NCBI RefSeq assembly: GCF_000688455.1
Contig: NZ_JIAL01000001.1
Span: 682,001-746,000, forward strand
Reading direction: 5' to 3'
Origin: Pseudacidobacterium ailaaui
GTDB taxonomy: Bacteria; Acidobacteriota; Terriglobia; Terriglobales; Acidobacteriaceae
DNA: 64,000 bases
Shown here: positions 1-64,000 of the stretch, one piece after another
How positions within the stretch are numbered: position 1 is the first letter of the stretch
Layout: every line of letters begins with the position of its first letter
The notes under the pieces: generated by a model
What the model was told of the DNA's origin: nothing
Seen by the model: the letters and a program-made list of their open reading frames with translations, nothing else
Databases searched by the model: none
Translations under genes and position numbers: made by a program

Positions 1-1
1 C

Positions 2-598
2 GCAACCATGTTTACCTGGCACGGTCAGCACTACCTGATATGGTCTGGATGGAAAGGCGACACCGACGGCGAGCAGGACATCTTTCTTGCCCACATGAGC
101 AACCCCTGGACCATTGATTCCCCTCGCACGCTGATCTCGGCGCCCACCTATGCCTGGGAAACCCACGGCGATCTGCCGGGCCGTCATGTCAGCGTCAACG
201 AAGGCCCGGAAGCGCTCATCCATGATGGAAAAATCTTTATCGTCTTTTCCGCATCAGGCTGCTGGACAGATTTTTATTCTCTCGGCGTGGTTGAGGCCGA
301 TGGTCAATCCAATCTGCTGGATGCCGCAAGCTGGAAAAAGTTCGACCATCCTTTTTTCAAGACTGACCCTGCTGCCCACGCCTTCGGCCCCGGACATAAC
401 GGCTTTTTCACTTCTCCTGATGGCAGGGAAAACTGGATCATTTATCACGCGAATCCCGGCCCCAACGAGGGTTGTGGCAACCAGCGCTCACCGCGCATCC
501 AGCCCTTTACGTGGAATGCCGACGGAACACCTGACTTCGGCAGGCCCGTTCCCCTCGGTCAGCCCCTGCCCCGCCCCTCCGGAACCACGCAGCCATAG
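2..598 (+). CDS. GH43-family glycosidase, C-terminal part (cut by window edge)
   Basis: The reading frame is open to the left edge of the window, so the true start and the catalytic Asp near the N-terminus lie outside. The visible 197 residues look like the C-terminal half of the five-bladed propeller of glycoside hydrolase family 43: a VNEGPEALIHDGK stretch, the following IFIVFSASGCW strand, a GPGHNGFF turn and the WIIYHA strand are typical of arabinofuranosidase/xylosidase-like members. The family removes arabinose or xylose from plant polysaccharides. Whether the protein is secreted cannot be seen because the N-terminus is missing. It converges on the M28 peptidase gene with 18 bp between the stop codons and no obvious terminator. 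The family call is fairly firm; substrate is not. Confidence 0.8.
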   Translation, partial: ATMFTWHGQHYLIWSGWKGDTDGEQDIFLAHMSNPWTIDSPRTLISAPTYAWETHGDLPGRHVSVNEGPEALIHDGKIFIVFSASGCWTDFYSLGVVEADGQSNLLDAASWKKFDHPFFKTDPAAHAFGPGHNGFFTSPDGRENWIIYHANPGPNEGCGNQRSPRIQPFTWNADGTPDFGRPVPLGQPLPRPSGTTQP

Positions 599-616
599 CT
601 ATGCGGGCATGTCCTT

Positions 617-2074
617 CTACCTTTCCGGCAAGGGAGCCACGGCCGGGCTGCGGTGTCCGGCCCGGTCTACCGCCCGCACGCCAAAGATGACATTGTCTTT
701 GGAGACTGGCAGCGTGCTACGATGCTCACCCTCCGGCACGGTAAGGGAAAACTGCCACACCGGAAATGCCAGCTCACGCCATACAATCTCGTATCGCGTA
801 CCCGCGGTAGCCCCGGGACCGTCTTTCCATTCCAGCGTGGAATGATTGTCCAGATTCTTCGTCACCACGCGGACCTCTACCGGGGCCGGCGGTGCCGAGG
901 CCAGGGTGGCCAACGTGGCCGCATTCAACGCGGCCACATGCGCCACATACTCATAGTCCACAAATTTTGGCAGGTCCCCGTACTCGACTCCATTCTCAGT
1001 CCGGACATTCTGGTGCTGATGATTGAAGTCCTCTCTCCATTCAGTGAAGCGGACCGCGGCAAAGCCCTCCTGATTAAAGGAGGAGTGGTCTCCTCCGCGC
1101 AGGAAGCGGTCGCGACGAAACTCCAGCACCGGATGAAAGGGAGGACTGCCCTTTGTCGCCCTGAAGTACGTCTGGCTGATGTCATACACAGCTCGGGCCA
1201 GCTCCCGTGAGGATGAATCGCTCTCATACCCCAGCGATTCCATCAGCTTCGCCTGCTCTGGGGTAGCGCTGGCCGGGATCCCTTCAGAAAAGACCCGTAC
1301 CGCGGATTTGTCCTGGAGCCGGTCCCCTGGGGTCGTATTCCCGCCCACAATGTCATTGTTCAGGACCCCTTCCAGCTGCCATCCTTCAGCTTTGGCCAGC
1401 CTTGCCAGATGCCGGCTGCCATTCAGCCCCTGCTCTTCGCCGGCAACGGCGGCAAAGACGATCGTGGCCGCCGGCCTCAGCTGCGACAGCACGCGCGCAC
1501 ACTCCAGGCTTACGGCCACGCCGGAAGCATCATCATTGGCACCCGGGGCATAGCCATGGTCATCCAGCGTATCGGAGTTGCGCGAGTCATAGTGTCCCGT
1601 CACCAGATACATGCGTTTTGCCTGCGCTGGGTCTCGGCCGCGCAGGATTGCATAGACATTCGTAATCACCGTTGGCCGCGGAATCCGGCTCTGTGGACTT
1701 TCCGTAAAGGTGTCGCGTCTAACCTCAAGGCAGCCGCCGCAGGCCTCCGAATACCTTTGAAATTCCGAGGCAATCCAGTCGGCCGCCGCCTGTATTCCCT
1801 GCCCTTTTGGCAGATCCGTCTCCATGCTGGAAAGCGTATTGCGTGTATGGAAGCCCACCAGTGTTTCAATGGTATGTTGTACACGCTGGGCAGAAATCTG
1901 CTGCAATGCATGTGCAATCGCCGGATCTGCCGGCGCAGGGCGGATGGGCGCGCCGACGGCGTGCAGGTCTGTCACGATCGCACCGGCTTCCTGTTTGCTG
2001 GCAGCTCCGTCTGAAACTCTGGAAAGGAAAACCATGGTGGCTGTAAGAAAAATGACCCTGGCGTAAACATTCAT
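617..2074 (-). CDS. Secreted M28-family zinc aminopeptidase
   Basis: The 485-aa protein begins with a hydrophobic signal peptide. The M28 metal ligands are visible: His161 (GHYDS), the bridging Asp181 (GANDD), Glu213/Glu214 (AGEEQG), Asp241 (NNDIVGG) and His330 (GGDHSSF). The last 80 or so residues resemble a fibronectin-III-like domain. The family removes N-terminal amino acids from peptides with two zinc ions, outside the cytoplasm. An upstream in-frame ATG at 2101 exists, but the start at 2074 has an AGGT-type ribosome site 8 bases away and opens directly into the signal peptide, so it is preferred. The gene has no same-strand partner close by. The class is clear; the exact peptide specificity is not. 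Confidence 0.9.
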   Translation of the reverse strand: MNVYARVIFLTATMVFLSRVSDGAASKQEAGAIVTDLHAVGAPIRPAPADPAIAHALQQISAQRVQHTIETLVGFHTRNTLSSMETDLPKGQGIQAAADWIASEFQRYSEACGGCLEVRRDTFTESPQSRIPRPTVITNVYAILRGRDPAQAKRMYLVTGHYDSRNSDTLDDHGYAPGANDDASGVAVSLECARVLSQLRPAATIVFAAVAGEEQGLNGSRHLARLAKAEGWQLEGVLNNDIVGGNTTPGDRLQDKSAVRVFSEGIPASATPEQAKLMESLGYESDSSSRELARAVYDISQTYFRATKGSPPFHPVLEFRRDRFLRGGDHSSFNQEGFAAVRFTEWREDFNHQHQNVRTENGVEYGDLPKFVDYEYVAHVAALNAATLATLASAPPAPVEVRVVTKNLDNHSTLEWKDGPGATAGTRYEIVWRELAFPVWQFSLTVPEGEHRSTLPVSKDNVIFGVRAVDRAGHRSPAVAPLPER

Positions 2075-2214
2075 CGACTTAAACCTGAAGTGAAAAACCA
2101 TTCCGCAAGCAACTCTTGACGGAAGAACGGATTCTCTTTAAAAACTAACGAAGTTGCATCCGGTGAATTGCTGGAATCATCCTAATACTCCGATTTGTAA
2201 ATGGGGAGGAATTT

Positions 2215-2409
2215 ATGCCGACTTGTCCTGAATGTGAGAGCGTACTTGATTTTGAAGAAGAAGAAGTGGAAGAAGGCGATGTGGTCGTCTGCGATGAATG
2301 TGGCCATGAGTTTGAAGTGGTGGCCACAGATCCTCTGGAGCTTGCAAAAGTAGACGAAGACTATGAGGATGAAGAGGAGGACTACTCAGAGGAAGAGGAT
2401 GAGGAATGA
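2215..2409 (+). CDS. LysW-like zinc-ribbon protein with acidic tail
   Basis: A 64-aa protein with a four-cysteine zinc ribbon (Cys4, Cys7, Cys26, Cys29), then EVVATDPLEL and a tail of about 18 residues made almost only of Glu, Asp and Tyr, ending in Glu-Glu. This layout matches LysW, the amino-group carrier of lysine/arginine biosynthesis in Thermus, which also has CPEC, CxxCG, a DPL motif and a C-terminal Glu that receives alpha-aminoadipate. It differs by lacking the usual EDWGE ending. No LysX, LysZ, LysY or similar partner gene is in the window, so the carrier role is unproven; it could be a simple zinc-ribbon protein. A GGGGAGGA ribosome site lies 5-12 bases upstream. Its stop codon overlaps the next start (ATGA), so the two genes are probably translated together. 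Confidence 0.75.
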   Translation: MPTCPECESVLDFEEEEVEEGDVVVCDECGHEFEVVATDPLELAKVDEDYEDEEEDYSEEEDEE

Positions 2410-2744
2410 AGCTGTTTCATAAGACCGCCCTTGCTGCTGCTCTGGCCGTCACTTTTCTGCTCTCCTTCGCCGCCATCGCGCAAAGCACCCGTTCGGTAGA
2501 AGGTAAGGTCTACGCACAGAATGCTCCGGTCAGTGGTGCGGTCGTCTATTTGCAGGACAGCAAGACCAACAATGTAAAGACCTTTATCTCCACCCAGGAT
2601 GGCAGCTACCGCTTCGGACAGCTGTCCACAGACGTGGATTATCAGATCTGGGCCGAATACAAAGGAAGCAAAAGCGAAAAGAAAAACATCAGTTCGTTTA
2701 ACTCAAAGAAGCAGCTGGTGATTGATCTGCACATCAAGGGCTGA
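2406..2744 (+). CDS. Small secreted carboxypeptidase-regulatory-like protein
   Basis: The 112-aa protein has a clear signal peptide (positively charged start, Ala/Leu-rich core, cleavage near AIAQS) followed by a single carboxypeptidase-regulatory-like beta-sandwich of about 80 residues (VEGKVYAQNAPVSGAVVYL, then GSYRFGQL). Such domains are common in secreted proteins of Acidobacteria, often as adhesion or structural modules. No catalytic part is attached. It overlaps the LysW-like gene by four bases and is probably translationally coupled to it, although one protein is cytoplasmic by sequence and the other exported. Function unknown beyond the fold. Confidence 0.8.
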   Translation: MKLFHKTALAAALAVTFLLSFAAIAQSTRSVEGKVYAQNAPVSGAVVYLQDSKTNNVKTFISTQDGSYRFGQLSTDVDYQIWAEYKGSKSEKKNISSFNSKKQLVIDLHIKG

Positions 2745-2758
2745 ACGTCCGGTCCTGG

Positions 2759-4033
2759 TCACTCCACCCGGCATATCAGGCATTTCAGGTACTCTGTCTC
2801 CGGAATCGTCAGTATGACCGGGTGGTCCTGCGCCGCTCCCCGGCGCTCCAGCAGGCGTAAACGACGGCCTGCGTCCCCGGCTGCTGCCGCCACCACCTGT
2901 TGAAACTCGGCCAGCGAAACATGATGGGAGCACGAGCACGTCACCAGCACGCCGTCCGGCCGCAGCATCTTCAGCGCACGCAGATTTAGCTCCTTGTATC
3001 CCCGCACCGCACCCTCCACAGCGCGCCTGGATTTTGCAAAGGCCGGTGGATCGAGCACGATTGTGTCATAGGCCGCCCCGGAATCACTCCAGTCCCGCAG
3101 CAGATCAAAAGCATTGGCCTCGAACCACTCCACATGGGACCCTCGCAGGACCGACTCATTCGCGGCCAGATTTTTCTCCGCTACCTCCAGCGCGGCCCGC
3201 GAAACATCTACGCCGGTCACGCGAGGACAGCTTTGCGCCAGATGCAGCGCAAAGCCTCCTTGATAGGTGCAGATGTCCAGTGCCTCTCCATGCGCATATC
3301 GTGCCGCCGCAGCATAATTTTCTCTCTGGTCGAGGAACGCACCTGTTTTCTGTCCCGCATTCGCGTCATAAAAAAAGCGGAGCCCATTCACCATAAAATC
3401 TGTCTGCGTCCGTGGATGCTCGGAATCTGCGGCATACAGTGGAGCGGCCGGCGGCGTGCTCATTTGCTCCAGTTCGCGGATCCGCGGATCGGACCGCTCC
3501 ACCACCGTCGCCGGAGCCAGTTCCTCTTTCAGAACACCCACGATCGCCTGTCTCACCGCATCCCTGTCCAGCGCCCGTGTCAGCAATTGCAGAATGACCA
3601 GGTCTCCGTATTTGTCCACAATCAGCCCAGGAAGGCCATCGGCCTCGCTGAAGACCAGTCGGCAGGCATTCGTCTCCTGGGTCAGCAAAGGTTTGCGCAG
3701 TGCAACGGCCGCCCTCAGGCGCTTCCGCAGCAGATCCATCCATTCCGCTTCCCCCAGCAGCTCCCCGCTAACCATGCGCAGCGCAATCTGGGAAGCATGG
3801 CTGTAGAGCGCCGTCCCCAGCAAAAGGCCGCGCGGGTCAGCCACCGTCACAAGCGGTCCGGCCTCGCCTGCAATCTCCTCTACATCAGACCGATAGACCC
3901 ATACATGCCCGGCCCGCAGCCGGTCTGCGGCGCGACGCGAGACAAAGGCCACCGGGCCGGAGGACTCCACAGGGAACTCTTTTGCGGACCCTTTCAGGCT
4001 CTGCTTTGGAATACGGGACGGCATCTGTTCCAT
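2759..4033 (-). CDS. rlmI: Class I SAM-dependent rRNA methyltransferase, RlmI-like
   Basis: The 424-aa protein has an N-terminal PUA-like RNA-binding region (about residues 28-105, with AGHVWVYRSDVEEI) and a C-terminal Rossmann-type methyltransferase. The nucleotide-binding VLDPPAF motif and the TCSCSHHVS motif, which carries the cysteine expected for 5-methylcytosine chemistry, are both present. RlmI modifies a cytosine of 23S rRNA in E. coli; by family the substrate here is probably also 23S rRNA. The extra 27 residues at the N-terminus are poorly conserved in the family, and an ATG at 4024 is an alternative start. The gene lies next to the left end of the insertion sequence but is not broken by it: its start codon is about 56 bp from the element. 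Confidence 0.85.
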   Translation of the reverse strand: MEQMPSRIPKQSLKGSAKEFPVESSGPVAFVSRRAADRLRAGHVWVYRSDVEEIAGEAGPLVTVADPRGLLLGTALYSHASQIALRMVSGELLGEAEWMDLLRKRLRAAVALRKPLLTQETNACRLVFSEADGLPGLIVDKYGDLVILQLLTRALDRDAVRQAIVGVLKEELAPATVVERSDPRIRELEQMSTPPAAPLYAADSEHPRTQTDFMVNGLRFFYDANAGQKTGAFLDQRENYAAAARYAHGEALDICTYQGGFALHLAQSCPRVTGVDVSRAALEVAEKNLAANESVLRGSHVEWFEANAFDLLRDWSDSGAAYDTIVLDPPAFAKSRRAVEGAVRGYKELNLRALKMLRPDGVLVTCSCSHHVSLAEFQQVVAAAAGDAGRRLRLLERRGAAQDHPVILTIPETEYLKCLICRVE

Positions 4034-4080
4034 CTTTGCATATCTGGTGGTGCAAGCCGGCCCCTGCTCCCGCTTTTCGG

Positions 4081-4089
4081 CAAACCCTT
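4081..4089. repeat. Left target-site duplication of the IS (CAAACCCTT)
   Basis: The nine bases CAAACCCTT immediately outside the left inverted repeat recur exactly at 5379-5387 outside the right one. IS256-family transposases make 8-9 bp duplications, so this marks the insertion point. Confidence 0.92.
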
Positions 4090-4127
4090 GGTGACGTAAC
4101 TTCGATTGTGTAAAAGGCAGGAGGGTG
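4090..4127 (+). repeat. Left terminal inverted repeat of the IS
   Basis: Starts GGTGACGT and ends GGAGGGTG; pairs with the reverse complement of 5341-5378 with matches clustered in three blocks (outer 8, middle 9, inner 8 bases). This is the usual size for IS256-family ends. Confidence 0.88.
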
Positions 4128-4183
4128 TAAGGTGGCTTTGGCCTGACGAGCTAAAGCCGAACTTGAAAAGGAGCCTTACACCC

Positions 4184-5371
4184 ATGGCGAAGATTGTATC
4201 GATCACCGAGCATTTTCAGCACTTCTTGACCAACCTGAAGGAGAGCTTCTGGGGCGACCTGGAGCAGAAGACGCAGGTGGCCTGGAAGCGATTTCTGGAA
4301 GCGGAATCGGAGCGGTTGCGCGATCAGTATGCAGTTTGGGACAGCTACGAACGGGGAACGCGCAAGCCGGGACAGTACCGTAACGGCTATTACGAGAGGG
4401 ATTTTGTGACCCGCTTCGGCACCATCCGGCTGCGCGTGGCGCGGGCCCGCGGCAAGAGCTTTCTTCCCCGGGCGATGGAGAAGTTCCAACGCCGGGCGCC
4501 GGAGCTGGCCATACTCATCCGGGAGGCGTTTCTGCGCGGCATCTCTACCCGCCAGGTGGGTCGGCTGGTGGCCACTTTGACGGGCGAGACGATCAGTGCC
4601 CAGACCGTCTCGCGGCTGACGCGTGATCTGGATCAGGCGGTGCGGGAGTTTCATCGAGCCGCCCTGCAGGACGAATGGGCTTACCTGTTTCTGGATGGCG
4701 TGGCGTTGAAGGTGCGCCGGCCGGCGGGACGGCAGCATGTGCAGATGCTGGTGGCCTACGGCGTGCGCCGGGACGGCACCCGGCAACTGCTCGGCTTTCT
4801 GCGCACCCAGGGTGAGGGTCAGGCTCACTGGGAGGCGTTGCTTGAGGATCTCTACCGGCGCGGTCTGAAGGGCGACAAGCTGCTGCTGATCGTCACCGAC
4901 GGCTGCCCCGGATTGGCTGCCGCCATCCAGACCGTCTATCCCCGCGTAGCCCATCAACGCTGCTGGGTGCACAAGATGCGCAATATCCTCGACAAGGTGC
5001 GCAAGCGCGACCATGATGCCGTCAAGCTGGATGCCCAGGCCATCTATCTGGCCGATAGCCGCCGTCAGGCCGAGGCTGCCGCGCGCGCCTTCAGCCGCCG
5101 CTGGCGCCGGGAATATCCCACCATGGTGCGGCAACTGGAACGCGATCTGCCCGACCTGCTGGTCTTCTACCATTTTCCCAAGCACCTGTGGCGCAAGCTG
5201 CGCACCACCAACATCATTGAACGCTGCTTCGTCGAAGTGCGTCGAAGAACCAGGCCCATGGTTTGCTTCGTCAACGTGCAGTCCGTGGACCGAATCATCT
5301 ACTCCATCTTCCAGAGATTCAATCTGGAATGGAAAAACCGCACCCTCCGCGTATTTACACAAGCAGCTTGA
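4184..5371 (+). CDS. IS256-family (Mutator-type) transposase
   Basis: The 395-aa protein belongs to the IS256/MULE transposase family, which moves its element by cut-and-paste or copy-out using a DDE active site. The likely acidic residues are the Asp of [11 protein letters not shown], the Asp of IVTDGCPGL and the Glu of [14 protein letters not shown]; the [10 protein letters not shown] block between the second and third is family-typical. A longer frame reaches back to 4106, but the ATG at 4184 has an AAAGGAG ribosome site nearby and gives the usual length, so it is chosen. The long open frame on the opposite strand is a composition artefact. The protein appears full length with no frameshift. 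Confidence 0.95.
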
Positions 5372-5378
5372 CGTCACC
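5341..5378 (-). repeat. Right terminal inverted repeat of the IS
   Basis: Reverse complement of the left repeat; includes the transposase stop codon. It also contains TTGACG close to the outer tip, a -35-like hexamer pointing outwards to rpmI, but the bases 17 further on do not make a -10 box. Confidence 0.88.
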
Positions 5379-5387
5379 CAAACCCTT
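5379..5387. repeat. Right target-site duplication of the IS (CAAACCCTT)
   Basis: Exact copy of 4081-4089, marking the right boundary of the insertion. Confidence 0.92.
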
Positions 5388-5462
5388 TCCCCCGTGGCCC
5401 AAATCTGCGGAATCCCGTATACTAAGAACTGTTGTATCGATAGCTTTCCGAGCAGGATAACC

Positions 5463-5660
5463 ATGCCCAAACTGAAGACTCACAGGGGCGCGGCCAAGCG
5501 CTTCAAAAAGACGGCCACGGGCAAAATCAAGCGTGGCCAGTCCAAAATGCGCCATATCCTCACGTCGAAGGAGGTCAAGACCAAGCGCCGGCTTTCCGCC
5601 CCCGCTTATGTCTCTGACGCCGACCACGCGAAGGTGGCCCGCATGATTCCGTACGCCTGA
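5463..5660 (+). CDS. rpmI: 50S ribosomal protein L35
   Basis: A 65-aa highly basic protein starting [15 protein letters not shown] and containing [14 protein letters not shown], both diagnostic of bacterial L35; length matches the family. It is a structural protein of the large ribosomal subunit. An AGGA ribosome site lies a few bases before the ATG. rplT follows 136 bp downstream, the normal order, but infC, which commonly precedes rpmI, is not here; the insertion sequence ends about 85 bp upstream. A TATACT -10-like box at 5418-5423 may be the gene's own promoter, though no convincing -35 was found. Confidence 0.97.
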
Positions 5661-5796
5661 TTCCGGTAGCTGGTAAAGCGTTCCAGCCGCCCCGGTCATT
5701 GGACCGAGACATTCAGGTAAGAATGCGAGTGAAGAGGTCAAAGCGCAAGCTCCTGCCTCCAGCCGCGAAACGAAACGCAAAAAGGAGAACAAAGCA

Positions 5797-6165
5797 ATGC
5801 CCCGCGTTAAACGTGGAACCAAACGCACCGACCGGCGCAAAAAGATCCTGAAGCGCGCCAAAGGTTATTTCCTTACAAAATCCAAGCTTTACCAGGCCGC
5901 CCAGGAGGCCGTTGAGCGCGGACTCAAATTCGCTTACTCTGGCCGCCGCCAGAAAAAGCGCCAGTTCCGCTCGCTCTGGATCGTGCGCATCAATGCCGCC
6001 GCCCAGCAGAATGGCATCAGCTACTCGCAGTTCATCAATGGCCTCAAAAAAGCCGGCGTCGAGCTTGACCGCAAAATCCTGGCCGACATCGCCGTCAACG
6101 ATGCTCCCGGCTTCGCCGCCCTGGTCGAACAGGCCAAGGCTGCCTTGTCCCAGGCCGCTGCCTAA
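5797..6165 (+). CDS. rplT: 50S ribosomal protein L20
   Basis: A 122-aa basic protein starting [16 protein letters not shown] with the RNA-binding KAKGYF-type region ([15 protein letters not shown]), [21 protein letters not shown] and the C-terminal [19 protein letters not shown], all standard for L20. L20 is needed early in large-subunit assembly and in many bacteria represses its own operon by binding mRNA. It is co-directional with rpmI. An AAGGAG ribosome site precedes the start, and a strong terminator follows immediately. Confidence 0.98.
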
Positions 6166-6179
6166 AGGGCCAACTTCTA

Positions 6180-6216
6180 GGGAAAGGGCGCGTTTTTCGC
6201 GCCCTTTCCCCTTTTT
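6180..6216 (+). terminator. Intrinsic terminator of rpmI-rplT
   Basis: A perfect 13-bp stem (6180-6192 with 6198-6210, GGGAAAGGGCGCG) with a 5-base T loop is followed by CTTTTT. It sits 14 bp after the rplT stop codon. Confidence 0.93.
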
Positions 6217-6259
6217 GCAAGATTTTCAATCATTTTCCCGCACGTTTGAAGAAAATCTG

Positions 6260-6265
6260 TATAAT
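6260..6265 (+). promoter_or_regulatory. -10 box candidate of the cold-shock gene
   Basis: A perfect TATAAT lies about 118 bp upstream of the cold-shock start codon. No good -35 is visible at 16-18 bp. If used, transcription would start near 6272 and leave a leader of about 110 bases; long leaders are typical of cold-shock mRNAs, which change fold with temperature. Confidence 0.45.
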
Positions 6266-6382
6266 CAATTTAACGCTCAAACATCGAGTGGGTTTTTGTA
6301 AGCACGGAATGCCATCCAGCAATACCCTGCCCTTCTACCTTCCCGTTTTTCAGCGACATCTCAATTCAAAGGAACACCCAAA

Positions 6383-6586
6383 ATGGAACAGGGTACAGTG
6401 AAATGGTTTAACGATGCCAAAGGTTTTGGCTTTATCACCCGTGATGCGAACAACGAAGACATCTTCGTGCACTTCTCCGCGATTAACTCAAACGGATTCC
6501 GCAGCCTGCAGGAAGGCCAGCGCGTCCAGTTCAATGTAGTGAAGGGCGCCAAAGGCTTCCAGGCCGAAAACGTTCAGGCTGCCTAA
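6383..6586 (+). CDS. Cold-shock domain protein
   Basis: A 67-aa single cold-shock domain starting [18 protein letters not shown]. Both RNA-binding motifs are present: KGFGFI (RNP1) and DIFVHFSAI (RNP2). The family binds single-stranded RNA and DNA and melts mRNA secondary structure, acting in the cytoplasm. The ATG has an AAAGGA ribosome site about 10 bases upstream. The gene is monocistronic, with its own long leader and a terminator just after it. Confidence 0.97.
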
Positions 6587-6605
6587 GCCGCGGATTTGTT
6601 CAAAG

Positions 6606-6645
6606 TGGCCCCGGTCAGGACATGGACCGGGGCCATTGTGTTTTA
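6606..6645 (+). terminator. Intrinsic terminator of the cold-shock gene
   Basis: An 11-bp GC-rich stem (TGGCCCCGGTC 6606-6616 with 6625-6635) is followed by TTGTGTTTT. The 3' end of the convergent 433-aa frame runs into this hairpin and stops at 6615. Confidence 0.88.
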
Positions 6646-7916
6646 GGCCGGATGGACACATTCTGAGTACCTTGCAAGGCGGTCCAGCAGCTCCACTGCC
6701 TGGACCGCGCATGGCCCATCAGCCAGGTCCAAATTGCATGCCATCTGAAGTGCCTGCAAAAGCCCCCGTAGTCGCGCTGCATCGCCTTCCTGCGCAGTGC
6801 GATATGCAGCAGGAACCCGGACAGGGCGTCTTTTTGCTGCGAAGTAAGCGGATCAAATGTATCGCGCCAATGCGGGCGATACTCCTCATCTGCTTCAAGA
6901 AACCGAAGCAGATGATCGGAACCTCCCGCCTTTGCGTCCCCCTCCGAGACCTCTGCCGGTGGCATATGTCCCTGAGACAGCACAGCAGCACATAGAAGTC
7001 CCATCACATATGCCGTATGATACGCAGTCGCCAGTCTATATCGTGTTCGTTCAGTTCCAGATCGCGCTTCAATCTCACAGATGCGGGTCCCCGGAGTCGG
7101 CAAGAATCCGGCCTTGTCTTCCACATGCGCAAGTACTCGGAAGGCAAATGTGGCCGCAGGACTCCACGGTTCTCCCGTCAGCGGCCAGGTTAAGAGGATC
7201 TCGCCTGCAACATCATAGTCCTGCTGATCGAGACAATATGCCAGCAACGCTTCAGCCTCTGCCAGCAGCACATGGCGCGGACGAGGCAGCGGCACAGGGT
7301 GGATACCGAAATCGGTGACATACATCAACGCATGAGTAAAGGCATACATGTCCTCGCGCCTGCAGGACAGCAGGTCCATCGAATGGTTCAGAATGGACAA
7401 ATGTGCCATTTCCGAGCGCCGCTTGTTCGATGCAAGCCTGGGCACTCCTAATGCGGACCATTCTTTTTCCAACATGCGGTGCGGAACGCGCTCACGTCCT
7501 GCACTGGCCCGCGAACCGAGTGCATGTTGCAGCAATGCGTCAAACGCTGCATCCGGGTACCCAAGGCGATTCAAACAAAGATGCCCTAACGCATATTCCC
7601 ACGCCGCAGACGGTTCTACACATACGCCCAGCCTGGCCCGCTCGTTGCGTGCATGAGGAGCAAGACCGTGAGCAATGCCCTTTACTCGTTCCTGAATTTC
7701 AGGTTGCACGACCTGCCCCGCAGCAAGAAGCAGGACGGCGGTTTCAGAAAGGATTTTTTCCGGACGAACATTTTTTGTGGAATCCGTGCTGTCTATATAT
7801 CCATCCGGGACCAAGTGCTCCACTGTAAGTTTTGCGATATCAAGAGCATGGCAGAGGCGGCGGACAAGATCGTCGGTCCGGCTTTGCCGCTGGGCAGGTC
7901 CTCTCGCTTCTGCCAT
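6615..7916 (-). CDS. Uncharacterised 433-aa alpha-helical protein
   Basis: I do not recognise this protein with confidence. It has no signal peptide or membrane span and reads as mostly helical, rich in Leu, Ala, His and Arg. Blocks that look conserved are EYALGHLCLNRLGYPDAAF, RVPHRMLEKEW, THALMYVTDFG and YHTAYVMGLLCA. From memory these resemble the DUF6895 type of domain, but I could not check. The ATG has a GAGGGAG ribosome site and lies 9 bp behind the 81-aa gene, so the two form one unit. The last residues are encoded inside the terminator of the convergent cold-shock gene, so the very C-terminus may be a read-through tail. Confidence 0.7.
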   Translation of the reverse strand: MAEARGPAQRQSRTDDLVRRLCHALDIAKLTVEHLVPDGYIDSTDSTKNVRPEKILSETAVLLLAAGQVVQPEIQERVKGIAHGLAPHARNERARLGVCVEPSAAWEYALGHLCLNRLGYPDAAFDALLQHALGSRASAGRERVPHRMLEKEWSALGVPRLASNKRRSEMAHLSILNHSMDLLSCRREDMYAFTHALMYVTDFGIHPVPLPRPRHVLLAEAEALLAYCLDQQDYDVAGEILLTWPLTGEPWSPAATFAFRVLAHVEDKAGFLPTPGTRICEIEARSGTERTRYRLATAYHTAYVMGLLCAAVLSQGHMPPAEVSEGDAKAGGSDHLLRFLEADEEYRPHWRDTFDPLTSQQKDALSGFLLHIALRRKAMQRDYGGFCRHFRWHAIWTWLMGHARSRQWSCWTALQGTQNVSIRPKTQWPRSMS

Positions 7917-7925
7917 GCTCCCTCG

Positions 7926-8171
7926 TTACTGGCGAAGTTCGCCTGCGTTGGCCGCAAGCGAGCCCAGGTCTTCCACCGGAGTGCCCGGATTGTAGATGCG
8001 GTAAATGTGAATAAAAATGCGATTGGTTCCGCAGAAAAAGTCCCACGGCTCCTCGGCCACTGCAAGTGATGGTCCAAGTTCGCTGACGGCCTTGCCAATG
8101 GCGGCAAAATCAACAGCTTTCGTATCAAGCAGTTGCTTGACGATCTTTCTGTGCTGATCAATATTTCCCAT
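7926..8171 (-). CDS. Uncharacterised 81-aa protein, partner of the 433-aa gene
   Basis: The frame is open further upstream, but the ATG at 8171 has a textbook AAGGAG site 8 bases before it, giving MGNIDQHRKIVKQLLDTKAV and 81 residues. The N-terminal half is charged and helical; the centre is aromatic (EEPWDFFCGTNRIFIHIYRI) with a single Cys; the C-terminus is small and polar. No signal peptide or known domain is seen. Only 9 bp separate its stop from the 433-aa gene. The size, the leader-like first half and the coupling to one larger protein would fit an accessory subunit or a precursor peptide, but nothing in the sequence decides this. Confidence 0.7.
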   Translation of the reverse strand: MGNIDQHRKIVKQLLDTKAVDFAAIGKAVSELGPSLAVAEEPWDFFCGTNRIFIHIYRIYNPGTPVEDLGSLAANAGELRQ

Positions 8172-8262
8172 GTGAATTTCTCCTTGTCTCTCGCGGAATT
8201 GCGTAGAGGGGAGATTCCCGCGACTGTGAGGATGGTGCCGGCAGAAAGAAATCTGTTTCAGC

Positions 8263-8295
8263 ACAAAAGAAAACCCGCCGCGAATCGCAGCGGGT
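8263..8295 (-). terminator. Terminator of the outer-membrane barrel gene
   Basis: On the minus strand, ACCCGC and GCG pair with CGC and GCGGGT around an ATT loop (8273-8295), followed by TTTCTTTTGT. It lies about 20 bp after the stop of the barrel gene and upstream of the 81-aa gene, so the two units are probably transcribed separately. Confidence 0.85.
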
Positions 8296-8315
8296 CATCC
8301 ATGAACGCAGGTACT

Positions 8316-8948
8316 CTAAAATTTCAGATACAACCCGACCATCGGCTCACTGGTCAGACGCCAGGTCCCCGTCTTGTAGCGCACATCGTCATAATCCGGA
8401 GTGGGATAGTATAACGCCCGGTACTGCACCCGCACCCCAAAGTGCGACGTCAGAAGAGGAGCGTTCACGCCCAGGCCAAAGTTGAAGGCAGGCTTTGCCT
8501 GCGCGCTGGCCCGCTGTCCTCCATTCAGCGATGGGGAAAAGAGCAGGGCGCTCACTCCGGCCAGCCCGAAAGGCTTGATGCCGAGAAGTCCCGGAGCGCT
8601 TACCAGGTAGGACCCGCCAAACTCATGCACATTGTGCTGCACGCCAAAAACATTGGACGAGTAGTTGTCCGTGTAGCGCGTATACCCGTAGCTTGCCTCA
8701 AATCCCATCCACGGGTGGTAAATGTGCCGGAAGGCCGCCTGTCCGCCCACAGACTTCGTGGGGTCCACCGTCACACCGTCCCCACTCACCGATTGAGTGA
8801 ACTGGCCAAAAGCGCTCACGGAAATGTCGCTGTTGTGAAAAACGTGAGCAGGGTTTTGCGCCCGCGCCGTAACGGTGAAGACGACCCATCCCAGCAGCGC
8901 AACAAATAAGAACGAAGACTTCCACCAATTCCGGAAATTTGCCAACAT
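8316..8948 (-). CDS. Outer-membrane beta-barrel protein
   Basis: A 210-aa exported protein: a signal peptide (hydrophobic core FLFVALLGWVVF, cleavage near ARAQN) is followed by alternating aromatic and polar strands ending in GLYLKF, the typical C-terminal strand with a final Phe. This is the 8-stranded OmpA/OmpW-like barrel pattern; such small barrels are frequent in Acidobacteria. Upstream in-frame starts exist as far as 9107, which would overlap the divergent ribH gene. The ATG at 8948 has a GGGAGA site 6 bases away and leads straight into the signal peptide, so it is preferred. Ligand unknown. Confidence 0.82.
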   Translation of the reverse strand: MLANFRNWWKSSFLFVALLGWVVFTVTARAQNPAHVFHNSDISVSAFGQFTQSVSGDGVTVDPTKSVGGQAAFRHIYHPWMGFEASYGYTRYTDNYSSNVFGVQHNVHEFGGSYLVSAPGLLGIKPFGLAGVSALLFSPSLNGGQRASAQAKPAFNFGLGVNAPLLTSHFGVRVQYRALYYPTPDYDDVRYKTGTWRLTSEPMVGLYLKF

Positions 8949-9050
8949 CTGGTCTCCCATAGTCATAGTAGACGATTGTTGCGTCCGAAAGGGGAGGAAC
9001 CCCCGGGGATGCAATTTCCGCTTTGTCCCCTGCGCTGATAAAGTCAAATT

Positions 9051-9914
9051 ATGATTAAGGCCGTTACCGTAGTGCAGCAGACCAGCACTCCGGCAGAATT
9101 TGACCAACTGGCAGGATTTTTTTCCGCGCTTGGGTTTGAAAAAGGCAAAGGCTGGGAGACCAGTGATGGCCGGGGCAGCTCTTTTCTCGCTCCACTAGGC
9201 AATCTTGAGTTTGTGCTGGGAAGCCTCCCCGCTTCTTCCACCATTCTGATTGAAGTCACCAGCCTGGATTCTGTCCGCGAAGTGGCCAGTCGATGGCTCA
9301 AGCAGAACACGACTGCTTCCCGCATCAGCGAAATTTCTGAAACAGACTGGAATTCGCGCCTCTTTACCGTCGAACTGCCCCCGGCCGCTTCCTTCACCTT
9401 CTGGGAATGGATCGATCCTCTGAAAGGCAAGCCAATAGCGCTCGAAGGCGACCTCTCCGCAGAGGGAATGCGCTTTGCGATTGTCGTCTCCCGCTGGAAT
9501 GCGGTCATCACCGACCGCCTGCTGCAAGGTGCGCTCGATGCTCTGCTGCGCAGCGGGGCCAGAAAAGAGAACGTCAGGATCCTGCGCGTTCCCGGCGCCT
9601 GGGAGATTCCCTCCGCTGCGCGAAAGGCCGCCGAATCCGGGAATTTTGACGCCATCATCACCCTCGGCGTTCTGCTACGCGGCGAGACGGCCCACTATGA
9701 AGCCATCTACAACGAAGTGGCGCGGGGCATCGGCCAGTCCCAGCAGGAAACCGGAATTCCCCACACCTTCGGGGTACTTACCTGCGAAACCCTCGAACAG
9801 GCGCTCGATCGCGCTGGCCTCAAGATGGGCAATAAAGGCTTTGAGGCCGCTGCCGCTGCCATTGAGATGGTCTCTTTGCATCGCAAACTGGAAACCGGAG
9901 CTGCCGCGAAATGA
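9051..9914 (+). CDS. ribH: 6,7-dimethyl-8-ribityllumazine synthase with N-terminal glyoxalase-like domain
   Basis: Residues from about 133 to 283 are a complete lumazine synthase: SRWNAVIT, VPGAWEIP (180-187), GVLLRGETAHYE with the catalytic His215, FGVLTCETLEQALDRAG and GNKGFEAA. It joins 5-amino-ribitylaminouracil with a four-carbon phosphate to make the riboflavin precursor. Ordinary RibH is about 155 aa. The first 120 residues here are an added domain that looks like a VOC/glyoxalase-type fold (FFSALGFEKGKGWE, FLAPLGNLEFVLG). No metal-binding role can be assigned. The frame is continuous, so this is a real fusion rather than two genes. It overlaps nusB by four bases. Confidence 0.92.
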   Translation: MIKAVTVVQQTSTPAEFDQLAGFFSALGFEKGKGWETSDGRGSSFLAPLGNLEFVLGSLPASSTILIEVTSLDSVREVASRWLKQNTTASRISEISETDWNSRLFTVELPPAASFTFWEWIDPLKGKPIALEGDLSAEGMRFAIVVSRWNAVITDRLLQGALDALLRSGARKENVRILRVPGAWEIPSAARKAAESGNFDAIITLGVLLRGETAHYEAIYNEVARGIGQSQQETGIPHTFGVLTCETLEQALDRAGLKMGNKGFEAAAAAIEMVSLHRKLETGAAAK

Positions 9915-10351
9915 GCGCCCCCGGAAAACGACGCAAGGCACGCGAGCTGGCCATGCAGATGATCTTTCAACTCGATATGGGCAAACAGACCCCCGACGAG
10001 GTCCGCCGGACCTTCTGGAAGGCCCGGGAAGAAACCGGCCTTGAACCTGACGTGCGCGGATTTGCTGAAGACCTCTTCCGGATCGTGGTTTCCCGTGGAC
10101 CGCAGGTGGACGAGCTGATTGAAAAGCACTCGGCCAACTGGCGCCTGGACCGCATGGCCAGCGTGGACCGCAATGTCCTCCGCATGGCTGTGGCAGAGAT
10201 GATCGGTTTTCCCGGCACTCCTGCGCCCATCATCATCAACGAGGCCCTGGAGATTGCACGCCGCTATTCTGCCCCCGAGTCCATCCATTTTCTCAATGGT
10301 GTGCTCGATGCGGTCGCCAAAGTCAGGTATTCCTCTTCCCCGACCACCTGA
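9911..10351 (+). CDS. nusB: Transcription antitermination protein NusB
   Basis: A 146-aa all-helical protein with the NusB hallmarks: KRRKARELAMQMIFQLD at the RNA-binding N-terminus, NWRLDRMASVDRNVLRMAVAEM and IIINEALEIARRYSAPESIHFLNGVLD. NusB binds boxA RNA together with NusE (S10) during rRNA antitermination. The start overlaps the ribH stop (ATGA). ribH-nusB pairing is common in bacteria, which supports both calls. The gene converges on the next one with 5 bp between stops and no clear terminator. Confidence 0.96.
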   Translation: MSAPGKRRKARELAMQMIFQLDMGKQTPDEVRRTFWKAREETGLEPDVRGFAEDLFRIVVSRGPQVDELIEKHSANWRLDRMASVDRNVLRMAVAEMIGFPGTPAPIIINEALEIARRYSAPESIHFLNGVLDAVAKVRYSSSPTT

Positions 10352-10356
10352 GCCCT

Positions 10357-10911
10357 TTACCGCGTTGCTGTCGTCACTGCGTTGGACAGGGCCGCCTTTT
10401 TCTCCTCGCTGAGCGGCCCGGAAGAACGCCAAAGAACCTGCCCACTCCTGTTCACCAGAAGGGCCACCACGTCCTTTTCATTCGGAATATTCAGCGCGCG
10501 CCGGAAATCCTGCTTGTTCACATACAACGGAACCACCCAGGGCCAGGTCTCCGGGTCTGTCTCCACGCTGCGCAGCGATGAGCTGTCCCACCAGCGGAAG
10601 ATCAGGTTTTCCGGTCCGGAAACCGGCATCTTGTAGTACCGGAAGTTGAAGTTCATGTGCTGGAGCGCCTCGGCCGCCGGCATCCATGTGTCGGCCGCCC
10701 TGGCCTGTTCGGGCTCAAAGTAGATGAGCAGAAGATTGACTTTTCCGGCAAATTCTGAGGGAAGATTGAGCTTGGTCCGGGCCAGGGTCTCTACACTCAG
10801 CGTAGGGAAAATCACGGGCCGGGACGCATCTCCCTGCGATGTGGCGACGGCGCCGGGGAGAAGGGTCAGGCAGAGCACCGGAAATAACAGCAATCGTATG
10901 CGTTGAAGCAA
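10357..10911 (-). CDS. Secreted thioredoxin-fold-like protein without CxxC
   Basis: The 184-aa protein starts with a signal peptide (LLLFPVLCLTLLPGAVA). The rest looks like a thioredoxin-type sandwich: KVNLLLIYFEPEQ as the central strand, then a helix, VVPLYVNKQDFRRAL and VALLVNRSGQVLWRSSG, a common ending of TlpA/AhpC-like folds. There is no CxxC where the redox motif would be expected, so it is unlikely to be a normal disulphide enzyme. Function unknown. It lies opposite nusB and divergent from mqnE. Confidence 0.65.
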   Translation of the reverse strand: MLQRIRLLLFPVLCLTLLPGAVATSQGDASRPVIFPTLSVETLARTKLNLPSEFAGKVNLLLIYFEPEQARAADTWMPAAEALQHMNFNFRYYKMPVSGPENLIFRWWDSSSLRSVETDPETWPWVVPLYVNKQDFRRALNIPNEKDVVALLVNRSGQVLWRSSGPLSEEKKAALSNAVTTATR

Positions 10912-11093
10912 TCAGGAAGCCTTTATGACAAATTTTCTGGAAATTTTCTTCTTTGCCGCATGTTATCAGTGACGGCTACCTGCGGGGAACTACTCCGATG
11001 CTCCTCTGCACCCTCGCAGCACCCTCCCTCCCTGCCGCAGCAGAAAAACACACATCGATGGCCCATTCAGTATCATAGAGAGTGAGGGAACAG

Positions 11094-12233
11094 ATGACGC
11101 TTCCATCCAACCGACGGCCCTTTACCACTTCGGATCCGCAGCTTGCTCCTGTTGCTGAGAAGGTCTTTGCCGGAGAGCGGCTCGGCTTCCAGGACGCTCT
11201 TGCGCTCTACCGTTCGCACGACATCTTTGCCGTGGGCTGGATGGCCAATCATCTGCGCGAAAATCTGCACGGCGATATTGCGTATTTCAACGTCAACCGC
11301 CATATCAATCCCACGAACGTTTGTGTGGCGGCGTGCAGGCTCTGCGCTTTTGGCCGGAAGAAGGACTCTCCCGGCGCTTATACCATGGCGCTCGAAGAGG
11401 CCTGGGCCGCCGCGGCTTCCGGCTACTCAGAGGCCGTCACCGAGTTCCACATTGTCGGCGGCCTGCATCCCGATCTGCCCCTGCAGTATTTCCTGGACCT
11501 CGTGCGCGGCCTGAAGGAGCGTTTCCCGCAGGTGCATATCAAGGCCTTTACCATGGTGGAAGTCTCATTCCTGGCGCGCCGGGCGAAGCTCACCGTCCGT
11601 GAGACACTCGAAAAACTCCGCGATGCCGGCGTGGATTCCCTGCCGGGAGGTGGCGCTGAAATCTTCGCCAGCCGTGTGCGCCATATCATCTGTGACCACA
11701 AAATCGATGGCGACGAGTGGTTGGAGACGGCCCGCACCGCCCATCTGCTCGGCCTGAAATCAAATGCAACGATGCTATATGGCCACGTAGAAAATGACGA
11801 AGACCGCGTGGACCATCTCCTCAAGCTGCGCGCGCTGCAGGACGAAACACACGGCTTCCAGACTTTTATTCCACTGGCCTTTCATCCAGACCACACTCCG
11901 CTCGAACACCTTCCACGCACGACCGGAATGATGGACCTGCGCCAGATTGCCGTAAGCCGCCTGCTGCTGGACAATTTCCCCCATATCAAGGCCTACTGGC
12001 AGATGATGACCCCACAGATCGCGCAGGTCGCGCTGCGCTTCGGGGCTGATGATATTGATGGCACCGTGGTTGAAGAGAAGATCTATCACGATGCAGGCGC
12101 AACCACTCCGCAGGGAATGCGGCGCCAGGACCTGGTCCGGATCATTCGCCAAGCCGGTTGCCAGCCCTTCGAGCGGGACACGCTCTACCGTGAAGTAACA
12201 CGCACGGAAGATACATTCACAATCGCGGTTTAG
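11094..12233 (+). CDS. mqnE: Aminofutalosine synthase (menaquinone biosynthesis)
   Basis: A 379-aa radical-SAM enzyme with the CX3CX2C iron-sulphur motif at Cys77, Cys81 and Cys84 in the context INPTNVCVAACRLCAF, followed by HIVGGLHPDLP and HIKAFTMVEV, all typical of MqnE rather than MqnC. It makes aminofutalosine from a chorismate-derived enolpyruvyl benzoate and SAM, in the futalosine route to menaquinone. A GTG at 11082 is in frame, but the ATG at 11094 sits 7-8 bases after an AGGGA site and is chosen. Other mqn genes are not in the window. The gamma-carbonic anhydrase gene follows after 34 bp. Confidence 0.93.
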   Translation: MTLPSNRRPFTTSDPQLAPVAEKVFAGERLGFQDALALYRSHDIFAVGWMANHLRENLHGDIAYFNVNRHINPTNVCVAACRLCAFGRKKDSPGAYTMALEEAWAAAASGYSEAVTEFHIVGGLHPDLPLQYFLDLVRGLKERFPQVHIKAFTMVEVSFLARRAKLTVRETLEKLRDAGVDSLPGGGAEIFASRVRHIICDHKIDGDEWLETARTAHLLGLKSNATMLYGHVENDEDRVDHLLKLRALQDETHGFQTFIPLAFHPDHTPLEHLPRTTGMMDLRQIAVSRLLLDNFPHIKAYWQMMTPQIAQVALRFGADDIDGTVVEEKIYHDAGATTPQGMRRQDLVRIIRQAGCQPFERDTLYREVTRTEDTFTIAV

Positions 12234-12267
12234 ACCGCTTCAGACTCTCATCCCAGAGGTCTCCACC

Positions 12268-12792
12268 ATGGTTCGTTCCTATCAGGGGTACAATCCGGTC
12301 ATTCCGGAAAACTGCTACATCGACATCTCGGCACAAGTCATCGGCGACGTCGTCCTTGGCCATCACTCCAGCGTATGGATGAATGCGGTCGTGCGCGGCG
12401 ATGTAAACTCCATCCGCATCGGCGCACACAGCAACATTCAGGACTGTGCCGTCCTGCATGGAATGCGTCACCTGTATAAGGTGATCGTCGGCGATTATGT
12501 CACCATCGGGCACAATGCCACCGTCCATGGCTGCACCATTGAGGACGCTTGCCTCATCGGAATGGGAGCAGTCATTCTGAACAACGCCCGCATCGGCGAA
12601 GGCTCCATGATCGCCGCCGGGGCCGTCGTCCCGGAAAATATGGTGGTCCCGCCAAAGTCCCTCGTGGCAGGAGTACCTGGCAAAGTGCGGCGCGAGCTCA
12701 CCACCGACGACCGTGAGATGATCCTGAAATATGCCCGCAATTATCTGGACTATACAAAGATCTATCTCGAAGAGCAGAAAAACTGGAAGTAG
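12268..12792 (+). CDS. Gamma-class carbonic anhydrase-like hexapeptide protein
   Basis: A 174-aa left-handed beta-helix protein with repeated hexapeptides (AQVIGDVVLGHHSSVWMNAVVRG onward) and the three expected zinc ligands His64 (VLHG), His82 and His87 (GHNATVHG). The C-terminal helix starts after AGVPGKVRREL. Members of this family (YrdA/CaiE/Cam-like) form trimers; some hydrate CO2, for many the activity is untested. It follows mqnE closely on the same strand and may share its transcript, although no functional link is known. Confidence 0.9.
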   Translation: MVRSYQGYNPVIPENCYIDISAQVIGDVVLGHHSSVWMNAVVRGDVNSIRIGAHSNIQDCAVLHGMRHLYKVIVGDYVTIGHNATVHGCTIEDACLIGMGAVILNNARIGEGSMIAAGAVVPENMVVPPKSLVAGVPGKVRRELTTDDREMILKYARNYLDYTKIYLEEQKNWK

Positions 12793-12865
12793 TCCATACC
12801 GCCATGCGGTCTGATCACCCCTCCTTCCTTGGACACGACCGCAGGCAGAAATTTATGATGCCGCC

Positions 12866-13729
12866 ATGCTGACGCGCAGAAACTTTCTCCATGCCGGCGT
12901 TATGACGGCCGCCGCTGCCTGTTCCTCTTCCCGCTTCGTCTTCGCCCGGCAAGGTCCCTCGGAAGCACAGGCCGCGCCACGGATCCGCCTTGGATTGTGC
13001 AGTTACACCTTCCGCGAGTTTGACCGCGCGCACCTCGTCCAGTTCATGAAGGACCTGAAAATCACAAACCTGAACGCAAAGGATGTGAAAGACCATCTGC
13101 CCATGTCTCCGCCGGAAGCCACCGAGGCGGCCGTTCAGGACTATTCCGCAAATGGCATCCGGCTCACAGCGGTCGGTGCAGTCTACTTTCCCAAAGATGA
13201 CGACGACGACATCCGCTCCCGCTTTGAATACGCCAAGCGCGCGGGAGTCAAAGTCATCGTGGCCGGCGACCCTCTGCCGCAGGCATTGCCGCGCATCGAG
13301 AAATTTGTGAAAGAGTATGACATCCGTTTTGCCATCCATAACCACGGGCCAGAAGACAAAATCTGGCCTTCGCCACTCGATGTTTTGAAGGCGGTCCGGA
13401 ACATGGATCCCAGAATGGGCTGCTGCATCGATGTGGGCCACTGTGCACGCACAGGCACTGACCCGGCCCAGGCCATTCGCGAAGCCGGACCCAGGGTCTT
13501 TGACATTCACATGAAAGACCTCGCCAATCTCCGTGAGAAAGACAGTCAGGTGGCCGTCGGTGATGGACAAATGCCGGTCCGCGCGATTTTTGAGGCGCTT
13601 CTTGCCATCCGCTATCAGGGGTTTGTCGACCTGGAATATGAAGTCCACGGCGATGATCCCATGCCGGGGGTTGCAAAGAGTTTTGCTTACATGCGCGGAG
13701 TGCTGGCCGGGATGGGACAGTCGGCCTGA
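12866..13729 (+). CDS. Tat-exported sugar phosphate isomerase/epimerase-like TIM barrel
   Basis: The 287-aa protein begins with a twin-arginine signal (LTRRNFLHAG, then an Ala-rich stretch). The mature part is an AP-endonuclease-2/xylose-isomerase-like TIM barrel: RLGLCSYTFREF, VKDHLPM, FAIHNHGPED, CIDVGHCARTG, FDIHMKDL and GFVDLEYEV supply the usual metal-binding His, Asp and Glu residues. Such exported barrels are abundant in Acidobacteria and Planctomycetes and are thought to rearrange sugars or keto-sugars; the substrate cannot be told. The ATG lies 73 bp behind the carbonic anhydrase gene. Confidence 0.82.
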   Translation: MLTRRNFLHAGVMTAAAACSSSRFVFARQGPSEAQAAPRIRLGLCSYTFREFDRAHLVQFMKDLKITNLNAKDVKDHLPMSPPEATEAAVQDYSANGIRLTAVGAVYFPKDDDDDIRSRFEYAKRAGVKVIVAGDPLPQALPRIEKFVKEYDIRFAIHNHGPEDKIWPSPLDVLKAVRNMDPRMGCCIDVGHCARTGTDPAQAIREAGPRVFDIHMKDLANLREKDSQVAVGDGQMPVRAIFEALLAIRYQGFVDLEYEVHGDDPMPGVAKSFAYMRGVLAGMGQSA

Positions 13730-13974
13730 ACCCGGCAAGGTGCTCATTACACTGAAATAAGGTACGGATGCCCCAGCAGATTTCCGACCTTGGAAAAACC
13801 AGGACGTCCCCGGCAAACCGCCCTTTGAGCGCAGCTTTTGAGCAGAATGTGGGTTTCCTTCTAAGGATTCCCTTTGTTGCTTTATCGCCCTTTTATCTGT
13901 ACCTGTCTATAAACTAGAAGAGGGCGATTTTTCCGCATCTAAAGGGGACAGAGCTTCGCCCAAACTTTCTTCCT

Positions 13975-16566
13975 ATGATGTTGACCCGGTTTCGCCTTCT
14001 GGTTGCTTCTCTGCTGGTGGTTGCTTCGTTGACGGCCGCTGCCGACCTGGCGCCCTTTGATCTGGCCGGGCCGAAGGTGGATGTACGCGTCACCCGCTCC
14101 GGCAAGACCCTGCCCATTGGCAAGGTGCCGAACCTGCAAGCCGGAGACCGTCTCTGGATCCACCCCCAGATTCCGCCTGGACAGTCCGTCCGCTATCTCA
14201 TGGTCGTGGTGTTTTTACGGGGATCGACCAACCCTCCGCCGGACAAATGGTTTTATAAGGCCGAGACCTGGGACAAAAAGGTCTCTGAAGAAGGCATCTA
14301 TGTCACGGTGCCGGAAGGGGCCCAGCAGGCTGTGGTCTTCTTTGCTCCTTCCACAGGGGGAGACTTCAGCGCCATCCGCGATGCTGTCCATTCGCGTCCC
14401 GGCTCCTTTGTCCGCGCCTCGCAGGACCTGAACCAGTTAAGTCTGGACCGCGTCCGCCTGGATGCGTATGTGGAAGCGGTCCGGAAGATCAACGAAACCA
14501 ACCCAGACCGCCTGAAGGACGTCTCTCCGCTGCTGGCCCGCAGCCTGAGCATCAAGCTTGACCAGGACTGCCTACAGAAAGTCGTCGAGCAGCAGGCATC
14601 CTGCCTTGTCCAAAAGCAAGACCAGCTTGTTATGGACGATGGGCACAGCCTCTCCGTGACCGACGCGCTGACCAGCGGCGCATCGAGCGACCTGGCCATG
14701 CAGCTCAGCTATACGCAGCGGGCTGGCGCCGGATACTACAGCCCCTACATCGCCTCCGTCATGGACATTGCCAAGATCCTCGAAGGCCTTCACACCGCAC
14801 AGTATCAGTACATTCCGGCACTGAACGTGATTCAGAATGATGAGGTAGAGCTTAAGCTGAACACGCCTCCGTCCTTCCGGAATCCAAAATCCGTCATCGT
14901 CATGGCCCTGCCCGCAATTGACAAAGGGCATCTCCCCCCGCTCCGTCCGGTGGATGAAAAACAGGTGCAGTGTATCGCCAAGGACAATCCCGTCCTGCCT
15001 GCCGAGGGAGCGCCCCTCGCCTTTGCGACACAGTATGCCCATGACATGTTCCTGCGGGTCAAAGGCCGGAACGGCAAAGACATCGACATTCCGGTCAAGG
15101 CGGACCCGGCACAAGGCGGCTTCGTGGCCGACACCCACGGCATCCCGCTTGAGAATATCGACAGTGACACCGGCACGCTTCACGGCTGGTGGGGTTTTGA
15201 GTCCTACACTGGCCCCGTCTTCCACTTCCAGACCGGCAGGTCTTCCCACTGGGAGGTGGCCGCCACCGATAAACACGCCCTGGTGGTAGGACGCGACGAC
15301 ACCCTGCATCTGACCTCCGGCGATGCGGCCTGCGTAGACTCAGTGACCGCAAAGGATGCCGCAGGGCGCGAAATTACGACCACCTGGAAGATGGACCAGC
15401 CGGACCAGCTTGAACTCAAGGTGCCGCTCAAGGACTCCAGCCCCGGCCCGCTTGTGCTCCAGGTAAAGCAGGCTGGCATGAAGCAGCCTCAGGAAATACA
15501 CCTGACCAGCCTCGAAGAGGCGGGAAAGTTTGAAAGCTTCACCATCAACGCAGGCGATGCCGAGGGGGTGCTGGCCGGGAACCGCCTGGATGAAGTCGCC
15601 AGTCTGAACCTCAAAGGCGTGGTCTTTACACCAGCAAAACTCGCCAACACGGAAACCGGCGATGCCCTCACCCTCCAGGCAGATGCTAAATCGGCTGCTG
15701 CCTTGCAGGCCGGGATCAGAACGACGGCCCAGGTGACCTTGAAGGACGGCCGGACGCTGGACGTTCCGGCCTCAGTGGTCGCTCCGCGGCCCAAGGTACT
15801 CCTGCTAAGCAAGAGCATCCAGCCTGACGATTCCGTCAAGGCCACCCACATCCAGCTTACGGATACCAATCTGGTCCCGCTGGACAGCCGACTCACCTTC
15901 TCTGTCAAAGCCGTTACGCCAGCAACTTTTTTCCCTGACGAGAAGATTGAAGTATCGACCGCCGATGGTTCCTTCCACACGACCCTAAGCATGGCCGATG
16001 GCGGGATCACACTCCAGGACGCAAAAACAGCCGTCATCTCTCTTGATCCGGCCCGGAGCTTCGGTGCTTCAGCCTTTGGCCCGCTGCGCTTCCGCCCAAT
16101 CAGCGGAAATGGTACTCCTGGAGACTGGCAACCTCTGGCCACTCTGGTACGCCTTCCGGTACTCGAAGCATTGCAATGCTCCGGCGGCCCCTCCCAGATG
16201 TGTACGCTGAAGGGTGCAAACCTGTTTCTGTTGGAAGCCGTCGCCTCTGACTCTGAATTCTCCCAGGGCATGCAGGTCCCCGATGGCTTTGCCGGAAACG
16301 CCCTGCAGGTTCCGCATCCGATCAACGGGACCCTATACGTGAAGCTACGTGATGACCCCGACGCTGTCAGCACGGCCGTCCTGCCCCGGCCCTATGCGCC
16401 ACAGAGGGTGGCCTTGGCGCCCGCCACGGCTGCAGCTTCGCCTTCCCAGCAGGTTGGGTCCGCACCCACGGTCGAGACCGGGCAGAGTCAAAAGCCAGGG
16501 CCGGAAACGCAGAACTCTCAGACGCAAAGCCAGGCCCCGCAACAGCCGGCTTCTCCCCGCCCATAA
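13975..16566 (+). CDS. Large secreted protein of unknown function (863 aa)
   Basis: I do not recognise a family. The protein has a signal peptide (LVASLLVVASLTAAA), a first domain up to about residue 150 (VDVRVTRSGKTLPIGKVPNLQAGDRLWIHP), a helical middle with several Cys (DQDCLQKVVEQQASC), then a series of beta-rich segments that look like Ig-type sandwiches, and a low-complexity Gln/Pro/Ser/Ala C-terminus of about 50 residues. It has no membrane span after the signal. The domain plan suggests a surface or periplasmic structural protein. A second ATG follows the first directly; no clear ribosome site is visible for either. It stands alone between well separated neighbours. Confidence 0.75.
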   Translation: MMLTRFRLLVASLLVVASLTAAADLAPFDLAGPKVDVRVTRSGKTLPIGKVPNLQAGDRLWIHPQIPPGQSVRYLMVVVFLRGSTNPPPDKWFYKAETWDKKVSEEGIYVTVPEGAQQAVVFFAPSTGGDFSAIRDAVHSRPGSFVRASQDLNQLSLDRVRLDAYVEAVRKINETNPDRLKDVSPLLARSLSIKLDQDCLQKVVEQQASCLVQKQDQLVMDDGHSLSVTDALTSGASSDLAMQLSYTQRAGAGYYSPYIASVMDIAKILEGLHTAQYQYIPALNVIQNDEVELKLNTPPSFRNPKSVIVMALPAIDKGHLPPLRPVDEKQVQCIAKDNPVLPAEGAPLAFATQYAHDMFLRVKGRNGKDIDIPVKADPAQGGFVADTHGIPLENIDSDTGTLHGWWGFESYTGPVFHFQTGRSSHWEVAATDKHALVVGRDDTLHLTSGDAACVDSVTAKDAAGREITTTWKMDQPDQLELKVPLKDSSPGPLVLQVKQAGMKQPQEIHLTSLEEAGKFESFTINAGDAEGVLAGNRLDEVASLNLKGVVFTPAKLANTETGDALTLQADAKSAAALQAGIRTTAQVTLKDGRTLDVPASVVAPRPKVLLLSKSIQPDDSVKATHIQLTDTNLVPLDSRLTFSVKAVTPATFFPDEKIEVSTADGSFHTTLSMADGGITLQDAKTAVISLDPARSFGASAFGPLRFRPISGNGTPGDWQPLATLVRLPVLEALQCSGGPSQMCTLKGANLFLLEAVASDSEFSQGMQVPDGFAGNALQVPHPINGTLYVKLRDDPDAVSTAVLPRPYAPQRVALAPATAAASPSQQVGSAPTVETGQSQKPGPETQNSQTQSQAPQQPASPRP

Positions 16567-16572
16567 ACGTCC

Positions 16573-16595
16573 CCCGGGCCATCTCCAGGCCCGGG
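16573..16595 (+). terminator. Hairpin after the 863-aa gene, possible terminator
   Basis: A perfect 8-bp stem CCCGGGCC (16573-16580) with 16588-16595 and a 7-base loop lies just after the stop codon. There is no T-run behind it, so it may only protect the 3' end. Confidence 0.4.
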
Positions 16596-16786
16596 AATCC
16601 GCAGCTTCCACACCTTTCCACAGCAATTGCACCCTTTCTGTGCCTTGCCCCTTCAGCAGCAAGGGCATAGCCTCAGGTCGGGGGGTTTTTGCACACCGGC
16701 TTGCTTCAGGGCTGATGCGGCTTTTTTGAGTTCTCCACAGCCAAAGTACTGAAATCGCACACACAAGGTACCGATTTGCATCTAAA

Positions 16787-16832
16787 ATACAAGATATTGT
16801 GGTTTCTGCTTGACACACACTATTAACAGAGC
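16787..16832 (+). promoter_or_regulatory. Candidate NrdR double operator of nrdJ
   Basis: 16787-16802 matches the published NrdR-box consensus acaCwAtATaTwGtgt at 13 of 16 positions. A weaker copy at 16817-16832 matches 11 of 16 and starts 30 bp later, close to three helical turns, the usual spacing of paired NrdR boxes. NrdR represses ribonucleotide reductase genes when dATP is high. No nrdR gene is in the window. The consensus is recalled from the literature, and the match was counted by eye. Confidence 0.55.
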
Positions 16833-16838
16833 TACCTT
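16810..16838 (+). promoter_or_regulatory. Candidate nrdJ promoter (TTGACA, weak -10)
   Basis: A perfect TTGACA at 16810-16815 is followed after 17 bp by TACCTT, which matches the -10 consensus at only three positions. It overlaps the second NrdR-like box, as expected for a repressible promoter. Transcription from here would give a leader of about 200 bases. Confidence 0.45.
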
Positions 16839-16980
16839 CACCTCTGCGGCACTAAATTTCTGCTGCGAGTTTCAGGGTATGATGCCGAGGGTCCACAAAC
16901 CGAAAAAGCGATGCATACCCGGTAGTCTCTGTTTCTGAAGCCGTTCTTTTCCAGAACTGGATTTGAAGAATTTTTCTTCT

Positions 16981-17013
16981 GGGCGCTTGTTCCGCCCGGG
17001 GACCGGCTTTTTT
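16981..17013 (+). promoter_or_regulatory. Attenuator-like hairpin in the nrdJ leader
   Basis: GGGCG (16981-16985) can pair with CGCCC (16993-16997); alternatively CCGG at 16996-16999 pairs with 17003-17006 around GGA, directly followed by C and six T. The two pairings share bases, so they exclude each other, like an antiterminator and terminator. The second stem is short, so the call is weak. It ends about 25 bp before the nrdJ ribosome site. Confidence 0.3.
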
Positions 17014-17050
17014 CACTGCCGAAACCACCATATCCATGGAAGGAGACATC

Positions 17051-20000
17051 ATGGCCGAGGCCACGAAGAAGATCACCAGTTCCGTTACCGCCTCCATCGC
17101 CAGTCGGCCCGCATCCGCGCTCAGGTTCGAGCGCTTCTTCTCAAAGGCGGGTGTTTCACCCTATGACGAAGTCCAGTGGGAGCGCCGTACGGCCTCCATC
17201 ACGGATGCAAAAGGCAACACCATCTTTGAGCAGAAGGACGTTGAGGTCCCTCTGGACTGGTCCATGACGGCGACCAACATCGTCGCCAGCAAGTATCTGC
17301 ACGGACAACTCGGCACACCCGAGCGTGAAACCGGAGTGCGCCAGCTGATTTCCCGCGTGGCCGAGACCATCCGCGACTGGGGCCTGGCCGGCGGTTACTT
17401 CTCCACCCCGGAAGACGCTGCCGTCTTTCACGATGAACTCGTGCATCTGCTGCTGACCCAGAAGGCAGCATTCAATTCCCCAGTCTGGTTTAACGTCGGC
17501 TGTGACCGTCTGGAGCCGAATTCTGATGCGCAGAACTGGCACTGGAACCCGCACACCTGTGCCGTCGAGTTTTCCGTCACCGGATACCGGAAGCCCCAGT
17601 GCTCAGCCTGCTTTATCAATGCCGTCGAAGACTCGCTCGACTCCATCCTGAATCTGGCCAAGACTGAGGGGATGTTGTTCAAATGGGGATCCGGCACAGG
17701 CACCAACCTCTCTGCCATTCGCGGCTCCATGGAGCTGCTCTCCGGCGGCGGCACCGCCTCCGGCCCGCTGAGCTTCATGCGCGGATTCGACGCCTTCGCC
17801 GGAGTCATCAAGTCTGGCGGCAAAACACGGCGCGCCGCCAAGATGGTCATCCTGAATGTGGACCATCCGGACATCATGGACTTCATCGAATGCAAGATGA
17901 AGGAAGAAGCCAAGGCCTGGGCGCTGATGCGCGAAGGTTATGACGGATCTGGTCCGGACAGCGAGGCATATTCTTCGATCTTCTTCCAGAATGCAAATAA
18001 TTCGGTCCGCGTGACGGATGAATTCATGCGCGCGGTGGAAAAAGACTCCGAGTTCACAACCTACACCGTGAAAGACCACAAGCCGGTCCGGACCTACAAG
18101 GCACGCGACATCATGCGGAAGATCGCCGAAGCCACCTGGCAGTGCGGTGATCCGGGCATGCAGTATGACACCACCATTAACAAATGGCACACCTCGAAGA
18201 ACTCCGGGCGCATCAACGCATCCAATCCCTGCTCGGAATATATGTTCCTCGACAACTCGGCCTGTAATCTTGCCAGCTTCAATCTGCTCAAGTTTGTTAC
18301 ACCGGCCGGGACATTTGACATCGCCGCCTATCGTCACGCAATTGACGTGATGATCACTGCGATGGAGATCCTGGTCGACAACTCCGGATACCCCACCGAG
18401 TCCATCGCGCGCAATTCACACGATTACCGCCCCCTGGGTCTCGGATACGCCAATCTCGGCGCACTGCTGATGGCCTTTGGTCTGCCGTATGACTCCGATG
18501 CCGGACGCGACTTTGCCGCTGCGCTGACTGCCATCATGTGCGGTGAAGCCTACCTGCAATCGTCGCGGATTGCCGAGAAATGCCCCGCGCTCGCCTCGGC
18601 CACACCGCTGACAGCGTCCGTGCAGCATGAAGGCGGGGCCTGCCCCGGTTTTTATGTGAACCGCGAGCCGTTTCTCGACGTCATCCGGATGCACCGTGCC
18701 GAAGTCAACAAGATCGGAAAGTCGAAGACCAGCAGCGAGCCCTTCGTGGTGCCCGAGCTTGACGCGCTGATCGCCGCCAGCAAAGACTGCTGGGACAAGG
18801 CGCTTACGCACGGCGAGAAATATGGCTATCGCAACTCACAGGTGACAGTGCTGGCCCCCACAGGCACCATCGGCTTCATGATGGATTGCGACACCACCGG
18901 CATTGAACCGGATCTTGCACTCGTCAAGTACAAGAAACTGGTCGGCGGCGGCATGATCAAGATCGTCAACAATACGGTGCCCGCGGCCCTCTTTAAGCTC
19001 GGGTATAACAACGAGCAGGTAGACGCAATCGTCAGCTACATTGACGCAACCGGCACCATTGAGGGAGCTCCCGGCATCAAGCCCGAGCACCTGCCCGTCT
19101 TTGACTGCTCCTTCAAGCCGGCCAAGGGTACGCGGTCCATTCATTACATGGGCCACATCAAGATGATGGCCGCCACCCAACCCTTCCTCTCCGGCGCTAT
19201 CTCGAAGACCGTCAATCTGCCGCACGATTGCACGGTGGACGACATCGCTGAAGCCTATATGGAAGGCTGGCGCCAGGGCCTGAAGGCCATCGCCATCTAC
19301 CGCGACGGCTCCAAAGGCGCGCAGCCGCTCAACGTCTCCGATGGCAACAAGGCCAAGGAGATCCGGCACGAACCCTCGGCCGCAGACCAGGCCACCGAGC
19401 GCATCCTCGCCGCAATGGCCAGTGGAAAGCCCGCTCCGGAAGCAGATCTCAGGACGCTGGAGGCAAAAGTCGCAGAGAAGGTTGAAGTCGCTTCCCGGTC
19501 CGTGCTCGAAGCGGCCAATGCATTCTCCGCCGCACTGGCGTCTCTTGCCGGTGAACCCGCGGCCGATGTGCAGGACCAAAGCGCACCGCCTCGCGCCGTC
19601 CGCCATCGTCTGCCCGAGGAACGCGCTTCCCTCACCCATAAATTCAGCATCGCCGGGCATGAAGGTTACATCACCGTCGGACTTTATCCCAATGGCCAAC
19701 CTGGCGAAATCTTCATCCGCATGGCCAAGGAAGGCTCCACTGTCTCCGGCCTGATGGACAGCTTTGCTACCGCCGTTTCTCTGGCCCTCCAGCATGGAGT
19801 TCCTCTCAAAGTCTTGTGTGAAAAGTTCGCACACTCGCGCTTTGAACCTTCGGGCTGGACCGGCAACGAACAGATAGGATTTGCCAAATCCATCATGGAC
19901 TACATCTTCCGCTGGCTCCAGTTGCGCTTCCTCTCCGGCCAGCAGTTGTCGCTCTTTGCCGGACTGGCGCCTGCTCCGGCAAGGAATGTCGTCCCGGACG

Positions 20001-20305
20001 AAGCACCCAAGGGCGCGGAGCCAAACGATCTGCCGCTCTCCCCGGAGCAGCACACTCCGGCCCGCGGCATGGGAGCAACCAGCGCCCCGCAGCGGGGAAT
20101 CGTCCCGGATCTGATTGCCAGCGCCGAAGCCAAAGTCGAAGGCCTCCGCATCGAGGACCGTGGCATTTACCATGCCGCCGACGCGATGAAGGACCTCTAT
20201 GACATGGGCGACGCCCCAAGCTGCCACACCTGCGGGGCCATCATGGTCCGCAACGGAAGCTGCTACCGCTGCATGAGCTGCGGCAGTACCAGCGGCTGCA
20301 GCTAA
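17051..20305 (+). CDS. nrdJ: Adenosylcobalamin-dependent (class II) ribonucleotide reductase
   Basis: A 1084-aa class II reductase that turns ribonucleotides into deoxyribonucleotides using vitamin B12. The catalytic core shows WGSGTGTNLS, NPCSEYMFLDNSACNLAS and LAPTGTIGFMMDCDTTGIEPDLALVKYK. The C-terminal part holds a TSCPD domain (HEGYITVGLYPNGQPGEIFI, about residue 865 on) and ends in a Cys-rich tail with CHTCG and CMSCG, the shuttle/zinc region of the large B12-type enzymes. An ATG at 17036 is in frame, but the one at 17051 sits right behind GGAAGGAG and is chosen. The gene is single, with its own operator candidates and terminator. Confidence 0.97.
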   Translation: MAEATKKITSSVTASIASRPASALRFERFFSKAGVSPYDEVQWERRTASITDAKGNTIFEQKDVEVPLDWSMTATNIVASKYLHGQLGTPERETGVRQLISRVAETIRDWGLAGGYFSTPEDAAVFHDELVHLLLTQKAAFNSPVWFNVGCDRLEPNSDAQNWHWNPHTCAVEFSVTGYRKPQCSACFINAVEDSLDSILNLAKTEGMLFKWGSGTGTNLSAIRGSMELLSGGGTASGPLSFMRGFDAFAGVIKSGGKTRRAAKMVILNVDHPDIMDFIECKMKEEAKAWALMREGYDGSGPDSEAYSSIFFQNANNSVRVTDEFMRAVEKDSEFTTYTVKDHKPVRTYKARDIMRKIAEATWQCGDPGMQYDTTINKWHTSKNSGRINASNPCSEYMFLDNSACNLASFNLLKFVTPAGTFDIAAYRHAIDVMITAMEILVDNSGYPTESIARNSHDYRPLGLGYANLGALLMAFGLPYDSDAGRDFAAALTAIMCGEAYLQSSRIAEKCPALASATPLTASVQHEGGACPGFYVNREPFLDVIRMHRAEVNKIGKSKTSSEPFVVPELDALIAASKDCWDKALTHGEKYGYRNSQVTVLAPTGTIGFMMDCDTTGIEPDLALVKYKKLVGGGMIKIVNNTVPAALFKLGYNNEQVDAIVSYIDATGTIEGAPGIKPEHLPVFDCSFKPAKGTRSIHYMGHIKMMAATQPFLSGAISKTVNLPHDCTVDDIAEAYMEGWRQGLKAIAIYRDGSKGAQPLNVSDGNKAKEIRHEPSAADQATERILAAMASGKPAPEADLRTLEAKVAEKVEVASRSVLEAANAFSAALASLAGEPAADVQDQSAPPRAVRHRLPEERASLTHKFSIAGHEGYITVGLYPNGQPGEIFIRMAKEGSTVSGLMDSFATAVSLALQHGVPLKVLCEKFAHSRFEPSGWTGNEQIGFAKSIMDYIFRWLQLRFLSGQQLSLFAGLAPAPARNVVPDEAPKGAEPNDLPLSPEQHTPARGMGATSAPQRGIVPDLIASAEAKVEGLRIEDRGIYHAADAMKDLYDMGDAPSCHTCGAIMVRNGSCYRCMSCGSTSGCS

Positions 20306-20333
20306 AACCGGCGCTGCACCTTCTCTTCAGCAG

Positions 20334-20383
20334 GCCAGCCAGAGCAGGAACTTCTCCTCTCTGGCTGGCTTTTGCTTTCTTCT
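20334..20383 (+). terminator. Intrinsic terminator of nrdJ
   Basis: An 11-bp perfect stem (GCCAGCCAGAG 20334-20344 with 20359-20369) is followed by TTTTGCTTTCTT. Confidence 0.9.
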
Positions 20384-20428
20384 CGCCCGCAGATGCAGAA
20401 AGGCCCTCCGCGGCGTAGCATGGTAGCC

Positions 20429-20986
20429 ATGACGAAAAGGCTGTCCAGCAAACAGGGCGAAGAACTGCTCCGGACCCTCCGGGAACGCTTTGAAAAACAT
20501 CCGCACCGCCATCCCGGCATCGCATGGGGCCAGGTGCAATCCAGGCTGGAAGCCGCCCCTGAAAAACTCTGGTCGCTCCATGAGATGGAAAAAACAGGCG
20601 GCGAACCCGATGTGGTCGCACTGGACCCCCAGACCGCCCAATACTTTTTCTACGATTGCGCGGCTGAGAGCCCGGCCGGACGCCGCAGTCTTTGCTACGA
20701 CCAGGAAGCATTGGAATCAAGAAAAGAAAACAAACCCAAGGACAGTGCGGTCCACATGGCGTCCGCAATGGGGGTCGAACTTCTGTCCGAAGAGCAGTAC
20801 CGGCAACTTCAGACACTCGGGGCCTTCGACACGAAAACATCAAGCTGGATCAGGACCCCGCAGGAGATCCGAAAGCTGGGAGGGGCCCTCTTCTGCGACC
20901 GCCGCTACAATACGGTGTTCGTTTACCACAACGGGGCCGAATCCTATTACGCGGCCCGGGGATTCCGGGCCTGCCTGCGTGTGTGA
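20429..20986 (+). CDS. DUF4256 family protein
   Basis: A 185-aa soluble protein that matches the DUF4256 pattern: LLRTLRERFEKHPHRHPGIAW, KLWSLHEMEKTGGEPDVV, CYDQEALESRKENKP, GVELLSEEQYRQLQ, SSWIRTPQEIRKLGGALFCDRRY and VFVYHNGAESYYAARGFR. The function of the family is unknown. Starts at 20372 and 20420 are also in frame; the ATG at 20429 gives the usual N-terminus (MTKRLSSKQGEELL), but no strong ribosome site helps the choice. It follows nrdJ beyond a strong terminator, so it is probably a separate unit. Confidence 0.85.
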   Translation: MTKRLSSKQGEELLRTLRERFEKHPHRHPGIAWGQVQSRLEAAPEKLWSLHEMEKTGGEPDVVALDPQTAQYFFYDCAAESPAGRRSLCYDQEALESRKENKPKDSAVHMASAMGVELLSEEQYRQLQTLGAFDTKTSSWIRTPQEIRKLGGALFCDRRYNTVFVYHNGAESYYAARGFRACLRV

Positions 20987-21075
20987 TGCTTCCGCAAGAA
21001 AACAACATTTACTTTGGCACCTGTACTTACAAAATCTTCTAAATCAAGCATCTATAAAATCAATCCATAATTTTC

Positions 21076-21103
21076 TTGACAGAGATGAGAATTTTTATAT
21101 AGT
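21076..21103 (+). promoter_or_regulatory. Sigma-70-type promoter of the CE15 gene
   Basis: TTGACA (21076-21081), a 16-bp AT-rich spacer and TATAGT (21098-21103) form one of the best promoter matches in the window. Expected start near 21110, leaving a leader of about 90 bases before the esterase ATG. Confidence 0.7.
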
Positions 21104-21202
21104 TTGCATCGCGAATTAAATAAAGCGTCTGAATTCCCCCCTCTACCCGGTACACGCCTCTCTTCCAGGGGGAATTTTCCCGCTGCCCACAGGAGGAAAC
21201 CG

Positions 21203-23172
21203 ATGGCGCACCTTCGCTCGCTCTGGACCAGACCAGAGATGCTTCACTCAAGAACCTCAATTGGAAAGCCCCTTCCACCATGCTTCTCCTTATGTCTTCC
21301 CTACCTCGCGCTTTTGCTGGCATTTGTTCTGATTCCATCGCCGGCCACCTTCGCGCAGGAAAACACCTATGCGGATTCGTATCTGCCGCTGGTCTACCCT
21401 GTCGAAAATTCAGGCGCGCATTTTCCCGCTCCTAACTTTCCGGACTTCGCACACCTTCCCATCATCCGGCCATTGCCAGACCCTTTCCGGTTTGCCAACG
21501 GATGGCGAGATACGCGTTTCCAGAGCTGGGAGCGCCGCCGGAATGAAATCAAAGCGGCAATCGAAAAATATGAAATCGGCCCCAAACCCGACTGCTCTGA
21601 TTGCACAATTACGGCCAGCTACACGCCGCCGACGGCTACAGCCAAAGGAGTCCTGACCGTCAATGTCACAAGAAATGGCAAGACCCTGACATTAACGTCA
21701 GGGGTCTATGTTCCCTCAGGAATGGGCAACGGGCCCTTTCCGGCGCTCATCGCGATGACCTTCTTTTCTTTTGGCACCGGACCTAACTATGGCTCTCTCC
21801 CTGCGAGCGCCTTCGCCGGCCTGCCCGTAATGACGCTGGATTTTGTCCACAACCAGGTGACCAACTACTCTTTTTCCTCGCCCAGTAAGCATTCCACTGA
21901 CCCCTTCTACCAGCTCTATCCTGAACTTTGTGCAGGCTTGTGCAATGGCACCAGCAATTCCGGCCAATATGCTGCCTGGTCATGGGGAGTAAGCCGCCTG
22001 ATTGATGGCATGCAGATTGCCAGCCATCAGGCGGTCAACCCTCTTCCAGTAGACATGAAGCATCTGGCCGTGACCGGTTGCTCCTATGCTGGAAAGATGG
22101 CCCTCTTTGCCGGAGCGTTTGATGAGCGTATCGCGCTGACCATTGCGCAGGAAAACGGCGGGGGCGGCGCTCCTGCATGGCGTGTCTCGCGTGAAATTGA
22201 GCCGCAAGGCTCCGTAGAGGATGTCGACGATACCAACTACGATTGGTTTGGCGGCCAGATGCAGCAGTTTGCAGCCGAAAATGTCTACAAACTACCGGAA
22301 GACCACCACGAGCTGATGGCCATGGTGGCCCCCGCGCGCTGCTTGAAACCGGCAATACAGATTTCTACTGGCTCTCCAACCGCTCCAATTACATCTCTGC
22401 TCGCGCTGCCCAGCAGGTCTACAACACATTCGGAATCGGCGATCGGTTCGGCTTCTATATTGATGGAGGACACCAGCACTGCGCGACCCTCCCGGCCGAA
22501 GCTCCCGCCATTACCGCCTTTGTGAATAAGTTCCTCTTTGGGCAAATGAATGTAGACACGGACGTTGAGATCCATCCCTATCCTTCCCTCGATTACCAGC
22601 GCTGGACCTGGTGGTGGAAAAATGGTCTGCTTGGGCTACCTAGCTTCCCCAACGACTGGAACACAGGTGGCACCGTTGTCATGGCGCTGAACAATCTTTC
22701 CGGCTTCTGGAGGTTCCCCGACCTGCTGTGGATTCAGACCGGAAACATGGTCAACGCTGGCTTCCAGTTTTCCATCCCGGGGAATCATCCTGCGGCGACG
22801 GCAACACTCGTCCAGGGAAATGTTCAGGCTGACATCTGGTGCCTGGATGGCAGCTCCTATACCATGACCATTCCCCTGCCCGCGAACCAGTCCTATTCCA
22901 TTCCAGCTGGAAGTCCGCTCTGGGTACCGGGAAGAGGCACCTTTCAGGGATCTGCGCAAGCATCTGGGTGCAGCACTAACGCATCGCCAGGAATCCTCGT
23001 GAACGCCTATCTCTCTGCCTTGAACACCAGTACGGGAGTCGGGAATCCCCCCACTGGAACAGGAGTCACCTCCAGCGATCTTGCCGATCCGCTCAGAATC
23101 CGCTTCAGCTGCAGTACGGAGGGCGAAAGCACTCCACCCAGCCCACCCTTGACTGTCAACTTCCAGCCGTAG
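21203..23172 (+). pseudogene. CE15 glucuronoyl esterase, broken by a -1 frameshift
   Basis: The start at 21203 has an AGGAGG site and a signal peptide (YLALLLAFVLIPSPATFA). The first frame carries the CE15 fold and the nucleophile Ser294 in GCSYAGK, and runs off-family after MAMVAPA; the family continues in the next frame as LLETGNTDFYWLSNRSNYISA and the active-site His of GGHQH, then about 200 further residues of beta-rich C-terminus to 23172. A tract of five C at 22329-22333 where six would restore MVAPRALLETGN explains the break. CE15 enzymes cut the ester between lignin and glucuronoxylan. It may be a pseudogene, a sequencing slip in a C-run, or rarely real frameshifting. Without the repair the first frame ends at 22525. 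Confidence 0.85.
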
Positions 23173-23180
23173 CATTATCT

Positions 23181-23218
23181 GTCCTGCTCAGTGCCGGCGC
23201 CTGAGCAGGACATCCTTT
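23181..23218 (+). terminator. Terminator between the CE15 gene and the convergent oxidoreductase gene
   Basis: A perfect 11-bp stem GTCCTGCTCAG (23181-23191) with 23201-23211, followed by ATCCTTTT. It lies in the gap between two converging genes and may serve both. Confidence 0.85.
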
Positions 23219-23250
23219 TAAGAGACCTCCCATCGCCCGTCTCACCAGCT

Positions 23251-24513
23251 TTATTGGAACTGTTCCATACGGATACCCAGCTCGTATTTCTCGCCGTGCT
23301 TCAGCATCTCGTCCCACGTGACTTCGCGCTGCTCACGTGCGGCCATGCGCCCTAAGATGCAGCTTCTTGCGCTTTCCACTCCTGCAGCAATCTGGTTGTG
23401 GAATTTGCCCGAAGTAATGCTTTCGATAAAGCCTTTGTCTTTCTCCGCATCGGCCTGCGCCAGATTGTCGCTGAAGGCCCCATTGGCGGCAAACGATCCT
23501 GTCGGTTGCGCCGTGCTTCCTGCCCACGTCCACGGATTGTCGCCAAGGATGCGCAGCGGTCCGGAATAGGGCATCTCCGCAATCCCCTTCTCGCCGAAGA
23601 AGCGTTCCGAAACATCGAACCAGCGCCCCGGACAGAACTGCGTCGAGGAAAAGCTGACACGCACATCCTCCGGATAGGTAAAGACCACCTGATAATTGTC
23701 CGAACAGTCGCCCGGATGCGTGAGAATATTCCGTCCGGCCTTGGCAATGGCCTTCAGAGGATGCCCCTGCAAGGCCCAGTTACAGATGTCAATCACGTGA
23801 ATGTTCTGCTCCACAAGGATGTCCCCTGACAACACGCGGTCCCAGAGCCAGCGACGGATGCGCAGTTCATCCGGAGATGCTCCGGGGAAATCCGGATAAG
23901 AGGACGGCGGAGCATTGTACCAGGCCTCAACACACGCAATCTTGCCCAGTTCGCCGGCATGGATCCGGCGCACGATCTCAACAAAGGGCGGTGCGCTGCG
24001 GATCTGAAAACCAACGTCCACGCTGACCTTGCCCTCTGCGTATTTCGCAATTTCCAGCGCATGGTTGGTCTGCGCAATGTCCACACCTACTGGTTTTTCG
24101 CAGTAGGCGTGCTTGCCTCCCTTTACAACGGCCTCTAGGTGCTGCACGTGAAAGAACGGCGGCGTGGAAATCTGGATGGCGTCAATGTGTGGGGAAGCCG
24201 CCAGCTCCTCATATGCCTTGGAGCCCCGGAACATCAGCTTTGGTTCCGGACCGGAGTAGCCCAGTGACTGATTGATCTGGTCAAAATGCGCCTTGCCCGC
24301 ATCGAGCTTGTCCTGAAACAGGTCGCCCAGCGCAACCACACGGGCGTTCGTGTTTTTCGCAAACGATGTGGCAACGGCAGTGCCGCGGTTGCCGCATCCG
24401 AGCAGCGCATAGCGGACGGCAGAGTTGGCCTCATAGCCGAAGGCCGTCTTCGGTTTCACCAAAAGCAGTCCGGAAGCCGCGGCAGATCCAGCGAGAAATT
24501 GCCTTCTGTCCAT
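23251..24513 (-). CDS. Tat-exported Gfo/Idh/MocA-family oxidoreductase
   Basis: A 420-aa protein with a twin-arginine signal (DRRQFLAGSAAASGLLL), a Rossmann NAD(P)-binding half (ALLGCGNRGTAVATSF) and the CEKPVGVDI motif whose Lys is typical of the family. It would oxidise or reduce a sugar or cyclitol outside the cytoplasm with a tightly bound cofactor; the substrate is unknown. In-frame starts reach back to 24558, but the ATG at 24513 follows AGGAG and starts the Tat signal. The next gene upstream on the same strand is a TIM-barrel isomerase-like protein, a frequent partner, about 220 bp away. Confidence 0.9.
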   Translation of the reverse strand: MDRRQFLAGSAAASGLLLVKPKTAFGYEANSAVRYALLGCGNRGTAVATSFAKNTNARVVALGDLFQDKLDAGKAHFDQINQSLGYSGPEPKLMFRGSKAYEELAASPHIDAIQISTPPFFHVQHLEAVVKGGKHAYCEKPVGVDIAQTNHALEIAKYAEGKVSVDVGFQIRSAPPFVEIVRRIHAGELGKIACVEAWYNAPPSSYPDFPGASPDELRIRRWLWDRVLSGDILVEQNIHVIDICNWALQGHPLKAIAKAGRNILTHPGDCSDNYQVVFTYPEDVRVSFSSTQFCPGRWFDVSERFFGEKGIAEMPYSGPLRILGDNPWTWAGSTAQPTGSFAANGAFSDNLAQADAEKDKGFIESITSGKFHNQIAAGVESARSCILGRMAAREQREVTWDEMLKHGEKYELGIRMEQFQ

Positions 24514-24734
24514 GGAATCTCCTGTTCTTTCAATTTGCAGCATGCTGGCGACGTCCACTCAGCCGGCAAACATCAGAGCGTGGCTGGAAGAGTGGGTCCG
24601 CAGACGGCCCGGTCCATCCACACACGGAACTGGAGCATCGGAAAGAGGTAGATGCGCGCTCTTCGGACGAATCCAGACCGCATCCTCTTACTTGGCCGGG
24701 AATGGCTCCTTGTTCCTGCATGGACCCATGAATT

Positions 24735-25679
24735 TTATGACGCGCCGCTGCTCTGCACCTTTTCAATGATCCGCTGAAGGTACAGCTTCTCTTTGCGGAT
24801 GTCTTCCATCTGCTGTGCGCCTTCAATTTCACGTTCGATGGTGACGGCCCCGACGTAGCCCAGTTTGTGCAGCTTGGTGAAGACCTTTTCAAAATCTACC
24901 AGTCCTGTACCGATGAGCACCTCTTCACCCAGCTTCATCGGGTCCGTGGGCCACTTGCCGTCCTTTGCGTGAATACTGCGCACGTGTGGGCCGATGATGT
25001 CCACTGCATCTACCGGATTTGCCTTGCCATAAAGAATCAGGTTGGCTGTGTCCAGCCCGACGGCAAGGTTAGGATGGTTCACATCCATGATCGCGCGCGC
25101 CATCGTGGTGGGCGTCTCTTGCCCGGTTTCCATCAGAAAATGCTGCCCATTGTTGGCGCAATGCATGGTGATTTCGCGGATGGCCAGAACGGTCTCATCA
25201 TAGAGCGGATCGCGCGGGTTCTCCGGAATAAATCCACAGTGGGTCTGAATTTGCGGGATGCCGAGCAGTCTGGCAAAGTCCGAGGTCTGTTTGAGTGCAT
25301 CCAGCCGGGCCGCGCGGCTTGCACGCGGAACAAGACCAATGGTTGAGGGACCGTCTTCAAAGTCCCACACCAGGCGCCCGGGACCGACGATCTCTGCCGT
25401 CGTGGCAGTAATGCCATACTTCTGGAGTGCGTTCCCTATCTGCTCTGCGAGCTGCGGGGTAAATTTGCCAATATGGTGGTCAAGTGAGAGAAAGCAATTG
25501 TTCAGGCCCAGTTGTCTCACGCGGGCAATCGGCCCTTCCGGGTCATCGCCAATACGAATCAGCACACCCACGTCCATGGGCTTGAGTTTGTTTTCGGCGG
25601 CGTAAAACTGTCGCGCGGTGAGCGCGCAGGCAGCCGCAAATGCTCCTGCTTTAGCGAGAAATTCCCTTCTTTGGATCAA
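24735..25679 (-). CDS. Tat-exported sugar isomerase/epimerase-like TIM barrel
   Basis: A 314-aa protein with a twin-arginine signal (IQRREFLAKAGAFAAA) and an AP-endonuclease-2-like barrel: NNCFLSLDHHIG, QTHCGFIPEN, HFLMETGQE, VGLDTANLILYG, VRSIHAKDGKWP and GAVTIEREIEGA give the metal-binding Glu, Asp and His set. The only start that keeps the Tat signal is TTG at 25679, with a GGAGG site about 10 bases upstream. It precedes the Gfo/Idh/MocA gene on the same strand; the two types often act in one sugar pathway. It is a different member from the similar protein at 12866. Confidence 0.83.
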   Translation of the reverse strand: MIQRREFLAKAGAFAAACALTARQFYAAENKLKPMDVGVLIRIGDDPEGPIARVRQLGLNNCFLSLDHHIGKFTPQLAEQIGNALQKYGITATTAEIVGPGRLVWDFEDGPSTIGLVPRASRAARLDALKQTSDFARLLGIPQIQTHCGFIPENPRDPLYDETVLAIREITMHCANNGQHFLMETGQETPTTMARAIMDVNHPNLAVGLDTANLILYGKANPVDAVDIIGPHVRSIHAKDGKWPTDPMKLGEEVLIGTGLVDFEKVFTKLHKLGYVGAVTIEREIEGAQQMEDIRKEKLYLQRIIEKVQSSGAS

Positions 25680-25781
25680 CAGCGTGGCCCCTCCGCTTTG
25701 GTAAGGATTCCAAAGCGAAGACTATCACAGGAAGCAGGGGCCCGGTCATGTTTGAAGTGCAAAAGAACAGCGGGCCATCGG

Positions 25782-25814
25782 GCCCCCTTGCCGCATTGGC
25801 TCGCGCAAGGGGGC
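25782..25814 (-). terminator. Strong hairpin after the BNR-propeller gene
   Basis: A perfect 10-bp stem GCCCCCTTGC (25782-25791) with 25805-25814 lies 22 bp beyond the stop of the propeller gene. There is no T-run on the minus-strand side, so termination may be partial. Confidence 0.5.
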
Positions 25815-25835
25815 AGAAGCTGCATACAGTCGGCC

Positions 25836-27842
25836 TTAGGGCTGGGAGCCCGCGGCCGTGTCCAACTTTGCAGTCTTCTCCTCTGCCGAAGGCTCCAGCA
25901 CAACCCCGTCATACAAAGAAGCGGCCGCCAGCCTTCCTCCCAGGGACTGGATGGAGCGCACAGTCCATCCGGTGTCCCACCATTTCCAGTTTTTGCTCTG
26001 GATATCGATGCCAAGCACAATGGAAGAACGCGCCGAGGTCACAAACAGTCGGTTACGCTCTGTGTCATAACGGAGTCCATTGATGTCAGCGATGGGAAGC
26101 GTATCCATATGCTGCCAGCTCTGGCCGTGGTCCGTACTGTAAAAGACGCCCTCGCGTCCACCAATCCACAAGCTGTCGTCCGGGGCCGTGGCAACGGCCT
26201 GTACCCCGCTCAACCGCGAGGGCAGCGGAACAGGCACCCATGTCACCCCACTGTCGGAAGACATCATCAGCTGAGAGCGGTTCGCCGCCAGGGCCGCGCT
26301 GCCCTTTATGCTGACATAAAGGAAGTTTTCCCCCTTCAGCACCGGTCCATTCCATGCCGCCCCTTGATTCACGCTGCGATACACACCGCTCGACGTGGCC
26401 GCCAGCCAAATGGGTCCATTGGTGCTGATGTCGTTTACGCGAGCATCAATCGTACCTGCTTCGTGGGCCACCTGGATGGTCTTCTTTGTGCGCTTTTTTC
26501 CTTTTCCTCGGCTGTAGACCGTCTTTTCTGTATAGGAAACGACCTTTCCGTCCTCTTCCCACAGTGATCCGTTCCACCGAAAAATACCGTGCTCTGTACC
26601 GGCCAGCAAAGTGCCGTCCTCAGCCTCAGCCAAGGTAAAGACGTCCTTGCCATTCAGACCCTCGCTGCGCTGCTGCCAGCTTTTTCCGCTGTCTTCGGTG
26701 ACAAAAATACCCCCATATCCTTTGTCATTGAGCACGCCGGCATAAATGGTCCCGGGGTGTTTTGCATCCACAAGCAGAGCTGCCACCTGACGCTGCGAAA
26801 ACCCGCTGTTCGATGCCACAAAGGTGCGTGCCGCATCCCGGCTCTGCAATACCCCGCTCCGGTCCGTTGCCAGCAGAACATGCTGCGGATTGGATGGATC
26901 AATATAAATATCATTGATGATGACGTCTGGCCCCGTCATCCGCGACCAGTTCACTCCATCGTCAGTCGTCTTGTACAGGCCCTCGGTGGTCCCCGCATAC
27001 ACGGTTTTGCGGTCTGACGGGTCCTGCATCAATACCCGCGTGCGCCGGGCGGTGGAGGGAATGCCCTGGACCTTGCGATAAAGTTCGCCTGCGCTGTCGC
27101 TCCGGTAAATTCCCGAACAGGCGCTGGTGTAGACCACCGTAGGCCGGCTGGGATCAATGATGATCGAGAAGACGTCGGAATCGTCAATCAGGCCTTGCTT
27201 GATATTGTGCCAGTTCGCACCGCCATCGGTGGTCTTCCAGGGAAGGTGCCATGTGCCGGCATAGATGGTGTTCGCATCATAGGGATCAATCGCGACGGAT
27301 TCCACCTCATGGATCTCCGTGCTTCCCTGAGGGCTGATGAGCTTCCAGTGCTCCCCTCTGTCCTCACTCCGGTACACACCCGTCAGTGTTCCTGCCACCA
27401 GAATCTTAGGGTTTGACCGGGACTGTGCCAGAGCGCGCACCGATTGTCCTTCCATGCCTGAAGAAGATGCCCACGTCAGTCCTCCATCATGGCTCACATA
27501 GATACCACCGGAGGGACGGTCCACCTGCCACACACCCGCAAAAAGCGTCTTTGCATCGGCAGAATCCACAATCAGGCTGTCCACAACCAGGTCATCGGAC
27601 TTGCCCAGATGTGCCAGCCGCTTCCATGTGTTTCCGCCATCTTCTGACTGATAAATCCAACTGGTTGTCGTCCCCAGATAGATGTGCTGCGGGTCGGTAG
27701 AGGCAGCGGCAAAGCTACGCGCATCGCCTCCGTCCGGGCCAACCGGCAACCAGCGCTGGGACTCGGCGTGAAGGAGGTTGGTTCCCAGAAAAACACCTGC
27801 AATACCAAGGAGAAAATACTGCAATCGCTTGCTCTTCATCAT
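25836..27842 (-). CDS. Secreted BNR/Asp-box beta-propeller protein
   Basis: A 668-aa exported protein: signal peptide, then many sialidase-type Asp-box repeats of the S-x-D-x-G-x-x-W form (SEDGGNTW, SHDGGLTW, SEDRGEHW, TTDGGANW, TEDSGKSW, SSDSGVTW, STDHGQSW), pointing to one or two seven-bladed propellers as in VPS10/photosystem-assembly-like proteins. No catalytic residues can be assigned; such proteins bind glycans or partners on the cell surface. One blade region contains a Lys/Arg-rich insert (RGKGKKRTKKTIQ) at about residue 454. Monocistronic, followed by a strong hairpin. Confidence 0.87.
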   Translation of the reverse strand: MMKSKRLQYFLLGIAGVFLGTNLLHAESQRWLPVGPDGGDARSFAAASTDPQHIYLGTTTSWIYQSEDGGNTWKRLAHLGKSDDLVVDSLIVDSADAKTLFAGVWQVDRPSGGIYVSHDGGLTWASSSGMEGQSVRALAQSRSNPKILVAGTLTGVYRSEDRGEHWKLISPQGSTEIHEVESVAIDPYDANTIYAGTWHLPWKTTDGGANWHNIKQGLIDDSDVFSIIIDPSRPTVVYTSACSGIYRSDSAGELYRKVQGIPSTARRTRVLMQDPSDRKTVYAGTTEGLYKTTDDGVNWSRMTGPDVIINDIYIDPSNPQHVLLATDRSGVLQSRDAARTFVASNSGFSQRQVAALLVDAKHPGTIYAGVLNDKGYGGIFVTEDSGKSWQQRSEGLNGKDVFTLAEAEDGTLLAGTEHGIFRWNGSLWEEDGKVVSYTEKTVYSRGKGKKRTKKTIQVAHEAGTIDARVNDISTNGPIWLAATSSGVYRSVNQGAAWNGPVLKGENFLYVSIKGSAALAANRSQLMMSSDSGVTWVPVPLPSRLSGVQAVATAPDDSLWIGGREGVFYSTDHGQSWQHMDTLPIADINGLRYDTERNRLFVTSARSSIVLGIDIQSKNWKWWDTGWTVRSIQSLGGRLAAASLYDGVVLEPSAEEKTAKLDTAAGSQP

Positions 27843-27883
27843 GTTCCAGTACTGAATTCGTTTCCTGCGGATTGGATGACAGA

Positions 27884-27913
27884 GAAAAGGCCAGCCGATG
27901 CTCTGGCTGGCCT
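27884..27913 (-). terminator. Terminator of the OmpA-type gene
   Basis: Minus-strand stem AGGCCAGCC (27905-27913) with GGCTGGCCT (27888-27896), 9 bp perfect, followed by TTTCTCT. It lies between the OmpA-type gene and the propeller gene, which are therefore separate units. Confidence 0.88.
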
Positions 27914-27943
27914 GAAGATTTCACAACAGTTTCATTGCATGGA

Positions 27944-29632
27944 CTACTGCTGCTTCTTCGCTGCGTGATGATGGTGCCTGGTGGCCAGCGCCTTCCGCGG
28001 CTGCGCCTTGACTCCGGATTCATCCACGGCAGTGGTGCCCGGGACATCGGAGTCGAAGTTAGCACCTGCCGGCACGAGGTAGTTCTCCACTTCCTTCGAG
28101 CCTGCGCTGCCGGTCCGCACTTCGATGCGGCTGGCATCAATGCCCTTCTCCTTCACCAGGTAGTCCTTGGTGTTGACCGCACGCTGAGCGGCAAAGTCAG
28201 GCAGCGGGTGCTTCCGCTTCGCTGTCTTGGCAGCTTCGGCCTTTTCCTTGTCGGTCTCATTGCCTACGACAACCACCTTGGCGTCGGCCGAGCGCTGGGC
28301 GTTGAGCGCCACATCGTCAAGGCAGGCCTTGGCTTCGTTGTCTACGCGGGTCGGACGCCGCTTGTCACGATCAAAGTTGATCGAGCAGAGCGTCTGGGTC
28401 TTCGGGGCCGGAGGTGCCGGGGCATTGATCGTTACCGAGCAGGTCCCGGATGCCGTCTGGCCTTTGTCGTCTGCGACATTTGCAGTCACGGTAATGGTCC
28501 CAGCCGGTGCGCCGGTGGTAGACAGGGTCGCCGTGTTGCCTGTGCCGCTGATGGATCCAGCCGAAGCGCTGTAGCTGTAGGTCAAAGGACGGTTCTGCGG
28601 GCTTACACCAGTCGCTGTCACCGTGACCGTGTCTCCCGGATTGACCGTGGACGGATTCACCGAGCAGCTCACTGTGGGCGGCTCATACTGCTTCACCGTG
28701 AAGTTCGCCGTGCAATCGGCAAACTGGCCAGGCTTCTGGCCTTCGCTGACGTGGCCGGTGACCGTATAGTTGCCAGGCTGGAGGCTGGTGGTGTCCACCG
28801 TTGCTGTCGCCGTGTCACCCTTCACCGTCACACCCTGGCCCGACCAGCTATAGGTAGCGGTCTTCTTGGGGTTCAGGTTCGTGGCTGTGCCGGTAATGGT
28901 GATCGGATCGCCGGGGTAGACCGAGGTCGGGTTCGCCGAGCAGGCGTACTGCACGGGCGGCGGAGGCACGATGTTGCCGAACTTCCATACCAGACCGGTG
29001 CTCAAACGTGCGGCATTCACATTTGCACGTCCGCCAAACGAGGTCTCCGGACCATAGTTTACGTGGAAATACTCGTAATCGGCCTGGAAGAGGCGCAGGG
29101 CAATATGATGGTTAAAGAAAGGCAGGTTGTAGTCCAGCCCGCCTCCTGCGGTCAGGGCCGGTCCCCAGGTGTAGGCGTGAGCAGCATAGGGCTCAGCATT
29201 GGGTCCGCCAAGATAGACTGCACCCGCCAGAGCATGGACAAAAGGCGTAATGCCTTCCGAGGTCGGATAACGGAAGATCGGACCGCCCTGGATTGTCTGG
29301 GCACCATCATTGCGCCCATCCGGGTGGTTCGCATACTCAACCTGTCCACCAAAGTAGCGGTTGAAGTAGTATGCGATGCTGCCAATCGCACCATAATCAA
29401 TCGAGGCATAGCGATCACTGAACACCGACCCATTCGGCTGGGGTGTGTTCACAGTGCCATGCGGCGCCAGATAAGAGTAGCCGGTAAATACGTCTACCCG
29501 GGAAACGGGTTGCTCAGCCGGAGCAGCCGGTTGAGAATTCGAACTCTGCCCGTAAAGACTCGATGCACCGAGTCCTACGGCGCAACTCATCAGCAGAATT
29601 CGGCCCACGGAACCTAACGGACGAGAATACAT
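27944..29632 (-). CDS. OmpA-type protein with N-terminal barrel and Ig-like repeats
   Basis: A 562-aa exported protein. After the signal peptide (ILLMSCAVGLGASSLYGQ) comes an outer-membrane barrel up to about residue 210, a PPPPVQYACSANP linker, two Ig/PKD-like repeats (each starting C-S-x-N-P and covering about 85 residues), and an OmpA-like peptidoglycan-binding domain (TLCSINFDRDKRRPTRVDN, AAQRAVNTKDYLVKEKGID). The C-terminus is basic with a natural run of four His (RHHHHAAKK). It probably ties the outer membrane to the wall. Earlier starts at 29668 and 29653 exist; the ATG at 29632 has GGAGG 9 bases upstream. This plan is common in Acidobacteria. Confidence 0.88.
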   Translation of the reverse strand: MYSRPLGSVGRILLMSCAVGLGASSLYGQSSNSQPAAPAEQPVSRVDVFTGYSYLAPHGTVNTPQPNGSVFSDRYASIDYGAIGSIAYYFNRYFGGQVEYANHPDGRNDGAQTIQGGPIFRYPTSEGITPFVHALAGAVYLGGPNAEPYAAHAYTWGPALTAGGGLDYNLPFFNHHIALRLFQADYEYFHVNYGPETSFGGRANVNAARLSTGLVWKFGNIVPPPPVQYACSANPTSVYPGDPITITGTATNLNPKKTATYSWSGQGVTVKGDTATATVDTTSLQPGNYTVTGHVSEGQKPGQFADCTANFTVKQYEPPTVSCSVNPSTVNPGDTVTVTATGVSPQNRPLTYSYSASAGSISGTGNTATLSTTGAPAGTITVTANVADDKGQTASGTCSVTINAPAPPAPKTQTLCSINFDRDKRRPTRVDNEAKACLDDVALNAQRSADAKVVVVGNETDKEKAEAAKTAKRKHPLPDFAAQRAVNTKDYLVKEKGIDASRIEVRTGSAGSKEVENYLVPAGANFDSDVPGTTAVDESGVKAQPRKALATRHHHHAAKKQQ

Positions 29633-29931
29633 GCGTCTATCCTCCGCAACCATAGCTTTAAAAGTCACAACAGAAATTTCGGCCTAGACTTCAGACCGGA
29701 CAGAAACCGCAGCAAAAAACTACGACGGTATAAAAACTTACCACATGTTCCACTAGGTTAGAACATAATTTCTTCAATAAGTTGCCTCGAAAACAACACA
29801 AATTTTCCAGGCACCCTGAAAGTTAACAGCGAATCTTGCGCAGTACAAACCGCCCATGAGGGTCCCGCCCGAAGCACGGAACACTACCCCTCTCTCGAAA
29901 GGAAATATTACCTAAGTTACTGAAATTAAAG
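29633..29931. other. AT-rich gap between the OmpA-type gene and nuoB
   Basis: About 300 bp that must hold the OmpA-type promoter on the minus strand. The sequence is rich in A/T compared with its surroundings (for example around 29725-29815), but no hexamer pair was convincing, and no gene, repeat or RNA was recognised. Confidence 0.5.
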
Positions 29932-30504
29932 TTACTGCAGATTTAAGGCGCGCTTCAAACTGCCGCGCTCATGCTGAATTTTTTCCTGCAAAAGCGTGAT
30001 TGCATAAATCAACTGCTCCGGGCGCGGCGGGCAGCCGGGCACATAAACGTCCACAGGAATCACCTGGTTCACCCCCTGGACCAGCGCATAATTGTTGAAA
30101 ACGCCCCCGGAAGTCGCGCATGCGCCCATGGAAATCACCCACTTCGGCTCCGGCATCTGCTCGTAAAGGCGGCGGATGACCGGCGCCATCTTCTGAGAAA
30201 CACGGCCGGCAATTACCATCAGGTCCGATTGACGCGGAGAGGCGCGGAAGACCTCAGCGCCAAAACGCGCCACGTCAAAGCGCGAAGCACCCATCGACAT
30301 CATCTCAATGGCGCAGCAGGCCAGGCCAAAGGTCATTGGCCAGATCGAGTTCTTACGGATCCAGTTGATGGCAGAATCCAGAGAAGCCAGAATGACCCCT
30401 TCCGGCTGGTCATATCCATAACTGACTTCCTGCAGTTTCTGCTGGTTTTTGGCACTGCTCTCCAGGTTTCCGAACAAATACCGGTCGCGCGCTAATCCGC
30501 TCAT
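29932..30504 (-). CDS. nuoB: NADH-quinone oxidoreductase subunit B (solitary copy)
   Basis: A 190-aa NuoB/PSST-type protein. The four N2 cluster cysteines are visible: the CC pair in [10 protein letters not shown], the Cys in [11 protein letters not shown] and the Cys in [11 protein letters not shown]. NuoB carries the last iron-sulphur cluster before quinone in complex I, at the cytoplasmic side of the membrane. It is not in a nuo operon here: the neighbours are an OmpA-type gene and the ammonium transporter. It may be a second copy, or complex I genes may be scattered in this genome. A TATAGT -10 box lies just upstream on the minus strand (30511-30516). Confidence 0.93.
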
Positions 30505-30513
30505 ATCTCTACT

Positions 30514-30554
30514 ATAACGCCCTGCTCCGCCGCAAAGAAGGTAGCAGGCGTTAT
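30514..30554. promoter_or_regulatory. Inverted repeat over the nuoB promoter region
   Basis: ATAACGCC (30514-30521) and TGCT (30523-30526) pair with AGCA and GGCGTTAT (30543-30554), leaving a one-base bulge and a 16-base loop. It overlaps the TATAGT -10 candidate of nuoB and lies between nuoB and the divergent amt, so it could be an operator; it could also be an mRNA hairpin. Confidence 0.4.
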
Positions 30555-30765
30555 GGCGAATGATTTTCCCTCAGTAAAACTTTTCTTTATTTGAGACATA
30601 AAAATTCTCTGTTTGCGAATTTTCGGAAATATGTAAAAGTAGCTGCAACATATTCTGGAACTTCACACAAACATTTTCTGTATCTCACGCACCGCGCTTC
30701 GTGCAGATTTTGCAGAAACGCGGGCTGGTAGTGGTCTATCTCAAAAACTCATTCGACGGGGTGTT

Positions 30766-32163
30766 ATGCATCGTTGTCGCAGCATAAAAGTTTTTTTGGT
30801 ACTGGTCCTCTCGGTGGGTTGCCTGATGCCCGCCATGGCGCAGACGACCGCCGCAGATGCAACCGCAAAACTTCAGGCCCAGGTGGCAGCGGCCCAATCC
30901 GGAGCTGACAATGCCTGGATGCTCACCAGCGCCGCACTCGTCCTGATGATGACCGGTCCCGGGCTGGCGCTCTTCTATGGCGGCCTGGTGCGGAAGAAGA
31001 ATGTCCTTGGCACCATGATGCAGAGCTTTGCGATGATGGCCATCGTCACGGTGCTCTGGGCCTTTTTCACTTACAGCCTGGCCTTTGATTCCGGCACCAG
31101 CTTCATCGGTGGGCTGCACCATCTTTTCCTCAAAGGCGTCGGCCTTCAGCCAGACCCGGACTACTCGGCCACAATCCCGCTTCAGACCTACATGGTCTAC
31201 CAGCTGATGTTCGCCATCATCACACCGGCGCTCATTACGGGGGCCTTTGCAGAGCGCATGAAGTTCAGCGCGATGGCGTTGTTTCTTACTCTATGGTCCA
31301 TCGTTGTTTACTCGCCGATGGCGCACATGGTCTGGGGCAAAGGTGGTCTGCTCAATGCCTCTTTGGGCGGAAAGTTCCCCACGCTGGACTTTGCCGGCGG
31401 TACGGTTGTCCACGTTACATCGGGCGTTTCGGCCCTGGTGTGCGCACTCTATCTGGGCAAACGTCTTGGCTATCCTAAAGAGGCAACACCGCCCCACTCC
31501 GTCGTTCTTAGCTTTGTCGGCGCCTGCCTGCTGTGGGTGGGATGGTTTGGCTTTAACGCCGGAAGCGCGCTGAATTCCGGCACTTTGGCCACCAGCGCCT
31601 TTGTCAACACTCATTTTGGCGCCGCTGCAGCTGCCCTTGGCTGGATGGCCGCTGAATGGATCCGCAACGGCAAACCAAGCGCGCTGGGCGGGATCTCCGG
31701 TGCCGTTGCTGGCCTGGTGGCCATTACGCCCGCCGCAGGTTTTGTGCAGCCCATGTCCGCGCTCGTCATTGGGGCCGCAGCGGGCGTCTTCTGCTACTTC
31801 ATGGTCTTCAAGGTAAAGAACTGGTTTGGCTATGATGATTCTCTGGACGCGTTTGGCGTCCACGGCGCCGGGGGTACACTCGGCGCTGTGCTCACGGGCG
31901 TCTTTGCTTCCAGTGCCATCAATCCTATCTTTAAAGATGCCCATGGCAACACGCTGCCTTCCGGGGCAGTGGATGGCAACTGGCACCAGGTCCTGAACCA
32001 GCTTGTAGGCATCGCGATTGCCTGGGTCATCTCCATCGTTGGCACCCTGGTCCTGCTGAAAGTTGTGGACCTGCTCATCGGACTTCGTGTGCCCCGTGAA
32101 CACGAAGTGGAGGGACTGGACCTTACCCAGCATGGCGAAGAAGGCTACGATTTTGCTTCCTAA
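30766..32163 (+). CDS. amt: Ammonium transporter
   Basis: A 465-aa Amt-family channel: N-terminal signal-like segment (VFLVLVLSVGCLMPAMA), then 11 membrane spans. The two pore histidines are visible in GGTVVHVTSGVSALV and FGVHGAGGTLGAVL, with MTGPGLALFYGGLVRKKN as the first conserved span. It takes up ammonium across the inner membrane and is gated by a PII protein. The PII gene glnB follows 50 bp downstream and glnD after that, the classical nitrogen-sensing set. No sigma-54 type -24/-12 promoter was seen upstream. Confidence 0.97.
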   Translation: MHRCRSIKVFLVLVLSVGCLMPAMAQTTAADATAKLQAQVAAAQSGADNAWMLTSAALVLMMTGPGLALFYGGLVRKKNVLGTMMQSFAMMAIVTVLWAFFTYSLAFDSGTSFIGGLHHLFLKGVGLQPDPDYSATIPLQTYMVYQLMFAIITPALITGAFAERMKFSAMALFLTLWSIVVYSPMAHMVWGKGGLLNASLGGKFPTLDFAGGTVVHVTSGVSALVCALYLGKRLGYPKEATPPHSVVLSFVGACLLWVGWFGFNAGSALNSGTLATSAFVNTHFGAAAAALGWMAAEWIRNGKPSALGGISGAVAGLVAITPAAGFVQPMSALVIGAAAGVFCYFMVFKVKNWFGYDDSLDAFGVHGAGGTLGAVLTGVFASSAINPIFKDAHGNTLPSGAVDGNWHQVLNQLVGIAIAWVISIVGTLVLLKVVDLLIGLRVPREHEVEGLDLTQHGEEGYDFAS

Positions 32164-32213
32164 GCCGTAGAATGTTAGAACCTGTTACCCTGTAACCTCT
32201 GAGACGACACACT

Positions 32214-32552
32214 ATGCAGAAGATCGAAGCGGTCATTCAACCGTCGAAACTGGATGCAGTAAAGGACGCCCTGCTCGAAGTGGGCATTGAGGGCATGACG
32301 ATTCTCGAGGCCCGTGGACACGGCCGCCAGAAGGGCCACACAGAGTTCTACCGCGGGCGCGAGTACACCGTGGACCTGCTGCCTAAAATCAAGCTCGAAA
32401 CCGTGGTCCCGGACGAGCTGGTCGAGAAGGCCGTACAGGCCATTCTTTCTGCTGCGCGCAGCGGCAAGATTGGTGACGGCAAGATTTTTGTCTCGAAAAT
32501 TGATGAAGCCATCCGTATTCGGAATGACGAACGCGGACCTTCAGCACTGTAG
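32214..32552 (+). CDS. glnB: Nitrogen regulatory protein P-II
   Basis: A 112-aa PII protein: MQKIEAVIQPSKLDAVKDAL, the T-loop with the uridylylated Tyr51 (FYRGREYTVDLLPK), and GKIGDGKIFVSKI, the second PROSITE PII signature. PII trimers sense 2-oxoglutarate, ATP/ADP and, through Tyr51 modification by GlnD, glutamine. Its place directly after amt suggests it is the GlnK-type partner that plugs the transporter. glnD lies 124 bp further on, separated by a palindromic repeat. Confidence 0.97.
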   Translation: MQKIEAVIQPSKLDAVKDALLEVGIEGMTILEARGHGRQKGHTEFYRGREYTVDLLPKIKLETVVPDELVEKAVQAILSAARSGKIGDGKIFVSKIDEAIRIRNDERGPSAL

Positions 32553-32568
32553 TCCCATGCAAGTACCT

Positions 32569-32640
32569 TCATTCTGAGCAGAGTCCCGGACCTTCGCACT
32601 CGCTGTCGAAGGTCCCGGCCCCTGCCGGTCCTCAGAATGA
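32569..32640. repeat. Nested palindromic intergenic repeat between glnB and glnD
   Basis: Outer arms TCATTCTGAG (32569-32578) and CTCAGAATGA (32631-32640) enclose inner arms GGACCTTCG (32588-32596) and CGAAGGTCC (32607-32615). Similar TCATTCTGAG-type palindromes are, from memory, dispersed in many copies in Acidobacteria genomes. It is followed by TTTACTTTT and could also trim or end the amt-glnB transcript. Confidence 0.65.
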
Positions 32641-32676
32641 TTTACTTTTCGCAGCCCGCACTGAATCGAAGACCGC

Positions 32677-35277
32677 ATGACGCCTGAGCTTTCATCTCTC
32701 CCGCGCATACGGGATGCATATCAGAACGACATCGCTGACCTACGCCAGACCTTTGAGCGCAGCGGAGACGGATCGGCCGCCATCCGCCGCCGCTCCACCC
32801 TGGTGGACAAGGTCATGCGCCAGCTATGGACCGAGCTGGTGGCCACACACGCTGAGCCATTCAATATCACTTTGATTGCCACCGGAGGCTTCGGACGCAA
32901 GGAGCTGTTTCCCTACTCCGATGTGGACGTGCTCTTTCTCTGCGGCAATGACAGCGCCGAACGCGATTTTCACCAGGTCATCCGCACCTGCCTTCAGGCC
33001 ATGTGGGACATTGGCCTGCGCGCAAGCCCCTCGATCCGCACCTGGAAAGAGTGCGACCGCGTTGACCCTGACAATCTGGAATTTCTCGTCTCCTTACTCG
33101 ACCGCCGCTATCTTTGTGGTGACTACTCCCTCTTCCGGCGCTTTGAGAATGACCTGCTGCCTCCGCTGGTGTTGCGCGAATGGAACACCATCGTCCAGAA
33201 CCTGGCTGAGCTGGCGCGGGCCCGTCATGCAAAATACGGCAACACCATCTTTCATCTGGAACCGAACATCAAAGAGTGTCCGGGCGGCCTGCGCGACTAC
33301 CACCTGGCACAATGGCTGACGCTGCTTTTTTCCTTACAGGAAACCAAGGCCTGGCCCAAACCCAGCGGAAATTCTTTTTTCACCGTCCACAACGATCTGG
33401 AATCGGCCTTTGATTTCCTGGCCGCGACGCGATGTTTTCTCCATTACCGCAGCGGCCGCGACAACAATACGCTGGACTGGCATGCCCAGGATGAAGCTGC
33501 CGCGCAGAGCATTGGCCTTGAAACCCGGGGCAGCGCCGACCCGGCCTACTGGATGCGCACCTACTATCGGAATGCCCGCACGATCTTCCGCCGCGCCTCG
33601 CTGCTTATGGATGATGTGCCTCCGCCGCGCCGCTCGTTTTACAAGCAGTTCCGCCGCCGACGCACCCCGGTCCCAGGCACCGATTTCTTCCTGGAACAGG
33701 GGCGGCTCGACCTGGACAGTACGGCCACCATCCATGATGTGGAAACCGTGCTGCGCATCTTTGGCCTGATCGCCAAACATGGTTACAAGCTCAGCCAGGG
33801 CGCTGAAGACCGCATCACCGAGGCCCTGCCTGTCCTCGCCGTGCAAATGCCGGAGGGGCCTTTCCTCTGGAACTGCCTGCGTGAAATCCTTCTGGGGCCC
33901 TACGCCGCCCACGCCCTGCGCACCATGCACGCGCTCGGGGTCCTCGAACTGGCCATCCCGGAGTTTCACGGCATTGACGCCCTGGTCATCCGCGATTCAT
34001 ACCATCGCTACACCGTGGACGAGCACACCTTCCTCGTCATCGATCATGTTCATGCTCTGCGCCAGCCCGCCCATGACTGGGAGAAGCGCTTTGCCACGCT
34101 CCTGCCGGAAATTGACCGCCTGGATCTGTTTCTGCTGGCCATCCTGATGCACGACACCGGCAAGGCACGCCGCACCGGAGACCACTGCGTCCAGAGTGTG
34201 GAGCTGTGCGAGAGCCTCTTTGCCCGCCTTGAATTTGAACCCGAGGAACGGGAGACCGTCCGCCGCCTCATCCGCAATCATCTGGACATGTCCGCGGCCC
34301 TGCGTCGCGACATCTTTGATCCGCAAAGCATCCGCGCCTTCGGTGAAAAGGTAAACAGCCAGCAGCAACTCAGGATGCTCACGCTGCTCACCTATGCTGA
34401 CATCAAGTCGGTCGCGCCGGAAGCCCTCACGCCCTGGAAAGCGGAAAACCTCTGGCAGCTTTATATCGCCACCTCCAACTTTCTGGACCGCAGCGTGGAT
34501 GAAGAGCGCTATCACGTGGAAAGCGATACAGGTACGCTCAACCGCATCCTGGCGCTTGTTCCGGACCGCAGCGAAGAGCTCAAGACCTTCCTTGAAGGAA
34601 TCCCGCAACGCTATTTGCAGACGCACCTTCCCGACCAGATACGCGACCACTTTCGCATGGCATGTAATCTTGCAGCGGAGCCGGTACAGATTGCCTTCCG
34701 GCGTCTGCGCCAGTTGCATGAGGTCACGCTGATTACCAAAGACCGCCCCATGCTCTTTGCCGAAATGGCCGGAGTGCTCTCCGCCTGGGGCATGAACATC
34801 GTCAAGGCCGACGCCTTCTCAAACAGCGCCGGCATTATCGTAGATACCTTCCAGTTTACGGACTCCTTCCAGACCCTGGAGCTGAACCCTTCTGAAGTCG
34901 ACCGTTTCCTGAAAAGCATCCGCGACGTCATCTCGCATCAGGTGCCCCTTGAGACCCTGCTGCGCGCACGCAGCCATGCCGACCGCTATCATCAGGTCCG
35001 GGTCAAGGTGGAGACCCGTCTTTCTTTTGACAATGAGGCGTCTTCTCACAGCACCCTACTGCAAGTGGTCGCCCAGGACACCCCCGGTCTGCTGCGCGAA
35101 CTGGCCAAGGCCTTCGCCCAATGTCAGTGCAATATTGAGGTTGCCCTGATTGATACCGAGGGCGAAGTGGCCATTGACGTCTTCTATCTCACCGCGCAGG
35201 GTAAGAAGCTGCAGGCGCAGCAGCAGAAAGACCTGGCCGCAGCCATTGACCAGGCCATTGAGGCCCTGCGCCGCTAA
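32677..35277 (+). CDS. glnD: [Protein-PII] uridylyltransferase / uridylyl-removing enzyme
   Basis: An 866-aa bifunctional sensor of glutamine. Domains in order: nucleotidyltransferase (GGFGRKELFPYSDVDVLFL, about residues 70-90), a PII-uridylyltransferase helical region (NIKECPGGLRDYHLAQW), the HD domain with His492-Asp493 (ILMHDTGKA) for UMP removal, and two ACT domains at the C-terminus (TLITKDRPMLFAEMAG and STLLQVVAQDTPGLLREL). It adds UMP to Tyr51 of GlnB when glutamine is low. All key motifs are present. Its stop codon abuts the stop codon of the convergent regulator gene with no base between. Confidence 0.97.
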   Translation: MTPELSSLPRIRDAYQNDIADLRQTFERSGDGSAAIRRRSTLVDKVMRQLWTELVATHAEPFNITLIATGGFGRKELFPYSDVDVLFLCGNDSAERDFHQVIRTCLQAMWDIGLRASPSIRTWKECDRVDPDNLEFLVSLLDRRYLCGDYSLFRRFENDLLPPLVLREWNTIVQNLAELARARHAKYGNTIFHLEPNIKECPGGLRDYHLAQWLTLLFSLQETKAWPKPSGNSFFTVHNDLESAFDFLAATRCFLHYRSGRDNNTLDWHAQDEAAAQSIGLETRGSADPAYWMRTYYRNARTIFRRASLLMDDVPPPRRSFYKQFRRRRTPVPGTDFFLEQGRLDLDSTATIHDVETVLRIFGLIAKHGYKLSQGAEDRITEALPVLAVQMPEGPFLWNCLREILLGPYAAHALRTMHALGVLELAIPEFHGIDALVIRDSYHRYTVDEHTFLVIDHVHALRQPAHDWEKRFATLLPEIDRLDLFLLAILMHDTGKARRTGDHCVQSVELCESLFARLEFEPEERETVRRLIRNHLDMSAALRRDIFDPQSIRAFGEKVNSQQQLRMLTLLTYADIKSVAPEALTPWKAENLWQLYIATSNFLDRSVDEERYHVESDTGTLNRILALVPDRSEELKTFLEGIPQRYLQTHLPDQIRDHFRMACNLAAEPVQIAFRRLRQLHEVTLITKDRPMLFAEMAGVLSAWGMNIVKADAFSNSAGIIVDTFQFTDSFQTLELNPSEVDRFLKSIRDVISHQVPLETLLRARSHADRYHQVRVKVETRLSFDNEASSHSTLLQVVAQDTPGLLRELAKAFAQCQCNIEVALIDTEGEVAIDVFYLTAQGKKLQAQQQKDLAAAIDQAIEALRR

Positions 35278-35547
35278 TTACTTCAGATAGGCCCGGACCA
35301 GGTCAATCAGGTCTTCTGCCAGGTCCGTTGGCAGTTGTGAATTTTTCTCTGTCATGTGCAGTCGGATATGGTCTTCCAACACCTCTGCCATAAGACTGTT
35401 GATCCCGCCCCGCACATTGGCCAGAAGCATCAGTACGTCGGCGCAGTCGTCTCCCCGGACAAGAGAGCGCTCAATCGCATCCACCTGTCCCCGGATGCGG
35501 CGGACGCGAGCAATCAGCTTCTGCTTTTCCTTCTCGGCCTGGCTCAT
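35278..35547 (-). CDS. CsoR/RcnR/FrmR-type metal- or formaldehyde-responsive repressor
   Basis: An 89-aa helical repressor of the CsoR/RcnR family (RVRRIRGQVDAIERSL, DDCADVLMLLANVRGGINSLMAEVLEDHIRLH). The sensor positions hold Cys35, His60 and His64; residue 3 is Gln. Cys35 with His60 is shared by the whole family; His64 is as in the Ni/Co sensor RcnR, while CsoR has Cys and FrmR has Glu there. So it may sense nickel/cobalt, or aldehydes through Cys35. The start overlaps the panC stop by four bases, so it is translated with the pantothenate genes. No transporter or dehydrogenase target gene is adjacent. Confidence 0.9.
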   Translation of the reverse strand: MSQAEKEKQKLIARVRRIRGQVDAIERSLVRGDDCADVLMLLANVRGGINSLMAEVLEDHIRLHMTEKNSQLPTDLAEDLIDLVRAYLK

Positions 35548-36389
35548 GTTCTCAATATAGTGTTATCAATCAGCCGGGTTCCACCGACAAATGCCGCGAG
35601 AGCAACCAGAGTACCGGTGCTGACTTCGGAAACCTCCCTCAGAGTGTCAGGATCAACCACTGAAATATAGTCCACTCTGACCGAAGGCTCTTCTGCAAAC
35701 ACCTCGCGCGCCGCGGCAATCAGTCTGTGCGCGGCCCGTTCGCCCTGCTCCACCATCTCCTCGACCCGCTTCAGCGAGCGGGAGAGCACCAGCGCCTGCC
35801 TGCGCTCTTCAGGTGAAAGATAGCGATTGCGGGAGCTCATCGCCAGCCCGTCTGCCTCGCGCACTGTGGGACAGACCACAAGCTGCACGGGGAAATTCAG
35901 GTCTCGCACCATTTTGCGTAGCACGGCAACCTGGGCGGCGTCCTTCTGCCCAAAATAGGCCTTGTGCGGGCAGACAATGTGGAAGAGTTTGCTCACAACA
36001 GTGGCCACTCCCCGGAAGTGTCCGGGCCGTGACGCTCCATCCAGCCTCTCGCTCACGCCTTCCACAAGGACAAAAGTGCTGGCACCTTCCGGATACATCT
36101 CGTCTGCTGTGGGCGCAAAGACCAGATGTACACCTTCCCGTTCTAGCAGCCCGCAGTCCTGCTCCAGAGTGCGCGGGTATTTTGCGTAGTCCTCATTCGG
36201 CCCGAACTGCGTGGGGTTCACAAAAATCGAAACGGCGACAACATCACACTCCGCCCTGGCGGCGCGGACCAGGGAAAGGTGCCCTTCGTGCAGCGCGCCC
36301 ATAGTTGGCACAAAGCCCAGAACGCGCCCCTCTCCGCGCAATTGCGCGCACGCAGACTGTGTTTCCTGGATGGATTGGAAAATGAGCAT
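35544..36389 (-). CDS. panC: Pantothenate synthetase
   Basis: A 281-aa ligase joining pantoate and beta-alanine with ATP. It shows the nucleotide-binding VPTMGALHEGHLSLV motif (HEGH is the HIGH-like signature), FVNPTQFGPNEDYAKYPR and the KMSKS-like MSSRNRYLS. A TTG codon at 36401 would add four residues; the ATG at 36389 gives the family's normal N-terminus and is preferred, though its ribosome site is weak. It follows panB by 20 bp and overlaps the regulator gene by four. Confidence 0.96.
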   Translation of the reverse strand: MLIFQSIQETQSACAQLRGEGRVLGFVPTMGALHEGHLSLVRAARAECDVVAVSIFVNPTQFGPNEDYAKYPRTLEQDCGLLEREGVHLVFAPTADEMYPEGASTFVLVEGVSERLDGASRPGHFRGVATVVSKLFHIVCPHKAYFGQKDAAQVAVLRKMVRDLNFPVQLVVCPTVREADGLAMSSRNRYLSPEERRQALVLSRSLKRVEEMVEQGERAAHRLIAAAREVFAEEPSVRVDYISVVDPDTLREVSEVSTGTLVALAAFVGGTRLIDNTILRT

Positions 36390-36409
36390 GGGTCCGTTCA
36401 AAAATCAGA

Positions 36410-37315
36410 TCAGGCCTTCCGCCGCAGCGGAGCAGTTTCAAATGCGCCGCGCACTTCCTTCGGCAGATGATAGCTCTCCTCTTCCGTTGGAAAATTACGG
36501 CGCTCTACGTCCCGCACGTAGCCGTCAATGGCGGAGCGGAACAAAGCCGCGGCGTCACCATACTGGCGCACAAACTTGGCTGGCTTTGCGAAGCTCAGAT
36601 TGACCAGATCATGAAAGACCAGGATCTGTCCGTCGCAGTCCGGGCCGGCCCCGATCCCGATGGTAGGAATGTTCAGACGCTGCGTGATGTGCTGTGCCAC
36701 TTCGCGCGGCATTCCTTCAAGCACCATGAGCACCGCGCCGGCAGCCTCCAGCGCCAACGCATCGCGAAGCAGCGTGTCTGCTGCCGCCACCGACTTGCCC
36801 TGGACCTTATACCCTCCCATGCGGTGCACTGACTGGGGCGTCAGTCCCAGGTGCCCGATGACAGGGACCTCCGCATCGGTGAGGCGCTCGACCAGCTCGG
36901 CGCGGCTGGCTCCTCCTTCAATTTTCACAGCTTCGGCCCCGGCTTCCTTGAGAAACCGCGCCGCATTTCTCACGCCCTCCTGCACGCCCACGTGATACGA
37001 GCCGTATGGCATGTCTGCGGCCACAATGGCATGTTTCACCGCCCGTCGCACGGCACGCGTGTGGTGGAGCATTTCGTCCATCGTCACAGGAAGCGTCGTA
37101 TCATACCCCAGCACCACCTGCGCCAGCGAATCGCCAACGAGCAACAGATCGACGCCCGCCTCATCCACCAGGCGGGCCGTAGCGTAGTCATAGGCCGTCA
37201 GCGCCGTAATGGGTTTGCCCTGCTGCTTTTTTTCCTGAAGTGTCTGGAAGGTCACCTTGGCGCGGACCGCCGCGGTGTTTTGCGCATCTGCGCTGCAGAA
37301 ATTGCTTACACTCAT
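36410..37315 (-). CDS. panB: 3-methyl-2-oxobutanoate hydroxymethyltransferase
   Basis: A 301-aa TIM-barrel enzyme making ketopantoate from 2-ketoisovalerate and methylene-tetrahydrofolate. Motifs: ITALTAYDYATARLVDEAGVD, LLVGDSLAQVVLGYDTTLPV (metal-binding Asp), VKIEGG, VIGHLGLTPQSVH and IGIGAGPDCDGQILV. The frame is open back to 37576, but that extension is unlike the family; the ATG at 37315 has a GGAGA site 8 bases before it. First gene of panB-panC-regulator. Its substrate is produced by the ilv genes further right in the window. Confidence 0.96.
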   Translation of the reverse strand: MSVSNFCSADAQNTAAVRAKVTFQTLQEKKQQGKPITALTAYDYATARLVDEAGVDLLLVGDSLAQVVLGYDTTLPVTMDEMLHHTRAVRRAVKHAIVAADMPYGSYHVGVQEGVRNAARFLKEAGAEAVKIEGGASRAELVERLTDAEVPVIGHLGLTPQSVHRMGGYKVQGKSVAAADTLLRDALALEAAGAVLMVLEGMPREVAQHITQRLNIPTIGIGAGPDCDGQILVFHDLVNLSFAKPAKFVRQYGDAAALFRSAIDGYVRDVERRNFPTEEESYHLPKEVRGAFETAPLRRKA

Positions 37316-37597
37316 GAAGGCTCTCCAGTGCAGCTCCCTTTCCGGGATGCTACCCGAACATCTCCGACTATACGCTTCTTTGGCGGCCACCCGCAAACGT
37401 GCGAAACTGCATTCAAGCGTGGCCGCGAGCTTGCTGGCTGATCGTTTCCGGCTTCGTGAATTACGGTCTGAGACGCAACGATGGATCGGCCCCTCGGAGG
37501 AAAGCCTGGACCTAATCGAAGCCGGAGGATTTCTCGTCCGCTCCCCCCATAGAGGAGGTGTGCCACTTCGGTTCAAGCTGCAGTTTCTGCAAAACCG
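37316..37597. other. Gap upstream of panB
   Basis: About 280 bp. It must contain the panB promoter on the minus strand. The open frame that runs through it in phase with panB has no family likeness and no start with a ribosome site, so it is taken as non-coding. No repeat or RNA was recognised. Confidence 0.5.
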
Positions 37598-38077
37598 TCA
37601 CGGGCCGACATAGAGCTCGACGGGTGAAAATCCGATCTGTTTGCTCTGGTCATCGACGCGCAGAAAGATCGGCGTCTTGCCGCCATTGATGTCCACGCCC
37701 ATCACCACGCCATTTCCCACGGCCTTGGAGATGACGATCTTGTGGTCTTTAATGGTCCCGTAATCGCCCGATGGTCCCCAGTCTTTATAAAACTGATTGA
37801 AATCATAGGGCTTGTACTGGTCCGGGTGCTTCTCCCAATCAGGATCATGGGTCCAAAGTGTATAGGCCTTCTTGTAGTCCTGTGCCTGGAGTGCAGCAAA
37901 GAAGAGATTGACGCGGTGCTCGGCAGGAATGGTCCGGAAGAACCAGCCATGCCCGGTGACAAAACCCAGGACCCCGAACAGTCCTACGGCAACAATGGTT
38001 GTGATGGCCGTGATGACAATATTACGGTTCCGCCTGGCGCGACGGGCATCATACGCAGGCGCGTCGAGAAGGGTCAT
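37598..38077 (-). CDS. Small membrane-anchored protein of unknown function
   Basis: A 159-aa protein with a short basic cytoplasmic start (DARRARRNRN), one membrane span (IVITAITTIVAVGLFGVLGFV) and an extracytoplasmic domain of about 110 residues (FFAALQAQDYKKAYTLW, then KIVISKAVGNGVVMGVDINGG), which looks like a DUF4878/NTF2-like alpha-beta domain. I cannot assign a function. A TTG at 38110 is an upstream alternative, but the ATG at 38077 follows AAGGAG about 11 bases upstream. It lies 54 bp after ddl on the same strand and may be the last gene of that run. Confidence 0.7.
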   Translation of the reverse strand: MTLLDAPAYDARRARRNRNIVITAITTIVAVGLFGVLGFVTGHGWFFRTIPAEHRVNLFFAALQAQDYKKAYTLWTHDPDWEKHPDQYKPYDFNQFYKDWGPSGDYGTIKDHKIVISKAVGNGVVMGVDINGGKTPIFLRVDDQSKQIGFSPVELYVGP

Positions 38078-38131
38078 GGGCGCAGCTCTCCTTATCTGAT
38101 TTGACACCAACAGAGTACCGGATGTTTCGGA

Positions 38132-39325
38132 TTACCGCGAATACTGCGTCCGGTCCTTCTCCGCGCGGCGTTCCAAGGCAAGCGCAATCAGCCGGTCAAT
38201 CAGCTCTGTATACGGCACTCCTGACGCCGCCCACAGCTTGGGATACATGCTGATGGCCGTAAATCCTGGCAGTGTGTTGATCTCATTCAGATAAATGCGC
38301 CCGGATTTCCCCGTCTTCGTGTCAGGTTCCATCAGAAAATCCACGCGCGCCAGCCCAGAGCAGTCGCAGGCCCTGAATGCCGCAATGGCCATCTGCTGCA
38401 CCTGCTTTGCCTGCTGCTTCGTAAGCTTTGCAGGAATGATAAGCTCCGACCCCTCACTTAGATACTTGGCCTCGTAATCGTAGAACTCTTTGCTGGGGAC
38501 CACTTCCCCGACCACCGAAGCCTTCGGGGCGTCGTTACCCAGCACGGCCACCTCCAGCTCGCGTGCTTTGCCTCGTTTTCCACCTACGCCCTGCTCCACG
38601 ACGATTTTGCGGTCGTAATTCGCCGCAAGCTCAATGGCGGGACCCAGCTCTTTGCGGTCATGCGCCTTGCTGATCCCGACCGAAGAGCCCAAGTTGGCAG
38701 GCTTCACAAACACCGGATATTTCAGCGCCGCTTCAATACGCGTGATGATTTTCCTGCTGCCCGCTTCCCATTCTCCACGCAGGAAGGTGACATGCTTCGT
38801 AATCGGCAGTTTTGCCGAAGCAAAAAGCCGCTTCATCACGTCCTTGTCCATGCCTGTGGCAGAGCCGAGCACTCCGGATCCAACATAGGCGATTCCCGCC
38901 AGCTCAAAAAGCCCCTGAATGGTCCCGTCTTCGCCAAAGGTCCCGTGCAGCACGGGAAAAATGACGTCCACACTGAGGGCCTGGTGCTCCGGGTGCCGAT
39001 CGGTCTCAAAAGGTACCAGAGAGCCGGTCTTTGCCGCTGTGGGTACTGGCGGAACAATCACCGCCTCCCCTTTGGCCAGAACGGCGGCCGGGGCCGTCGC
39101 CTGCGGGTCACCCGCACGCAGCTGCCGCTGGTCTGCCGGCTCCCCCGCCAGCAGACGCTCGGCATCGGACGCCGTCACCCAGCGCCCTTCTTTCGTGATC
39201 CCAATGGGGACAACATCGTACTTTTTCCGGTTGATGGCCTGAAGCACCGAGGCCGCGGAAAGCAGAGAGACTTCGTGCTCACCGCTGCGGCCGCCAAATA
39301 GAACACCGACTCGAAGTTTGGGCAT
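38132..39325 (-). CDS. ddl: D-alanine--D-alanine ligase
   Basis: A 397-aa ATP-grasp enzyme making the D-Ala-D-Ala end of peptidoglycan precursors in the cytoplasm. Motifs: VGVLFGGRSGEHEVSLLSA at the N-terminus, VLHGTFGEDGTIQGLFEL, FVKPANLGSSVGISKA, VVEQGV and RVDFLMEPD...YLNEINTLPGFT. The catalytic Glu, Ser and Tyr-equivalent regions are in place. It is a little longer than the E. coli enzymes because of an insertion after residue 70 (LLAGEPADQRQLRAGD). A TTG two codons upstream is possible; the ATG at 39325 is taken. It lies 94 bp behind arginase on the same strand. Confidence 0.96.
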   Translation of the reverse strand: MPKLRVGVLFGGRSGEHEVSLLSAASVLQAINRKKYDVVPIGITKEGRWVTASDAERLLAGEPADQRQLRAGDPQATAPAAVLAKGEAVIVPPVPTAAKTGSLVPFETDRHPEHQALSVDVIFPVLHGTFGEDGTIQGLFELAGIAYVGSGVLGSATGMDKDVMKRLFASAKLPITKHVTFLRGEWEAGSRKIITRIEAALKYPVFVKPANLGSSVGISKAHDRKELGPAIELAANYDRKIVVEQGVGGKRGKARELEVAVLGNDAPKASVVGEVVPSKEFYDYEAKYLSEGSELIIPAKLTKQQAKQVQQMAIAAFRACDCSGLARVDFLMEPDTKTGKSGRIYLNEINTLPGFTAISMYPKLWAASGVPYTELIDRLIALALERRAEKDRTQYSR

Positions 39326-39419
39326 ACTCAATAAAGCGAGTGTATCGTGTGCATCAGCGGCCGGTGTGCTTCGCGCTCTGATGAAGCATGACTGTTCTGG
39401 TTCCCGCCAGACAGCACGC

Positions 39420-40388
39420 CTACAGGATCTTCTTCCCGAATGCTGAGGAAATCAGCTCTACTGCGAGGTCTGCCGTCCGGTTGTGTTCATCAATGACGGG
39501 GTTGACCTCGACCACTTCCAGACTCAACATGCGTCCGTGGTCAGCGATGATCTCCATCGCCAGATGCGCCTCGCGGTAGGTGGCGCCGCCGCGAACCGGT
39601 GTACCCACTCCCGGAGCATCTTCCGGGTCCACCCAGTCCATGTCGAGGGAGACATGATAGCCGGCCGTCCCTCGTCCGGCGGCGCGGAGGGCCTCTTCCA
39701 TAACAGCGCGCATCCCGCGCTCGTCAATGTCGCGCATGGTATAGACCTCGGTCAGCCCGGCGCGCTTAATGTTTTCCTTTTCCGTCGCGTCGATGTCCCG
39801 GACGCCAATCAGCACTGTGTTTTCCGGCAACACCTTGGGCGAAAACCCGCAGATATTGGCCAGCGCTGCCGGCCCCAGGCCCAGCAACGCAGCCAGAGGC
39901 ATTCCATGCACATTGCCGCTGGGCGAAGTCTCCGGCGTGTTCAGGTCCGAGTGGGCGTCGATCCAGATAAGGCCAATCTTCTGGTTCTGCCGCCGATAAA
40001 ACTCAGCTACCCCGGAAACACTGCCTGCGGCAACGGAATGATCTCCGCCAATAATGACAGGCGTCATGCCTTTTTCCAGGGCTTCCATCACATGTTCGGC
40101 GGCCTTGGTGCAGGTCTCGGTAATCTCCTTCAGATAGCGCGCATTTTCTTCGCCAACATGTTTTGTCTCTGCGATGGCGACCCCGATGTTTCCACCATCG
40201 CTCACATTGTGGCCCAGCGCCTCCAGCCGTGCTTCAAGACCGGCGACGCGGACGGCCGACGGGCCCATGTCCACGCCGCGGCGCGATGCCCCTAAATCCA
40301 GAGGCACTCCGATGATGCAGATATCGCGCGGTGGCAGGGACTGGACCCCGCTGTGAGGCACCGCAAATGTTTCATTGGTCTTCGACAT
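39420..40388 (-). CDS. rocF: Arginase
   Basis: A 322-aa ureohydrolase that splits arginine into ornithine and urea with two manganese ions. The metal-binding motifs are all visible: [31 protein letters not shown] and [22 protein letters not shown]. The SGNVHGMP segment and N-terminal [21 protein letters not shown] fit arginase rather than agmatinase. No arginine transporter or other urea-cycle gene is adjacent; it lies between asnS and ddl on the minus strand. Confidence 0.94.
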
Positions 40389-40460
40389 ACGTTCTTTCGT
40401 TTGAAGAGGTCCACAAACAGACGCCCCATCCTGTACCCATCCAAGGACAGGAGGCCGCCC

Positions 40461-41813
40461 TCATGGATAAATTCTGTTCAGTGTCCGTGCAAATGGAATC
40501 GTCTCTCGTACATGCTCCAGCCCGCAGATCCAGGCCACCGCACGCTCAATGCCCATTCCAAAGCCCGAGTGAGGCACCGAACCGTAACGCCGCAGATCGA
40601 GATACCACTGAAAGGCCTCCATCGGCAGATTGTGTTCTTCAATGCGCTTCTTCAGCAGGTCGAAGGAAGCAATGCGCTGCGAACCGCCAATGATTTCTCC
40701 ATACCCTTCCGGGGCCAGCACATCCACACAGAGCGCATATTTTGGGTCCTCCGGGTCTGGCTCCATGTAGAAGGCCTTCACATTCGCAGGATAACGATGC
40801 ACCATCACGGGGCGGTCAAACTGCGAAGAGAGATATGTCTCATCCGGCGACCCGAAGTCGTTGCCATACTCAAATGGCTGTTCCAGCAGGCCCCGGGCAT
40901 GTGCGTCCTTCAGCATCTGCGCCGCTTCGTCGTAGCTGATGCGGGGAAACGGGGCCTTGATGGTTTCCAGCTTACTGGTATCACGGCCAATGACTTTCAG
41001 ATCGGCAGCGCGGCGCGTGAGCACACGCTCTACGATGAAACTGATGAACTGCTCGGCAAGCCCCATCAGATCATCGAGCCTCGCATAGGCCCATTCCGGC
41101 TCGACCATCCAGAACTCGGTCAGATGGCGGCGGGTCTTTGACTTTTCCGCGCGGAAGGTCGGCCCAAAGCTGTAGACCTTACCCAGCGCCATCGCTGTGC
41201 TCTCGATATAGAGCTGGCCGCTCTGCGTCAGATACGCCTCATCGCCGAAATACTCCACTGGGAAAAGGGTGCTTGTGCCTTCGCAGGCCGCGGGCGTCAG
41301 AATCGGCGGATCCGTCAGCACAAAGCCGTTGTCATCCAAAAAATCGCGGGCGGCTTTGATGATCTCGGCGCGAATGCGCAGGATGGCCGACTGGCGCGGC
41401 GTGCGGATCCAGAGATGGCGGTGCTCCATCAGGAAGTCCGTGCCGTGCTCCTTGAGCGAAATCGGAAACGGCGTCTCTTCCGAAACACGCTGCACGACCT
41501 CAACATTCTCAACGTCGAGTTCGTACCCACCCGGAGCGCGTTTGTCCGCACGCACTTTGCCTGTAACGATGACGCTCGACTCCTGCGTCAGTCCCTTGAC
41601 AGTCTCAAAAACCTCGGGCGTCACAGCGGCCTTGGGCACGACCCCCTGAATGGTCCCCGTCCCATCGCGAAAAATGGGAAAGAGCAGTTTTCCGCTCTCA
41701 CGCAGGTTGTACAGCCAGCCCCTCAGGGTGACGGACCTGCCTTCGTGCTCGCCAATTTGGGCGATGGTCGAAAGAGGCGCTTCCGTGGATACAGCAGTGG
41801 TTGGTTCAGACAT
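40461..41813 (-). CDS. asnS: Asparaginyl-tRNA synthetase
   Basis: A 450-aa class IIb synthetase: N-terminal OB-fold anticodon-binding domain ([24 protein letters not shown]), motif 2 ([22 protein letters not shown]) and motif 3 ([25 protein letters not shown]). The last motif ([15 protein letters not shown]) marks AsnRS rather than AspRS, so tRNA-Asn is charged directly. The frame is open to 42053, but the ATG at 41813 (MSEPTTAV) has an AGAAG site and gives the family length. It follows the GH39-like gene by 38 bp. Confidence 0.97.
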
Positions 41814-41851
41814 AGCAATCTTCTGCGGCAAAAGCCGAACCTTCCAGTGTA

Positions 41852-43420
41852 TTACGGAGCGTCGTCGAAAAGCGTTGGCCGCATCTCCACCGGCAACGGC
41901 TGTTCCGGTTTCAGGGGCTGGGTCTGGCCGTCCAGAGTATGCGCATAACGGAAACCTCCCGGCGGAGGCGCGATCGTCGCTGTAGATTCCAACTTCTCGG
42001 TCCAGGCAATCAGTCCGCGCCCGCCTCGCTGCGTCGTGATGGGACAGCTCCACACCCCTGCTGAAGCTTTGCAGGGACCATCAAAGGTCCCCCCCTGCAG
42101 CCAACCGTAAACCACCACCAAGGCACGGCCGGCGGGTGTCAGTCCCGGCGGAATGACAGGATCATTCGGACATTGACGCATCTCTGGTGAGCTTTGCGGG
42201 TAGCCAAATCCGATTAGCGTGCCATCGCACTGGTGGTCCGCTTCATACCAAAGATTTACGCCCACGTCTTCGTTGGCCAGCAGGATGGTTTCCCGCGCCA
42301 GAAACGCCTGCCGCATCATGCCCGTAATGGCATCCGCATAGCCGTTGGCATCCACCCCATGGAACAGGTTTTTATTGCCATACCAGCCGGATTCCGTGTC
42401 CCAGACCGGCGTGGAAGCAGACAGGAAGGATTGCCTTCTGGCAAGCACGGCGCGCACCCTCCCCGGCTGGTCTACGATGGCATACTGGCAGGCCACATTG
42501 GGCACAGCGAAGCGCGCGCATTTAGGATCGCCTTCTGAGACATTGGTCTCCGGCATCGGCACCGGAAAGACGTTCGTGCGCGAAGGATAGGCATGAAAGC
42601 TGACGATATCGGGCAGCGAGGCATTCGGGATGCGGTGCCACGCATCCAGAAACTCGCCTAGCGCCTTGTCAAATTCCCCAGATCCGCTCGGACCATCTCC
42701 CTGCCGCCCTACACCACCCGCCGATGTGGACCCGCCAATGATTTTGCAGTCCCCGCAGTAGGTCCTTACGATCACGGCCATGTCGTTGGCCATCTTCGCC
42801 AGGTGGTCCAGCGAGTCGTCCCAGAACATCGGCGCATTGAATTCATTCCACGCCTCAAAATAATGGATGTGGCATCGGCCAACCAGTGGCGATGCGGGGG
42901 CAGAGGAGACCTCGCAGTTTTTCTGCATCAGCGCCGTGATCCACTCCTTCCAGATGCAATCTCCATTCGGGCTGATGACGCCGTCCAGCGGTGCTTTGCA
43001 TCTCTCATTCTTCTCTTCAATATCGAGAGGAGCGCGCTTCGCTGGCCCAGGACCCGGCTCTCCGGTGGCCCACGCCGGCACGGTATTGAACGTGTAGATC
43101 AGCTGGGTATGGTTCTTTTCAGCCACCGGGACCCACCCTGTTTCCGGCGTAAACAGATTGCCAAATGTAGGGCTGAAATTGCCGCGCGAGGTTTCAATCT
43201 GATACCAGCGCTCGCCTGCATTTGACCGAATGATCGCCGGATTGGGCAATCCAAACTTGGACGGCCAGTTTTTGGCATGAAGCACATATGCGTTTTCAAT
43301 CGAGGCGTCCTGGATCGTGAGCGGGTAGGTCACGGTCTGCGCCGCAGCGCTGAAAACAACAGCAGTAAGGAGAAGAAAACAAAAGAATGGAGACCGAAGG
43401 ATGCTTCGGGGGGCCAGCAT
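41852..43420 (-). CDS. Secreted TIM-barrel glycoside hydrolase (GH39/clan A-like)
   Basis: A 522-aa exported protein with a strong signal peptide ([17 protein letters not shown]). The middle shows a clan-A-like active site: [11 protein letters not shown] would provide the acid/base Glu after Asn, and [11 protein letters not shown] the nucleophile Glu. Regions such as [13 protein letters not shown] and [10 protein letters not shown] are typical barrel strands. The general fold is like GH39 and relatives (xylosidases, iduronidases), with no specific substrate visible. ATGs at 43429 and 43420 are both possible; the second is better spaced from an AGG site. It begins right after the response-regulator gene and may be controlled by it. 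Confidence 0.75.
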
Positions 43421-43433
43421 ACTCAGCATCCTA

Positions 43434-44129
43434 CTACAGGGCCATTTGCTCGCGAAAAATCTGGGACTGCCGGCGCGAGAGCCCAACGCGAGTACCGTCC
43501 CTTAAGACCGCCGTCAGGCTAAGGTCTGGATTCAGCTCCATGGATTCGACCCAACGCAGATTAATCACCTGATTGCGGTTTGCACGGAAGAACTGCTTTC
43601 CCAGACGCTCCTGCAGGGCCTGCAAACTACGCAGGACCAGCGGACGGTGTTCTCCAAAACAAACCCGCGTGTAATTGCCTTCACTCTCCAGCAAGCGGAT
43701 ATCAGCAGGCCGCACCATCCAGGCGCGCTCACCTTCGCGGACAAAAAACTGCTGTGGGACCTCCCGGGCATTCTGCGCCCGGAGCTCTCGAATCCGATGG
43801 AGCGCCCGCGCCAGCCGTCCCGCCTCAATCGGCTTGAGCAGATAATCCACTGCACATTGCTCAAAGGCCTCTACCGCATACTGGCTGTATGCCGTCGTAA
43901 AGATGACATCGGGTGGATCAGGAAGAGATTCAATCAGCGCGATTCCGCTCTCCCCTGGCATCTCCACATCCAGAAACAGAAGCGCAGGTTGCAGCTTCTC
44001 CATCAGGGTCCTTGCCTCCTGCGCATTTGCCGCCTCGCCGACGATCTCAATATCGTCATGAGCATCCAGCAAACGGCGCAGCTCAGAGCGCGCCAGCCGC
44101 TCATCATCCACAATCAGCGCCCGGATCAT
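43434..44129 (-). CDS. LytTR-type response regulator
   Basis: A 231-aa regulator: a receiver domain (IRALIVDDERLARSEL, phospho-acceptor Asp54 in LFLDVEMPGE, the KPIEAGRL Lys) and a LytTR DNA-binding domain from about residue 130 (DIRLLESEGNYTRVCFG, QFFRANRNQVINLRWV, LSRRQSQIFREQ). LytTR proteins bind pairs of short repeats upstream of their targets. It overlaps the histidine kinase gene by four bases, and the glycosidase gene starts a few bases after its stop, making these a likely unit. Confidence 0.95.
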   Translation of the reverse strand: MIRALIVDDERLARSELRRLLDAHDDIEIVGEAANAQEARTLMEKLQPALLFLDVEMPGESGIALIESLPDPPDVIFTTAYSQYAVEAFEQCAVDYLLKPIEAGRLARALHRIRELRAQNAREVPQQFFVREGERAWMVRPADIRLLESEGNYTRVCFGEHRPLVLRSLQALQERLGKQFFRANRNQVINLRWVESMELNPDLSLTAVLRDGTRVGLSRRQSQIFREQMAL

Positions 44130-45247
44130 CTCGCTTCCTCAAAGGGCAACGTCAGTCGCGCACAGACTTTTTCCGGCTGCATCGCGAAAAGCTCCAGGGA
44201 TGCCTGCGCTCCATAAGTCAAGGCCAGCCGCTCCCGCGTGTTCCGCAGCCCGATACTGCCCGGACGCTCCAGGGCCAGCAGTCGGCCATCATTCAGGACA
44301 TCAATCCGCAAGATGCGGTCCTGTCTCTCTGCCTCAATCGCAATCTCCCCACCCTCGCTCCGTGCGGCGATACCGTGCTTGATTGCATTCTCCACCAGCG
44401 CCTGCACCATCATGGGCGGCACCAGTGCCCGCAATGCCTCGCCTGTAACCTGCCGGCGAATGCGCAGCCGGTCCTCAAACCGGATCATCTCCAGCGCAAG
44501 ATAGCGGTCCAGTGCGGCCAGGTCCTCGGCCAGCGTAACGCGCGTGAGCGGGTCATGGTCCAGAGAATAGCGCAGCAACCCGGCCAGGTCGGTGACCATC
44601 TCCCTTGCGCGCGAGGGGTCTTCCACAATGAGCGAACGCAGCGAATTCAGACAATTAAACAGGAAATGCGGCTGAAGCTGCGAAGACAGGGCGCGATGCT
44701 GCGCCTCTCGGGCCAGCAACTGCAGTTGCAGCCCCTGCATCTCTGCCATGCGCCGGCGCTCGATCGTCTTGGCCAGAAAATAAAAGAACTCCCAGAACAG
44801 TACTACGACGGCCGAGTTGGGAAACATGTACAGAAGCACCATGTAAGCATCGCGGCCGCGCGCCACAAAAAGCCCCAGGATCAGACTGTTGATGACGACC
44901 AGACAACCGGCCATCCACACGCCGCTAAGGGCGGCAGCGACCAGCGTGCGCAGCGCCACCCAGGAGAACGGCCTGTCGGCCCAGTTCTGCCTGCGGGCCA
45001 TGGCACGCACCACATGCGTCGCCATGAACCCATAGAACGAAAAAAGCAGCACGGAAACCAGCGCCGCCGACGGTCTCTGATAATACTTTGCGGCCACAAC
45101 CAGGGGAAAGCTGATGGCCGCATAAAGTCCCCATCCCAGCACTTGCGCTGCAAGATACCCTGGCCGAAACGACAACAGCAGGGCGCGCCAGCTTTGCTGC
45201 TTCGCCGGCGCACCCAGATCAAAGGATGTTCCTGTTTTGTGGTCCAT
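44126..45247 (-). CDS. LytS/YehU-type sensor histidine kinase
   Basis: A 373-aa inner-membrane kinase: about four membrane spans in residues 25-160, then the His_kinase domain with the phospho-accepting His194 in LSSQLQPHFLFNCLNSLRSL, and an ATPase domain (MMVQALVENAIKHGI, GSIGLRNTRERL). It is the cognate partner of the LytTR regulator, by overlap and by family. GTG at 45250 directly before the ATG is an alternative start. The upstream hydrolase gene ends 25 bp away on the same strand. The signal sensed is unknown. Confidence 0.95.
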   Translation of the reverse strand: MDHKTGTSFDLGAPAKQQSWRALLLSFRPGYLAAQVLGWGLYAAISFPLVVAAKYYQRPSAALVSVLLFSFYGFMATHVVRAMARRQNWADRPFSWVALRTLVAAALSGVWMAGCLVVINSLILGLFVARGRDAYMVLLYMFPNSAVVVLFWEFFYFLAKTIERRRMAEMQGLQLQLLAREAQHRALSSQLQPHFLFNCLNSLRSLIVEDPSRAREMVTDLAGLLRYSLDHDPLTRVTLAEDLAALDRYLALEMIRFEDRLRIRRQVTGEALRALVPPMMVQALVENAIKHGIAARSEGGEIAIEAERQDRILRIDVLNDGRLLALERPGSIGLRNTRERLALTYGAQASLELFAMQPEKVCARLTLPFEEAR

Positions 45248-45272
45248 CACAGCTTTCCCGCCTCCTGCCGCC

Positions 45273-46187
45273 TCAGGCGGCCGGGTGCGCCTTCAAAAAC
45301 GCATCCATCTGGGCAAAGAACCACTGCGGATCATCGTACATAATAAAGTGCCGTGCATGGTCGGCCAGCACAATCGTCGTCTGGGGTGCACCGGCATACT
45401 GGCCTTCAAACTCCTTCAATATGGCGCTCCGGAATGTCGGAGAGGCCGGCTGCTGTGCCGCTTCTGCCAATCCAATCCAAGTCCCCATTACCAGAATCGG
45501 CGTATGAATGTGGCCCAGCTCCGGACGCAGGTCTGTCACCAGCATGTCATACATGGCATCGCCAACTGTCTGCTTGTCAGAACGTAGCCCCCACTCCTTG
45601 ATGCGCGCAAAATCAGCATCGCTTGTCACCATGGAGCGCGTCATCGCCCCGCTGTTCACATAGGCTGCGTACTCCGCGTCTGTTTCTCCAGCAATCCGCG
45701 AGCGCAATCCAGCCGCCATCCCCTTGACTCCGTCCGCCGAGTCCACATTCATCCAGGCATGGGCTGAGAACGGCAGTGCGTCCACAATCACCAGCGGCCC
45801 TACCTTGTCCGGATATTTCTCCGCCAGGTCCAAAGCGAGAAACCCGCCCAGCGAGTGCCCTACAATCACCGGATGGTCCAGGTGGTTTTTGTCGATATAC
45901 GCCGCCAGCTGGTCCCGGACTACATTCAGAAAATCATCCCCCGGACCCGTCCATCGCGGCTGTCCGGCGAACCCGTCAAGCGTGAGCACATAACAGCGGT
46001 AATTGTCCTGATACCGCGCTACCGTTGAATCCCAAACCTCTCCAGAGGAAGACAGCCCGGGAATCAGGATCATCGCTTTCCCTTTACCTTTTACATCCAC
46101 ATGAAAGGCCGGCGTGCTCTGCGCCAGGACCACATGGATCGCCAGGACCAGAACAGCCGCAGTCAGAAGATTTGCCGTCAGTTTCAT
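45273..46187 (-). CDS. Secreted alpha/beta hydrolase
   Basis: A 304-aa protein with a signal peptide ([19 protein letters not shown]) and an alpha/beta hydrolase fold: oxyanion region [14 protein letters not shown], nucleophile Ser112 in GHSLGG, an Asp in IVDALP and the late His in [12 protein letters not shown]. Likely an esterase or similar; substrate unknown. The frame extends to 46370, but the ATG at 46187 has a perfect GGAGG site and starts the signal peptide. It heads the leftward run hydrolase - LytS kinase - LytTR regulator - glycosidase. Confidence 0.88.
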
Positions 46188-46427
46188 AACTTTCCTCCAC
46201 AGCCCCACACTACGCAGATACGCACCGTGCACGGCGCAAATTGGGACGAACGGCCGGTTGCAGGGATAAGCGGTTGTTTCTCGGGTCTGTTTGAGATAAA
46301 CTATGGTTTCGGCACCAGTGCGGGCATTTCTCTGTCTGCCTGCCCGCTCCCCGCGCACAATGTGGCGCATGCAGTTTCTGGCGGGCGCTGGCTAGCGCGA
46401 AAAGTTCAGCAATTCTGGAGTTTGATC

Positions 46428-46616
46428 ATGGCTCAGGTGTGTGAAATCTGCGGCAAAGGCCCGCAATTCGGAAACAATATCTCTCATGCGCACAACGTCA
46501 CTCGTCGGCGCTGGAATGTCAATCTCCGCCCGGTCAAGGCGAAAGTAGAGGGCGGCGCAAAGCGTCTGCGGGTCTGCACCCGCTGCATCAAAAGCGGTAA
46601 GGTTGTAAAAGCGTAG
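46428..46616 (+). CDS. rpmB: 50S ribosomal protein L28
   Basis: A 62-aa basic protein starting [16 protein letters not shown] and containing [15 protein letters not shown] and [13 protein letters not shown], standard for L28 with the four zinc-ribbon cysteines (CEIC and CTRC). It belongs to the large ribosomal subunit. The ATG has a GGAG site. Oddly, the ribosome site and first codons reproduce the conserved start of 16S rRNA (see findings). It is monocistronic with a strong terminator directly behind it. Confidence 0.97.
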
Positions 46617-46637
46617 TTCTCTGTACGCCCGCAATCG

Positions 46638-46668
46638 GACCCCGGACCGTTCCGGGGTCTTTGTGTTT
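46638..46668 (+). terminator. Intrinsic terminator of rpmB
   Basis: A perfect 9-bp stem GACCCCGGA (46638-46646) with 46651-46659, a CCGT tetraloop and a TTTGTGTTT tail. It ends only a few bases before the next start codon. Confidence 0.92.
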
Positions 46669-46672
46669 CCAG

Positions 46673-47233
46673 ATGGCTCACATCAACAGCTTCGTCCGCA
46701 TTCCCCTGCTCACCATTCGCCAGCTGGTCCGGCCCCTGCCGCGCATTGGCGTGCTCGACCAGGACCGTGTTTCGATGCGCGTCCTGCCCAATGATATCGA
46801 TTTCAATTTCCACCTCAACAACTCGCGCTACCTAAGCTGCATGGACTACGGCCGCATTCACATGATGGCCGCCAACGGCATCCTCAACCATGCCCTGAGT
46901 GGCCGCTGGACCCCTCTCGTCGGGTCCGTCGACATCACCTACCGCCGTCCGCTCGGCCTCTGGGTCCGATTTGAGCTGCATACCCGCACCCTCGGATGGG
47001 ACCAGAAGTGGTTCTACATCGAACAGAGCTTCCACTCCGATGCTGGACTGGCCGCCATTGCCTGGGTCAAGGGCCTCTTTCGTAACCGGCAGGGGAACAT
47101 TCCACCCCAGACGGTAGTGGACATGGTCGCGCCCGGCATGACTTCTCCTCGCTTGCCAGAGGAATTGGAGCGGTGGAACCAACTGACAAAAATACGGCTG
47201 GAAGGACCAGCAGCCTACGGGTCCACCCTCTGA
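46673..47233 (+). CDS. Thioesterase-superfamily (hotdog) protein
   Basis: A 186-aa hotdog-fold protein of the 4-hydroxybenzoyl-CoA/THEM6-like thioesterase type: LPNDIDFNFHLNNSRYLSCMDYGR carries the family's Asp (or Asn) active-site region, and GSVDITYRRPLGLWVRFELHT the central strand. It would hydrolyse an acyl-CoA or acyl-ACP; the substrate is unknown. The ATG comes 14 bp after the rpmB terminator without any visible ribosome site, so either read-through or a promoter inside rpmB must drive it. An in-frame upstream ATG at 46661 lies in the terminator tail and is less likely. Confidence 0.85.
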   Translation: MAHINSFVRIPLLTIRQLVRPLPRIGVLDQDRVSMRVLPNDIDFNFHLNNSRYLSCMDYGRIHMMAANGILNHALSGRWTPLVGSVDITYRRPLGLWVRFELHTRTLGWDQKWFYIEQSFHSDAGLAAIAWVKGLFRNRQGNIPPQTVVDMVAPGMTSPRLPEELERWNQLTKIRLEGPAAYGSTL

Positions 47234-47459
47234 AGCCACGCCCTCAATAAATCTCGCCGCGGGAGGGACCGCGGGACACTGCTTTGGCGCATGACGGGAT
47301 GCAAGGGAAAGGACCGCTCAAAATTCCTGGAGCGGTTGCCTGAGCCCAGCATTCACTGCAGCAGCGAAGAATGGCAACTTTATTCTGAAGCAGAGATAGG
47401 GACGAAACAAGAAATCTGGCTTGCGCGGGAGGAAGCAGGCGGACCGAAGGCCGTCCCTG

Positions 47460-48908
47460 CTAATACGCCTGCAACTGCTCCACCGGAAGGCGCACCTGGA
47501 AGCAGGTTGCACCTGGCTCAGACTGCACGCGGACATATCCGCGGTGCTTGCGCACGATGCGCTGGACCGTATCGAGACCAAGCCCAAGGCCACTGCCTGG
47601 GGCCTTGGTCGTAAAGAACGGCTCGAAGATGCGGTCCTGCAATTCGGGCGGAATGCCGGGGCCGTTGTCCCATACCTCAATCAGCAGCATGTCTCCGGAA
47701 GGCTGCACACTGAGCGTAATGCGTCCGCGATCCTGGATCGCATCGAGAGCATTTTCAAGCAGCGCCATCCACACCTGGTTCAGCTCGCTGGCATATGCGC
47801 TGAGCCGCGGCAGGTCCGGGGCATAGCGCCGTTCTACCTCCACATGCTGCAGTCGCGATTGCAACATGGTCAGCGTATTTTCCAGTCCCTGGGGAATGTC
47901 CACTTCCTGGATCGGCGCCTGGTCCATGTAGGAATAGTCTTTAATGGCGCGAATCAGGTCGAAGATGCGTTTGGTGGAATCGAGCATGGCGTTGGCCATG
48001 TTTTCAGCCCGGATGGAAGAGGCAAACTGGGACAGCACCACCATCAGCGCATGCGCATCCAGAAACTCCACCAGCGGTTCCAGTTGAAGAGGTTCCACAC
48101 CGGCCTCGGCCAGCTCCGGAACAATCTTCCAAGGCGACTCAATTCCGTGCTGCCTCATCCAGGCCAGCAGTGCATCTTCCCGCGCTGCCTGGTCCGCAGC
48201 AGAGTTGCTCAGGGCACGCGCACGTTCGCGCACCGACTTTTGCCAGTTGCGCACCTGCGTCAGGTGCTCTTCTGAGAGGCACAAACTGCCCAGCCGATAC
48301 TTCTCATAGCCATAAACATGCAGTTCATCAAGCAGCCCCGAAGCAGCACGCTGCGCCGCCGATGCCGGATTGTTCAGCTCATGGGCAAGATTGCCTGCGA
48401 GCTTACCCAGGGCATTCAGTTTTTCCGTCTGCTGTTCCATGCGCGTCACCTCGCGCACGCGGTCCAGCAGCACGCTCACGCAGCGCTGGGTCATCGAAGG
48501 CACGGCCTTCAGCATCTCAGGAAAAATCTCTTTGGGGTAGGAAAGCGCCCAGGTGGGTGCCACCGTGTAGCCGTGGCCGCCATAGGTCTTCATGCGGGAA
48601 AAGGGCAGCAGGCCGGAGATCTGGCCCGAGCGCCCGATCCACAGCGCAGAAGGACCATGCTCACGCCGCACATGCACTTCCCCCTTCAGCATGATGGTCA
48701 TCTCCGTTGCCGGCTCGCCTTCACGAAAGATGGTTGTGCCCGCCTCGGCAAAGCGCTCCACGCCATGCGTCGCCAGCCATTCATATTCGGCCTCCTCCAT
48801 CCCATGCAGGGCAGAGACCCGCTTGAGCGCCGCAATAATTTCAGGCACCGGCGTCGGCGACTTGGGAGTAAAGCGTTCCTCTGGAGGGGCGATGCTGGCT
48901 ATATTCAT
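47460..48908 (-). CDS. Sensor histidine kinase with cyclic-nucleotide-binding domain
   Basis: A 482-aa soluble kinase. Residues 20-150 form a cNMP-binding (CRP-like) domain ([36 protein letters not shown]); a short coiled linker follows, then a HisKA region with His176 ([18 protein letters not shown]) and a HATPase domain ([42 protein letters not shown]). No membrane span and no receiver domain. So a diffusible ligand, possibly a cyclic nucleotide, may set kinase activity. The phosphate-binding RxxA signature of true cAMP domains is not obvious, so the ligand is open. No response regulator gene is adjacent. Confidence 0.9.
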
Positions 48909-49002
48909 AGGCCCTTTCCCGGCAGGTCAGAAGACCTCTCTTCAGATGGTAAATCTTAGACGATTTCGCACGGCAGAAGCGTCAAGAAAGTGTCAAACTG
49001 CG

Positions 49003-49485
49003 CTAATTTGCATGTGGACGCTGCATTTCTATCTTCCGTTCGGGCATGGAATCGATGAGTTGGTTGAGCTGCGAAATCGAGACCGGCTGCGTGCTCTTCA
49101 GTTTGATGCGGCCATCCTCTCCCAGCAGATAGACCGAAAACCGGCCTTCCGGGACCTGAAAGCGGGCACGGACGGACGCCATCTCTTTGCGGTTCAGAAT
49201 CTCATAGGGCGTATCCAGCGGAGGCTGGTACCCCTGCGATTGGGCGATGATCGGCAGGAACAGAACAAAACGGTCCATCATGTCATCAGCCGCGCTGTCC
49301 AGAGCAGACTGCTGCTTCAACAGGCGTGGGTCCTTCGCAGTTGGACTGAAGACCAGCAGTGGCCGGTAGCAATGCCGCATCTGTACCAGCGTCGCCGGGC
49401 GCATGGAACAGCTCAGGCTGGCCTGGGCAAACAGCCCGGCCGGCAAACTCAGTATGGCGGCGATGAAGGGGAGGCGCAGCGTCAT
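49003..49485 (-). CDS. Secreted DUF4174 protein
   Basis: A 160-aa exported protein: signal peptide (LPFIAAILSLPAGLFAQ) and a DUF4174 domain (YRPLLVFSPTAKDPRLLKQQ, then FSVYLLGEDGRIKLKSTQPVSISQLNQLIDSMPERKIEM). The domain is thought to have a thioredoxin-like fold; no CxxC is present. Function unknown. It lies 75 bp behind ilvC on the same strand and could be the last gene of that transcript, though no link with amino acid synthesis is known. Confidence 0.85.
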   Translation of the reverse strand: MTLRLPFIAAILSLPAGLFAQASLSCSMRPATLVQMRHCYRPLLVFSPTAKDPRLLKQQSALDSAADDMMDRFVLFLPIIAQSQGYQPPLDTPYEILNRKEMASVRARFQVPEGRFSVYLLGEDGRIKLKSTQPVSISQLNQLIDSMPERKIEMQRPHAN

Positions 49486-49560
49486 ACATGGACCAGCATT
49501 TTTCAGGTCCGTCCCCGGTCCACATCTGGAACAGCAACCGGGGACAAGGACCGCCGACCA

Positions 49561-50658
<1,098 letters not shown>

Positions 50659-50731
50659 TCATTCGTCGTCCTTCTGGACAAAGCTGGGGGCTTCTGCCGT
50701 GAAGGCCCGTGCATCCGCCAGAATGGCGGAA

Positions 50732-51325
50732 TCATGATTGCGGCAGCTGCGATTCTTCTTCGCTCTCTGCCGTTACATTCGGCTCCAGAATCTCCGGTTC
50801 GGGCGCGCCGGCAATGCGCATGGCATCGAGCACACGGCTGGTATGTCGTCCCCGCCGCATCACCATGCGTCCCGTGCGCGCAATCTCCAGGATCTCGTCG
50901 CCGCTCTCCATCAGAACCTGGATCAACCCCTCAATCTTGCTGGAAACGCCGGTAATCTCAATCATCAGCGAATCCGGCGCAAGGTCCACAATACGCGCGC
51001 GGAAGACCTCCACCAACTCAAAGATGTGTGAGCGGGTCTGCGGCGTGGCGGCAACTTTAATCAGCGCCAGTTCGCGGGTCACGCAGGCAAACTGGCCCAC
51101 GTCATCCACCTCCAGCACGTTCTCTAGCTTATAGAGGCTGGCTGTAATGCGATGGCCAGCAGTCGGCGACGCCTCCGCGACGATCGTCATGCGCGAAACG
51201 CCTTCCCGCTCCGAGCGGCCCACTGTAAGGGAGACGATATTTACATTCAGGCGGCGGAAGAGTGAGGCCACGCGCGTCAGCACGCCCGGTTTGTCTTCCA
51301 CGAGTGCGACAAATGTATGCAGCAT
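50732..51325 (-). CDS. ilvN: Acetolactate synthase small (regulatory) subunit
   Basis: A 197-aa regulatory subunit: N-terminal ACT domain (HTFVALVEDKPGVLTRVASLFRRLNVNI) that binds valine, and the C-terminal ALS_ss domain (LALIKVAATPQTRSHIFELVEVFRARIVD). It raises activity of, and brings feedback inhibition to, the IlvB subunit encoded directly upstream (47 bp). The last 20 or so residues are acidic and not conserved. Symbol ilvN or ilvH is a matter of convention. Confidence 0.95.
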   Translation of the reverse strand: MLHTFVALVEDKPGVLTRVASLFRRLNVNIVSLTVGRSEREGVSRMTIVAEASPTAGHRITASLYKLENVLEVDDVGQFACVTRELALIKVAATPQTRSHIFELVEVFRARIVDLAPDSLMIEITGVSSKIEGLIQVLMESGDEILEIARTGRMVMRRGRHTSRVLDAMRIAGAPEPEILEPNVTAESEEESQLPQS

Positions 51326-51372
51326 AGTTACAAATCTTTCCTTCAGCGGCCAGCGAAACTGCCAGCGCCCTT

Positions 51373-53106
51373 TTATGCATCTTCTGCTGTTTCGATCAGA
51401 GGGTTGTCCGGCCGCCGGATCATCTCATGCAGCGCCTTGCCCTGAGGAATCATCGGATAGACCGAGTCTTCCTTTTCCACCAGGAAATTAATCAGGAACG
51501 GGCCCTTCGTCTCCCGTGCGGCTTTGACGGCAGGCAGCACTTCAGCGCGCTTCGTGACCGTGGCGCCTGCAATGCCGTGCGCATCGGCCAGCTTCACAAA
51601 GTCGGGACTGAGTATTGGCGAGGAAGCGTAGTTCTTCTCGTAGAAAAACTCCTGCCATTGACGCACCATCCCAAGATACCCGTTGTTAATGATGGCAATA
51701 TTGATGTCGAGCTGTTCCTGCGCAATGGTCGACAGCTCGGCTGCGGTCATCTGAAAGCCGCCGTCTCCGGCAATCACCCAGACTTCCTTCTCCGGGCAGG
51801 CGACCTTTGCGCCAATGGCTGCGGGCAGCGCAAAGCCCATCGTGCCCAGTCCGCCGGAGGTGACCAGCGTGCGGGGCTCATTGTGCTTGTAATACTGGGC
51901 CTCCCACATCTGATGTTGGCCCACGTCGGTCACCACAATGGCCTTGCCTTCGGTCGCATTCCACAGATCGTGGATCACATGGGCCGCATAAAGATGCCCG
52001 TTGTCCGGCAGGTTCTTGATGTCGCGGACTGCACACTCGCCCTTCATCTCGTTGATCTCGCGCACCCATGGCGAGCTTGCCCTGGTGGGAATCTGCGGCA
52101 GCAGGATTTCCAGCACCTGCTTCAGGTCCCCCACCAGCGCCACGTCTACCTTCACGTTCTTGTTGATCTCGGCCGGATCAATCTCGATGTGGATCTTCTT
52201 GGCATGGGGCGCATACGTGGCCAGCGTCCCGGTGACGCGATCATCAAAACGCATCCCGCAGGCAATGAGCAGGTCCGCTTTCTGGATTGCGGTGTTTACC
52301 CAGGCCTCGCCATGCATCCCCATCATGCCCAGCGAAAACTCATGCGATGCAGGAAATGCTCCGAGGCCCAGTAATGTGGACGCCACGGGAATCTGCATCC
52401 GCTCTGCCAGCGTGCGTACCTGTTCAAATGCTCCGGACTGAATGATACCGTGTCCAGCGAGAATCATCGGGCGCTTCGCTTCGCGGATGAGACGAGCTGC
52501 ATCGCTGATGGAGTCCGCGCTGTGGCCGCGCATCGGATGCGGCCGATAAGGGCGGGGCGCTGCAGCTTCAAAGTGAAACTCGGCCGTGGCCTGCTGCGCA
52601 TCTTTCGTGATGTCCACCAGCACCGGACCAGGCCGTCCGGATTTCGCAATCAGAAAGGCCTCGCGCAGCACCGGCGCAATGTCCTCGGCCCGCGTGACAA
52701 GATAATTGTGTTTGGTGATGGGCAGTGTGATGCCGGTAATGTCCACCTCCTGAAAGGCATCCGTGCCGAGCACTTTGCTTGAAACCTGCCCCGTAATGCA
52801 GACAATCGGCACCGAGTCCATCATCGCAGTCGCCAGCCCTGTGACCATGTTGGTTGCGCCCGGACCGGAGGTCGCCATCGCTACGCCCACCTTGCCCGAT
52901 GCGCGCGCATAGCCGTCGGCCATGTGCGTCGCCCCCTGCTCGTGCCGCACCAGAATATGACGGACGGGAAACTTTCGCATTGCGTCATAGATAGGCAGAA
53001 TGGCCCCGCCGGGATAGCCAAAGACGTCCGTTACGCCCTCGCCAACCAGGGTGGCCCAAGTAATCTCGGAACCAGTAAGGCGGGTGGTCTGTGGTGTTGC
53101 GCTCAT
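51373..53106 (-). CDS. ilvB: Acetolactate synthase large (catalytic) subunit
   Basis: A 577-aa thiamine-diphosphate enzyme condensing two pyruvates, or pyruvate and 2-ketobutyrate. Motifs: VFGYPGGAILPIYDAM and RHEQGATHMADGYARASGKVGV (with the catalytic Glu), GPGATNMVTGLATA, and the cofactor motif GDGGFQMTAAEL...NNGYLGMVRQWQ. FAD and thiamine sites look intact, so this is a biosynthetic AHAS. It is co-directional with ilvD upstream (29 bp) and ilvN downstream. Confidence 0.97.
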   Translation of the reverse strand: MSATPQTTRLTGSEITWATLVGEGVTDVFGYPGGAILPIYDAMRKFPVRHILVRHEQGATHMADGYARASGKVGVAMATSGPGATNMVTGLATAMMDSVPIVCITGQVSSKVLGTDAFQEVDITGITLPITKHNYLVTRAEDIAPVLREAFLIAKSGRPGPVLVDITKDAQQATAEFHFEAAAPRPYRPHPMRGHSADSISDAARLIREAKRPMILAGHGIIQSGAFEQVRTLAERMQIPVASTLLGLGAFPASHEFSLGMMGMHGEAWVNTAIQKADLLIACGMRFDDRVTGTLATYAPHAKKIHIEIDPAEINKNVKVDVALVGDLKQVLEILLPQIPTRASSPWVREINEMKGECAVRDIKNLPDNGHLYAAHVIHDLWNATEGKAIVVTDVGQHQMWEAQYYKHNEPRTLVTSGGLGTMGFALPAAIGAKVACPEKEVWVIAGDGGFQMTAAELSTIAQEQLDINIAIINNGYLGMVRQWQEFFYEKNYASSPILSPDFVKLADAHGIAGATVTKRAEVLPAVKAARETKGPFLINFLVEKEDSVYPMIPQGKALHEMIRRPDNPLIETAEDA

Positions 53107-53135
53107 TCTGATGACTCCTTGTCTTGCGATGGTTG

Positions 53136-54839
53136 TCAGTTCGTCACGGCCCCTAAGGATGCCGAAGAAACCGTGTCCGCATACTTGCGGAAGACCCCGC
53201 GCTCAAACTTCGGCTCCGGCGCCTTCCAGTTCTGTAACCGTGACTGTAACTCTTTCTCCGGGACCTCCACATCAAGCCGACGGTTCGGGATGTCGAAGTG
53301 TATGATGTCGCCTTCGCGGATCGCGGCAATCGGGCCGCCCATGGCTGCTTCCGGCGAGACATGGCCCGCCATCAGCCCGCGCGTCGCGCCGGAGAAGCGG
53401 CCGTCTGTGAGCAGCGCGACCGTCTCAGACAGCTCCGGAATGCCGACAATGGCCGCCGTCACCTGAAGCATCTCTCTCATGCCCGGGCCGCCCTTCGGTC
53501 CCTCATAGCGAATCACCAGTACATCGTGGGGGCGGATCTTGCCCTGCTCGACTGCGGCAAAGGCCGCCTCTTCGCAGTCAAAGACGCGCGCCGGACCACG
53601 GTGCTCCAGCCGGTTGTGCCCGGCAATCTTAATCACGCAGCCCTCAGGCGCAATGTTGCCTTTGAGGATGACAAGACCGCCCATGGGCTTCAGCGGCTTG
53701 GTCGCTGGATGAATCACGTCCTGGTCAGGGGCCTCTGTGGCCTGCGCCGCTTCTTCGGCCAGCGTCTGCCCGCTGACGTTGATGCAGTCTTTGTGCAGGA
53801 AGCCGGCCTCGATGAGGCGCTGCGCCAGCAGACGGCTCCCGCCTGCCTTGTAGTAGTCCGCCGCTACGTATTTGCCGCCCGGCTTCAGGTCGCAAAGCAG
53901 CGGGGTCTTGCGGCTGATGCGGTCAAAGTCATCCACCGAAAGCTGGATACCGGCCTCATGCGCAATCGCAATCAGGTGCAGCACGGCATTCGTCGAGCCG
54001 CCGGAAGCAACAACGCTGGTAATGGCGTTCTCCAGCGCCTCGCGCGTAATGATCTGGCGCGGACGCAGGTCTCTGCGCGCCAGATCCATCACCAGAGCAC
54101 CGGCCTTGCGCGCCGTCGTCAGTTTTTCCGGCAGAAACGCCGGAACGCTGGAGATACCGAAGGGCGATATTCCCAGAAACTCGCAGGCAATCGCCATGGT
54201 GTTGGCCGTAAACTGCCCACCGCAGGCGCCCGCTCCAGGACACGCGTTGGCCTCAATCACTTCAAGTCCTGCATCGTCCAGCTTGCCTGCTGCGTGTGCA
54301 CCGATGGCCTCAAACACATCCTGCACCGTCAGGTCGCGGCCATTTGCATGACCGGGCGCAATCGAGCCGCCGTAAAGCATCAGCCCCGGAACATCCAGAC
54401 GCGCCAGCGCCATCACCGTTCCGGGCATGTTTTTGTCGCACCCCGCAATGCAGACAAGACCGTCAAAGAGGTTGCCGCGCGCTACGAGTTCAATCGAGTC
54501 GGCGATGACTTCGCGGCTTACCAGCGAGGCCTTCATCCCTTCTGTTCCCATCGTGATCCCATCTGAGATGGTGATGGTGTTGAATTCCATCGGCGTGCCG
54601 CCCGCCTCGCGAATGCCCTGCTTGACTGCCTCGGCAATCTGGCGCAGGTGGAAATTACAAGGCCCGATCTCGGTCCATGTATTCGCAATACCGATAATCG
54701 GCTTGCGCAGGTCTTCCTTGGTAAAGCCGATACTGCGCAGCATGGCGCGCGCCGCGGCGCGGTTCGGCCCCTCCGTCAGGGGAATACTTTTCCGTTTTGC
54801 CTTGTCCAATCCATCGGAACTCAATGTGCTCTTCTCCAA
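53136..54839 (-). CDS. ilvD: Dihydroxy-acid dehydratase
   Basis: A 567-aa iron-sulphur enzyme making the 2-keto acids of valine and isoleucine. Motifs: [37 protein letters not shown] (cluster Cys), [19 protein letters not shown] and the C-terminal [20 protein letters not shown]. The frame opens with TTG at 54839; a second TTG at 54824 follows a GGAG site by 9 bases and may be the real start, giving 562 residues. No ATG is available before the conserved region. It lies 27 bp behind leuD. Confidence 0.95.
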
Positions 54840-54866
54840 AAAGGTCAGGAAGCTGTCCAGTGAAGG

Positions 54867-55463
54867 TCACGCCTTCGGGGCGTACCAGAACTCCGCATTG
54901 TGTTTCTGTTCGTACTGGTCAATCGCCGCAGCATGGCGCAGCGTCAGACCAATGTCGTCCAGCCCCTCCAGCAGGCAATAACGCCGGAAGGGATCAATCG
55001 AAAACTTCGTCTCAAAGCCCTGCTCGTCGCGGACGGTTTCGTCTTCAAGCGAGACCGTCAGCTTATAGCCTTCCGTTTTTGCCGCGCGTTCCAGCAGCAG
55101 CTGCACCTCGCCTTCCGGAAGAGTAATCAGCAGAATGCCGTTCTTGCCTGCATTGGAATGAAAGATGTCGGCAAAGGTGGGAGCAATCACACAACGAAAG
55201 CCAAAGTCCGCCAGCGCCCAGGCCGCATGTTCGCGCGAGGAGCCGCAGCCGAAGTTCTTGGCCGTGACCAGAATCTGCGAGCCCCGGTAGCGCGGCTGGT
55301 TGATCTCGAAGTTGGGGTCCTGACGCCAATCAAAGAACAAAAACTCGCCATAGCCGGTGCGCTCAATGCGCTTCAGAAACTGCTTTGGAATGATCTGGTC
55401 CGTGTCCACATTGGCGCGGTCCAGCGGCGTCACAACCGATGTAAGCGTGCGAAATGGCTGCAT
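54867..55463 (-). CDS. leuD: 3-isopropylmalate dehydratase small subunit
   Basis: A 198-aa swivel-domain subunit: LTSVVTPLDRANVDTDQIIPKQFLKRIERTGYG, GSQILVTAKNFGCGSSREHAAWAL and FADIFHSNAGKNGILLI are classic LeuD. With LeuC it isomerises 2- to 3-isopropylmalate. Its ATG overlaps the leuC stop by one base (TAATG), a clear sign of coupled translation. Confidence 0.97.
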   Translation of the reverse strand: MQPFRTLTSVVTPLDRANVDTDQIIPKQFLKRIERTGYGEFLFFDWRQDPNFEINQPRYRGSQILVTAKNFGCGSSREHAAWALADFGFRCVIAPTFADIFHSNAGKNGILLITLPEGEVQLLLERAAKTEGYKLTVSLEDETVRDEQGFETKFSIDPFRRYCLLEGLDDIGLTLRHAAAIDQYEQKHNAEFWYAPKA

Positions 55464-56890
55464 TAGACCAGCACCTCCTCACCTTGAAATTCCCATTGAC
55501 GGATGTCTGTGAAGTGTCCGGTGATCGCCGCGGCAGCGGCCATCTGCGGACTTACCAGATGCGTGCGCCCACCGCGTCCCTGGCGGCCTTCAAAATTGCG
55601 GTTGCTGGTGGACGCACAACGCTCACCCGGCTGCAAAATGTCCGGGTTCATGCCCAGGCACATCGAGCAGCCCGGCTCTCGCCATTCGAATCCGGCTTCG
55701 ATAAAAATTTTGTCCAGCCCCTCTTTCTCCGCCTGCGCCTTCACTTGATGGGAACCGGGAACGACCATCGCTCGCACCTTCGGATGGACGTGATGACCGG
55801 CGACCACTTTCGCGGCGGCGCGCAGGTCTTCGATGCGCGAGTTTGTGCAGGAGCCAAGAAAGACGCGGTCTACCCTGATCTCTTCAATCGGCATGCCCGC
55901 TTTCAGCCCCATATATTCCAGTGCGCGCTCAAAGGCCTTGCGGTCGGTCTCGTCTTTCGCGCTGGCCGGATCAGGTACGCTGTCCGTCACCGGGACCACC
56001 ATGCCCGGGTTTGTCCCCCACGTGACATAGGGCACCAGCTCCTCGGCCGGGACCAACAGCTCGCGGTCAAACTTTGCGCCCGGATCGGTCCTCAGCCCGC
56101 TCCATTCCGCAACGGCCTTCTCCCACTCTGCGCCTTTGGGAGCAAAACGCCGGCCCTGGAGATATGCAAACGTCGTCTCATCCGGAGCAATCATGCCTGC
56201 GCGCGCCCCTGCCTCAATGCTCATATTGCAGATGGTCATGCGGCCTTCCATGGAAAGCGAGCGGATGGCCGACCCCGCATACTCGATGACATATCCGGTT
56301 GCGCCATCGGTGCCGATGCGGCCGATGATGCCGAGAATGATGTCCTTTGCCGTGACCCCATGCGGCAGCTCGCCTTCAACCAAGATGCGGAAGGTCTTCG
56401 GCTTCGACTGCGGCAGGCACTGCGTCGCCATGACGTGCTCGACTTCCGAGGTGCCAATCCCAAAGGCCAGCGCGCCAAACGCGCCATGGGTCGAGGTATG
56501 TGAGTCGCCGCAGACAATCGTCATTCCCGGCTTGGTCAGCCCAAGCTCCGGTCCAATGACGTGAACAATGCCCTGGTTGGGTGATTGGATATCGTAAAAC
56601 TCCACGCCAAACTCAGCGCAGTTCTTACGCAGCGTCTCTATCTGTTTGGCGGCAATCGCGTCTTCAATCACCAGACGGTTCGTCGTCGGAACATTATGGT
56701 CCACCGTTGCCACGGTGCGGTCCGGACGGCGCAGCTTACGTCCCGCCATCCGCAAGCCATCGAACGCCTGCGGCGAGGTGACCTCATGCACCAGATGCAG
56801 ATCAATGTAGAGCAGCGTCGGCTCACCCTCAGGCTCTGCCACCACATGCTGCTCCCAGACTTTTTCAAAGAGTGTTTTTGGTGTTGCCAT
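55463..56890 (-). CDS. leuC: 3-isopropylmalate dehydratase large subunit
   Basis: A 475-aa aconitase-family subunit. Motifs: [53 protein letters not shown] and the cluster-binding cysteines in FLGSCTNSR and [11 protein letters not shown]. It carries the 4Fe-4S cluster for the 2- to 3-isopropylmalate isomerisation. One-base overlap with leuD downstream; leuB lies 91 bp upstream on the same strand. Confidence 0.97.
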
Positions 56891-56981
56891 ATTTGTCCCT
56901 GAAATCAGTGATTACCGCGGTCCTGAGCGCGCAAAGAAGCTGAAGCGCGCCCAATGCTTCCCTGCCCTCGGCGTTCTTCCC

Positions 56982-58091
56982 TTACACCGCGTGCATCGCC
57001 TGTCGCTGATCAATCAGCTCATTCAGCACGCTATGTACCTGGCGGCCCATCTCCTGCGTGGAGAGGACCATCTTCTTGTCTTTCTCGCTGCGCGCCAGGT
57101 CGGCCGTGCGATATCCCTGCTCCAGTACTTTGCGGACGGCCGTCTCGACCGCCTGCGCGTCCTGCTCCAGGTTTGCCGAGTGCCGCAGCAGCATCGCCGC
57201 CGTCAGAATCGCGCCCAATGGGTTGGCGATGCCTTTGCCCGCAATGTCCGGCGCCGAGCCATGCACCGGCTCATACAGATTGACCTTGCCGCCAATCGTC
57301 GCCGAAGGCAGCATCCCCAACGATCCGGTAATGACAGCCGATTCGTCCGAGAGAATATCGCCGAAGAGGTTCTCCGTCAGCACTACGTCGTAATTGCGCG
57401 GCGTGTTCATCAGGTGCATGGACATTGCGTCCACATACTGGTGCTCCAGCGCAACATCGGGATAGTCCTTCGCCACTTCCGTCACCGTGGCGCGCCACAA
57501 CTGCGAAACCTCCAGCACGTTGGCCTTGTCTACTGAAGTCACTTTCTTCCGCCGCTTCTTGGCCAGCTCAAAGGCCACGCGCGCCACGCGGGCGACCTCA
57601 TCGCGCGTGTAACGCATGGTGTTCCATGCGGCCCCCGATGCGCGGTCCCACGTGCGCGGCTCGCCAAAATACAGACCGCCCAGCAGCTCGCGCACAAAGA
57701 TGATGTCTGCGCCGTCAATCACCTCCGTCTTCAGCGGAGAGTTCGACGCCAGCGCCGGATGCGCAAACGCCGGACGAAGATTGGCAAAGCCTCCCAGCGC
57801 CTGCCGGATCTGCAGCAGGCCCGCTTCCGGACGCTTGTCCGGCGGCAGCGCATTGAATTCATTGCCGCCGACTGCACCCAGCAGCACCGCATCGCTTTCA
57901 AGCGCCGCGTCCAAAGTGGCCGTGGGCAGCGGGGTCCCCTGGGCCTTGATCGCCGCGCCGCCAATCAGCGCCTCGCGGAACTCAAAATCGTGCCCGCCCA
58001 GTTCGGCCACCGAACGCAGAACGCGCACCGCTTCACTCGTAACCTCCGGGCCTATGCCGTCCCCGGCAACAATCAGGATCTTCAGCTTCAT
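56982..58091 (-). CDS. leuB: 3-isopropylmalate dehydrogenase
   Basis: A 369-aa NAD-dependent decarboxylating dehydrogenase: [41 protein letters not shown], the [21 protein letters not shown] helix, [11 protein letters not shown] and [25 protein letters not shown]. Catalytic Tyr (MRYT), Lys and Asp residues are present. It oxidises 3-isopropylmalate to 2-ketoisocaproate. A GGAGA site lies upstream of the ATG. Follows leuA by 115 bp, with a repeat-like sequence between. Confidence 0.97.
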
Positions 58092-58118
58092 CCGATGTGT
58101 CTCTCCAGACTTTGTTCA

Positions 58119-58176
58119 TTTGTCATTCTGGGCGGCCGCCGAGCACCTCATCCCTTGCGCAGCAAAGCGACAGAGG
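58119..58176. repeat. Degenerate palindromic-repeat remnant between leuA and leuB
   Basis: TTTGTCATTCTGGGCGG and a following TTGCGCAGCAAAGCGACAG recall, from memory, the TCATTCTGAGCGCAGCGA-type intergenic repeats of Acidobacteria, and share CATTCTG with the repeat at 32569. No complete palindrome is left, so the call is weak. Confidence 0.3.
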
Positions 58177-58206
58177 CTCCAGGTCCCAATACCCAGAGGG
58201 CCAAAG

Positions 58207-59415
58207 CTATGCTTCGCCCACAGGCTCGGCCGCAATCAAATCTGCATGCCGTCGATGATGTGCAACCAGATTCATAAGGTCCTGGTCATAGACCGCCTTC
58301 TTTCTGTCTGCCAACTCAGTAAATGCGCGATAAGCTGCTTCCAGGTCCTCTGAGCTTAGCTCGTAGCCCAGTTCACTCAACCGCGAGCGCAGCGCATGCC
58401 GGCCCGAGTGTTTGCCCAGCACCATGCGGTTTGAGGGAACGCCGACCGACTCCGGCGTCATAATCTCGTAAGTCAGCGGATTGGAAAGCACTCCATGCTG
58501 GTGAATGCCCGATTCGTGGGCAAATGCGTTGCTGCCTACGATGGCCTTGTTCGGCGAAGGACCGAAGCTGATGATCTTTGCCAGCTGCTGGCTCACCGGA
58601 TACAGCCGCTCCAGCCTGATTCCGTGGTCCATCCGGAAGTGGTTCTGGCGCACCATCAGGGCCGCAGCCACTTCTTCCAGCGCTGCATTGCCGGCCCGCT
58701 CCCCAATGCCGTTGATCGTGCATTCCACTTGCCGCGCCCCACCCTCCAGCGCGGCCAGAGAGTTGGCCACCGCCAGGCCAAGGTCGTTATGGCAATGCGC
58801 GGAAAAGACCACCTTCTCCGCACCCGGAACGCGCTCGCGCACGGTGCGGAACATATTCCGATATTCGTCAGGCACCGTGTACCCCACCGTGTCCGGCATA
58901 TTGATGGTCGTCGCGCCGGCCTCGATGGCGACCTGTACGATTTTGCAGAGAAAATCCATGTCCGTGCGCGTCGAGTCCTCCGGGGAAAACTCCACATCGT
59001 CAACATAGGTGCGCGCCAGGGCCACAGACTCGGCTGCGCGGTCCAGGGCCTCTTCGCGGCTGATCTTCAACTTGTATTGAAGATGAATGTCCGAGCTGGC
59101 CAGAAAGATATGGATGCGCGCCCGCTCCGCTGGCTCCAACGCCGCCGCCGCCCTTTCAATGTCCTCGCGCTTGGCCCGGGAAAGAGAAGCGATCCGCGGA
59201 CGGCGGACCTCCCTGGCTATGGCCTGGATTGCCTGAAAATCTCCCTCTGAGGCAATGGCAAAACCAGCCTCTAGGATGTCTACTCCCAGGTCGTCCAGCG
59301 CATGGGCCATCACCAGTTTTTCCGGATGCGTCATGCTGCAGCCCGGCGATTGCTCACCATCGCGCAGCGTTGTGTCAAAGAAAAGAAGGCGGTCAGGAAC
59401 CACATTCTGGGCCAT
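58207..59415 (-). CDS. leuA: 2-isopropylmalate synthase without the regulatory domain
   Basis: A 402-aa catalytic core: LFFDTTLRDGEQSPGCSMT, LEAGFAIASEGDFQAI, FSPEDSTRTDMDFL, FSAHCHNDLGLAVANSLAALEGGARQVECTINGIGERAGNAALEEV and FAHESGIHQHGVL hold the metal-binding His and Asp set. It makes 2-isopropylmalate from 2-ketoisovalerate and acetyl-CoA. Usual LeuA is about 510 aa, because of a C-terminal allosteric domain for leucine; here the protein ends right after the linker helices. An ATG at 59499 would add 28 residues, but it lies in the AT-rich promoter/operator region without a ribosome site, while 59415 has AAAGGA nearby. Confidence 0.93.
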   Translation of the reverse strand: MAQNVVPDRLLFFDTTLRDGEQSPGCSMTHPEKLVMAHALDDLGVDILEAGFAIASEGDFQAIQAIAREVRRPRIASLSRAKREDIERAAAALEPAERARIHIFLASSDIHLQYKLKISREEALDRAAESVALARTYVDDVEFSPEDSTRTDMDFLCKIVQVAIEAGATTINMPDTVGYTVPDEYRNMFRTVRERVPGAEKVVFSAHCHNDLGLAVANSLAALEGGARQVECTINGIGERAGNAALEEVAAALMVRQNHFRMDHGIRLERLYPVSQQLAKIISFGPSPNKAIVGSNAFAHESGIHQHGVLSNPLTYEIMTPESVGVPSNRMVLGKHSGRHALRSRLSELGYELSSEDLEAAYRAFTELADRKKAVYDQDLMNLVAHHRRHADLIAAEPVGEA

Positions 59416-59487
59416 AAAAAAGTCCTTTGCTCCCTGGTAAGAATCCAGTCTCGCAAAAGATGCGCCATAATTCAAATTTTTAATTTC

Positions 59488-59515
59488 TTGATTTTCCATA
59501 ATTTATATTTATGAT
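59488..59515 (+). promoter_or_regulatory. Promoter candidate of the LysR gene
   Basis: TTGATT (59488-59493), 16 bp spacer, TATGAT (59510-59515). Expected transcript start about 30 bp before the LysR ATG. It overlaps the palindrome at 59497-59513, which would fit autoregulation. Confidence 0.55.
59497..59513. promoter_or_regulatory. Candidate LysR operator between leuA and the LysR gene
   Basis: CATAA-N7-TTATG is an inverted repeat of 17 bp in the AT-rich space between the divergent genes. LysR regulators typically bind interrupted palindromes of the T-N11-A form in exactly this position. Not proven. Confidence 0.5.
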
Positions 59516-59550
59516 CACTCTTAAGCCCGGCGTCACCGCCTCTTTTACTT

Positions 59551-60507
59551 ATGGAGTTAAGTCAACTTGAAACCTTTCTGGCCGTCGTGGCGGAAAAGAG
59601 TTTTTCCCGCGCGGCCGCCCGTCTGCATCGCACCCAGCCTGCCGTCAGCCAGGTCATCCGCAAGCTTGAAGAGGAGCTGGGAGAGCCGTTGTTTGAGCGC
59701 GCCAGCCGGGACGGCACTCTGACGGCAGCCGGCGAAGTCCTGCGCGAATACGCGGAAAGGCTGCTCCGGCTGCGGAATGAAGCATCCAGCGCCCTGGCCG
59801 AAGTCAAGGCCCTGGAGCGCGGCAAGCTGACGCTGGCGGCCAATGAGTACACCTGCCTCTATCTGCTGCCCGTGCTGGATGCCTTCCGCGAACACTGCCC
59901 GCAGATTTCCATCCTGGTGCAACGATCCCTGGCCAGCCGCATTCCGGACGAAGTGCTGGGCCGGACCGTCGAGATGGGGATCGTCTCCTACCGGCCGGAA
60001 GACGATCAACTGGGCGCCATTGGAGTGTACTCGGACGACCTGGTCTTTATCGTGCCTCCTGAACACGCGCTTGCCCGGGAAAAAAACGTGCGCATCCGTG
60101 ACCTCGGAGCAGAAAATTTCATCGCCCACAATGTTCCTTCTCCCATGCGGCGCAGGGTGGAGGAGGCATTTGCCAGTCACAAAACACCTCTGAACATCGG
60201 TGTCGAACTACCGAGCCTGGAGGCCATCAAGCGCTTTGTGGCCGGCGGCAATGGTGTTGCCTTTGTTCCGGAGCTGACGGTGCAGGCCGAGGCGATGCGC
60301 GGAGACGTAGTGATCGTCGATGTACCGGAACTGGCCTACGCACGGCAGCTCTGGCTGATTTACCGCAGGCATGGGACGCCATCCTATGCGGCCATGGCCT
60401 TCCGGCGTGTGGTCCGCTCGCTGGCCCGGGAAATGGGCGCTCCTTTCCTCTATGACGAGAAAAGCGGCAGCGCGTCTAAGAAACAAATGCCGGAAACAGT
60501 TCGATAG
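59551..60507 (+). CDS. LysR-family transcriptional regulator
   Basis: A 318-aa regulator: N-terminal winged helix (ELSQLETFLAVVAEKSFSRAAARLHRTQPAVSQVIRKLEEELG) and a periplasmic-binding-like effector domain (GKLTLAANEYTCLYLLPVLDAF to about residue 300). It is divergent from leuA, with about 135 bp between the start codons, and is the natural candidate for controlling the leu-ilv cluster, perhaps with an intermediate such as isopropylmalate as effector, as in LeuO/LeuR-like cases. The effector is inferred, not seen. Confidence 0.94.
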   Translation: MELSQLETFLAVVAEKSFSRAAARLHRTQPAVSQVIRKLEEELGEPLFERASRDGTLTAAGEVLREYAERLLRLRNEASSALAEVKALERGKLTLAANEYTCLYLLPVLDAFREHCPQISILVQRSLASRIPDEVLGRTVEMGIVSYRPEDDQLGAIGVYSDDLVFIVPPEHALAREKNVRIRDLGAENFIAHNVPSPMRRRVEEAFASHKTPLNIGVELPSLEAIKRFVAGGNGVAFVPELTVQAEAMRGDVVIVDVPELAYARQLWLIYRRHGTPSYAAMAFRRVVRSLAREMGAPFLYDEKSGSASKKQMPETVR

Positions 60508-60636
60508 CTGTGCAAAAACCGTCGGGCAGGTACAATTGCGGAGAGGGCCTTTAGTCCGGCCGCTGAATTCACAATGGAGAGGCCCTAGGGGCATTGCGCC
60601 TGCCGGGCTTTTGTGCAGGCGAGAGGTTCATAACGG
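60508..60636 (+). promoter_or_regulatory. Leader of the small outer-membrane gene with two hairpins
   Basis: A TACAAT -10-like box lies at 60531-60536. Downstream, AGGGCCT (60544-60550) pairs with 60580-60586 and CGCCTGC (60597-60603) pairs with 60615-60621, the second ending one base before the GAGAGG ribosome site. These could affect stability or translation. Confidence 0.4.
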
Positions 60637-61236
60637 ATGAAGAAGATTTTGTTGTCTTTATTGTTGCTGCCAGTGCTGGCGGCAAGTGGGTTTGCGCAGG
60701 AGAGCAGACAGGACGTCAGCGCAAGCTGGACAGGGCTGATTCCTCCCCATGTTGTTGGAAACGCGGTGCAGCAGGACGGCACAATCGGCAACTATGGAGT
60801 GCTGGCCAGCTACCGTTACATGCTCACCCCCCGCAGTGCACTGGAGCTGAACTACCAATACAGCCAGGACATTCAGCACTTTGTGGGCAACTTTTTTGAC
60901 TATCATGTACACACGCGCTTTCAGGAAATCTCCGGCGCGTACATCTATAACTTCACCTTCCGGAACTTCAACCCGTTTCTTGAAGCCGGAATTGGCGGAT
61001 ACATCTTCACCCCCATCAAAGACCCGAAGACCACCAACCTCGACGTCAAGCAGAACACCAATGTCGGGGCCCTGTATGGCGGTGGCATCGCTTACGAATT
61101 AAGTCCAAGCTGGGACATTCGCGTGGAATACCGGGGCATCGTGCTCAAGACGCCGAACTTCGGCCAGGACTCGCTGCGCACCAACCGCTATTACAACATC
61201 AGTAATCCTGCAATTGGTTTTGCCTATCACTTCTAA
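60637..61236 (+). CDS. Small outer-membrane beta-barrel protein
   Basis: A 199-aa exported protein: signal peptide (LLSLLLLPVLAASGFAQ), then about eight amphipathic strands (GVLASYRYMLTPRSALELNYQYSQD, FQEISGAYIYNFTFRNFNPFLEAGIGGYIF, WDIRVEYRGIVLKTP) and a terminal strand ending YHF, the typical aromatic C-terminus of outer-membrane proteins. It resembles the OmpW/OmpA-like barrel family. Ligand or role unknown. It has a structured leader and its own terminator. Confidence 0.85.
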   Translation: MKKILLSLLLLPVLAASGFAQESRQDVSASWTGLIPPHVVGNAVQQDGTIGNYGVLASYRYMLTPRSALELNYQYSQDIQHFVGNFFDYHVHTRFQEISGAYIYNFTFRNFNPFLEAGIGGYIFTPIKDPKTTNLDVKQNTNVGALYGGGIAYELSPSWDIRVEYRGIVLKTPNFGQDSLRTNRYYNISNPAIGFAYHF

Positions 61237-61258
61237 GGCCGCCAGGCGGCGAATACCG

Positions 61259-61285
61259 GCCCCACCCCGAGGGTGGGGCTTTTTA
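61259..61285 (+). terminator. Terminator of the small outer-membrane gene
   Basis: A perfect 9-bp stem GCCCCACCC (61259-61267) with 61271-61279 and a 3-base loop, followed by TTTTT. The convergent M20 peptidase gene ends inside the T-run (stop codon at 61283-61285), so the hairpin may serve both strands. Confidence 0.93.
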
Positions 61286-62716
61286 TTGCGCACTCAGTGC
61301 TTTGACGAAGCTATAGTAAAACTCCACCCCGCGGTAAAACGAGGCGACCGGTACCCGCTCATCTTTTCCGTGGGCGCGAACATCATTCGTCTCCAGCGCA
61401 ATCCCAGAGATCCCGTAGGTCGGCATCCCGGCGGCGTTGGTGTAGATGCCGTCGGAAGCACCCGTGGCCATGGTCGGGACGACCGGGGTCCCGGGCCACA
61501 TCTTCTGTACGAGCGCCTCAAGGGGCTGCATCACCTCCGGCTTCAAGGCGGCGGGCGGAAGCTGGCTGCGGTCCGGTGCGGTATCGAAGACCTGTCCTGC
61601 GTCATTCACATAGCGAACCGTGATTTTCGGATCATCAAAGATGCGCACGAGTTCTTCCTGCACCTCCCGCAGGGAATGACCCGGAAGGATGCGACAGTTT
61701 ACATTGGCCTGCGCGGTCTGCGGGAGGGCATTGTTGGCATGGCCTCCGGAAAGCCGCGTGGCCACGCATGTTGTCCTCATTGTTGCGTTGTAGATCGGAT
61801 TGCGTGAGAGGCGCTGGATGGCGGCCTGGTCCTGCGGCGTACCCAGGATGGCTTTCATGTCCGCCGCGGTCTGGCCAGATTCAAGCGTGCTCATCTTGGC
61901 GAAATAGGCGCGTGTGACGGCATTCAATTCAAAGGGAAAGGTGTAGTCCTGCAAACGCTTGAGCGCGTCGGCAATATGATAAATCGCATTGTCTGGCACA
62001 GGCAGGGAGCTGTGACCACCGGGATTTGTGGCCGTAAGCTGGTAATCGCCATAGAGCTTTTCTGTTGCATCCACGTCCATGGCAATGGGCCTGCCGTTCT
62101 CCATGTCTATGCCACCACCGTCAGGATTGATGACATACTCTGCATCGAGCAGACTGCGCTGGTTCTTAAGCAGCCAGTCCACGCCGTTCGATGCGCCGCC
62201 TTCCTCGTCAGCCGTGAGAGCAAGGACCAGGTCGCGGTCCGGTTGAAAGCCTTCTTTCTTGAGGCGAATAAATGTTGTGACCAGAATGGCGTCGCTTTCC
62301 TTCATGTCCTGGGTCCCCCGACCATAGAAGTAGCCGTCCTTTTCCACGAACTGGAAGGGGTCCGTCGTCCAGTCGGAGCGGCGCGCCTCAACCACATCCA
62401 GATGGCCGATAAAGAGGATCGGCCTTTTCCGGCCTGTCCCATGGATCCGCGCCACCAGATTTTTCTTCCTCTCATTGGGGCCGCCGATATAGATGTCCTC
62501 TTTTGGAAAACCAGCGTCCAGCAGGCGCCTGGCCATGGCTTCCGATGCGGCGGTGACGCTTCCGGAGGAATCTGTTGTATTGATTTCAATCAGCTGTTGA
62601 AAGATGTCACGCGAAAGCTGCCTGGTCTGCGGATCCAGTTGTGCCGACGAGGCGGGAACAAAGAGACAAAGAGCAGAAAGGCCCAGCACAGCGCTGAGCG
62701 CAGCGGTACAACGCAT
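61283..62716 (-). CDS. Secreted M20-family zinc peptidase
   Basis: A 477-aa exported metallopeptidase: signal peptide (AVLGLSALCLFVPASSAQ), then the M20 site with FIGHLDVVE (metal His, catalytic Asp), YGRGTQDMK (bridging Asp), LTADEEGG (catalytic and metal Glu) and the late His of DVRAHGKDERV. The dimerisation domain follows TNPGGHSSLPVPDNA. The family includes carboxypeptidases, dipeptidases and acylases; the exact one cannot be told. Monocistronic, convergent with the small outer-membrane gene. Confidence 0.93.
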   Translation of the reverse strand: MRCTAALSAVLGLSALCLFVPASSAQLDPQTRQLSRDIFQQLIEINTTDSSGSVTAASEAMARRLLDAGFPKEDIYIGGPNERKKNLVARIHGTGRKRPILFIGHLDVVEARRSDWTTDPFQFVEKDGYFYGRGTQDMKESDAILVTTFIRLKKEGFQPDRDLVLALTADEEGGASNGVDWLLKNQRSLLDAEYVINPDGGGIDMENGRPIAMDVDATEKLYGDYQLTATNPGGHSSLPVPDNAIYHIADALKRLQDYTFPFELNAVTRAYFAKMSTLESGQTAADMKAILGTPQDQAAIQRLSRNPIYNATMRTTCVATRLSGGHANNALPQTAQANVNCRILPGHSLREVQEELVRIFDDPKITVRYVNDAGQVFDTAPDRSQLPPAALKPEVMQPLEALVQKMWPGTPVVPTMATGASDGIYTNAAGMPTYGISGIALETNDVRAHGKDERVPVASFYRGVEFYYSFVKALSAQ

Positions 62717-62791
62717 GGTTTCTCCCTTCCGGTAAAAGAAAAACGGTATCAGATTCTGCCCGAAAACGGCAGCAGAGAATGAGGTCCGCGG

Positions 62792-63034
62792 CTACATCAC
62801 CAACGCCACGCGTTCGAGTTCCGCCTGCATACAGTCCACCGAGCATCCTGCCTTTTCCAGGTGGAGGAGCACTTCCGGTACAAGCTCCGCTTTGACGCCA
62901 TAGCCGTGCATGGCCAGGAAGGCAGTAACCAGCTCAGCGGCCTGCCGTGAATCGAGGCCGGCCTGCATCAGCTCATTGCGGAGCCGGGAGAGTTCCGATG
63001 CAGAAAACTTCTCGATCCTGTTCTGTTCCGCCAT
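62792..63034 (-). CDS. Uncharacterised 80-aa protein
   Basis: A short soluble protein, MAEQNRIEKFSASELSRLRN to GCSVDCMQAELERVALVM, predicted mostly helical, with two Cys near the C-terminus. No family is recognised and no signal peptide is seen. It lies between the phosphorylase gene and the M20 peptidase gene on the same strand, with about 105 and 75 bp on either side. No strong ribosome site is visible, so it is a likely but not certain gene. Confidence 0.55.
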   Translation of the reverse strand: MAEQNRIEKFSASELSRLRNELMQAGLDSRQAAELVTAFLAMHGYGVKAELVPEVLLHLEKAGCSVDCMQAELERVALVM

Positions 63035-63138
63035 ACCTGTCCCCTCTTATCGATAGACGCCCCATACTATCTGTCGTCTGCGGTAGGAGAGAAGCCCGGA
63101 GAGTCCTTTTTGTTGCTCCACGGAAAAAGATTTTCATC

Positions 63139-64000
63139 TTATGAGCTGGCCATTGCCGGTTCCTGGATTTGTGCCGCCTGCGCAACGATGTCTTCCGGGA
63201 AATAGGCGTTGACGACATACTGCTCCAACATGCGCTGTGTGTTGAAGAAGGAACCATTCAGTGCAATGGTAGAGCGCATGATACGGCACCACTGCTGCGG
63301 CTGCTGATAATACATCGGAAGGACCACCTGCTCCAGATGGCCATAGAGGGAACCCGCCTCGGCCGATTCATCGTCATGGTCCTGAATGGCCCAGCCAGTA
63401 ACGCCCTCGATCCAGCCCTCGATCCACCATCCATCGAGGATGCTGAGACTGGGCACGCCGTTGAGGGCGGCCTTCATACCGCTGGTGCCAGAGGCCTCAT
63501 AAGGCCGCTTGGGAGTGTTCAGCCATACATCCACCCCACTGACCAGAAGGGCAGCCATCTGCCATTCGTAATTTTCCAGGTACACGATCCGCAGCGAGTC
63601 GCTGCTGAGCTGACGGGCCAATTCGATGACGCGGCGGACCTTTTCCTTTCCCGGAGTGTCGGCCGGATGCGCCTTTCCGCTATAGAGGACCTGCATGGGA
63701 CCATGCTCCCGCGCACACTGGACCAGACGCTCAGGATCTGTAAACAGCAGGTCAGCGCGTTTATAAGTGGCTGCGCGCCGCGCAAAACCCAGGGTAAATA
63801 CGCCAGGGTCAAGACGCACGCCCGTGCGGGCGGCCACAGCATCCATCAGCGCCTGCTTGGACTGCATGTGCGCTGCGACAATTTCCTCTTCCGGGATATC
63901 AATGGCATAGCGCAGCGTAACGTTGTCCTGCTTCCAGCGCGGCATATGACGGTCGTAGAGGGACTGGAAGGCCGGCGCGGTCCAGGTGACTGCATGCACA
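63139..64000 (-). CDS. Alpha-glucan (glycogen/maltodextrin) phosphorylase, C-terminal part
   Basis: The frame runs off the right edge, so only the last 287 residues are seen. They belong to the TIGR02094-type alpha-glucan phosphorylases (GT35): [109 protein letters not shown]. The EASGTSGMK motif contains the Lys region for pyridoxal phosphate in this branch. It frees glucose-1-phosphate from stored glucan. Monocistronic at its 3' end. Confidence 0.92.

Follow-up and report, generated by a model that had tools for sequence, protein, structure and literature searches.

Within the window, by which we mean the whole stretch of 64,000 nucleotides of Pseudacidobacterium ailaaui DNA that was analysed, the minus strand carries two open reading frames of 81 and 433 amino acids at a spacing of 9 bp. 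This layout had been described in the original prediction and was borne out, as were the good ribosome-binding sites claimed for both genes (AAGGAG at 8180-8185 and GAGGGAG at 7918-7924). The unit is flanked by a cold-shock-like gene on the plus strand (6383-6586, named by eye) and, on the other side, by an outer-membrane beta-barrel gene on the minus strand (8316-9107, Pfam OMP_b-brl), from which it is separated by a hairpin at 8272-8296. The following features were assigned:

7926-8171, minus strand: small gene, 81 aa, ATG start, proposed precursor peptide (open reading frame, relatives, Ka/Ks)
6615-7916, minus strand: large gene as read, 433 aa, ATG start; in the frame shared with relatives it ends at 6643
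8180-8185, minus strand: ribosome-binding site AAGGAG of the small gene (sequence)
7918-7924, minus strand: ribosome-binding site GAGGGAG of the large gene (sequence)
8272-8296, minus strand: terminator-like hairpin 3' of the upstream beta-barrel gene, before the unit
6604-6637, plus strand: terminator-like hairpin 3' of the convergent cold-shock-like gene, overlapping the end of the 433-aa reading
6987-7847, minus strand: DUF6895 domain, residues 24-310, predicted alpha/alpha toroid (Pfam and model)
8058-8171, minus strand: leader-like front of the small protein, residues 1-38 (alignment)
7929-8057, minus strand: core-like back of the small protein, residues 39-81, with WDFFCGTNRIFIHIY; presumed boundary (alignment)
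6757-6774, minus strand: approximate stretch where the large gene leaves the frame shared by its relatives (comparison with relatives)
6585-8315, no strand: segment that lacks a counterpart in the congeneric genome G396; the matching flanks end at 6584 and resume at 8316

The two-gene unit is real. Substitution rates in the small gene are low at non-synonymous sites, with Ka of 0.024-0.057 over Ks of 0.196-0.207 among the loci L035, L036 and L037, and Ka of 0.184 over Ks of 1.105 between the window and L027. Ka/Ks of the large gene is likewise low, with Ks against L027 being saturated. Because of these low ratios both frames look like real genes under purifying selection. Between 6300 and 9200 one sigma-70-like site was found, on the plus strand, where 1.5 are expected by chance.

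The large protein follows its relatives up to RDYGG at residue 385, while the remaining 48 residues of the 433-aa reading do not. An alternative frame prolongs the match to relatives with LLQALQMACNLDLADGPCAVQAVELLDRLARYSECVHPA and reaches a stop at 6643-6645, similar to the ends of the relatives, and the final codons of the 433-aa reading fall within the terminator-like hairpin at 6604-6637. Judged from this comparison, the native protein does not end as in the 433-aa reading, and the cause, located at about 6757-6774, would be either a frameshift mutation or a sequencing error. As 48 residues of the enzyme are read out of frame, the window copy may be impaired. It is conceivable, although unlikely, that the unit of this genome is a decaying copy without function, a view compatible with the precursor-enzyme reading developed below. 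Besides the frame change, the window has the longest end branch of its trio (0.77 versus 0.22 and 0.31), to which the shifted tail contributes; however, the enzyme keeps every conserved polar residue, the small gene has an uninterrupted, conserved frame, and an error of sequencing may account for the shift.

According to the original prediction, neither protein could be assigned securely to a family. For the small protein this stands, since it was matched by neither Pfam nor NCBIfam at E 1, nor by PADLOC; a comparison with PHROGs gave one weak match (E 0.065). The large protein, in contrast, is a member of DUF6895 (PF21836), with an E-value of 5.9e-54 and 183.8 bits versus a cut-off of 23.8. 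The match spans residues 24-310 and profile positions 4-289 of 289, and in the window group a C-terminal region of about 100 residues follows the Pfam domain. DUF6895 is the only Pfam match of the large protein, which has none in NCBIfam, PADLOC or PHROGs; NCBIfam matched no protein tried. DUF6895 was found in 12/396 Acidobacteriota genomes at E 0.001 (10 over the cut-off) and in 7/346 genomes of the phylum of G458 (6 over the cut-off), which is Actinomycetota by the tree label of L039. A search with the window's large protein in 61 genomes matched the window's own genome and none other, the congener G396 included.

The conserved residues of DUF6895 were derived in the present comparison, independent of any published list. 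A first count used 31 sequences, 18 from the window group and 13 others with tandem copies included (L022-L026 and L087 were left out); six further sequences were then added, each of which has all nine residues. K54, E58, T194, H195, E239 and G270 are invariant in 37/37 sequences including the window's (31/31 plus 6/6). Y191, D235 and H300 are kept in 36 of the 37, with L020 as the exception each time. Thus, eight polar residues (K54, E58, Y191, T194, H195, D235, E239, H300) are invariant in 36/37 sequences, and the window protein has every one of them.

A model of the large protein calculated with AlphaFold2 from 14 sequences reached a pLDDT of 85.5 and a pTM of 0.85, and from it the protein is predicted to belong to the fold class of the alpha/alpha toroids. 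Using VIA-align, the best alignments of its residues 9-318 were with such toroids. The top neighbour is the terpene cyclase MstE (6sbc, Z 15.0, 5.0 A over 269 residues), followed by a squalene-hopene cyclase entry (8paj, Z 14.9) and the GH105 protein 4ce7 (Z 14.4), with the sugar 2-epimerase 5zig scoring lower (Z 12.3). Since a Z of 14 is stated as the typical best for mostly helical models and 15 barely exceeds it, the toroid indicates a fold class at most and not a function. In a Foldseek search of the PDB the best match of the model had an E-value of only 0.29. Sequence searches of the PDB gave nothing for the window's large protein and nothing better than E 1 for a profile of its group. 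A lectin chain matched 50 residues of an actinomycete DUF6895 protein at E 5e-5, which looks like chance.

The pairing of the small and the large gene is well supported. It is present at 19 loci, the window included, one of them with a stop inside the small gene. The carriers belong to the Acidobacteriota, Pseudomonadota, Bacteroidota, Gemmatimonadota and Actinomycetota, the last represented by one MAG, and a sixth label comes from one MAG labelled Saccharibacteria. A scan of 84,980 genomes with the alignment of the large protein yielded 14 loci out of 66 pattern matches. At 13 of these a relative of the small gene lies immediately upstream, with an overlap of at most 17 bases or a gap of at most 38 bases by the start codons that we chose; the exception is L030. 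The pair also occurs in two Acidobacteriota genomes (G066 and G119; loci L017 and L018), on a Gemmatirosa plasmid (L041, with 69 bases between the genes), in G918 and, with the stop inside the small gene, in G1157. Among viral contigs, 43 stretches fit the pattern and none encodes a relative.

Starting from the small protein gave the same picture. Matches were obtained in 3/396 Acidobacteriota genomes, in 3/177, 2/180 and 1/151 genomes of the families of G453, G457 and G450, respectively, and in one plasmid record. As a check on the pairing it had been proposed to ask whether homologues of the small protein always sit next to the large one, and all 10 places found adjoin a large gene, those in G918 and G1157 being the only new ones. 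Whole-genome searches of 13 genomes from the scan set (that of L040 was left out) detected the small gene in 12 and missed it in the genome of L030. When E-values up to 1 were allowed in seven genomes, the matches outside the unit (E 0.06 to 0.9; in G066, G259, G918 and G1157) were taken as noise.

Two relatives of the large gene, L020 and L030, stand without the small gene, which is missing from the genome of L020 even at E 1. Both are abnormal. In L030 similarity to the large protein begins at residue 109, so that K54 and E58 are missing, and G270 is replaced by N; L020 has lost three otherwise invariant residues (Y191, D235, H300). The loss of conserved residues in both small-gene-free copies fits an enzyme and a peptide that work together, two cases being few. 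The original prediction would have denied the unit novelty if large proteins occurred without the small one and matched a family with a known job. This applies only in part: one job has been reported for the family, whereas the two copies that lack the small gene are these abnormal ones. In G1157 (L075) the stop interrupts the small gene, while the large frame beside it runs on uninterrupted over 338 residues and keeps K54, E58, Y191, T194, H195, D235, E239, G270 and H300.

In the alignment of 17 small proteins, V20, D21, F22 and G33 are invariant, and M1, K18, A19, A24, G26, P34, F46, C47 and G48 are nearly so. The single Cys pointed out in the original prediction is nearly invariant, with L041 lacking a Cys at this column. 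The consensus of the front is approximately NHxEIVKxLLxSKAVDFxAIGKxVAELGPS. For a comparison of identities the protein was split after residue 38 and the sequences were divided into 13 main and four divergent members. Mean identity within the main members is 0.62 in the front and 0.50 in the back; between the main and the divergent members it is 0.40 and 0.19, respectively, and the back half of L038 has an identity of 0.08. A front that is kept and a back that varies towards distant members resembles a RiPP precursor, a pattern that appears weaker within the main group. The structural model, which is of low confidence (pLDDT 60.7), has two helices in the front, then two strands and a helix. 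Distances between small proteins correlate with those between large proteins over all 18 loci used (r 0.74, 0/2000 permutations); within the main 12 the correlation is not significant (r 0.127, 478/2000 permutations).

Small genes in front of DUF6895 genes are also found outside the window group. In the actinomycete genomes with two DUF6895 matches (L069-L073), a small gene of 58-61 aa lies in front in all five cases, its product ending in LLSPPTPRPKKG in four of them and in LLISPPTPRPKTETK in L072, and a protein of 232-240 aa is encoded between the peptide and the DUF6895 genes. The same gene order is present on a Streptomyces fungicidicus plasmid (L085), annotated there as hypothetical proteins, so that L069-L073 and L085 share a set of four genes: one for a peptide of 58-62 aa, one for a protein of about 235 aa and two for DUF6895. 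The peptides of L069 and L073 and the 235-aa protein of L069 have no Pfam or NCBIfam match. A similar arrangement with one DUF6895 match was seen in Kitasatospora fiedleri (L086), and small genes lie just upstream of the DUF6895 genes in Pseudalkalibacillus (L088) and at L089 and L090. In Cupriavidus (L087) a frame of 125 aa lies upstream. A crude look at six other Acidobacteriota DUF6895 loci (L019 and L021-L025) revealed no convincing small gene; L012, L013, L026 and G473, all below the Pfam cut-off, and the S. chartreusis record were left out of this inspection.

By sequence, the peptides of these loci fall into groups, namely L069-L073 with L085 and L086, L089 with L090 and weakly L088, and L016 alone. 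None has a detectable relation to the small protein of the window (best E 0.02, for L016), and they therefore support the precursor reading by position only. The locus L016 (6704-9924, Acidobacteriota) comprises a 60-aa frame ending in NSTICGNWFCVTP, DUF6895, a second protein of 300 aa and, downstream, a PhyH-type protein, and is possibly a separate RiPP cluster. The second protein behind DUF6895 at L016 and L088 resembles the C-terminal half of the longer DUF6895 proteins of L089 and L090 (E 9e-6 to 6e-8 for L016 versus the others), and this occurrence as separate genes at the former loci and as a fusion at the latter links DUF6895 with the second protein. The idea that the extra C-terminal region of the window group corresponds to these second proteins and C-terminal halves, or else to the protein of about 235 aa from actinomycetes, is unsupported, since profile comparisons gave E 0.048 over 11 columns and E 0.18.

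The unit was probably spread by horizontal transfer. Both its flanks have matches in the congener G396 (81% and 76%), where 442 bp lie between them versus 1.7 kb in the window; this site shows no trace of either gene, and a hairpin similar to that at 6604-6637 is seen by eye at the equivalent position. As the tree is weakly supported (3 of 15 inner branches are well supported), the argument for transfer is drawn from the patchy presence and from the congener's site rather than from the tree. At a distance of 1.2 kb from the pair, a Mutator-family transposase is encoded at 4106-5371. A crude comparison of 20 loci, in which frames of at least 70 aa were picked by length and opposite-strand frames of the pair recurred in five loci, found no gene apart from the pair in more than three loci.

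The original prediction had offered a precursor-enzyme pair, a toxin-antitoxin-like pair and a two-subunit enzyme as options. Of these the first is favoured by the epimerase reported for DUF6895, the 19 linked loci, the different conservation of front and back, and the peptides at other DUF6895 loci. We propose, with a probability of roughly 55%, that the unit is a RiPP-like cassette consisting of an 81-aa precursor and a DUF6895 enzyme that performs Calpha epimerisation. What the loci offer in favour of a RiPP is a precursor-sized gene beside that of a modifying enzyme and a linkage that is kept, with 19 loci versus two abnormal copies without the small gene. The DUF6895 enzyme would bind the conserved, helical residues 1 to about 38 of the precursor, a putative leader to judge from the alignment, and the back half with the aromatic WDFFCGTNRIFIHIY stretch would enter the pocket of the alpha/alpha toroid. 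There, Lys54, Glu58, Tyr191, Thr194, His195, Asp235, Glu239 and His300, which presumably share one pocket, would supply the acid/base residues. The likeliest reaction would be Calpha epimerisation, from L to D, on at least one core residue. Later cleavage and export would be left to proteins encoded elsewhere; no further gene recurred in more than three of the 20 loci of the crude comparison. Several findings speak against this reading: neither a cleavage site for the leader nor a protease or transporter was identified; six other Acidobacteriota DUF6895 loci showed no convincing small gene; the back half is well conserved within the main group (0.50), which also fits a structural subunit; G1157 has an interrupted small gene next to an open large stretch with its polar residues; and the distance correlation is absent within the main 12.

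For epimerisation itself we infer from two sources, the conserved residues and the title of a work on one reported member. The toroid fold serves many reactions, among them those of type II terpene cyclases, GH105 hydrolases and sugar 2-epimerases, and the window group has its extra C-terminal region of about 100 residues. A precursor might thus be acted on in the toroid pocket by another chemistry such as cyclisation, elimination or isomerisation. We consider this rather improbable in view of the polar residues shared with distant DUF6895 members and of the sole reported member, which is called an epimerase in its title as given in PMC13352647. Taking both chemistries together, a precursor with its modifying enzyme is a quite probable description of the unit.

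Less probable still is a two-subunit enzyme, in which the small protein would be a stable partner or a leader-binding subunit and the DUF6895 protein would act elsewhere. Near-constant linkage would suit such a partner, as would the conservation of the small protein over its full length within the main group; but its back half is replaced in L038 and L041 while the polar residues of the enzyme stay, and unrelated small peptides occupy a similar place at other DUF6895 loci. In addition, the helix-helix-strand-strand-helix order predicted for it (pLDDT 60.7) differs from that of RRE/PqqD domains. A toxin-antitoxin or defence unit, which the small size, the patchy distribution and the absence from the congener's matching site might suggest, is very improbable, as nothing else speaks for it, Pfam, NCBIfam and PADLOC do not match the small protein, PHROGs does so once and weakly (E 0.065), and the large protein is a DUF6895 toroid without a match to any toxin or DNA-binding family.

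If the precursor-epimerase reading is true, peptide epimerases could be found by the rule of a small ORF in front of DUF6895, a module of two genes could put D-residues into peptides in E. coli, and the lasso tailoring enzyme would be part of a wider family of peptide-modifying toroids. More tentatively, the unit may stand for a RiPP class not described before, whose hallmark would be an alpha/alpha-toroid epimerase without radical chemistry. It would form a complete and mobile two-gene module in at least five phyla, and its product would have a conserved aromatic core that holds a single Cys; sister modules in which the enzyme family is combined with unrelated precursors would occur in actinomycetes and Bacillota. 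In open-licence papers no description of the unit as a stand-alone module was found, and the name DUF6895 was encountered only in PMC13352647.

Among the systems available for comparison, the actinomycete loci (L085, L069-L073) are similar in having DUF6895 behind a small peptide gene. They differ by a peptide family, with the end LLSPP(T/A)PRPKKG in 5/6, that has no detectable relation to the window's, by a gene of about 235 codons that separates those of peptide and enzyme, and by two DUF6895 copies. Lasso systems differ as well: in none of the 12 genomes tested does the unit have a lasso B2-type gene as its neighbour. With PF13471, which we take to be the lasso B2-type family, seven of these 12 carrier genomes (some of them drafts) gave no match, and the other five have matches away from the unit, on other contigs or 660 kb off, two of them barely over the cut-off. 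PF13471 is not specific to lasso clusters, as it matched 2/14 control genomes. Its absence or distance in the carriers speaks against a need for lasso machinery. The one match in the window genome lies 660 kb away beside a PqqD-type gene; this lasso-type set (L092, G000:C1:1349826-1350146) includes PqqD-type, Transglut_core3 and nucleotidyltransferase-like (by eye) proteins.

The lasso epimerase MslH is a metallophosphatase-type protein, unlike the window enzyme, which belongs to DUF6895. MslH resembles the proposed enzyme in being a peptide epimerase that acts on a RiPP precursor, by metal-dependent acid/base chemistry according to the title of PMC10406935. With the epipeptides (YydF/EpeX and YydG; PMC7026026) the unit shares a core of a small precursor gene and an epimerase gene; however, YydG is a radical SAM enzyme whereas the window enzyme is a predicted DUF6895 toroid, and the yydFGHIJ locus has further genes while none accompanies the window pair at more than three of 20 loci. 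The closest known system is the lasso peptide epimerase of the DUF6895 family (Shi et al., ACS Catal. 2026, as listed in the references of PMC13352647). It shares with the window enzyme the Pfam family and a ribosomal peptide as likely substrate, and, as far as its title tells, the window unit differs from it in having a precursor family of its own and the extra C-terminal region.
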